Below are positions 1 to 64,000 of a stretch of DNA of 64,000 bases, piece after piece (the first letter of the stretch is position 1; every line of letters begins with the position of its first letter). A program made the position numbers and the translations under genes. Under the pieces are notes generated by a model. That model was not told the origin of the DNA and did not search any database. It saw only the letters and a program-made list of their open reading frames with translations. Source of the stretch: Siniperca chuatsi (taxonomy: Eukaryota; Chordata; Actinopteri; Centrarchiformes; Sinipercidae). The stretch is from NCBI RefSeq assembly GCF_020085105.1, contig NC_058056.1, positions 20,136,429 to 20,200,428 of the forward strand. The letters run 5' to 3'.

Positions 1-106
1 ACCTTAAACAATTCAACTATCTTTGTCTAATCATTCATGCTACAATCCTGTGTGATTAGCTCAATCCCCTGCTTCTGATTTTGATTCCTTCTTCCTGTGT
101 GAACAG

Positions 107-13611
<13,505 letters not shown>

Positions 13612-13878
13612 AGTAATTTCAGGAGAATTTGAGATGCTTTGCTGTGATAAAATACTTACACAAGACAACCTTAAGTGCCCTGATGTGGCTCCAAGCAAGT
13701 ATAACAAGTGCAAGGAAATATTTATACATAAAGTAATAATACCACAAAAACTTTTCATAAACCCATGACTGTTTGTTGAAAATCTCTTTATAATGCCATT
13801 TTTTTGTAGTACTTCCATCATTGTTTATAGTTTTATGGAAACAAATTATATTTGTTGCATTGCTGTACATACTCTTGT

Positions 13879-13884
13879 AATAAA
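13879..13884 (+). terminator. atr polyadenylation signal
   Basis: AATAAA 268 bases after the atr stop codon, followed by a T/G-rich stretch (AATGTTTTTTGCATATTTG). This implies a short 3' UTR of about 290 bases. Confidence 0.8.
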
Positions 13885-13994
13885 GAATGTTTTTTGCATA
13901 TTTGATTTTGTAGGTAATTACATCTGTAAGAAGTGAGTCTTCTAATCTCTTAACCCTCCTTACATTCTCTTTAGCAGTCAGATTGTTTTAATCC

Positions 13995-14048
<54 letters not shown>

Positions 14049-15047
14049 TCCTCTTGCACATACGTAATGGTCCAATCAGCTCACCTTTTTCACAGGAGCA
14101 CCAATAAGAGCAAAGTGTTTGCTCATGAAAGCTTTAAGAGGCTGACGAAGACTGTGTGAGGATAGTAGTGTGAAGTAAGTGATGTGGAATTTCTTTATGT
14201 GAGCAAGATTTTTGTTGTCCAGTCATGAGTTCAGATTCTCAAAAGGTCACTGTATTTTTTATTATTACTTTTCTCATTTTTGTCAATGCATGGCTGCTGT
14301 TTCAGCTTGCGTTTGGATAGAAACCTTTAATACTTGCTTCCACTCAAGAGTAGCTGTCCAAACCTGCACTGGACACTGGCCTTTTGAGTGAGTGTGCTGG
14401 AGTTTCTGTGTTTAGTCGTAGAGTGGCGTAGGCACGTAGAGATTATGCTTTTATTCTGAAAATCGCAACCGGAAGTGTAAGGGCACTTCTTTTTATATCA
14501 TTAAGATATCGGAGATCCTCATTCACATTTTGGCATTATTTTCATTTTAAGACCGCTATCAAGTCCATACATTCAGCTTTTAAAGAGCTAAGTTAGTTTA
14601 CTGTTAAATGTACCAATGAAGCTAGCGTTTGAGGCAGCAAATTAAAAGTCCTATAAGAAAACGGGAGTTAGCGGTAACGTTACACATAACTAAATGCACA
14701 TTCCTGTGCTGACCTTCCGTTGGTGTAAAGGTCAGCCGTTACGGCCAAACCGAGGCTGTAAACCAGTTGTAAGCGCAGCCAATTTGTCAGAAGGTGCACG
14801 CAACATGGCTGGAGGATAAACTGTCCATCACACACGCAGGTGCTTCCACTTGCGTCGTCTTCATGTTGGTGTTAACGGACCGTAATCTGGCTAACAGAGC
14901 GTGGTGGTTAGCGTTTGAGGCCATGACGAGGTCAGCTAGCTGTTGTTGGTCACTGAGCTTTTTATAGCTAACGCTAACTCAGTCCTGCTGGCCCGTTAAC
15001 GTTCTGTTGGACCACCGAGGACAGCGCGCGACCTTGGGGACGTTGTC
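13885..15047 (+). promoter_or_regulatory. Intergenic region and likely promoter of the endophilin-B-like gene
   Basis: No coding potential. It holds a (TG)25 run at 13997-14047, CCAAT motifs at 14072-14076 and 14101-14105, and a CpG-rich stretch at about 14690-15047 just before the ATG of the next gene. No clear TATA box was seen. The repeated GCTAGC/GTTAGC words at 14600-15000 are typical of percomorph promoters and repeats. The transcription start was not determined. Confidence 0.5.
13997..14047. repeat. (TG)25 microsatellite
   Basis: Uninterrupted TG run between the atr polyadenylation site and the next promoter. Confidence 0.95.
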
Positions 15048-18000
15048 ATGGATTTGACTCGGTTGGCTGTGGATGCTGGTCAGTTCGTCAACCGGGCTGT
15101 TCAGGTAAAAATACCACCAGAAAAATAAATACTTTTACTCGAGGTTAACATTAACGTTAGAATTTGCTAACGTTAACTAGTAAATAAAATGCTTGTGGTC
15201 GCGGTTTATTAATATTACCATAAATGACGATGTTAGGACACCGAGTCACAGTCCATAACGATAGTATAACGATAACATAAAAATGCATAGCGGTTAGTTC
15301 AACAAGTCTTTATGTTTATAAGTGTTATTCTGTAATTCCGCTCCAGTACACGGGGGAGAGTCTTGGCCAGGCACACAAGACAGAGTTGGACCCCGGGCTG
15401 GAGGAGCTCCTGGCCCGGACAGACGCCACCAAAACCTGGACAGACCAGATAATCTCCCAGACTGAGGTTTTACTGCAGCCCAACCCCGGTGAGAGACTGT
15501 AAATTGTTTATTTATTCGTATTTATTTAAGTTGTCTGCAGGTCCTGAAAGTTTTTATATGTCTGGAATTCAGTTGAACACTCACAAGTCCTTAATTTATG
15601 AAGTCTTGATTTAAAAAAGCCACGTTACTAAATGTCATATCTGTTTTTGTCAGAATGAGTTGATGTCTTAATTAAGTCATTGCACTGACCCTTAGCTAAT
15701 AAGCAGTACTTACATCCCCAATATACTGTATTGGCAAAACGCCTGTTTTTCTGTAGATGAACCAAACTTCCTGTCTTATATGTGGAGATAAATTATCTAC
15801 CAGTATTTATGTATATTAATTAAAAAGATTGGTGGGGTTGTCACTTCAATGAGAATTCATATGAACTAATTAAAAACAAAATATTTCCTACATATGATAA
15901 TTGTACATTTAGTATGTTGTACTGTACATGTAGATAATTAATTGGCCAAATATTTTGTCCTGATAAACACCATCTTCATGTTTGCGCCAAACCACAACCA
16001 GTGGTAGACAACAAGTGGGTTCTAGCCATTATGGTCTATATAAAACCACTGAATAATGACTATGAATCTTTACCTCTGGGACCCAGTATTTCAGCTCTGT
16101 TTGCCCTCCTACAATAAATACATCTCCTGTGTGCTCTTCTGTTTGCTTTGACTTTAATGGCCTGTTCAGATAAATAGGGATGGTTATTTTTTTGCCTGTT
16201 TGAATTACCTCCGCTAATAGAATTATGAGTGGACGTGATCTGTAATCTATCAAATAAAGGCACCATTCAGCTGCCAGAAATAATAATCTCATATGTTTAT
16301 TCCTCGAGGATATATTTGCAGATCATGTCTTGTTTATCTACCAACAAGGGCTTTTAGTCTCTCTGAAGAATCATTTTTGTTTACCTTAGGTATACCTCAT
16401 GGGCTTATGGTTATGACCAGCAGTTTGCAAGCAGCTGCCTACTGTTTTGTTTCACATTATTTTTATAAAATGTCAGTTTTCAATGCTTGTCCTAGTAGAA
16501 AACAGTATTAAACATATGCAGGAGATTAAGTAGAATGTTTAGTGATATGTTAATGGCATGCTTTGACTATTAAATCCTCCTTTTAACCTGCAGTATCCTG
16601 ACACCTGTTTTTGACACCCACCCTAAGCTGTGAGGTATTTGTTTGTGTGCTCGGGTCAGACATTAAGAAGTTATTTGTATTAGCCCAAATGCATCTCCTG
16701 AACTAATATAAAAATTTGAAATAAATTGTCAGTGGCTTTTTAGAAAAGATAACTCTTGAACCAGAATTGAGCTCTATGATCCCTGCTGAGCAGGAGCACG
16801 TTTAGAGGACCGGCTGTATGAGCATCTGGATTGGAGCGTCCCACCTCGGCCTCGAGCACATGAGATACTGGGAGACCAAATGATCCAGGCTGGGCTGGAG
16901 ATGGGAGCCAATACACCCTATGGTGAGTATACATTAATGTGGATAATCTTTCTTTAACATGGATATGTTGAAATGTTGTCAGTGTGGATACTTTTTAGAC
17001 AGCGGTATGTTTTGTGTTCAGGAACGGCACTGCTCAGGTGTGGAGAGGCTCAGAAGCATCTTGGCGAGGCAGAGAGGAAGTTTGTCCAAAGCACCAACAT
17101 CCACTTTCTCACCCCTCTGAGAACTTTCACTGAGGGGGAATACAGGGCCATACAGGTAACACACACACAAACGCATGCACACACCCATCACCATTATGAC
17201 TGTGGCACTTAATTGTATGTTTTGGATGTCACATTCTAAGTAATTGCTTCTCTAATCTCTTTCTTTGTTCTTTTGTTCATGCTCAGCCTGTTGTTTATGA
17301 ATTGTTTGTATACTTAACATGGTTTTCAAAAAGTGTGTCTGTGTGTGTTCATAGGATGAGCGCAGGATGTTGGTGAATAAACGTTTGGACTTGGACATAG
17401 CTAACACCAGACTAAGGAAAGCCCATGAGGCTGACCAAGAGGCCAGAGTGAGTTACAGGGTCTTGAACTTCACTTACAGACATCACCTTTAAATACACAT
17501 CAGTACATCATACCTGGATCAATCCAAAAACATATAATATTATTATTATTATTATGTATATTATATAATACATATATTATAGTAGTACATATATTATCTT
17601 TTCATTTCACCTTTATGCTTTTTCTTTGTTCTTTGTCAGAATCTGAATGCAAACCCGCTGGACGTCGACTACTTGTCTCATGTCTCCTACATGTTCAGCT
17701 TCCTGCGTGTTAAATGGCTAAAGGTCAGTGACGCCAAAGGGACATGAATATTGACAGGCACAGCTGAACTTGGTTTGGTCATTAAGTCATTTGTCCTCCT
17801 CTGTCTCTCTCTTCCAATCAGATGTGGGCTCAGGAAATCTCTCAGGTGAGTTCATGCTTACCTTTGCATGCACACAGGATCTGATATAAATATTCTTCAT
17901 GCTGTAATAGAGGAAGACTATTTTGACACTGCCAGCAATTATAGAATTGAGTATGGTCCTGTTATTTAGTAGTTTCCATTGTTTAGTTAATTTAGACTTA

Positions 18001-18086
18001 AGCCCTTCAGGAATTTGGTTTTTGCTAATGTGAAAATGTGAAATTTTCAGAAAAAAGCTGAATAATTAGAAAGACCATAAAAGACA

Positions 18087-18129
<43 letters not shown>

Positions 18130-20114
18130 GCAGAGATGGAGCTGAGGATCTGTCAGACTCTGTTCGACCGACAGTCAGAAATTACAAGACAAGTTGCGGA
18201 AGGAATCAGCAACACTCACGTATGTGCACACAAACACACATATATAAAGATAGAAAATAAGATTCAGTTATGTCTCAAGCTTGGTAAGTGTGTGTATTAT
18301 TGTATTGCTAGGTTGTTGTTGTTTTGTTTTTTTGCAACAATTGTAACATGAACTATATATATACATATACTAGCAAAACTCTTTTTCTGTTTTAGAAAAT
18401 AGATACAATAAAACTTACTTACCAATTGGTCATTCAATACCTCCTCAAATAGAGAGAATCCAATCTGTAAAAATGCCATTTTATCAATAAATAAATTACC
18501 TTCATTTGTTTTTATTTTATGTTCTCTATTTTTTTTTTTTTTGTTGTTGTTGTTGTTGTTGTTGTTTTAATGCAAACTATTTACGTTGTTCCATATCTTT
18601 TGTGTTGTGTTGGGGTTTTGTTATGTTTTTTTCCCAGAGCAACCACATGCAGAGCCTGACTGACTTTGTGGAGGTTCAGGCCTGTTACTTCCACCAGTGC
18701 AACCAACATGCTCAGGAGCTTCAGAAACAGCTGGCCAGGTCTGTATGTCTGGATTACAACACTTAAAGACCAAATCTTTATAGGATTAAAATAATGCATG
18801 GAAGTCCCTCATTGCTTCCTTATACTATTTGGAAACACCATCATGGGTTTTAATTTTTTATGCTTTAGATTTTTTATCTGAATTAAGAATTAATTTTTCT
18901 CACGCAGCACTACCAAGTTACAATTCCCAGCTGTCCATTGAAAACCATGTACCTCCAATTATGGTGATTTTGATTAAGTTTTTTATGGGTTTCTTTCTAC
19001 TATTTCTTAATCTATATAAACAATTTAAAACCCATCAGATTATCAAAAAAATGCAATATCACAAAACTGATAACAGGAATGTTTTTAAAAGCTCATAAAC
19101 ATTGATATTTTGGACTTATGGGATTTTCACAGGACACTGACAAAATGTACTTTCAATGAGCTTTCATTAAGGTCACAGGCATTTTTATTTGTTTGCTCAG
19201 GAAAGAAGGAAAATGGTTTAAAACTATTTTCAACAGAAAGGATAAATTCAGAAGCCAAATACCACTCTAAAATGCATGTAGTACAATCCTTTTTTTAAGT
19301 CAAAGCTAAAACCCAATTAGCAAAAAGATCTAGATGTATTTGTAGAAGCCAGGACATCTGGTCTCACAGAGAGCAGAAGACTATTGAGAATAATTTTTAA
19401 AGCAAGTAATTTTTTTCACATCAACGTCGTTATGATTTTGTTTCTCCTTGCAGCATTCCAGCAGTCCTCTGCTCCAATAACTGGCAGTCAGCAATTAGCA
19501 ATGCAGTTAATCAGCCATCTACAAGCAACCATGTAGCCAATGAGCCCGCTGGGTTAAATCAGGTCACTCCAATTCCTATATTTGACCACCACCTTCCAGA
19601 CTTCGACCAGGACTCGTGGACTGCAAATCCACCGCCTGGAACTGAAAAAACAACTGATTCCTCTGTTACCACACAGCCACCTGATCAGACAAATAATAAC
19701 AATAACAACAACACCTTCTTTACTGATGGCCAGGCAACCAGTCACTGTTCAGCGGCCGACCAAGCATTTGATCATGTCTGTACATCAAATTCAGACAGTC
19801 ACCCAAAAGATCAGATCTCAGTACTCGGCAGAACAGTCAGCACACCAACCAACAGAGCAACAGCTGCAATAACCAATGATGCAGGTATTCTGAGAACAAC
19901 AGCTTCCCCACCTTCTGGACTTAGTGGAACCTCAAACGAGTCTCAGACAGCAAATGCAGTCGCTAGTGAGACCGTAACAACCAGTGCCATGGCTATTGAG
20001 ACCTTGACAACCAATGGCATGGCTGCTGAGCCCCAAACAACCAATGAAACCGCAAGAGAGCTGCCCACCATTAATGGAGAAGATGTCCAGCAGTCATCAA
20101 CTGTGGTTCAGTAG
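15048..20114 (+). CDS. Endophilin-B-like N-BAR protein lacking the SH3 domain
   Basis: Endophilin B proteins (SH3GLB1/2) bend membranes with an N-BAR domain and recruit partners with a C-terminal SH3. Ten exons join in frame: 15048-15104, 15347-15488, 16794-16922, 17022-17155, 17355-17447, 17640-17723, 17822-17845, 18130-18219, 18638-18738 and 19454-20114 (TAG 20112-20114), giving 504 residues. Residues 1-19 (MDLTRLAVDAGQFVNRAVQ) match the amphipathic helix of SH3GLB1. Residues 20-285 follow the BAR domain closely (LGQAHKTELD, TEVLLQPNPGARLEDR, LTPLRTFTEGEYRAI, NKRLDLDIANTRL, FDRQSEITRQVAEGI). The tail, residues 286-504, starts like endophilin B (SIPAVLCSNNW against SFPSNYLSNNN) but is then Thr/Asn/Ser/Ala-rich and stops with no SH3. 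No SH3 was seen further downstream. It is either an SH3-less paralogue or a lineage-specific form of sh3glb1 or sh3glb2, so I assign no symbol. Confidence 0.9.
18091..18127. repeat. (TG)18 microsatellite at an endophilin 3' splice site
   Basis: The TG run continues into TAG before the exon at 18130, so this acceptor too lacks a pyrimidine tract. Confidence 0.95.
19962..20051 (+). repeat. Three 30-bp coding tandem repeats in the endophilin-like tail
   Basis: Units 19962-19991, 19992-20021 and 20022-20051 encode ASETVTTSAM, AIETLTTNGM and AAEPQTTNET, a ten-residue pattern of A-x-E-x-x-T-T-[SN]-x-x. They are in frame and sit near the C-terminus of the last exon. A run of seven Asn codons (AAT/AAC) lies earlier in the same exon at about 19692-19712. 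Confidence 0.9.
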
Positions 20115-21230
20115 AGACTAATGTCTGGCGGGGGATGTGACACCAGGCCAAAGCCATGTCAGCTGGGACTTAACTTTGATTGGAGCTTCAGCTGATTTAG
20201 ACCAGTGGTATTTGGCATTGTAGACCTGAGAATACAGACTGTATTAGAAAGGAACAGATACACAATCATTGGTGTGGTACAACATGTGGTATGGTTAAAA
20301 AAACATTAATTAATCCATTAGGGAAGATAATGTGAAGTGGTTGTAACGTGAAATAGTGCCACAATCATTTTAGCCTTTAGCCATATTCATATATTATTCA
20401 TGTTGTATGAAAATTATGACTTGAGTATCAGTCACAGTCAGATTGTGAAAAGTTGTTTTCATTCTGTGAAACTAAATCTTTATTTTTACATTTAGCTAAA
20501 TGAGAGAACTAATGAAGCTTTGTGCCAAGTGTATGTGTATATAATTGTTGGTGTGAAAGCATCACTTCAAGTGTGAGTGTTTCTGTCTGTGTCCATGTCT
20601 GTCAGCAACCCATGTGCACTCACTTATGTTTACAGCCTCCCCAAACCTGTGACAAGAGAGGTGTATGTACATGTATGTAACTCTGCCACCTCTTGACTCA
20701 TGTTACTAGAAGCTGAGGTCATTTTCCACATGAAACATGTTACTTACGTGTGTCGGTGTGACAAAACACCAAGCTGAACAGGACCTTTATGCTGTAGCAT
20801 GGTGCAAAATATGTTTCCTCATACACACTCTGGGTGTTTCCCCCTACACACAGTCAAAACATTTATTCACTTTTATCCTTTTACCCCCTAAAAGCCCCCA
20901 CTAGGTGAAATGGGTAGAGGTTTCCATGTCCAGATGTTGTTAATTTTCTACGTGAGGGCAGCCCTGCTCTACTGTGGTGTGGGTCCACTCTGGGGACATA
21001 TTAACGTAGCAGAGTACTGATGTAATCGCCCACCAGCTCTATGCTGCTCTACGCGTTTGTCCCAATACTTAAAGATGTGTGTGTATGGATAACTACAGTA
21101 TTCACAATTCAGGTTGCTGCCAGTTTTAAACTGTGTGTACAGTCATAATTCAGTCACATGCTGTATATTGAGTTGATGTCAGTGCGAGGTTGGAGTTTTC
21201 ACTTGATTCATGTGAAGATGTGGAAATAAA
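20115..21230 (+). terminator. 3' UTR and polyadenylation signal of the endophilin-B-like gene
   Basis: AATAAA at 21225-21230, about 1.1 kb after the TAG, followed by GT-rich sequence. The UTR holds no second ORF and no SH3-coding segment. Confidence 0.7.
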
Positions 21231-22189
21231 TACAAACACTGATGTCATGTCAATCCAAGTCAAGTGTGGATTCTGTCTTTGTTCTCCAGTCCAGGTGTTT
21301 CTGTTATTTCCTCATTAAAATCTGCTGCTCGCCGTTCGCTAATGTACTTTCTCATACCAGCCAAACCTCCCAATTTACCCACACACACACACTATCATTT
21401 CCAGGTTGAGGTCTTGATCAAGGTTCCCAGGCCAAGTCTAGTAATATTTAAAACCATGCTGACACACTGTAAAGCTTGAAGTTGCTTGCTTCACTGGCTG
21501 CAGTATTGTATTAACAGGATAATGAGGTCTGGTGGTGTATTTACCACAACCTCAATACAAAAAATACTCTAAAAAAACTGATGAAAATGTGTTTGTTTTT
21601 CCTGTCTTTTGCTCCCACCTCTTTCCCGTCTGAGGCTGTGCAAACAGATTAGATCGTTTAAGCGCCGGTTATGTGATATTGATCTGAGTACAGTCAGGAC
21701 GCTCATGGTTCAGTAACACCATAAACACTTCTATCACACCACTATATCAGCGCTACATTTTAGAAAGGCCTCACAGGACGTGCAGCCAGTGCAGATTAAA
21801 TAGTGTTTCACTCCTGTAGCTTTCCTATGACTCAGCTAAACAAGAATAGATTATCCTTAATCTGTCCCTAGCTGCTCATGAGTTTCTTCCCGTCACACTG
21901 ATACAAGTCTCTGCTATGATTCCAACTTATTTTTATTTTAAAAAATTATCATTTCTGGTATGCACTGTGTTTGTCACCAGAGACAGCAGCTCGCTCTCTC
22001 TGGTCTTCATGTGTGATACAGGAAGGAAGCGGAAGCTGAAATGATGTTTTGCAGGTCTGGTTGACATGAGTGAGTTATGAAAGCAGATAAAGGGAAATGG
22101 GATGTTTCTAATTATATTTGGCTTGGTCCTTTCCTCTTGCTGAGGGCCACAGACAGATAATATTGCTATAGATAGATGCAGTATATCTT

Positions 22190-23225
22190 TTATTTTATTT
22201 TTTATTTAACTTACATTTAACCAGGTAGATCCCACTGAGGTTGGAAACCTCTTTTCCAAGGGAAACCTGGCCAAGACAGCATCATAACAAAATGCAGACA
22301 AAACAACACAAACAAACAACAGATAAAACAATACTAAAGACAGATAATAATGATGAAATAAGGCTAATGGTAGGCTAAAACCAAAAAAATTAAGAATGGA
22401 GTCATTTACCATAGAGTTTACACTAAACTTGCTTTGAATTCTGCCAGAAAAATCTGATTAATCAATCAATTTGAATTAATTTTGCAGACTATTCCAAGTG
22501 GCTGGAGCAGAAAACATGATGGCTTTGATGTGTGAAGGGTCTTGATTTGGTTACAAATCTCAATGTGCTACAATGTACAGAGCCCAACATGTGGAGACAC
22601 TGTGCTGATGCATTCATATACAACAAATCCCTATAATTAAGAACCAATAAAAGGTTAAAACCAGCAAAAAACCAGCCTTCTCCTAACTTGAAAGGAGAAA
22701 CAGGATTTGTGTCTACAAATAAAATACATTCATCAAGCCAAATAACTTGATATTTGTAACAGGTTACTTCTATTGTCTTCCCCTGAGCTGTAACAATCTC
22801 CACAATGTCTATAGACTTCCTCCTAGCATAAGAAAACAACATCAACTTAGATGTATCTGCATTCAGCACAAGTTTGAGTTGAGTGAGATGATAATGCAAA
22901 ATATTAAAGGCGGACTGTAGTTTATGAAGTGCATCTGGGTGAGAAGATCCACAGATATACAAAACTATCATCTGCATAACAATGAGTATTACTTCCATGT
23001 GCATTAACACCTAAATTATTTATGTAAAGAGAAAATTAGAGTGTCTTAAGGTACTCCTTATGTACAGTAAGCCAGTTTGAACTGTGCCCATTGACTGACA
23101 TATTGAGTCCTACCTGAGAGGTAATTACAAAACACCGAACAACGTTAGAAAACACATCACATAACCCTATATGAAGCAACCTCTGCTTCAGCAGGGCATG
23201 GTCCACAGTAAGACTTTGCTTAGCT
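22190..23225 (-). mobile_element. L2/Rex-like LINE relic: reverse transcriptase C-terminal part and 3' tail
   Basis: On the - strand, 22489-23010 reads as a degenerate reverse transcriptase with SSHPDALHKLQSAFNIL, LKLVLNADTSKLMLFS, TCYKYQVIWLDECI and LLYMNASAQCLHML. These match the post-catalytic RT segments of fish LINEs of the type whose consensus I remember as YKYLGIWLDE. Frame breaks and the lost catalytic segment show it is dead. Further along the - strand, at about 22190-22275, is the family's 3' tail, which ends in GGTTAAATGTAAGTTAAATA. Tails of the same kind occur at about 60850 and 61440. Confidence 0.8.
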
Positions 23226-23750
23226 CAGATATCTATTATTTTGATTTAATTTTTATATCCTAACTGTGTCTCTCACTGCACTGTTTTTAGTAGCATTAAA
23301 CTATAACATAATCATTTACTAATGCACTCATTTAAACATCATTAGACATTATTATAAGTTGCCTATATTCTTACAATGCCTCTATTGTTTTACAGCATAC
23401 CGTATTTCAATCATATCTCCATGGTTTCCTTCCCTCCCCTTCCTACATATTGGGGATATAAAAAAAAGGGATACACCCAGTTCTCATAAAACTGTCCTGT
23501 GTTGGCTGACTTTTCTGTGTTAGTGTTAGTATGCAGTTTGTTCATCAGTAAAATCCTGTTGCTGTTTTAAAACGGCTGTTTTTAGCTAATGTATGTTCTG
23601 CTGACTACACCCATTGTCCCATTTTCCCTTGCATCTCTGGTTTTGTCAGGACAAACCAGAAGACAGGAACTGTTTCTCTTCTAATTCTCTCTGGTCGGGA
23701 ATACAATTAGTGCTAATCCACGAGGAATACTCTCCTTAAATTCAACTTTC

Positions 23751-23906
<156 letters not shown>

Positions 23907-25591
23907 TCCTCTCTCTGTTATGTTTCCATCAATCCTTCATCTCTCATCACTCCTCCCCCTCACTGCCAGCTGGGAGTGTTTTGTGTGATGGCTAAACTGT
24001 AAGTGTGTTGTCTAGGTGGGGGCGGTAAACAGCGTCTGGTGGCTGCTGATAAATGTAGCTCCTCTTTTATAGAGTCATGTGATGACCTAAATAGAAAGAT
24101 GACCTATTGAAAGAAAAGGTGAGAGGTGGAAATGCCTCAGATGGGCATCAATAAGGACAAGATGAGAACAAAAAAATGCAATCAACTGTTTCTGACATTC
24201 GAACACACTGAATTTTAAATCACAACTGCAAGTTCTTACATATATATTTATTGCTTTCCTGAAGGGATCCTAATTACTTGCATTTTATGGAACTGGGCCA
24301 GGGAAATGCACACTCACATGCTTACAGTGAGGTATTTTTGCTGCAATGAGGAAAGGAAAAATTATACAAATTTCCTCTGTCCCTCTGTCCCTTTCCTTGC
24401 CAAATATCCTCCTCTGTCTCCACCTCTCTCCTCTCTTTCTCTTTCTCTCTTTCTGTCTATCTCTTCCTCTGTAGGTTTTCTCTTTTCCTGAGATAAACCT
24501 TAGTCCCTCTGCGATAATTACAACCTGCCAGACAGAGACACGTGAGAAAATCATATATAGTTATTGCCAGATATGCTGACATCTGCAGGGGGAGCTCAGT
24601 CTGGATGTCTGCAGAGAGTAGAAAGGTCAAGGCTTTTCCTTTGACCTTGACATGTCCTGCTTCTGCTGCTTAACCCCAACACCTGTTGACCAGAGCCCTC
24701 TGTCTATAAGAATAAGGTCATTTGGCCTTCCTAAGAGTCCAATAACTCCTAATTCTTCCTCAGAGAATGTTTAATCGACAAGGTAACCAGGCAACAAAAT
24801 ACAATCACAGCCAAAAAACAAATTTCAAAGTGTTGCTTAGCAACACAATTTAATTTCAGGTGGTAAAAACAAACTCATTGCAAGCTTAAAATATAACCCA
24901 GACTCTGCAATGTTGCAATATTTTTAATTGTAAGGGATTTGGTGTTGATGCACAGAGCAGGGAGTGGCTCATCAGTAAAAAGGTTAAAGAGGCAGACAGA
25001 CCTAGAGAGAGTGTGTGGATTGAAATGTCCTGTGGAAACAATGTAAATGACTGTTGAGGATTTAAGAATGAAACTCACAACAATGGTATGATTCTTGAAA
25101 TAAAAGAGCTATTTGGAGGGATCATTAGATTTTGGTCATTGATTACTAAAAAGCAATTTTAATGAAGCTTTTCATTTGTCTGGTAGATTTTATAAAGTGT
25201 AATTCTGACCTCACACTGACAGCTTGGTTATCTTACAGGTAGAAGAAACAGAAAGACTTCACCCTGTGTAAATAAATGTTACATATTCATGCTTCACATT
25301 TGTTATGATATTTTAAGCGTTTAAACTGTTTTTTGTTCTGCTTGGTGGGTCTTCCTTTCTCCCTTTTTCACTCCTCTTCTGTCTCTCTCCTTCCTCTCCT
25401 CCCTCCATTCATTTCTTTCCACCCCAGCTTTCACTGTATCCCTACAACTCTCCCTCTTTCCCCATAACACCCCTGTATCCCACTCAGTTTGACTTTTGAC
25501 ATATTACCTCCACCGAAGCATTACTCACCCAACCTCCACAGCAACCCCACCTCTGTTCCACCCTCCTTAACTTCCCTCCTTCTTCCCTCAT

Positions 25592-25596
25592 TATAA
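25592..25596 (+). promoter_or_regulatory. Possible TATA-like element of the ptx3-like gene
   Basis: TATAA at 25592-25596 lies about 165 bases before the signal-peptide ATG, after a C/T-rich stretch. It would place the transcript start near 25620. The match is weak and could be chance. Confidence 0.3.
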
Positions 25597-25759
25597 CCTC
25601 AGCACCCGCAGTAGTTGGCTCAGTGTGAAGACCTTTACATACAGTGAAGGGGGTAACGAAAAGAGGAGAGAGCAGCTAGAAAACTGGTTGATAAACACAC
25701 CTGATATTATCAAATACTTTTGTGATATTTTTAACAAGCAACACAATCAGAGCTTCATC

Positions 25760-27436
25760 ATGCATGTGTTCAGGATCTGGCGTGTGCTGTGTGTGCTTGG
25801 CTTCGTGGGTGCATCCTTGTGTGTGAATGAGGTTGAGTATGAAGGGAACTACGCAGACAACTATGACAACAAGATCTCACAGAACCAGCAGGAGGGTGAG
25901 TTTTGTTTATTTGTCCTTTTGTCTCTTTTGTTCCCAGCTTGTTTGAACAGATGGCTCATTGTGAAGAATTTCTTCTCAGCTGCCATGCTTGTTGTCATTA
26001 AGCCAATAAAACCATTCTTATGTGTTTTGAAATTTGTCAACGCACATTAATTTATTAGTTTTGGAAAGTAAGCAAAGTTGTCCCGCAAGGGTCCACTTGT
26101 ATTCCACTTGTATTCACTATATACATTAAAAATAACATCTCTGCCAGTCATGGAGTGGCATTGTACATTATTTATTCTAAAAGTTCTATTGGAAAAGCTG
26201 CCTAACTATCTCTGCTCTCTGATCACATCAAAATAGAGTAACTATAATGTCAGGTTTTCATTCATTTCATTTTAACTTTAACTGAAACGGAGCTAGGGAA
26301 AACTGGTTTTAAGTACTATGCTTTGAAATTAAAATAAAGATTAAAATATCCCAAGTATACTGAATGGTACATGTAATTGTTTTCATTAACGTGGAATCAT
26401 TGTATCGCATGTGTAAATTATAGGTTGTAAATTTTTGTGTGTTTGTCTATGTTTGTACTGTATGTTTAGTCAGTAACACTTAATAATACATCCTGGGATT
26501 TACAGTGTAACTTTGTTGTATGAACCAATAAAATACTTACTGGTTCTTACTGGTACTTAAATGTAGGTACTGTGGAAGAAACCAGTACTATGGGGAACAA
26601 GGTGCTAACAATTGGTCCCTGTACGAACTGGTAGTACCTGATTCATTCAGTGAAGTTCCACTGTAAAACATTGTATTGTACTAAATAAAATAAATGTTCG
26701 GATTTTGGTTATGTTTGGTTTATATTAATGTTAATAACTTTTCAACTTACTATGGGACTGTATAATTGATTAATCTCTGTGGTTGTTGTCTACAGGGGAA
26801 ACTCCAACCACACCATGCCAGGCTGCAGATTTCTCCCGCTGGGACACGCTTTTCATTGCTCTGGAGGACTCCCACATGAGGCAGAACATGCTGCTGGAGT
26901 CTCTGGAGCAATGCTGTGGAGGAATGGTCTCTCTCACGACCCGGGTGGACAAGCTGGCTAAGGAGACATGCCAGCAGTGTCTGTCCAGCCTGGAGTCAGC
27001 ATGCACGGCGCAAGCAGATCAGGCGAGTGTCAGGCTGCAACAAGGCTTGGTGGAGCTCCGGGAAGAGGAAGCAGAGAGGGAGAGGAGGTTAAACACTACC
27101 TTGCAGCAGCTCCTGCACAGTGGCCATGAGGGGAATGCCCGGCTGAAACGGCTGGAGGAAGGTAGAGGCCACAGAGTGGTGCCATCGGGAGCAGCAGACA
27201 GCAGGATGGGACACCAACCAACACAGAGACCCAGGAGTTTAGGGGCAGCATTTGGCTTGGGGATGAAGCCATTCCCATCTGTCCTGAAGGAGCAGGAAGT
27301 GACTTCACCGCTGGACATGGCCACAATGGAAAGGGCCCTGGTTGCCATAGCAACAGAGCTGCAGAAGGTTCACCTGCAGCTGAACAGAGTGATAGAGCAG
27401 GCAGGAACATTGAGGAAGGACAGAGGCGACACATGA
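25760..27436 (+). CDS. PTX3-like secreted protein with N-terminal domain only (no pentraxin domain)
   Basis: Long pentraxin PTX3 is a secreted pattern-recognition protein with a disulphide-linked coiled-coil N-terminal half and a C-terminal pentraxin domain. Exon 1 (25760-25895) starts at the ATG that opens a signal peptide (MHVFRIWRVLCVLGFVGASL); an in-frame ATG at 25625 would bury it. The mature start, EVEYEGNYADNYDN, resembles PTX3's acidic Tyr/Asp/Asn stretch. Exon 2 (26796-27436) begins TPTTPCQAADFSRWDTLFIA, which matches PTX3's PTPCDCGQEHSEWDKLFIM, then a Glu/Leu-rich probable coiled coil and Cys at 53, 85, 86, 104, 107 and 115. The frame ends at TGA with 258 residues where PTX3 would splice to its pentraxin exon. 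No pentraxin signature (HxCxSW) was seen downstream, and a polyadenylation signal follows 23 bases later. It may be a truncated paralogue or a degraded gene with an intact frame. Confidence 0.8.
26060..26245 (+). mobile_element. LINE reverse transcriptase fragment in the ptx3-like intron
   Basis: The + strand translates in part to VVPQGSTCIPLVFTIYI-NNISASHGVALYIIYS, which recalls the GVPQGSILGPLLF-YINNI segment upstream of the RT catalytic motif in fish LINEs. It is short and broken. It would precede the RT segment found at 22.5-23.0 kb in a full element, but it lies on the opposite strand. Confidence 0.55.
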
Positions 27437-27458
27437 ATTGCCCAGAAGGGAAAAAAAT

Positions 27459-27464
27459 AATAAA
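27459..27464 (+). terminator. Polyadenylation signal of the ptx3-like gene
   Basis: AATAAA 23 bases after the stop, with a second AATAAA at 27611-27616. Either would end the transcript before any pentraxin-coding exon. Confidence 0.65.
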
Positions 27465-28214
27465 AGATTGAATGGGGACAGTGATAATGATTTTGCACAC
27501 ATACTCAGTTTTCAATGGTGTTTTAAGGGGCCTTTTTTTATATGTGAGCTTGTTTTTGTCTGGTGACAATGAATTTAAATGTACCATAAATGTTGTAGTT
27601 TACTATAATGAATAAAAACGTATTAATCAACCTAATCAGCCTCATGGAAAGGTTTCCTCCCTCCTCCCACACAGCAAACAACTCATTTTCAGAGCTGCAC
27701 ACTTATGTGTTCATGCACATGCCTACACTTTCATTTGTCTGAGTTAGTGCATGTGCTCTATACTTTCCTGCAAATGCCAGTGTTAACACCACTACCTCAA
27801 TGTTTGTGAAGTTGTGGAGATGTCTGCAAATACCGACAAATACAAGAAAGTGTGTGAGAGGTTTTGGATTGTGTTTAATTCTGGGCAGGCCTCACCCTCT
27901 CATTAGCTTCTTTAAGAGTCTGTACGCATAGAGGCCACAACTTACAATGCTCCGAATGTTTATGATTTATGAAACTTTGCCAGAGCTATTACACTGACCA
28001 CACAGTGGCTGGTGTTGGAGGTACTTTTTGTGTATTATGTACAGTTCGGCCTTCACACTGTATTATGTACGGTTTCTGTGTGATGGTCCTTGGCTCCAGA
28101 TCACCTCTTTATTCATTCAAGTATTTATACTTTTGTTTTGTGGAGTTTTATTAGAGCTAGAGGGGAAGTTGGGCAAATGAGAAAGAAGAAAGAGATTTTG
28201 TACATGGTTTTGTT

Positions 28215-28410
28215 TTGTATGTAAAATCTTAACTTGCAGAGTAACTAGTAACTATACCTGTCAAATAAGTAGCGTAGTAGTAGTGGAGTAAAAAGTATGA
28301 TATGTAGTAGAGGAGAAGTGGAGTCGCATAAAAGTACTCAAGGAAAGTACAAGTACCTTAAGATTGTGCTTGACTAAATGTATATAGTTACATTCCACCA
28401 CTGGGTAAAA
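28215..28410. mobile_element. Percomorph interspersed repeat
   Basis: The segment from AACTTGCAGAGTAACTAGTA to TTACATTCCACCACTGGGT matches, from memory, an abundant non-coding fish repeat with AGTAGTGGAGTAAAAAGTA and AAAGTACAAGTACCTTAA motifs. It has no coding capacity. Confidence 0.65.
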
Positions 28411-29390
28411 GATAGCAACAAAGAACATTTGAACCGTATGTGAGTTTAATTAGGCCAGCCCACTGACATCACACGAGTATTTTCACTAATGAAAGGCTTA
28501 CAACCATGGCATGAATGCATACTTGTGCCCATGCCTGTGTATATGTGTGTGTGTGTGTGTGTGTGCACTTTTCCTTATAAATCTGCAGCTGGGTGGAGAT
28601 TTGTAAGGCAAGATCTGAAGTTTTTTTTCTGACCTATTTCTTAAATGTCACAACTAACAAGATGCAGAGGAGCTTTGAGGTGGAGTAAAACAGATCGTAG
28701 TTCTAGCTTGTGTTCAGACTTCCTACTAAACCTGTTTCATCATGGTATCCAGTATGCATGCAAACACATGCACACATACACACACTGGTTTGTTAAATGC
28801 GGGGGCACTTGTTTTCCTTAAAAGTCTCCATCTGTGCAGTGTGTGTGGGGATTTTAGTGAATGGAAGCTTTGTCATGTCATCTCATGTTGGCGCTTCATT
28901 CATTTTTTACACAGAGAAAAAGAGAAAGCAGGAGGCTAATGATGAAGAAAATAGAGGAAAGACCCAGAAAAGAAGAGTGACAGTGCTTATGTGTCTGACA
29001 GGTAGTTATTAGACATAATGACTGTTCCCCACACGTAGAACAGTGTTTTTATCAGCCAGCTGGCCAGACACAGTACAATACCCAGCCACCATCAGCCTTG
29101 CTTTCTGCCCTGGCTTCCATCTCTTTCATCTCTGTTTCGTCATCTGCCATCACTCTCCTTTCTCTCCTGCTTCTTATCTGTATGCCAATCCCATCATCTT
29201 CTCTCTCTCTACCCCCATTTATCTTCCTCCGATTGTGTCTCGCTCCTCTCTCTTGCCTCCCATCTCCTGTTTTCTCTCTCTCTCACCAGCATCCAGCAAC
29301 CAAATAGATGGCATCAATCCTTGGCTAACCCTCAGCTGGCTGGTAAACGTGACTGACATTACACTCTTGTGAAATGTAGCCAATGCATGT

Positions 29391-29391
<1 letters not shown>

Positions 29392-29419
<28 letters not shown>
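29392..29419. repeat. (AC)14 microsatellite
   Basis: Simple run downstream of slc35g2 on its strand. Confidence 0.9.
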
Positions 29420-29421
<2 letters not shown>

Positions 29422-29482
29422 TAAGGAGGCGATATACTGATTACAAGTGGCTTCAGGAATGCATTGTGTTCATCAGAGAGAT

Positions 29483-29488
29483 TTTATT
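29483..29488 (-). terminator. slc35g2 polyadenylation signal
   Basis: TTTATT on the + strand (AATAAA on -), about 190 bases after the slc35g2 stop. Confidence 0.55.
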
Positions 29489-29675
29489 ATCACATCACAT
29501 AGTCACTATAACAGACAACACAATATTGGCACTTTCCCCAAAGCAAAGAGGACAATACAAAATAGATAAAGCTCCAATAAACATTTAGCAGTCTCTTATG
29601 TACACTGGAACCAATCTCATGAAGGAGGGAGTGAGGGGAGACAAGGAGGAGGTGTGAAGAGGAGAGAAGAGATCT

Positions 29676-31033
29676 CTATTTGATGGGCGAGTCCAGAATC
29701 TCCTCATACTCCTCCCTTTGGCGCCGCCCTCCCCCACGAGAGGGTAGCAGCTTCATCGCTACCAGCCAACCGACACTCAGTATGACCATCACGTTCCCAA
29801 CGACCTCCGGCGCAGTGGGAGCCAATGGCAGCACGACCAGATGCAGCAGCATGGCAACAGGTACCTCCAGGCTCTGAGAGGCGGAGACCAGAGCCGGGTG
29901 GAGTCGGGTGAGGGCATGCGTCATCCCCAGAAAGGCTGCTACCGAGCAGGCAACCAGGCCCAGAACCAGGCCCCAAGCTGGGGCACTCATAGGCCAGGAC
30001 CAGCCCTCCTGGAGCAGAACCAAGGAGGCCGGGGCTAGCAGGCAGCCCGTCCAGCTTACTGTGAACAAAGCAGTGCCCACTCCCACCCTCTCCTTCAGGG
30101 AACGATACCCAACCAGTGCCAGAGCCATCCACAGCCCTGCAAGAGCCGAAAGAGACCAGCCAAACGCACCCCTCCAGAACACAACCGGGTCAGTTGGTGA
30201 ATCTGAATTGCTCTCGTCAGCTGTGGGAAGTAACACAAGCCCCAAACCACACAGTCCTGCAGCTATGGTGATCCCATCGGCCAATCCCAGCCTCTCCTCC
30301 AGGAGCAGGAAGGCCAGGGTTGCTGACAGCGCTGTGGTTGCCAGGCGCCAGGTCGTCGTGCCGTTTCCAGGAGAGACGAAGGTTAAGGAGGAGTAGGCGC
30401 AGCAGAGAGAGAGAGAGTAGGCGATGCCGTAACAGAGCAGACGTAGACGATAGCCCTCTGGTCCAAAAGGGTTCTCCCCCCTGTGCAGTGGTACAGCCAC
30501 AGAGAGGAGCTGGAAGATGGACCGAACCAAGAGCAGAAACAGGGAGCCCAGGCTGAAGCGTTCAGAGGCCACGCGGGTCAGAACGATCAAACAGCCGTGA
30601 GCCAGTGCTGCACCAAGCAGCCCCACCCAGGTGAGCCGAGACGCAGAGACAGATGCCTCCCCAAAACTGGCCAGCTGTTCCCCTACCCCTCTCCCAGATC
30701 CCTTTGTTGCTCTCGCTCCCCCTTCACTCCCATCTCCTCCCCCGGCAGCCTGAGGTTTGTTAGTCGTGTCCTTGTCTTTGTCTTTGGAACCAAACAGAGT
30801 CAAAGGCCACCTCTTGCTCTCCGTCAGCTGTTTCCTGTCTGACGTCTCCTCCAGGAAGGAGCCAAAGTCCTCAAAAGATGGAGCGTCATCGTAGCCTTCG
30901 TCCCCAGGCTGGGGGAAGTGTGTGTGTACTCCAGGTTGAGGGGAGTAGGGGGTGTGTGTGTGTATTTGGCTGTGACGGTGTGAGGGTGGATCTTTACTCT
31001 CTTCTTAGAGCTCAGGAGGTGAGTGGACTCCAT
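29676..31033 (-). CDS. slc35g2: SLC35G2 (TMEM22) DMT/EamA-family membrane protein, with an apparent frameshift near the N-terminus
   Basis: SLC35G2 is a predicted ten-helix drug/metabolite-transporter-superfamily protein of unknown substrate. From the ATG at 31031-31033 the frame reads MESTHLLSSKKRVKIHPHTV, as in human SLC35G2 (KKRVKIHPNTV). It then leaves frame near a CA run at 30918-30928, and the expected continuation QPGDEGYDDAPSFEDFGSF is two bases out of step. That second frame runs unbroken to the TAG (29676-29678) with the family's signature segments (ALAHGCLIVLTR, GPEGYRLRLLCYGI, NGTTTWR, HPALVSASQSLEV) and the identical C-terminus EILDSPIK. One CA unit fewer would give one frame of 451 codons; human is 412 residues. 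The coding part is one exon, as in human. An acceptor with a good pyrimidine tract (exon start 31052) precedes the ATG. No in-frame ATG precedes the first membrane helices in the second frame, so a real lesion would be damaging. Confidence 0.9.
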
Positions 31034-32076
31034 TTTAAAACTTGACAGACACCTGCGAGGGAAGAGAAAGGACACTTTTAGAGCCACATACATTAAATAT
31101 TTTACACACACTCCTGCAAATCCTCCTTCTCTTCTTCCTTCACACTGTCTCTCTCTGGGATGCCACTTGATATCTCATATATCTTTAATATCCCAGATAA
31201 TAATAGCAGTGACTCACATCTTCCCATGTGCCTTGCGTGTTTGGCAGGGAATGTACGTAAGCTCTGCTCATCTGAGCAATCGCCACTTTAATTGTTTTTT
31301 CCGTGTGATGAGAGTTCACATTAAGTTCATTTTAGCTCAATCATTCAGAACCATAATGGCAGATTAGCAATGCTATTATCGCACCTTTTAGCCTTCTTAG
31401 ATAACATGACCTTCAAGGGGGGTTAGAGATTGTTGGCAATGACAGTTACGTAAGTGCTTCCTGCCTCATTTGTCTTTTATCTCTCTCCGTCTAACAATTT
31501 TTTCTCCCTTTGCCTCTTTCCTTTCTCCTCCCTCACTCTATACATTCAAGCAGGGAAATAAGAAATATAAAAGTATTGTTCATATCAGTTCTGAAATTTC
31601 TAAGTCTGTCAAAATATTAGATATATCAGCTTTTACATAAAAAACAGGTATATGACTCCCATGTCTCATCTAACCTACCTCCTTCTCAACCATCTCCCAC
31701 CCCTCCTCCTTTCCTTTCTCCATCTCTTTAAGTTTTCCCTTCAAGGTCCTGCTCCACGGATGACTAACTTATAACCGATGTATTAACAGCTCTCTGCAGC
31801 AGAACAATATGGCCATGCAGGTGCTGCACGGCACATACCCACTGCTGTATTTCAGGTTGTAAAATGCACAACAGTCCACTGGTTTCTCTATGAATTTGGG
31901 GAATACTTTCACATGACATAATATTTATTTATACAAAGGCATATGGAGCATTGTGCTCACTTATTTCCCTGAGTTGCAAAGTATTACTCAGCAGTAATTT
32001 GGCTACCTAACACTGGATTTCTTTCCCTTCTTGTCTTTGTTATATACAAAATAATTCCATATATGTGTACAAGCAC

Positions 32077-32162
32077 AATATTTAATAGCAGTTCTACAGA
32101 ATTAGTGTCCGTGTACATAGTGTACCACACACACTAATTCTGTAGAACTACTATTAAATATT
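32077..32162. repeat. Near-perfect 32-bp inverted repeat with 22-bp loop
   Basis: Arms 32077-32108 and 32131-32162 are complementary at 31 of 32 positions, starting AATATTTAATAG and including TTCTACAGAATTAGTGT. The loop is 32109-32130. A transcript of either strand would form a long hairpin of pre-miRNA size. It may instead be the end-to-end remains of a MITE. Confidence 0.95.
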
Positions 32163-32414
32163 ACATAAATAATATTTAGATAAATAAAGCAGAATAATAA
32201 AACCGATTGCCTTTTTGTTGAGATATTTCATCTTATGAATGAAGAATTTGTAAGGTGTTATGCAGAGGTTTATAATGAACTGTCTATCAAGCACTGAAAG
32301 TCCCACAACCACAGCAAGTGAACCACATCTTCACTTGACTTATTGATATAGCTACACACTCAGTCTAAGTAATCACAAAATGTGTAATTTAGTAACAAGA
32401 CCAAGAGTCAAAAG

Positions 32415-33030
32415 CCATGCTAGCTGCTCTGTCAGGCTGTACTTAGGCACAGTGGTGCTTTGAGCCAAATTCTAATGTCAGCATGCTAACATGCTCACAA
32501 TGACAATGCTAAAATGATGATGTTTAGCCGGTATAATGTTTATCATGTTGACTATCTTACTTTAACATGTTAGCATGCTAAAATTAGCTAATTAGCACTA
32601 AACACAAAGTACAGCTGAGGCTGATGGGAATGTCATTAGTTTTGCAGGTATTTGGTCATAAATCAAAGTATTGAACAAACTGACATTCTGAACTGATGGC
32701 ACTGGCACGAGATAAAGAGTTAAGAGACCAAAGTGATTACAATTCATCCTGAGGGGGAAATGAATGTGTGTACCAAATGTCATGGCAATCCATCCAGTAG
32801 TTATCCATTTCACTCAAAACCACAAATGTCAACCTCTTGGTGGCGCTAGAGGAAAATGTCAGGGGATCATCAAAGTCATTAGGATACATTGTTAGACAAC
32901 CATGAATGTCTGTAGGCCTACTAAATTTTGTGCCAATCCATTGTTGAGAGATTTTAGACTGGACCACAGTGGTGGACTGACCGACCGACATTGCCATTCC
33001 TATTGAGCCAAGCTGCTAGCGTGGCTATAA
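32415..33030. mobile_element. Abundant percomorph non-coding repeat
   Basis: The segment contains AGCATGCTAACATGCT, GCTAATTAGCACTAAACAC, ATGTCATGGCAATCCATCCA, GGTGGCGCTAGAGGAAAATG and GACCGACCGACATTGCCAT. I recognise this order from a very common repeat of perch-like fishes. It supports the percomorph assignment. No protein is encoded. Confidence 0.8.
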
Positions 33031-33074
33031 ATCAAAGGACAGAGCAAAATGCTTAAAAGAATACATGATTAATA

Positions 33075-33440
33075 CTAGTCGTGGACGACATGGATAAAAT
33101 CTTTGCTCACAGTATAAGAAATGTTATATGTGATATCGATATATATCTTGATTGAGTCCATTTTCTGGATAATCAACCTAGAAACTGTTTATGGACACAG
33201 TTACTAGACGGCAAGATCTGTTTGTGGCTTATCTAGCAAATTAAACGCAAACCAAGGTACTTCATCACATTGATCAAAAATCATATTAAAAAAACATTGT
33301 TGCTACAAAGCAGTCATACACATTGATTGCCCACAATGATCTAATATACCCAGAGATGTTAAGGGATACTTCCTTGGTATAACCAGTATGGCAAAATCTC
33401 TGATGGTTGATTTGATGATTTCCCAACCCTAACAACTACC
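33075..33440. repeat. AT-rich interspersed repeat, copy 1
   Basis: Shares with 45895-46240 the order ATGGATAAAATCTT / GATATATAT / CATTGAT / CAGTC-ACA-ATTGATT / CTAATACACCCAGAG-TGTT. Two diverged copies of one unnamed element are the simplest reading. Confidence 0.5.
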
Positions 33441-35192
33441 ATACAAGTTTCATCATATCAGATTATAAAATCAGCATTTCAGTTTCATGATATTTTCCTG
33501 ATCTGCAGCAAGCAGAGTAAAAGCCAGCAGGCTTTGGCAGCTCGCTGCTGTTTCTCACCCCCTTGGTGGTGCAGTCCTTTGGATTTGGTAGGAGCAGGGG
33601 AGGCTGTGAATTTGTGGCTGGCTACGTGGCCTTACCTCTCTCTGGAGATGTTGATTATTCCCACGAATCAGCCTGAACTGCCATGTTACAACGTGCAGCA
33701 GCTAAGAGGGTGAGTGCTGTCAACTGTGTGCTTCTCTCTGGTTAATGGCAAAATGCTCATAAATTATTTCATTTAAAATAGGATATAAATAACTTTCTTT
33801 GAAAACATGGGTTTTGAGGAAATTGTACTGACTTGAAAGGGAATTATTCTTCTATTTAGCCTCAATTAACACCTTCTCAAATCACCCCAACAAAAAAAAA
33901 GATAAGGCATGAATCTAGACTGAATTAAACTGTGGTTTCATTTCACACTTCGCTGAATGAAGTAAAAAAATAACCACAGGCATGAGTTTGCACTGATGAC
34001 GTGAGAAGATCTAGTCATTTACTCTCACCAAAGGGTAAATGAAAGCTGATCTGCTGCTCTGTGAAAACTACAAAGAGCAAAAAGAGATCAGGATGTTCCT
34101 GTCTGAGTCCTCTCTTCTCTTCTCAGTCAGTAATATTTACTGTTCTGGATGATGCAGCCTACCTCTGCAATGCTGCTGCTGCTGCTGCTGCTCTCAAAAG
34201 CTTGTTTCACACCTTACACAACCCTAAAGTGAGCCGCTACGAGCCAAACACCAAACCTGCACAAAGTGAGGCTAGCAGCAGATAAAGCTTTGATTTCCAT
34301 TAAATTTCTAATGAAACTGTACACTGTCCTCCTGGTGTAATCACATGCTTCTTCTACTATAGTTTATTTGATAACCATCCTCTAAAGGCGTACATGCTTT
34401 TAAAAGGATAACATCTTTGATATGGACTATTAATAGGCCAATGACTTTATGAATGGTACTCATACACTGTTAATGATTGGACAGTCTTAAAGCAGCTGTC
34501 ATAGTTTATTTATTAAAAGTAAGACTGATTGAAGCTAATATACTGCATAATATATTATTTTGTAGGTAAATATATATGTAATATATATATATGTGTCTGT
34601 GTGTGTGTTCTTTAGTTTGTGTTTAAGTGAGTGGTTGTGTGTCTGCTGTGAAGGGATGTTATTTCCAAGGTTATCTAGGTTGATGCGCCCCTGTGACGCC
34701 AGACACACACATGCACACATGGAGGAGAACAGAAGGGTTGTGCTGCATGTGTTGTCGCATTTAGATTAAATTAAATAGTCGTTTTACATCTTAAAACACA
34801 ATGCTAGTCCCGACGCTGTACGCCGTACGCACCTGTAAGGATGACGGTTCGATTCCCGCCCCACACTGTGAGTATTTTTTTTTTTCAGCATCCACCAAAC
34901 AGCATGTGTGTAGGCTATGTATTATGTTGTAGCCTACAATGACAGCCCGGCCCGTGACCCATTACGAATTCTTGAATGGAGAGAAAGAAGTGCGCGCTCG
35001 CTCACACTCTGCATGCGCCCGCAGATTGGCACACGGCAACTCAATCACTGAACCCTGGCTCAAACTGTTTTCCAATTAGCGACCTGCTGCAATTTCGTGT
35101 TATTGCATCATGTGATCCGATCAATAAACCACCAGGTGGGTTATTTATAGCCTACACCTATTGTCAAAAATGCCTCTTCCGCCTAAACTCAC

Positions 35193-35480
35193 CTGCTTTC
35201 CCGCAAACCAGCAGATCCCGCCGGGTTGAACTTCACTCTCGGTCAGCCTCTCCGTCATTTACCGAGCATCTCCGACGTTCCATCATTTCTGCCATTTGTT
35301 CTTCTTCTTTACAACTACCCTCTCCTCCTCTCTGTCCTGCGGCAGTCCAGAATCCCCTCAAGGTCACCGAGGAATATGTGTGTTTTATGGAGACCTGCTG
35401 CCCGTCCATCTCTCTGAGTACTGATACAGATGCTCCTCCTCAGCTTGGCCAAAGAGCGAGAGAGCGGGGGGTGTAATCAT
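35193..35480 (-). promoter_or_regulatory. slc35g2: Candidate promoter and non-coding first exon of slc35g2
   Basis: On the - strand the sequence ends in AAAGCAG followed by GTGAGTTT, a strong 5' splice donor (junction 35193/35192). The exon side is CpG-rich compared with its surroundings, with CCCGGCGGG and several CG dinucleotides at 35200-35290 and 35440-35470. Human SLC35G2 has a non-coding first exon, so a splice to the acceptor at 31052 is plausible. The upstream end is not determined. A 166-codon + strand frame over the same bases looks spurious. Confidence 0.45.
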
Positions 35481-36200
35481 AACGTCTGAGCATGCGTGAC
35501 ATCGACTGAACACCAGCACCATATCCCCCAGCCCTGAATTGTATATTATGTCTCCCCACTGTGTGTGTGTGTGTGTGTGTGGGGGGGTCATGACATCACT
35601 TATATCGTGTCTGTTTTAAGAATAGATATATATTTTGTTCACTCGCTTATTCAAATTCAAATGGTTTTTTTAGGCATCATGCCCTGGTGCTCTTAGACCC
35701 TCAGGGCCCCCAAAAGTCCCAGTTCTAATGTGCATGGTTTGTGGTAATTTGATTGATTGCAAATTAGTTTGGGAATATGCACCATTAAATTACAATATCA
35801 CAGCCTTTACACCAGGTCCTGCATTATTACTTAATCTTGAGGCCCAGATTTGTAGAAGGGCCCATACCAAATTATTTAAGATTGAACTGTGCTCTTATGA
35901 ATATAAGAATTTTTCAATACTGTATATAAATCTGTTGAATTGATTTACTTTACTTTGCAATATGTAATAAATAAGAATATAAAGATTTTTCAAAAAGACA
36001 AGATTTATCTATTTGATTACTATATAATAAAATAATAACAAAAGCATGGTAAACGGTTTGCAAATCATTGAATAAAAACAAAAATATTTAAATTAAACCA
36101 GCTGAGATTTGTGTGCACTACATTACTATATAATAAAATATAACAACATTATTTTATTGTAGAATTGGTCTGGATATTTTTATGGTTTGAGATATGTGTG

Positions 36201-36559
36201 CACTATATGGCAAAAAGGGAAATGTTAATGCATTATTTAATGTGCTTCCTTTTATTGGTTTGGTTCTTTCCTGTTTCAACATGACAATGCCCCTGTGCAC
36301 GAAGGGGCCAGTTTGATGTGGAACAACTTGACTGGCCTGCACAGAGCCCTGAACTCACGACTGCAAACCAGGTCGGATTGCACAAAATCATTGGCCAACC
36401 TCACCGATGCTCTTGTGGCTGAATGGGAGCAGCAAATCTTGTGGAAAGCCTTCACAGAAAAGACGAGGCTGTTATAGCATCACAGTAATGGGTTTTGTCA
36501 ACAATTATTGATGGGTGTCGTGTTTGGGTGTCTGTCCACATACCTTGGGCCATGTAGTG
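36201..36559 (+). mobile_element. Internally deleted Tc1-like element with transposase remnant
   Basis: Ends read CACTATATGGCAAAAAGG (36201) and CCTTGGGCCATGTAGTG (to 36559), the inverted termini of a teleost Tc1/mariner family that I recognise. Between them, about 36278-36480, is a decayed copy of the transposase C-terminal part with recognisable words ACAATGCCCCTGTGCAC, ACTTGACTGGCCTGCACAGA and CTTGTGGAAAGCCTTC. Most of the transposase is missing. No clear TA duplication remains. Confidence 0.75.
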
Positions 36560-37258
36560 CTGTTTAAAATTGAATGTAATGGTGATAGTAGTGTTGAGAC
36601 TGGTGAGAAGAGATGAAATAAAGAGGAGGCAGATTTTAAAGGAGCTCAGAGCTGTCCTCTGTCCTCCACTGTTTGACTTACAAATGCTGCACAATCTCAC
36701 ACACGTGCATCTTTTTGCAAGCTGACAGTAATTGCTTTGACATTTTGCTGCCATTACACTTGTGTGCTCTGTTCCATTTCAGGCTGTATTAACCTTTGCC
36801 AAATGCAGCTGGGTTCACTGTTGTTAGCTTGGACCGTCACACTGTTTAAGAAGAAGCCTTTGGCTGCTGCTACGCTGTTAGCTGTAAGCACGGGAGACTG
36901 ACATCTCCACTGGGACCACTGGGAGATGCACAGCAGTCAATATCAAGATCAAATACAGTATGTACCCATGAGCTTATGATAGGAAGCAAAAGACGTCTCT
37001 CCATGTTCACTTATTGCCCCAGATATTTGGATTATGGAAATAATGCAATCAATAAACATCAGCAACACTTGGAGCAAAGGTAACCAGTCTCTATACTACA
37101 TGTTTTGGAGAGTGGGCAGGTTTCCTTGCCAACCAATCAGGCCTACTCATGATTTCACTAATTAGCTACTCTGTGATGAGGGTATGTCAAAATCGATTTT
37201 ACTGTCAACAGTGCCATTTAATATTTGCAAACAATGAATGGATAATCTGTGCTGTAGA

Positions 37259-37333
37259 CTATTATATTATATTATATTATATTATATTATATTATATTAT
37301 ATTATATTATATTATATTATATTATATTATATT
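37259..37333. repeat. (ATTAT)15 pentanucleotide microsatellite
   Basis: Perfect five-base units for about 75 bases. An open frame that crosses it (YYIIL repeats) is an artefact of the array. Confidence 0.97.
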
Positions 37334-37423
37334 GACTATTGCTGTAATTAGGAAACTAATTGCAACTGTAGTAGTAGGCAAACAGTTGCCTAATTACACA
37401 TTAAGCAGACACAGAAAATAGCA

Positions 37424-37660
37424 TTCATTTGTGTTGTTGTTTCTGGCCACCCAACAAATGTAAGTCCAACATTAATTCTCCCTTTTAGCTTTTGTTTGGT
37501 TTTTTACTAATTGCTTTGGGGAATGTTCTAGCTCTTTAGCTGCTAAATGCTCCACTATGTTCACTAGTTGCTAACTTTGTCTGTCTGCTGTTTGGTGCTG
37601 AACGAGTAGTGCACAGTGGGGGTTTTTAGCCAGGGAAGCAGACGAATCTGCCTGGCTCCT
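37424..37660 (+). mobile_element. Interspersed repeat, copy in + orientation
   Basis: Shares GTTTCTGGCCACC, TTTTAGCT-TTGTTT, GCTCTTTAG-TGCTAAATG, CTCCACTATGTTC and GTTTGGTGCTGA with the reverse complement of 57745-58137. It is a non-coding element whose borders are clearer in that second copy. Confidence 0.65.
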
Positions 37661-38029
37661 GTTTCATTTGCTCTGGCAGGTACGTCTGGCCCCTCTCCAA
37701 TTCAAACTGATTTCCACCAGTCCTGGATTTGGTTGGACCAACAGCCGTTTATCTAATATGGGGCGGGTTTGATACGATGACTGACAGAGGAGCGTTACCG
37801 GTCCAGGTTTGGATTCACACATTTCGCTGCTCTGATTGGCTCGTACAGACCAAGACACCAGGCTCACAAAATTCAGATCAAGCTGTCAAACTAGGCAGTG
37901 CTGATCAAATATGAATCAAGATTCTGTTACTGCATTGCCTATTTCCACCTCAAATGTTTTCAGAAACACATTTTAGTGTACTACAAAATACAGCTACTCA
38001 GTATTGTAGCTGTAGTTTGAGAAAGTTTG

Positions 38030-38240
38030 TGACCAGGCCGCCATTTTTTCCTGCTTGAAAACAGACCAAACACCGCCCCAACTTGCATGTGTCACTCAGC
38101 ATGTTTCGTTGCTCTGACTGGTTTTAGGTCTTTCCAATTGCGTCCAGAGGTATTTTGGTCTGTGCCCATTGATAACGCCCCTTGGTGATTTAAAATGAAC
38201 TGAGAGGTTCTAGACTAATACACATTTGCGAATTAGTCTA
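38030..38240. repeat. Probable interspersed repeat
   Basis: Contains CCGCCATTTTTTCCTGCTTG and ATTGATAACGCCCCTTGGTG, then GTTCTAGACTAATACACA with a short inverted copy, AATTAGTCTAG. I believe this is a fish repeat but have no second copy in the window to prove it. Confidence 0.35.
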
Positions 38241-41200
38241 GTGAGGCCATGCTAATTTTTTTTTTTTGAAGTTTTGGGCCAAAAACAGCTGCCTGTTGCA
38301 GCTGAAAACAAGGTTGACAAGAGTGGTGAGACTGAACCAAAAGAGTGGCCATAAAACCAAAACAATGAGCTGATGTAACAGATGCTAAATAATTTCCATG
38401 TGATTGAGAAATACACACAAAGTCTCGTTGCACTGCAGCTTTAAAAGAATGGGGTTTACTGCAACTCTATAAACACTGAACTCATTTTTAATGTTAATTA
38501 AATGAAGCCACCCATTTAAAGCCCATAATCAAAAAGCAATGTTTTTCCATGCAACAGTGCTTTCGAAATGTTCGGCATCTAGTTGAAACATGCTGGAATA
38601 TAACAAGGATTATCGATGTTAATTTTCATATATTTTTAAGTTGGACTACCATCTGAACTACCCTGCTTCATCTTTTTCAGAAGACAGAATTTGAGCTTAC
38701 TCTCAGGAGCCCTGTTCTCCTTAAAAATCATGAACACTATGTAAATCAGCGATGTCAGACTCTAAACTTGTACTGTTTATTTATTTAACACAACCGGGGA
38801 GATTTTTTTTTTTTTACATAATTGCCCTGGAAATGCCACCCAAACTGGCCCTTAAAAATGAGTTCAATATGGACAATTGGAGCACTGATAGAAAAAGTTC
38901 ATTTCCTCATGTACTGTCCCTGGGGCTATTTTTATAGTGGCCATGCTCCTGGGAGAGATGCATGGTGGTCAAGAATTTAACTGACTACACATCTTTCTTT
39001 CTTTCTTTCTCTATCTCATCCCTGCGTTTGCTTTCGGCTATTTCTCTGAGGATGAGGAGGAATATCTAGTGTTTCCATGGTTACAGTGAATAAGAGTGCA
39101 TTGGACCCAGCTATTTAGGGCACTGTTTAAATCCCATCAACTACTTCATGGCCAGGTTTTGGGAATAGGTTCATCATATCCAGACTCGAGGGAGGAGTTG
39201 GTGACTTGCTGTGATAAGAATATGCTAAGGGAAGCAGAGATGCGCTGACAGAAGGGAGGAAGTGGAGGAGGAGGGAGGCAAAGTGTTGGGGGAGCGGTGA
39301 AGTGGAGAGAAGAGGGAAGGATGGAGAGTATGGGAGAGGCAGAGAGGTTTTTGATGAATTCAAGCACATGTGAGAACAAAGAATCAAGAAGCTTTCTGTA
39401 CTGTCTGCCTCTCTTCCTCCATGTCTGGTCAGGATGAAATGAATTATAGAGTATGGTAAAGGACAGAGTGGCAGCTGAAAGGGAAAAGTCAACTTGCGCT
39501 AAACTTGGGTTTTTCATTTAGTGTCTTTCACTATCTATGCTACAACCTCATCTGTGTTTTCCTGTGTGAATTTTTCTTCCTCAATCTCCCTCTCAAACAC
39601 ACATTATCTATTTCTGTTTCTTTAACAGTTTAACAGTTTGGTGTTTTCTATAATAAATAAACAGGAGGTATTCACTGATATAGATTTGTATTCAGCATCA
39701 ATCAATATTCCTCACTACACTGCCTCTCACTCTCACTCGGGAGATTAAATGGGTCTGGTATGGGCGTTTGGTGTTTATGAACTATAAACAGGATGTCATC
39801 ATTCAAAGCATGGGTCCTTGCATGTCTGAGCACTTGTTCTTATTACAGCAGGAGCTGATGAAAGCAGGAATAAGTGAACCGCAACCACAGACAGGACACA
39901 TTCATTACCAGGCCTCTGCGGCAGAGGGGAGGAAGAAGGGATTCAAAAAAGAAAAGTGGACAAAACACCCCTGCTGAGATTAAGATGGGGATAAGATGAG
40001 GATCTTCAATGGAAATTAGGAGCCTGGGCTGGTGGTGTATGACACACACACACACTGCAGCAGCAAACCTTGACACTGTCCACTATCTGTGTGTGTGTGT
40101 TCCAGCGAGGGAGGTGGATGTGATTCCCTGGTTCACAAGTAAGGTTGTGATAGACTGTTATGGGGTTTTTTTCCAGCTACTATAGCACTCTCATACATTT
40201 TGCATTACCACTGTGGTGGAAAGGAAGAGAGAGGGGACAGGGAGGGAGGGCAAGAGCAGGAAGAGACGGGGGGCAAGAGAGACATGTGGAGAGAGTCAGA
40301 AAAAGGGTGTCAGAGAGGTAGTGGGCACAAAAAAAAGCCTCAGGAGTGAAAACGCTGCAAGCAAGGTCAGAGGAAATTAAAAATAGAACAGGCGTACAGA
40401 CGTAGAAGAGCCACGTAAAGCCTCTGTGTCAGTCAACAGCAGAGATGAGACAGAGCAAAGAATAAAACAGACATTTATTGCATGACTCAATACGTCAGAT
40501 GAGTGTGTTTCAGCATAATTAGAGACAGAAGGTTTGAAATGAGCCCATGCAACCGTCATCAAAGCACCCTCGAAGGCCCCCGGCCCTGTGTTTTCCCACA
40601 GATTGTGATGTTTGTCAGTGCTCTTGACTGTTGGAGTGATAACCTGTGATTACCTTGACAGTCTAAAATGGTTTGCTCCGCTGATGCCACGCCAGACAGC
40701 CCCTGTTGCCATGGTTACAGCCCTGGGATAAGTTTTTAGATCATGGTGGATGCCGTGATTGAGCATTTTATGTGTGTGCATCCAAGTATGGCCATGTTTA
40801 TGTGTGTATGTATGCCGCAGTTTCTCTGAATCTACATTAAAAAAGTCCAAATTGGGGCAATGCGAACACTAACATGAATCCAGACGTTTTGATGCAGACG
40901 CCATGGAAGTCTACTGGTTATGTAAGTCAACACTGCACCATGCATACTTAAAAAATAAGGTGTAGTCTGAATGAAACGCCTTCATGAGCTTAAATACTGA
41001 GTAGATTTAAAACAGATTAACCTGGGCAAGTGTCTGCAGAATGAGTTCAAGAGGCTGAGACCGTTAATGTTGAGGATTATGGCCCAAAGTAAAGATGAAA
41101 AGCTTGAAAAACAAGAGCAAAACACTGCAATATACTGCAACACCCTGTACAGACAGCCCCCTTTTGTCTGAGAAAAAATGTACAAGACAAGAGGATAATA

Positions 41201-42924
41201 AGCCAGACAGTGTCTCGTAGGTGGTGGTATGTAGTGTTTGTGTGCTCGTTGCCTGTTTCAAGGCTTGAATTTGTGATAGCACAGATCTAAATAATGAGCG
41301 AATGCAGCATTTCTCAGAGCAATTTAAGAGGTTAAATATGCAAAGTGATGAATGTATATATGAAACTGTATTATTTATCTGTTCATTATGTATGTTTATT
41401 TATACTACATCACTGCTGTGAGTCAACATGTGTAAATGAAAGCAATGACAGTTATGAAATCCTAAATTTAGAACATACAGTATATTAAATTTTAAAAGAA
41501 GAAGAAAGAGAAATGTAAATTACTGCATCATACAGGTCAACAACCAGAGGGTACAATAATGGCATCTCAAAAGTGAGATATTGTCATAGAGGTACCTGTT
41601 TTTAAATACAGTACAATGTCATTATCTGGCAGAAACAGTTTCTACATGTGTTGTAAATAAAATATTGTAAATAAAAGAGAACTGTGTACAAAAGATGGCT
41701 ACAGAACACAGATGATAAAAATATAAAGAGATATTTTGCCATCCCATCAGTGAAACTCTGACACGCACCATGTCCTCCTCCTGCCTTGAAAAATCATCCA
41801 TTTCTGGCACTGATGTAATTCGTTGTCTTGTTTTTCTGGACAAAAAATAATGGTAACCTCTGCTGTCGTCATGCTGCAGTTCTGACCCAGTTCTTACATC
41901 TTTTTGCTATTGTATACACAATGTAATTTTGCTCTGGAGAAGGATATTCTCTCAACAGGACCATCTACCTTGAGAGAGGTGATTTGAGTGTTAGAGATTT
42001 TTTTTTTTTACTATTTTCCATCTTTAATGAATCATGTAACCTGATAAATAAACTAAAAAGGTAACAAGATGGCACAGGCTACTGATACGCAGATCATCCA
42101 CCATGTTGGCCTCTGACCTGATGAATTGTCCTGGAGACAAACACTGAATTTCTGCTTATTCCAGTGTTGCTTTTCTGCAGCTGACCTCTGACCTCTCAGT
42201 AAAATAAGGGGAACAAGAAAAGATGTCGTTTTCTTTATGGGAATCAGCAGAGAACCTCAAGACAACATTAATGTGAATTATTCCACTGGTTTGGATCTCC
42301 AGAGCAACCGAGTAGATGTAGGTGGTGGCCGTGAATCTCTGAGACGTTACCTGAAGTGGCCGTTAGCAATTCACTTAAAGCTCCAGACATGTTCTCATGT
42401 GTAAATATGTCTGTCGGTGTGTGTATGGGTGTGTCTGTAAAAGTGAGTATGTGTACTCAGCAAAAACAGAACAGATTTGTAAGTGTGGATTTATACAAAA
42501 AGGATGATTATTATTATATTCACATATTATTCAAATACTCACAGTCTTTTAATGCATGTGCAGGGTGATCAGAAAAAAGAAAGGATAAGAATTTTACATC
42601 TTTTTTTTTCCATTTGGTTTGTTAAAACATAATTCAATTTTATAAAATGTTTTTCTAAGGATTCTTTCAAAGGAATTATGAAAGAGGGCAGCTTTATTAT
42701 TGCTTTTGCCTTGATATTTTTTGACACACATGGCACCTGTGGAATGCCTCATCACACCAAATATTAAAGAATAATAATGTCTGAATATTTGTGTGTGTGT
42801 GTGTGTGTGTATTTGTTTTTGTGAAATAACCCTGAGGGGAGGCTCTGGCTGCAGCTTTTATGTGGAAGACGTGCTGTTGCTATAGCAAACAACAGTGCGT
42901 CCATTAGATGAAACACCACCTGTT

Positions 42925-42926
<2 letters not shown>

Positions 42927-42980
<54 letters not shown>
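42927..42980. repeat. (GT)27 microsatellite
   Basis: Perfect GT run followed by GGGTGGGTGGG. A shorter TG run is at 42791-42810. Confidence 0.95.
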
Positions 42981-42989
<9 letters not shown>

Positions 42990-43522
42990 GGAGTGCGCAT
43001 CACTGCCTTGTCTATTACAAGATATTTTCAGATTTTTTTAAAACTGCGCACAAAATAATTTCATCAGCCTTTCTTTTTGTTTTACACACTCACACACGTG
43101 ATGCAGGTGTTTGATATCCACTTAATGACTCTCCAGTGGGACTAATATAATTAACTGAAACCTCTCTGTTTCTCTGTTTCTCTTTCTGGCAGTCGCAGGC
43201 CAATGTGAGCAGGAGTGAGTAATGTGTGTACATCCAGGCTCTGTAATTGGGTTTATGCACGTCCAAATCCAGAACCAGGGACCTCATGGAGACGGGTGGC
43301 ATAGGAGTTTGGCCATGTGCACATACTCCTTTCTTTCTCTCTCTCCATCTAAGGTAGAGAGGCAGAGATGAAAAAGAGGGAGAGAGAGGTAGAGAAAGCA
43401 TCAAACATAACCCCCAGGTTAAAGGTCATTTATGCACTGAGTGACTTTGTATTGTTTTGGAAATTTTACTCTAAGGAAAAATCCTTAATATCTCTATACA
43501 GACAAGTGCTACAATGTTTATT

Positions 43523-43890
43523 AGAGCTGCAACGATTAGTCTTTTAACCGATTAGTCGATCGAAAGAAAATTAATCTGCGACTATTTTGATAATCGATTA
43601 ATCATTTCAATCATTTTCAAGCAAAAATACCAAAACATTTACTGGTTCCAGCTTCTCCAGTGGGAGTTTTTGCTGGGGTTTTTTTGTCATATATGATAGT
43701 AAATAAAATGTATTTGGGTTTTGGACTGTTGGCCAGACAAAGCAAGACATTTGAAGACCTCACTTTGGGCTCTGGGAAAATGTGATACTTGTTTTTCTCT
43801 ACTTTTTGACATTTCATGGACTAAATGATTAATCGAGAAAAAAATCTACAGGTTAGTCAGTGTTGAAAATGATCATTACTTGCAGCCCTA
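43523..43890. mobile_element. hAT-like MITE, near full-length
   Basis: Starts AGAGCTGCAACGATTAGTC and ends CATTACTTGCAGCCCTA, an imperfect inverted pair. Inside are ACCGATTAGTCGATCG, GATAATCGATTAATC and a region complementary to the middle of the 54353-54697 copy (TTTACTGGTTCCAGCTTCTC). No transposase is encoded. Confidence 0.75.
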
Positions 43891-44139
43891 TAGTTTATAC
43901 ATGTAGGCTGTATCATATCCTATCAATGTATCTTTTAATCTCTCATGGTATTACTTAAGGATTTTGTGATGTATCTTGAATGATTGTGGTTGTATCATTT
44001 TTGAATGTATTGCTGTAATGTGTAGGCCTAAAGGTAATCGGAGACCTATTTGTGTGTTGTTTTTGAGTGCTTTGGATTTACTAATTTCATTAGACAGTCC
44101 TGTCAAAATAATAATTGAACTTAAAGAGAAGGGGGTCTC

Positions 44140-44472
44140 TCTGTTCCTGTGCGCGTCCCCGTGAGTGTTGTGTTGGCGATGTCTTGCGGTCCCTCCCTTC
44201 CCAAACCCCCAGCCCCCCCTCGAGGCGCGTGTCCGCCGCGGCCCAGTGTGTCCGCCAGGGGGCAGCTGTGTCTCGGTCTGAGGCTGCGCCGCTCCCGCTG
44301 CATCACAGAGAGGAAAATACCACCAGATGGCGGTTTAGGATTGCTGCTCTTCTCTCAAGGCGCGGTTCCGCTAGCACGGCCAATTTTCAATATTAAAATA
44401 CACACGATATTAAAACGAAAATCGATTTATTATTTCGGGAGGTGAAAATCGATTCGGGGATGGTCGTTCAAG
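44140..44472 (+). promoter_or_regulatory. CpG island and first exon of a rightward gene (stag1 suggested)
   Basis: This is the most CpG-rich stretch of the window (about 44145-44290). It carries a CTCF-like core CCGCCAGGGGGCAGCT (44252-44267) and a YY1-like CCAGATGGCGGTTT (about 44312-44325). It ends at 44472 in AAG followed by GTGAGT, an excellent donor. An ATG at 44460-44462 opens only four codons before the donor, so the exon may be non-coding. No downstream exon was found in the window. In human, STAG1 is transcribed away from SLC35G2, has a non-coding first exon and long introns, which fits. The gene name rests on synteny only; nck1, the other human neighbour, is less likely by orientation. 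Confidence 0.55.
44252..44267 (+). promoter_or_regulatory. CTCF-like binding motif
   Basis: CCGCCAGGGGGCAGCT matches the vertebrate CTCF core closely. Its place within a CpG island suggests a promoter-anchored loop or boundary. Binding is inferred from the motif only. Confidence 0.6.
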
Positions 44473-45894
44473 GTGAGTGTCTTGTGTTTTTGTCGTGTTT
44501 TGTGCGGTGGGAAGGGAGACGGAGTACAGATTAAAGATGGTGGACACAGACAGGGAGGACTGGTTGGTTGGGGGATGGGCGTTAGCGGCTAACGGAGGTG
44601 AATGTGCTTTCTCTCTTCCTCAGTTACATTATAGCCTAGCAGAGCCATTAGCTAGCGAGCTAGCCCCAAAATTTCGCCAAGACAACTTGCTAGAGGGGCA
44701 AGTGGTTGCCGCAGCGGCGGCCTGTTTTGCCACCAATTTCCATCCGGCGCTGGAGTTGAGCTTGTCAACAAATAAAGAGCCATGCGGTGTGACGTGTTTT
44801 CTTGCTCTTTGCAAGGCAGGATTCAGAGCATCACCTTCTCTCATTTGCACAGCCGTATTATGATTGAACGTTACAGTATTGCCCTCCTGCCGTGCAGTGC
44901 TTTATTTGGTTAGGTTTGTCATCAACGCAAGTGCAACGTTGTTGTTGACTTTGTTGTTATCAACCCCTGGCAGTTTTTCTTTATGCATACTCAGAGATGT
45001 ACAATGTGAGATATGAACGTGTTCCTAGTTGCTACTTTTTCTTGTGTCAACATCAGCATCCCAGCTCCTTCTTGCCTTCAAGTTTTCAGAGTGCAGTGGT
45101 GACTTTACACACCGCTAATAAACATGTTGCTTTTCAGTGAATGGCAGCACGTGATTGCTTTTTAATATAATGTTTGCAGGATGGACTCGTGCATGTTTCA
45201 TAACATTATTATGGCGCTTTTTCCCCCTTCCCGCCCCCTTCTGTGCGGGAAGCAGGCAACACTGAGCGGGGAAACATGAGTCACATTAGGGGGGATGGGC
45301 TCCAACAGCCATCCCTACAGGTCTAAATGGGCTCCAGTTCTGGCCGTCCCTCCCCTTCCACAGTGACCTAGGTACAGCTCACTCTGTGCAGTGCAGTTAG
45401 GGATCGTTGATAGTGGGTCAGAGTGCCTCCTGGCAGTTTGCCTGAATCTCAGATTGTTGCATAACTGCTTTGTTTACAGTCAGCCATGTGATTTTTTTTT
45501 TTTTATCCAGGCTGTCTTGGATTGTTATCTGCAGCCTGCTTGCCTGCCAACCTGTCTTCCACTATCACTCAATGTTTCCACCCATACAGCACAAGCCATA
45601 TTTCATTTATCCTGCAGAACAAGTTAAGCAATAGCCTACATATTGAACATTGTATGGTTTCATTACATTTGCATGTGTTAATGACATATATGATGGCCCT
45701 TGTTCACAGTTTTGCTCTCTAGAAATTAGTTTTATTCCTGTTGTGCTGTTGATATATTTTTTTTAAATGAATGGCTGCTGAAAATTATATTATGCACACA
45801 TTCACTATTTGGCCAAATTTAAACAAATTCAAACATCTCCATAACCACATTCTGAAAACACATGTAAAATGAAGCCTTTTCATAATTGTAGTTG

Positions 45895-46240
45895 CTTAGC
45901 AGAGCTGCATAATATCGGGGTGGATGATGTATATAAAATCTTCTGTTATGATATGTGTAATTTTATATCACATTATTGATATATATTGTGATATAGAAAT
46001 TCTTTTGCATCATCAGTTGAGTCATAAATGTCTTTTTTTTTTTGCAAATCCAGCAATTAAGTACCTGACAAATTCATAACATTGATGCAACCATCAACAA
46101 CAATCATTATGAAAATTCAATTTTGACACAAGCAGTCCTGCATATTGATTTGTAACATTGCAGAAAATGGTCTAATACACCCAGAGGTGTTGAAGACGTT
46201 CTTATGGGAAAAATCTGACTGAGGCTAACACATTACTCCA
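45895..46240. repeat. AT-rich interspersed repeat, copy 2
   Basis: Diverged relative of 33075-33440, sharing the ATATAAAATCTTCTG-like start, repeated GATATAT words and GTCTAATACACCCAGAGGTG near the end. Confidence 0.5.
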
Positions 46241-49200
46241 GTCCAGTTAGAAACTGAATTTGAATGTGATACTTCCTGATACAGTCAGCCAAGTGCAGTA
46301 GGGCAACTACTGTTGCTGCATGATTATTACAGCAGGTCCTGTTTTATTGCCATTTGGTCTCTAAACTGTGAACCAGTTTCCAATACATAACATTTATTTG
46401 GGTGGCCTACCCAAAGAGATCTGTCCCTCTCCCAAAACTTTATTTTTGTATTTATTATGTCTTCTTTCAAAAGGTTGCGTGTAAACACAACTGAAGGGGT
46501 GAATTTGTTGAAAACTCTGCTGGAATGGTGTAGTCATGTACATCTGTATAGACTGGAAAAGATTAGGTTTGAACACAGTCCTGTTTGGAAATTTTAGAGT
46601 AGAAACTGGTTAAAGGAAAATATCTTGGGTGCTCTTTTATTGCATAATGAGGATCCTTCGGTGTGATATGTTGTATGTCCTTTGAGATCCTCGCCTCCCA
46701 GAGCAGCAGGCCTCATGTTTTGATGCCAGGGCACATTAGTAGTCAGATTACATTGCGGCAGTCGTTAACTTTTTCATCAAGGAACACATATGGGCTATTG
46801 TCTGTTGCTGTAGTATTTGGACTCACTAAAACACTCAATTATAGTTGTATTACAGACATACACCATTAAGGAAGACACAGTTTATTTGCCTCTCAAATTG
46901 TTGGTTTAGATACAGACACGTTAATAGGAATGTATATAGTTTGTCTGATGCCGAACAGAAGTGCTCTGTGTTTTGGCTTGTATTGAAGAAATCCTCTTTG
47001 GACAAGATACTCACAAATGACTTTATCCCTGAAGAAGAAAACCACAGAGTTTCTAAACATCCGCACAGCTTTCATTTCTGTTTGTGGAATATAGTAAGCT
47101 TGGGAAACAGTTTGAAGCTGATTCAGTGGCGTTTCTTGCATAACTTTCTAAAGGTGGCTGATGTAAAGAAATGTCGTTGTACAAACCTTTAGATAACATT
47201 GAGGGTTAACAGAAATGGTGAATAATCCCTCCCCCTTCCTCTATCCCTTGAACTGCTTGGCTCTTTGCCCTGGCTTCCCATAGTAAGTCTATAAAGTACA
47301 GAGAATTCCATAATGGTTCTTATTAGTACACACACATACTGTCATTTTAAAGGTAACAATGGGTAGTAGTGAATATGTAATGGTTATTTGTTTTGAGGAG
47401 AATTAGTTTCAGGTTAAGAAAAGCAAATGGCTTGTCCATATGTTGCAAAGAAAATGTACTTTATAAATTGGTCCTAATGAAAGCAAGATACTGTGTGTCT
47501 TAATTATTTTAAACATAAAGGTATTAACAAGTATTGTTTAAGACAATAAATCAAATTGGAAAGAGCAGACCTGGATTCTGTATTATGATTTGTTCCATAT
47601 AGTCATTACTAAGGCAGAGGCTCTCACCGCTCAAATGCAGTGTGCTTTTTGTTAGAGGCATATGCTTATAATGACACAGCTCAGGAGATTATGTAATGGG
47701 CTTGACATTTGTCAGAGCCTATTACACAGTGACCTTGATTCAAGATGCTGGCTATAGAAAGAACAATATTTCCTGTTCGTATTGTTGTCCAATGTCAAAG
47801 AAAAACCGAATATTGCTGCCATCTGCCCTCATTAGCCTGCTTAAATCTCTATTAATAATATTAATATTAATCATATAACACATCTTTAAACAATGAAACT
47901 AACTGAAGAGAAGCACAGTTATTAGAGATAATTCCTCTCAGTATAAGATCAATACAAATTATGAAAATAATAAAATAAGGCAGGCATTTTACACCTTATT
48001 GTGAAATTATCGTGCTACAGTAGTGCAATTACTAGGTTTTTTTTTTTTTTGTTTTTTTTTTAGGAAAGCCCTGAAGCATACTCAATATGCAAAGACACCT
48101 GTGTAACACTTTCTAAAATAGTTTTGTCACCCCTGGCTGGCTTTCCTTGTGATGTGGTGTCCTGTTGTGTAAGTAGCTGCATTTCTGTTGTCAGATCTGT
48201 TGACTTTCACTTTTTTGTGCAGGGCAACTCAGGTCAAGTCGGGAATAAGATTGCTGTAAAGCCAAGCTGAATTTGTTTACTTAACTGTAGGCTGCTGAAA
48301 TGAGGTCCAGCAGTAGTTCTCAGCATTTTCTTTATTCATGTGAGCTTATGAGTCTGTGTACCACAGTTGTAAAGAAGCAGCACTGTAGGCAAAATAAAAA
48401 TTCATATTAGATACATCACCTAGTTCGTTTTTGCACTCCTAAAAGCAGGACAAAATAAATTGTCGACATAGCTCTTAAATGGTACCAGGCTTCTGCGGTT
48501 TAACAAAACTGTTTTTATACGTTTTCTCAGTTTCATAGTTACTGCTTCAACACAGAATGCAGATTAATTCACCACACGTACACAATATTATTTCATTGCA
48601 GCCTCATTACACATCGTCATTTGAGCAATGTCACCTATTGGTTCTGACCTTTTTAAAGCCATTACACTTACACAGAAAACTCAGGCACCATTAACTTAAA
48701 TAGTGATTGTTTGGAAATGTCATGCGTAGCAAAGTGTGAAGAGCTGTGGGCCAAGGAGTTAATTTTATTAACTATGGGAAGTGTGCATTTGGTATTTTGG
48801 TATGATATATAGCAACATTGTCACTTAATTCAAGTAATAATATACAATGCCATTAATTGTTCATACACAAGTTATTAGTCACAGTTATCAACTCTATCAA
48901 TATGTTAGTGCTCAAGTACAGGGTGGCAGCATAGAAAACAAACTTTAAAATATTTGGTAATCATAGATTTTCTGCATTCAAATACAATCCCCAAGCCCCC
49001 CGTAACTCAAAACGGACAACAAGTTTACAGCACCAGCTGGTGACCACAGCGTGTGTACTGGCTGGGAAGTTTTCCCCTGTAGATGTTTATACACATATAT
49101 CAAAATGGATTACATGGATTTCTAGCTTGTATTCTAAGTGATAATGCCAGCTGAGCTGTGCTTTACAGATGGTTGGGCTCATCTTTTATCACATGGCTAA

Positions 49201-51946
49201 AACTACCAGTGGTGTAATAATGCAAAATATTACTAAGCTGAGTCTGTTGGAAAATGCCAGGCTGATTGGAAAGAAAAATTGCATATCAGATAGCATAGTA
49301 ATACAGTGTTGACATAATGATGGGTCGGATAACGTGATTCTATTTCCAGTATAGGAGGCAAATCTGTAGTCAGAGGATATTTGTTAAAGTAATGCTATTC
49401 AGCTGTCAGGTTGAGTAGTAATGAGACTAGGTGCATCATGTCACGGGTGTGTGTGTGTTTTAGAGGTTTGTGATCTCTCCCTGATTTTCCTATATGGCTC
49501 AATGGTTGCTTGGCTGAGCAAGCTGCTTTTACCTGCAGCTGACGCACAAGTGTGTTTGCTGATTCAGCCAAGCTACCAACTGGTAGTGGCTATTACTAGT
49601 TTTATAAAGAGTAAAGAATGGGAAAACACTACCAAGGCTTTACTTTCCAACGTCAAGACACTTCTCTTTAAGAAGAAATACTCCCATCCTGGATCTGACT
49701 GAGACATACTGCTACTTTAGTGCAATTATGAGTCTCAGCATCATGAGCTGATCCTGGGTTCCTTGTACAGCTTTACTACATGTATAATATTGCAAACCTA
49801 AATACTGATAGAGTCTATTTGTAGTTGTTTTGTTTTTTTAACAAAGCCTCCAAATGAGGCTGAGCTAACTCCTCTGGCCTTGAAAATCTATGGTTAGCTT
49901 GCTTTACACTTATCTCGCTGAACAGATGTGAACTGAAATTAAATAGCTTTTTTTTTTTTGTCTGCTACAGCATACATATCTACTCTGTAAATCACTTGGC
50001 CTGTGTTCTCCTTTGAGATAATAATCAGAAACCAAAAGGGAGAAATTTATATTTGATATTTTTTGGTTTCATGATCGCGCCCACTAGTTTTACATTCATT
50101 TGACGGCATACTGTTAGGTGTCTGTCTAAGTAGATGGAGACCTTATTTCAATGCAGCCAATCAAATCTTGCATAAAGCAGCAACGTCAGTGTTCTGTCAC
50201 AGACAGCGCAGACGGTCACACTGAGCCAGACAGCAGCTGGCTACACAAAACATGAGCCACAGACTTTGAACAACAACCCGCATTAGCTTTCCTGCTAAAG
50301 TCTCCTTCTTATCCAACTTATAAACATGAACACATGTCTTGTCCTGCACCGCAGCTTGTTGAACAAGCGACCAAACAAACATTCACCGTGGAAATGTTCA
50401 CTGCTAACGTCAGTTTGCAGGCTAGCTAGCTAATTAGCAGCGCAGCTGCAGCACATTAAACTGCATGTAAATGTACCTGCAAATGTTACTGTGGTCCGGT
50501 TAGGTTCCTGATATTATTCAAAAGCTGTAGTTACTAGTTAAATTGACAAAGAAGGTTTTATATGTGAAACAAACGCTCATAAAATATGATGTATTGTTGG
50601 AGGTTAAACTAGCAGCAGTATGCAAAGCACTTAAACAGCCACAACATTAAATTACTGCTTACAGCTTAATTTTGCTTATTGTTACTTCACTTGGATGTTT
50701 GACCTTTGTTGTGTAGAATGATCTATGTGCAGAGTTTGACACTAAAAGGCTGTTTCCAAATTAATTTGCTGAAAGGGGAAAGTTTCTCTGTGCTTACCTT
50801 AAATCTGAGTATAAGACGTACACATACAAGCATGATTTTTACAAGTAATGTAGTATTTTTACATACAATTTTTGTTAGTTGTATTTAAGTAAATGACTTC
50901 AGTCCACCGTTGCCTCTGTACTCATTTAAGCCTATAATGAATCATTAACCTTAACCACACAATGGCTCAATGTGATGTAAATCCATGGTAACACAACACA
51001 AAAATAAACAAGATAATTACTGTAATTCTGAATAGTGTGAATGTGATTTGTGATGTGTTAATTAGATGTCTGTTCACCTTGTTTAAGCTGACTGCAACCA
51101 CAGACTTTTCTCTCACTGGCAGCATAATAGGTGAAACATTACTGTCTTGTTATTTCCTTCACTTGAAAAACATCCAATTAATATGCCAAAGCTGTGGTAT
51201 TTTTCACGTTACAGTTCAGTCTATATAAAGGAATGAAATCACTGCTATGATTAGTCCACTTGCAGTAAAAATGTGATGTTATATCTGGAAGTGTTTTTCA
51301 CCATGAAAACAGTTAGTGCAGATATATTGAACAACTAGTATTTGATGAAAATGATTTACAAAATAAGATTTTGTAAATCATTGTCATATTAGATAGTGAA
51401 ATGAGTGCATTTTGGCATTCATTGAAAAAAGTCATGTTGCAGGATGTTTAGATGGATGTTTTGTCTTATCTGCCTTCTGCTATTAGGACAGTGAGGAAGT
51501 GTTGCTCCCACCTGTGTTTGGATTGCCTGATCTGTTGATACTGACAGCAGTTCATTTTTACATCAGCGCTGTAAAGTGGAGCTTTGTAGACTGGAACACG
51601 TTATTAAAGACTGAGCCTCAGACAGACAGCTCAAAGAAAAGACTGCCAGCAGTGCTTCACTCACATTGAATGCAGGGGAGAGTTGAAGGTGGTAACAGTG
51701 AGTCTTTGTGTGAAGAAGCAGATGCAGGTCTCCGTACATTCACATTTTAGATATTTAACTGACAACGTATGTAAGCAATATATTAGAAAAGACTACAGAC
51801 ACTGGATAAAAAAATCCAGCCCCCTATATATTTATTAAATGATGGTTTATAACACACTATAATATTGTTGTACACAGATATAAGGACATTTTAAGTTTAG
51901 TTTAGTCTTTGTTAGCAACTTTAACTCCTCCTGTGAGGCATCCACA

Positions 51947-52096
51947 TAAATGAATACTGGTGTATAAACCAATAATGAATAACAATATAGTAAAACACTG
52001 TTGTAATGATGCTAAATATGCTAAATGAATACTGGTGTATAAACCAATAATGAATAACAATATAGTAAAACACTGTTGTAATGATGCTAAATATGT
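51947..52096. repeat. 75-bp tandem duplication
   Basis: Copies 51947-52021 and 52022-52096 are essentially identical, from TAAATGAATACTGGTGTATA to GATGCTAAATATG. The near-perfect identity points to a recent event. A - strand open frame across it is chance, because 75 is a multiple of three. Confidence 0.95.
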
Positions 52097-52261
52097 CTTT
52101 ATAGGAGAAGTTATAATTGCTGATAAATACTGTACATAAATGTATGCTTATGAATGCACTTATATCTGCATCCAACAGGATTATAGTGTGTTGTTAAATG
52201 CTCATATAGTGCTTATAAATGCAAAATGGGGAGTTATTCATTATTTCACATCTCAAGTTGC

Positions 52262-52720
52262 ATAATCAAACTATTTGTATAGCATCTTTCATACAGGTTA
52301 GTGCTATTAAGATGTAAGTGCTTTACAGATGACTGACAAGCTGATAATACAACAGTACATGTAATGTACAATGTAAGCAATAAAACAATTTGAGACTAAT
52401 CCACACAAGAAATAGAAATGATACAAATGAAATAATATATAATATAATGGATAGAAAAAAACAGTAAAATAGATAAGACAATAACAAATAAAATAGATAA
52501 GAGGGAATAAAACATGAATACAATAAAATAACAAATTACATAAAAGAAATAATGGCTATAAAACATTTTAATCAAGAGCCAGGCTACAGGACTGCTTTCA
52601 GATCTTCTGGCAGGCTGTTACAACAGCTCAGAGCAGAAAAACTAAAAGCTAGCTCACCAAAACTGTTCATTTGTCAGTTTCCTAATTCCTGGGTGGAAAG
52701 AATTTCTTTTGGAGCATTGG
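52262..52720. mobile_element. Interspersed repeat with LINE/SINE-like tail
   Basis: Contains TTTGTATAGCATCTTTCATA, GTAAGTGCTTTACAGATGAC, an A/T-rich middle and CAGATCTTCTGGCAGGCTGT, in the order of a widespread teleost repeat I remember (ATATAGC-CCTTTCATACA ... AAGTGCTTTACA ... GGCAGGCT-TTCCA). It is non-coding and decayed. Confidence 0.5.
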
Positions 52721-54352
52721 CCAACAGTATGGTAGTGAACTCCTGGATTTGCCTAAACATTGATTGATATATGTGAATTGTATCTATGTCCTCAAGGAGA
52801 GCAGTCCATAGTTTGTTTGTTTTTTTATGAATGGAAAAGAGAGGTTATGATACATTATTGATCTCTTTGTGGGGCATTAAAGAGTGCCTCTGGTTTCAAA
52901 GGCAGAGATTGACATCTTGCTTATAGAGTCTCCAAGGGTTGATGTTTGGGGGATAAGTAAATTCTCGCCTTGGCTTCAGAGGGTTTTGACTTGTTATTTG
53001 GATTTGCGTTTGCTAGAGCAGCCAGATCTAAATTTGGCTCCAGTCCAGACCCACAAATCCTTCAGGTGTCATTTATACAGGCGAGGTTAACAACCAGCTT
53101 CAAGCACCAGCAAATACAACCTCCTCAGCATCAGCTGTGGCAGTGTGTGTCTCAGCAGTCAGTGTTATTTGTACACACTCTTACTTAATATTGATTTGCT
53201 GGCCTGTGCCAAGTCAGTTCTGTGGCTGTACAGAGTGGATATTAAGTAGTCTCAGAACGGAAATTTCAGTTTGAGCTACTAGACAGGGCTTCCTCGCAGG
53301 TCTGGAAACTGTAAATGTGCCAAATATTTATTGGTAGTGGAAGCAGACATCATGAAAAACTTTTTACCGTTTAAAAAAACAAAACTAATTGATAGTCTCA
53401 CAAAAGAGTCTCTGCATAACAACTCAGGTCTGGAAAAGCTTTTTAGAGCAGAAAAAGAAAAAGGACTCATGAGTTGGTTTGATGCTGAGACAGGGGCTGG
53501 GACTTATCTAGTGTACATGTTTCCAAAGGATTTCAGATGAATCCCATTGAAGTCTCCTACAAGTGGAGATGTGACGGCCTAGATTTACTCACTACCCTGC
53601 CCTGAGACATCATTAGTTTGTATCTCTCAGACCCCATCTGCTCTTTCATCCTGTGTACGGGGGATTAACAGGTTTCCCTGCCCTCAGTGGCTGACACCCA
53701 ACAGATTATTTACCCATAAACCCCCTTCCTTATTCCCTACTGACTGCATATTATCCTGCCAGCATTATCCACATGTAAACCAAACAGTCCAACACAGTAT
53801 CAGACAAACCCACTGCCAACAGCTTCCTTAAACCGTTGACTGTTGTAGTCAAGGTTAGACTAGCCTTGTTTTAAACACCATCTACAGTGGCTGATGGACT
53901 TTATCAGTGCCCAGACATAATTACTATTTTACTAATGTGATATATTATTAATACATGTGTACCACTATTGTTATTTTACCGATTTGATTTAGTAAGAGAG
54001 AAATAAATGGCATTCATTCAGCACTAATAATATAAACTGGAAAACTGTTTTTCTTTTTGCCAATTTATGGCCACTTTGCTTGTGAGTGATGGTACGTGTA
54101 GCCTTCATGATGTTGTGTGTATGTTAAAAAGGTCGAGACTGTGTGTGCTGGTTTAATTTGTCTCTGTAGTTTTATAAACAGAAACTAATTTTTAATGAAC
54201 TGAGTGAATAAAGTAACAGTATGTGACCAGTTCCTACTTCTAAATGATTTTGCAATTTCATAGATGACTTGGCGATGTATTCCTACCTCAATGTCATACA
54301 ATATAATTCCTCATAATGCATGTTCATCAGGGTACCACTGTTATTGTAGAGT

Positions 54353-54697
54353 AGGGTTGCATGTAATGATTATTTCAATATAGAGTAGTCATTAAGTCTA
54401 TGAAATGTCAAATAAATAGAAAAAAATGCCCATTACAAGTTCCAAAGAGACAAGGTGACATCTTGAAATGTCTTGTTTTGTTTGACCAACAATCCAAAAT
54501 TCAAAGTTTTTCAGTATAAACACAGACAAGCAGTAAATCTTTACATTTTAGAAGCTGGAACCAGACAATATTTGCTTGATAGTTTGCTTGATTAAACAGC
54601 TGTAACAGTTAATCGATCATCAGAATCATTCATGCAATCATGCAGAATTTCTGTCCATCGACTAATCTACTAATCAACCAATAGTTTCAGTTCTATT
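54353..54697. mobile_element. hAT-like MITE copy
   Basis: Starts AGGGTTGCATGTAATGATTA, with internal GCCCATTACAAGTTCCAAAG, GTCTTGTTTTGTTTGACCAA, TTTTAGAAGCTGGAACCAGA and GTTAATCGATCATCAGAAT. It is the opposite orientation of the 43523-43890 copy. Confidence 0.7.
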
Positions 54698-54950
54698 GTA
54701 GACAACGTATTATGATAGTATCTTATCGTGACTTACCCAGTGATTCACATCCCTAATCTACAGTCACGATTTACCAGCAGTAAAGGCTGATTTTCCACTT
54801 GGGATTTCTGAATGGGATTGAAAGAGTGGTCTCCCCTACTTGGCTCTGTACTCTGAGCCCAGCCAGGCCTGGCAACTACCACAAACTGCCAAACATTCAA
54901 TGGGGCAAGCTGTTTTACAATAAGAAATGATATTACCCCAACTCTGGAGT

Positions 54951-55224
54951 AGGGATGCAACTAACCATTATTTTCATTACTGTTTCATACTATTAACATG
55001 CTGATTATTTTCTCGATTAATTGATGAATCACTGGCTCTGTAAAATGTCTATAAAATTGTGAAAAATGTCCATCACAAGTTTCTAAAGCCCAATGTGAAG
55101 TCTTCAAATAGCTTGTTTTGTCCTAACAAACCCAAAGATATTCAATTTATAGACAATCAATGATCAACATAGATTCTGGTTGGTTTGTGTCCAATCAATT
55201 AATTGTCTAAATCTTTTCAGTTCT
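54951..55224. mobile_element. hAT-like MITE copy, about 250 bp after the previous one
   Basis: Starts AGGGATGCAACTAACCATTA, with TCTCGATTAATTGATGAATC, TGTCCATCACAAGTTTC and TAGCTTGTTTTGTCC. It is in the same orientation as 54353-54697. A shorter fragment of the same type may lie at about 55430-55515. Confidence 0.7.
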
Positions 55225-57209
55225 TAGTGATCACTTCCATGATTAATTAATATCTTATATCTAATATTATTTTATGTAATTATTCAATGTCACCCATTTA
55301 ACCCCATTTAAAGTCAACAGAATCTCACATTATTTCTAAAGATTGCTTTATGTGTGAACAACAGTTAAAACACAAGTATTCTATTAACAAAGATATGATC
55401 ACAGAGAAAACACAATTTTCTAAATGACAGAAGTGATGAAACAATTATCAAAATGTTGTCAAGTACATTTTCTGAAATTTGACTAATTGCTTAATCGAAT
55501 TTGTCTCTGCACCACTCCGAAGTAATGATCTCTTTGTTATGTGTTGTCCAAAACGCTCAAACAGCTCCAAGTAGACAAAACTGTTGCGTGTCCCTCAGCA
55601 GGAGAGGTTTATCTCAAAACATTACTGTACAATATGTTGCTATTTTCTTTTTAAAATTACCTCCTTCTCTTTGTCTTGCCATTTTTGACACCTGGCTGGG
55701 ATTTACATACACTAGCTCCTTGAAGTACTGTTTTAAATCAGCCATCTGCTTCAGCAGGGCTGCCAACTCTCACATATTGACCATGAGACTTGGTAACGTA
55801 ACGTTACTGGTTTTGTGATAGAAAAATTTAAAAAATGATGCATCCCTAACAACAGCAAGCTTGATGAATTGATCTCTGTGTCATTGATTACTTGATGTCT
55901 TTTACCATCTTAAAATGTAAAAGTTAAGTATGGATACATGTAAGAAGGATTATGTTCCTATATAAGCCATTTTTTTAAAGGGAGTAAAAAGGCATGTATT
56001 TTGAGTTACAGTGAGAAGGTATCTTGTACTCATAATAAAGAGCACTAGACTGGACTTAAACAAAAGCTAACACATTCATTTACAGCAATCTTAAAATAGT
56101 GAGGTACTATAAATTTGAATATCAAATCACCAATAGCAACCTCAAACCTTTAAATTGTGAATTTGGCTGAACGTTTTAAACTTTTAAAATTTTACATTTT
56201 TTTAAAACGTTTTAAAATTCCTGGAGGTTGAGGAGTGATGACCCCCAATCCCTGCGATGGGTAATGTCAGAAGGCCTACTCATAAAATGCACCAACTTTA
56301 CTGATGCCGAATTTCACGACTCTAAACAAAATTGATAAGTTGGCAACACTGGCTTCAGTCATAGCTCAGTAGCCTCTTCCTCTGATTCCCTCACCCTCAG
56401 TCTATATCTGGGCAGTCATTATTCCCCTCAGCTGCCTGCACATTATTCCTACATAACATAATTGTTTTTGCTTTGACATCTACCTGCTCAGATCCTAAGG
56501 CATCTCCCGCTCCTGTGAAATCTTCGACGTGCCACTAGATCATTTGGAAGTAATAATCGGTGTGACCTCCGCCAGGGTTGTGTGTCAGTCTGTGTGTTAG
56601 TTTGTGAGTGTGTGTGTGCATCCCGCCCCGTCCTTCCTCTTTCTCCCCCTCTATTAGAAGTAAATATGAGGCAGACTGAAAATCTGGGCCAAGGTGAGAG
56701 AAGGAGCCCAGACAGATGAGAGAAGAACAAATTAGTCTCTTTTGCTTTTTAGAATCTACGCTCTCTCCTGCTGCTCTTCCCCTCTGTGCTTCTGTCACAC
56801 TTTCTCCTTCTCTTTACCCACCTTACCCCTCCTCGCATTTGCCCCATCACTCCCCCATAAAATCCCCCCCGTCTTCCCTCCTTGCTCTTGCGGCTCCATT
56901 TTGTGTCAGCTGCAGCCAAGCAGGCAGCCATTGCACAGAGAGGGGGAGAAACATCCATTGCCTCTTCTGTCTGTCTTTTTTATGTCTTTCCATAGCCTTG
57001 CCCTTTTTTCTTATGATCTATTTATCCTTTATTCACAGAAGTAGTTCTCAGGAGATTGGGAAAAAAAATCTGTTTTTCAGCAGAAATCTTATCAGTTTGT
57101 GCAGTTTACACAGCATCCTTCCCCTCCCCTCCTCTTTGCTAAGATCAGGCTTTGTGTGCTGCAGAGAACGAGCGTACAGTAGTTTGTGGCAATAACAGAT
57201 GGCTGCATG

Positions 57210-57217
57210 TGTGTGTT

Positions 57218-57267
<50 letters not shown>
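57210..57267. repeat. (GT)n microsatellite
   Basis: Nearly uninterrupted GT run with two early interruptions. Confidence 0.95.
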
Positions 57268-57270
<3 letters not shown>

Positions 57271-57664
57271 GAACATGACTATGTATCTGCCTCTGTAACT
57301 CTCAGTGTCGGATGGGTAATCTTCTGTGTGACATAATCATAATCTGGTTAAACCAGATGGCCACAGTTGGCCTCAAGGCTGTTCCACATTTTAAGGCCAA
57401 GGCTCTTTGGTCTCAGTATGTATGGGGGCTGGCAGCATGATAAAGTGCAATTATTTTCTTGGTGGTTCAGCTCATAGCGGTGGCCCAGAGGGACCCATTA
57501 TGGTTCAAGCTCACAAATCAGGCTCTGGTTAGCCTTGGTTGTGAAGATGTTTTAAAAGAATGAGAGCTTGCTGATTCTTTGTTTTCATTCTTTATAGGAG
57601 TTTTATGTCTTACTATTTGTTTTGACTTTGATTATAAGTCTGGACTTATATTCCACACTCCTTG

Positions 57665-58350
57665 GAAGGAGAAATGTGAAAATTATTTAAAAAGACAAGA
57701 ATCTCTCATCACAATTTCCAAGGGCCCAATCTGACATATTTAAAGTGCTATAATCTACTCTCATAGCAACATTTTGGGTCTCAGCAGGCAGCTGTTTTCA
57801 TTGAAACTGTACGCTACCTGCTGAGCACCAAACAGTTAGCAACTAACTGCCGAACATAGTGGAGCATTTAGCAACTAAAGAGCCAGGTATTTCCCTCAGG
57901 AGTTGGTGGAGACCAAAAACAGAGCTAAAAGGAAAGTGAATATTAGATTTACATTTGCCAGGTGACCAGAAAACACAACTCCAAATGAATACTGATCTTG
58001 CTCCCTATGTACTGGATGTCCAAATAAGTGACTATTTGTTAGCAGGTTAGCCATATCAACTTTCATGGTTATAGTACTGCATATCAATGTTGTGTCCAGT
58101 TACTTTCTACTGCCCCCAAAATCTGTTCTGTTGCAGCTTTAAATTGCTTTTTTGTCCAACCGACAGTCCAAAACCCAAATATATTCTATCATCACAAAAA
58201 CACTAAATATTCACATTTGAGAAGTTGGAAACAGTGGATTTATAGCATATTTGCTTTAAAAATTTGTTAAACAGTTATCAGAATTGTTGCCTTAATTTTC
58301 TGTCGATCAACTTTATCAATCTACCAATTGTTTCAGCGCTGGTGTAGTCA
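57665..58350. mobile_element. hAT-like MITE split by a second repeat
   Basis: The left part (57665-57744) carries CATCACAATTTCCAAGGGCC and the right part (58138-58350) carries TTGTCCAACCGACAGTCCA, CACATTTGAGAAGTTGGAA and CTGTCGATCAACTTTATCAA. Together they give the element's normal order. A 393-bp sequence sits between them. Confidence 0.75.
57745..58137 (-). mobile_element. 393-bp non-coding element inserted in the MITE, with 6-bp target duplication
   Basis: Flanked by TTTAAA at 57739-57744 and 58138-58143, where an intact MITE has a single copy. Its reverse complement matches 37424-37660 over several blocks. The insertion gives its true ends: GTGCTATAATC on the left and TTCTGTTGCAGC on the right. 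Confidence 0.7.
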
Positions 58351-59400
58351 AGGGTAAACAAATTCTACTTTTATAAATACCACTTCTCTGCACAAGTTCC
58401 TGGTGCTTGTAAGTGGTCAAACATGTACATCCTTATTTTTCCCTCTTGGAAATCAAACACCTCAAGATCAGTAATGACACACTCTCCACTTCTGGCTTCA
58501 CACGTCTTCTGGCCATAAACAAATTCAGTGTTACATATTTTTCAGGGATGAGGAGAGAGCAGAATGCATTTGTGGCACCAGGATAATTTCTGTAGCAGAA
58601 AATAGGCTACAGTCTTTAAAGTGGAGACTCTTGAGTTTACTGAGGCACCCTTATGCTAAACACTGTTGTCATGTAGGTTCAGTAAAGGGATTAGTAAAGT
58701 GCACACAATATAATTTAAAAGCAGTGTGGATGACATAATTACCCATCCCTATGTCTGCCTTGTATAATTTTTAACTATATGTTTATGAATTGTGCAGAAG
58801 TGAATGGCGTGTTCTGTATTTCAGTTGTTATTTATCCTGGGTTTTAAAGACATTGACATCACTTAATGGCCATTTTAATTGGAGTTGGCAGGTGCTATAT
58901 TGAATGAATCAATTAGGAGGTCTCCCAGCTCTGCCTTTCTGTAGTTTACAGAACTAATTTCTGCAACCACAGAGAACCCTGGTGAGAATGTATGTGAGGC
59001 GTCATGCAGTTTAGGTTGAGAAGTGCATATGAATTAAAGCTATTGCAAGTACATGATATAGGCTATGCCTTTTGGTCTGCTGAGTCACAAGGGACGCCCA
59101 AACTTCCTGTTTGTAGTTATTGATGCAGCATGTACAGATCCTGCAGGTTACCGCCTGCTGTTGTCATCTTCTGCTTCTGTTCCTTTTTCACAGGCAGATC
59201 ATTTGTCTGATCTTCCAGTGCATCTCTACCTGTTGGGTTTGCATCTGTCTTGATATTTCTTCCCTGACTGCCTCTCTGCCTTTGTCTCAAATGCTTTGTA
59301 CTGACTAGCAGAATCCATGAAGCAATTTCCCATTTCCTAATTGTAGTTCACACATTGACATTGTAACAGTGGGCACACTGGAATATGAGTTCAAAGCCCT

Positions 59401-59560
59401 TTTCAGACATGCACCCCTTTATGTTAATCTGACGGCAATTTAACATGTTGGTCTCATGTCTGAATAAGCACCCTGGTCACTTTTATGTAAAAGTATAGAC
59501 AGCAATCTTACTAGGTCAGACCTAGTAACATTTGAATGCCATCAGATTAACATAAAGGCT
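59401..59560. repeat. Complex foldback with nested palindromes
   Basis: Outer arms 59416-59441 and 59533-59558 share CCTTTATGTTAATCTGA and GGCA in inverted order. Between them is a perfect palindrome, TTACTAGGTC-A-GACCTAGTAA (59508-59528). A second small pair is TTCAGACATG (from about 59402) and CATGTCTGAA (59455-59464). Confidence 0.9.
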
Positions 59561-60844
59561 GCAGTAACACAAGGTGAAACATGCAGAGAGAGATTACATG
59601 CATGTCTTGTACTGCCTCCTAAGATCACTGTAATAAATGTTGTATCTCAGTCGTCTTTATTGCACAAAAGCAGTTTAATAAACTAGGAAACACAGTGGAA
59701 GGGCCAGTAATAAGGCATTGAGGATATCGATCTTCTCATATCAGATCAGTCTATAAAAACTATGTTCCCCTCTCGGTGCGACCGGAGCAAAAGAGTTTAA
59801 AAACCCTCTTATAATAATAATCAGCCCATCAGTCTCTCCATGTATTTACAATGTTCAATCATGCCAACTGCATGGATGAATAAATGAATATCCAGCAGAA
59901 CGCTTCATATACAACATGGGAGCAAATAGAAATTAAACAAGAGTCCCAGCGTATCGTCCTGTCATTCAATGCTTGTGCACTCGGCTATTTAAAAAACAGG
60001 CAGCGGAATTCGCTATCAAATAACATTAAGTGATGTAGCCATGTTGGATAATGACGTTCTTCCGGTAACTGTGACTTCTTGCCTATTCATAGAATATTTT
60101 GTTTGTACACCCCCTGGCGTTTCGGAGAATACTGCAACAAACAACGCATTGAGCAGCGCCTCTTTGCATGCTCGTAGCTTACGTACCATCTGCTGATCTT
60201 TTTTGGTCCTTTTTCATTGTGGTTACTTAGTAAGTAAAAAATAGCAGAAAATGCAATTCTGAGTAGCACACAGGTACAGTACTGAGTGACACTTTTGGCA
60301 AGGCTTTGCAAGTTTCAAGCATGTTTGTTACAGATGTCGCAGCTGTGGTACTCGTAAACACCAGCGGCTGATCTCCTTACAGCAGGATGACCTCAAGGCT
60401 CTACCAAATGTTTATTCTGACAATATAACTTGAGCCAGTCTTAAACCTGACTTACACCAGTTCTGTCTGTAAATGAACAACTGCCACTCGTCCGTTTGCT
60501 TAATTTGCACTGTTAAATTTATTATAATTAAATTAAAGCACTACTCTGGCTGTAAAAAGCAATACCACATTAACAAATCTAGGTTTTTTGCTTTGCCATT
60601 TGATTTGTTTTTTGCGTAGTCTAGTTTTATTCTGTGGTTTGAATTTACACACACGTTCCAGAAAGGTCACTTCTGTTTTCTCCTAACACTCCACCTAATA
60701 GGGCAAGTGCTGTGTATATTCACCTTGAAAAAAGACATCAACTCAGCTTTCTCTGTTTTCTTCTCTTAATTTGTAGTATATGCGCTTCCTGCAGACTGCC
60801 ACACCTTTCAGACATTAACCCAATTAACAAACAAACTATGTAAT

Positions 60845-60935
60845 TTTTTTATTCATTCAGCCTTTATTTAAATCACAAGGAATCATTGAGGGCATGCCCT
60901 CATTTTCAATGATGTTGAGAGAATAAAACAGAATA
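60845..60935 (-). mobile_element. LINE 3' tail fragment
   Basis: The + strand reads CAGCCTTTATTTAAATCACA, then AATCATTGAGGGCATGCCCT. This resembles the 3' end of the 22.2-kb LINE family (TTATTTAACCAGG-type tail read on the opposite strand). It is short. Confidence 0.5.
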
Positions 60936-61284
60936 CATACACACAAATCTTATCTGTATCTGGTTAGTCACTATAGCCGGGTGGACGTCAACATACTGCC
61001 TGACTTTTTGAATGAGTGAATAACAGCATCTCAAAAGTGAACACTGTAATCTGAAATGTTGTGTGACAAAAATGTTCTCCCTGTGCGAGTATTATAGCCT
61101 CTTGCTGCACATTTAAAAGATGTTCACACTTTTCCACATTTTTTCCCCTTTCCCTTTGATGTGTTTTGCAGATCTGAACTGTGAAACCACCAGTCTGTTG
61201 CAATCAGATACCAGAATGGTAAAATAAGCACCACCCTATCTGATGCAGCAGGACTCCTGGCTGAAGCATTTTCAGTAAAAACAT

Positions 61285-61856
61285 ACAGATGGGTGACAAA
61301 TTAAAGGAAAAACCAACATGTGTCTTAGTATGAAGCCAGGCCACCACAAGCCTCCAGAACAGCTTCAGTGCTCCTTGCTAAGTCTGTGGAACTCTACTGG
61401 AGGGATAAACATTTCCTCCACAAGATATTGCCTCATTTATATATACACCCTTTATTTAATCATGTAATCTCATTGAGATCAATATCTCTTTTGCAAAAGA
61501 GACATGAGTACAGCAGATAGAAAGAAAGAAAAACAAACATAGCCAGACATAACAAAAGGACATATAGCATCAGAGACAGTTATAGACACCACTAAATAGA
61601 TTTGAAGTTGAAAGTTTATTTTATATCATTTGGTCTTATGGTGATGGTGGTGGAGAGCATTGTCTTACACATTGGTCCAAAATCTTCCATAGGTGTGAAA
61701 CTTGGTTGAGATCTGGTGACAGTAAAGGCCATAGCATTTTATTCATGTCAATTTCAAACTCACCAAACCATTCAGTGAGCCCTGGTGCACGGAAGCATTT
61801 GATATGTTTCTCCGTTTTTTTATTCAGGTTTTTCCTTTAATTTGTCCCACGTCTGT
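61285..61856. mobile_element. Tc1-like element remnant with 30-bp inverted ends
   Basis: The first 30 bases (ACAGATGGGTGACAAATTAA...) and the reverse complement of the last 30 (ACAGACGTGGGACAAATTAA...) agree at 27 positions. Internal blocks AGGCCACCACAAGCCTCCAG, TGTGGAACTCTACTGGAGGG, GTTGAGATCTGGTGACAGTA and CAAACCATTCAGTGAGCCC match a common teleost Tc1/mariner family by memory. The transposase is largely deleted. Confidence 0.8.
61440..61640 (-). mobile_element. LINE 3' tail inserted in the Tc1-like remnant
   Basis: The sequence ACCCTTTATTTAATCATGTA, then CTCATTGAGATCAATATCTC and TTTTGCAAAAGAGACATGAG, is a LINE tail of the kind seen at 22.2 kb. It interrupts the Tc1-like element, so it is the younger insertion. 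The exact right border is unclear. Confidence 0.6.
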
Positions 61857-63810
61857 AGCTGATACTATGACAGACAGAAAGGTCTGGGTTGACTGAAATA
61901 TTTAAAGATGGGATGTTTTACTAATCATACTGTTGCGTGGACCTCATTGGCCCTGCAGATCCAGAATGTTAAAACTGAGCAGCTTATTCAGAGTTCAACT
62001 GCTGACTGCATGTTGGCCACTGGCCAGAGTGTTTTGTAGAACAGAAAAGTCTTCAGATTTACCAGTTTTCCTCCAGTGGTTTGTGATGATAGGCACTATA
62101 CTATTATATTTAATTATAGAAGTACATCGTATGTCAGTTTCAACAACTGGTTGCCATTCACAGTGCTGCTAAGCCATTGCTATGAGTCTTTCTCCCTTAA
62201 TTATATTTGTGTAGCAGCTTACAGCTTGAAATGCATTAGTTTGTTTGCTTTGCTGAATTTTGTGAGCAAGAGATAAGTAAATGAATTTAATTGAAAAAAT
62301 GAGTTAATTTTATACTTTACTTAATTTCAGCAAAGATTTTGTGAAGTGTAACTGTTTCAGTTTGGACTTTAAAACACAGATGTACTTGAGAAATTTGGCT
62401 TATTTTGTTAAATAAAAAGAATTTGTGTAGAAAAACAAGTTTATACTCAACATAGTATTGGTATCAAAACCTGACCAGCGACAGACTAGTTAGTTAGCTT
62501 GGAGTCTTTGACTGGCCCTACGCCCTGCACCTGCTCGACATGTTGCAAGGCCCCGACAACTGGAAGCTGAACTATATATCAAATACAACATTAAAACAAG
62601 CTTTAAAATTCATTGGCGAGATATATCAGAATTTTGAAGGATCATAAAGAGAATAACATTGTCCCAACTTGTGTGAAGTGATATAACAGATGTTTCGCTA
62701 TAATAACAATAACCCTTTTATGTGTTAAGTAACAGTGTTATAAAAACAACAGCGGTAATTATCAGTGTGAGCAGTGATAGCTGAGGAAAACTGGCTCTTC
62801 CTGAATTGTTCTCCAGCTCAGAACTACACATGCAGCTGTCTGACTTGATTGCAGGCTATTTGTCATACTTTCAGCTGCTGTGATGTACTTTACAACACAG
62901 ACATGAATATGTCTGGAGGGCAGTATAACAACTAACCAGGTGGTTCATACATTTACATACATTCTTATCTATTTTAATGTTTCACCCTTTTGGCATTTGT
63001 AGAAAACAGCTAATTTAGCTCTGACAGACATCATCAATCTATTTAAGGTTTTTTTTATATCAACTTTTTTATCATTTCACACTGTTTAATGCAAATTCTG
63101 CTCAAGAATAGTTTTTTCTTGTAACTCAAAAGCACAAACTTTAAACATGCATACAGTCAGAGGTGTCAAAGCACAGAATGACACATTTGCTGAGTTCTTG
63201 GTGCTTTCAGGCCGTCTGGAGGATTGACCCTCTCATTTTCCATTCACAGGATGATCCCTCAGGCCAGTAGGTCCACCAAGATTTAAGTTAATTGAATCCA
63301 TTTAAATCCAAACTAGTCCACTACCCTCAAGCATTCAGGTTTCACCCCAGATACTGCTGCATTACTCATCAGGGATAAACCACAGATGAGTGAAGAGTAG
63401 TGACAACTCACTCTTTGGCCTTACAGCATCTTAACACTGTCGTAAAGTGTGGTGGTAAAAGTATAGTGAGGACACCACAGTGTGCCAGGGAGCAGATACG
63501 CAGCATGGTTTACAGTTACAGATAACAGCTGAGGCTGATTTGGGTCAAATTCTCCACAAGCCGAAACTGTCAAGATAAATTGTTTTGAAAAAACAATGAA
63601 AGTAATAAATGGCTGTAGAGCAGAAAATGACTTCATTTGAGGTCTGTACTGGGTATGTTGCTACGGAAACCAACCGTGTAAAGACTAGTGCTTTGTAGGG
63701 GTTAGTATGCATTTGCGCAGACAGAACGTTCGATCAGTTTTTAATAATAGCCTGCCAAATTATTGCACCGACCACTTTTGAATGTAGCCACACAGAACAA
63801 GCGAAAGAGG

Positions 63811-63818
63811 TATAAAAG
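63811..63818 (+). promoter_or_regulatory. Possible TATA box near the window end
   Basis: TATAAAAG follows GCGAAAGAGG and is followed by a mixed-composition stretch that could hold a start site about 30 bases on. No coding frame is visible in the last 180 bases. It may be chance. Confidence 0.3.
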
Positions 63819-64000
63819 TTAATCCACTTCAGCCTGAGCTCGATGTAACATCAGCTCAGCAAGTCAGCAGCTATAATGTGTAGAGACTGGAGAGACAAAG
63901 TTAAGCAGCTTTAGCTTGTGCCAGTCAGTTAGAGCTCTGCAGAGCAGTACATTTGCTGAGCCTATGGCTGAAATATAAAGAGAGAATAATACCTTCCCAA

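Follow-up and report, generated by a model that had tools for sequence, protein, structure and literature searches.

A predicted fourth endophilin-B gene of Siniperca chuatsi with a Thr/Asn-rich terminal exon and no detected SH3 domain

BAR proteins without an SH3 domain are known from the amphiphysin family, where BIN2 and BIN3 lack it. Endophilins, in a portion of one published source, are described as proteins that carry a BAR domain plus an SH3 domain (PMC10728279). For endophilin B1, one section of a study describes an interaction between the linker-SH3 region and H0, reports that its truncation raises tubulation, and puts forward a role for the linker itself in contacts within the molecule (PMC11799418). 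Heterodimers of mammalian endophilins B1 and B2 are documented in cells in an excerpt of another paper (PMC4845016), and the mammalian Bif-1b/c microexons 6 and 7 are located within the N-BAR domain in an excerpt of a third (PMC5891588). In the literature that we searched, we did not find sh3glb1b or a teleost duplicate of a BAR-domain endophilin, and we met the name sh3glb3 only as the name of an antibody. Subscription journals and database annotation were outside the scope of this search and may list such genes.

We analyzed a window of 64 kb from the genome of Siniperca chuatsi (C15:20136429-20200428). From the DNA alone, and with exon borders placed by hand, we predicted a gene of ten exons on the + strand (15048-20114) that encodes a 504-aa protein. 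All introns have GT-AG borders, and the phases are consistent. We refer to this gene as the window gene or the C15 gene, and its features are given in Table 1.

Table 1. Predicted features of the window gene (positions within the window).
Feature	Position	Strand	Description
Exon 1	15048..15104	+	H0-type amphipathic segment (MDLTRLAVDAGQFVNRAVQ)
Exon 2, N-BAR	15347..15488	+	142 nt, length identical in four endophilin-B genes
Exon 3, N-BAR	16794..16922	+	129 nt, length identical in four endophilin-B genes
Exon 4, N-BAR	17022..17155	+	134 nt, length identical in four endophilin-B genes
Exon 5, N-BAR	17355..17447	+	93 nt, length identical in four endophilin-B genes
Exon 6	17640..17723	+	84 nt, in frame (skipping possible); position matches a 63-nt candidate exon at C18
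Exon 7, microexon MWAQEISQ	17822..17845	+	24 nt; same length as candidates LWSEEVEK (C5) and LLSEEVDK (C18)
Exon 8, N-BAR	18130..18219	+	90 nt, length identical in four endophilin-B genes
Exon 9, N-BAR end	18638..18738	+	101 nt, length identical in four endophilin-B genes
Exon 10, terminal, tail and stop codon	19454..20114	+	located where the paralogues have their linker exon
30-bp tandem repeat, 2.8 copies	19962..20046	+	10-residue repeat ETVTTSAMAI/ETLTTNGMAA/EPQTTNETAR
Poly(A) signal AATAAA	21225..21230	+	1.1 kb past the stop codon

Three other genes were seen in the window. Upstream of the window gene lies the end of an ATR gene (12716-13611, + strand), with matches to the kinase and FATC domains. 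Downstream is a PTX3-like exon (26774-27611, + strand) that matches PTX3 8s50 with an E value of 8.4e-07, has a stop at 27436 and AATAAA at 27459 and 27611, and has one weak relative in the genome (C7:11626085, E 0.003). A tblastn search of the window for the pentraxin part of human PTX3, with an approximate query, gave nothing significant (best E 1.1), and the PTX3-like gene may be a second neighboring gene lacking its C-terminal domain. Further downstream, on the - strand, is a single-exon EamA transporter gene (29676-31004), which we take to be SLC35G2-like and which is 49% identical to its only other match in the genome (C19:16329715-16330884).

The original prediction had read the N-terminal half of the window protein as an endophilin B, and our comparisons bear this out. 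We found that residues 14 to 284 match Pfam BAR (E 2.5e-52). Human endophilin B1 (6up6, E 2.6e-84) was the best of seven solved relatives, and the best endophilin A among them had an E value of 1.8e-16. The N-BAR is 54 to 55% identical to each of the four other endophilin Bs (55% to human endophilin B1) and 27.5% identical to human A1, so it is nearer endophilin B than endophilin A. The window protein therefore carries the endophilin-type N-BAR domain of the family.

We searched the genome (718.8 Mb, 65 contigs) with human endophilin B1 as the query; of 50 scored candidates, 41 matched at E values up to 1. Four loci with endophilin-B N-BAR exons emerged, namely, C19, C5, C18, and C15 (the window gene). 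The N-BAR at the C19 locus, near 9.89 Mb, is 84% identical to that of human B1, and we therefore identify the C19 gene as sh3glb1. The N-BARs at the C5 locus, near 6.6 Mb, and the C18 locus, near 26.6 Mb, are 82% identical to each other; these genes are probably sh3glb2 copies. Among themselves, the four other endophilin Bs show 68 to 84% N-BAR identity. We found that exons 2, 3, 4, 5, 8, and 9 have equal lengths at all four loci, where the paralogue exons were sought as candidates of nine preset lengths and their borders were chosen by protein likeness. Two paralogue exons had a second candidate each, which we set aside by the same likeness. With these six lengths, the window gene has the exon-intron structure of an endophilin B. 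The 24-nt exon 7 was not found at C19 sh3glb1, though it is present in the window gene and, as candidates, at C5 and C18. Pattern searches for relatives gave no match among viral contigs and 22 hits among genome contigs, none of which was confirmed.

At three of the four loci (C19, C5, and C18), we found SH3-coding exons, one with the first half of the domain and the last with the second half. In contrast, no C-terminal SH3 domain of the endophilin family was found for the window gene within the 64 kb. When we scored six-frame pieces of at least 15 aa from the window with an HMM of four endophilin-B SH3 domains, the best piece reached 6.4 bits. The SH3 exons of the paralogues scored 42 to 80 bits when the model was built without their own sequences (without either copy in the case of C5 and C18). 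As a control for sensitivity, we searched for the six N-BAR exons of the window gene (30 to 47 aa) with models made from the other genes and recovered them at 39 to 81 bits, with best false matches of 5.6 to 14.5 bits. Thus, an SH3 domain as diverged as the N-BAR should be detectable; an SH3 half that had diverged far beyond this level could evade detection. The human B1 query gave six matches in the C15 gene, all within query residues 23 to 254, and none of these six, among the 41 matches at E values up to 1, covers residues 255 to 365. On these two counts, we rejected a hidden SH3 domain in the window or among the C15 matches. The claim that no SH3 exon follows the tail exon thus held up in the window under both controls.

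The last exon encodes 220 residues, including a split codon, with T 33, S 25, A 23, and N 23. We found that it sits in the second longest of the 6,990 stop-to-stop stretches of the window. None of 5,000 first-order Markov copies of its 657 bases was open across all 219 codons, and the copies had a mean of 8.3 stops. This agrees with the original prediction of a terminal Thr/Asn/Ser/Ala-rich exon that ends in a stop, and the poly(A) signal expected past it is present, with AATAAA at 21225. The codon usage of the tail frame was equaled or exceeded in 47 of 2,000 random noncoding stretches, and that of the +1 frame was slightly higher. The tail matched no Pfam family at E values up to 0.1, and a search of the genome with it returned one match, the tail itself, among 10 scored candidates. 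Disorder-promoting residues make up 78% of the tail, and its charge-hydropathy value (0.432, against a line at 0.439) puts it barely on the disordered side. Among linear motifs, PxxP is absent from the tail, a clathrin box was not matched, and LPDFD and DSW are loose motif likenesses only. Having neither a detected SH3 domain nor a PxxP motif in its tail, the window protein would offer no such partner contacts.

The SH3 domain had been predicted to be replaced by the tail. The SH3 domain is indeed undetected and a Thr-rich tail is present, but the tail appears to be an extended linker and not a new domain. At C19, the linker exon is 235 nt long and ends within the SH3 domain, the first half of which lies at its end. 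The window exon at this place is 661 nt long and ends in a stop, and its acceptor phase is that of the C19 linker exon. Because the tail exon occupies the place of the linker exon of the paralogues, it looks like an extended linker rather than a newly pasted domain. This argument comes from position and phase, as the likeness in sequence is weak: of the first 14 residues of exon 10, 6 are common with human B1 and 5 with C19, and shuffled sequences did as well in 9 of 500 trials for human B1 and in 67 of 500 for C19. The C15 gene thus seems to end in what was once its linker exon and to have lost its SH3 parts. In the simplest history, the linker exon lengthened, partly by the 30-bp tandem repeat, and the SH3 parts disappeared.

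We compared the chemistry of the N-BAR half with that of the four other endophilin Bs. The amphipathicity of H0 is kept (hydrophobic moment, 0.413 versus 0.419 in human B1), and its charge is 0 versus +2 in human B1. The window gene is not basic at 12 of the 33 basic positions common to the others and has lost 6 of their 35 acidic columns. Its N-BAR has a net charge of -10, compared with -3 to 0 in the four others and -6 in human endophilin A1. It keeps 107 of the 152 residues that are invariant in the others, including 40 of 59 hydrophobic ones. Fully invariant K/R columns were kept exactly in 13 of 21 cases versus 94 of 131 for other residues (p 0.44). Since K/R retention is no different from that of other residues, the loss of charge may be part of general divergence. 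The missing basic residues suggest that the protein binds membranes less strongly or under tighter regulation. They also speak against a protein that simply bends membranes all the time, as the original prediction would have it, although general divergence alone could account for them.

In trees, the window gene forms a long branch (0.82 to 0.83 changes per column, versus 0.05 to 0.14 in the other endophilin Bs). With human A1 as the outgroup, no placement of C15 was supported (support for C15 with the C5/C18 pair, 34/0). Without the outgroup, C15 fell between the two groups, with 68/70 support for C15 with C5/C18. A constraint of C15 and C19 to one clade was not rejected, with a p-AU of 0.18. 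Columns diagnostic for B1 versus B2 were B1-like in 6 cases, B2-like in 7, and neither in 13. Where C19 and human B1 differ, the window gene was like C19 in 10 columns, like human in 10, and like neither in 20. Among 22 polarized columns, 4 were common to C15 and C19, 0 to C15 and human, and 18 to neither. The lowest of three dS values belonged to C15-C19 in 246 of 300 bootstraps, with synonymous sites near saturation. Between C15 and C19, dN was 0.37 and dS was 1.5, the latter near saturation, as are the 4-fold sites. At E values up to 0.001, the SLC35G2-like gene beside the window gene matches one other place in the genome, which lies on C19 at a distance of 6.4 Mb from sh3glb1; the presence of this pair is a hint that the C15 and C19 endophilin-B genes are duplication partners. 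The C19 copy is presumably the canonical SLC35G2, judged against the human protein. The gene hs2st1, which we take to be a neighbor of human SH3GLB1, has copies on C6 and C13 and not on C15 or C19 and gives no support for the pairing. Each hint is weak alone. The window gene is probably the partner of C19 sh3glb1 from the teleost genome duplication, although this pairing is not certain. We give less weight to the alternative that it represents a third, ancient endophilin-B lineage that predates B1 and B2.

The reading that we prefer, which we hold at about even confidence, is that the window gene is a fast-evolving fourth endophilin-B gene whose linker exon turned terminal, whose SH3 domain was lost, and whose BAR-only product joins endophilin-B assemblies. 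We infer the expression, dimerization, membrane behavior, and antagonism of the protein. The H0 segment and N-BAR would be expected to dimerize, with a disordered Thr/Ser/Asn tail behind. The product would enter assemblies on intracellular membranes as a homodimer or as a heterodimer with an SH3-bearing endophilin B. The product would not be subject to the SH3-H0 autoinhibition that has been put forward for endophilin B1. It would recruit no SH3 ligands and so would dilute SH3 signaling in the coat, to which it would add a bulky disordered tail. Because the B1 linker is proposed to make intramolecular contacts, the long tail could still regulate the N-BAR. It is quite unlikely, though conceivable, that a teleost genome-duplication copy of sh3glb1 has come to specialize in an SH3-free role and, by means of its disordered tail and weakened basic surface, acts as a built-in brake on the endophilin-B coats of mitophagy or autophagy.

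Other explanations were weighed against this BAR-only assembly member. The window protein might be a natural antagonist that heterodimerizes with full-length endophilin B1 or B2 and blocks SH3-dependent steps. That B1/B2 heterodimers form in mammalian cells, according to an excerpt (PMC4845016), makes this idea reasonable; the undetected SH3 domain, the open N-BAR frame, and the retention of 40 of 59 invariant hydrophobic positions are consistent with it. However, at 54 to 55% identity to the other endophilin Bs, the protein may make homodimers only, and we consider antagonism unlikely. We also think it improbable that the gene is a decaying duplicate on its way to a pseudogene, with the SH3 loss and tail as drift of little function. 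The long branch, the 12 of 33 common basic positions gone, the 30-bp repeat within the tail, and a tail codon usage only moderately above that of random noncoding stretches all fit decay. Against it stand the open frame of all ten exons and their intact splice sites, the six exon lengths shared with the paralogues, a tail frame that stayed open where chance copies average 8.3 stops, and a dN of 0.37 versus a dS of 1.5 to C19, near saturation as that dS is. Finally, an undetected SH3 exon might be spliced on from within exon 10, so that a normal endophilin B is made too. Exon 10 does contain one donor-like GTRAG site, at 19966, but our search of the 43.9 kb of the window that follow it revealed no SH3 domain, and the paralogue introns at the linker place are about 0.57 to 1.4 kb; we regard this as extremely improbable.

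We concluded that, as judged from its sequence, the window gene is a real, unusual variant of the endophilin-B family with a putative function. It resembles endophilin B1 (SH3GLB1/Bif-1; here C19) in its H0, its N-BAR, six exon lengths, and the start of its linker, and, like the mammalian gene, it has in-frame exons inside the N-BAR. It differs from endophilin B1 in the undetected SH3 domain, the 220-aa tail, the N-BAR net charge of -10, and an identity of 55%. With endophilin B2 (SH3GLB2; here probably C5 and C18), it shares the six exon lengths and the 24-nt exon 7 candidates, but C5 and C18 both retain SH3, and the window gene is 54 to 55% identical to them. A BAR protein without a detected SH3 domain recalls BIN2 and BIN3, which show a similar loss in a different N-BAR family; the likeness is one of description. 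The window gene would be nature's equivalent of the delta-SH3 endophilin made in the laboratory for studies of autoinhibition. A natural loss of SH3 in an endophilin B would allow the endophilin-B tasks that depend on the SH3 domain to be identified in vivo.
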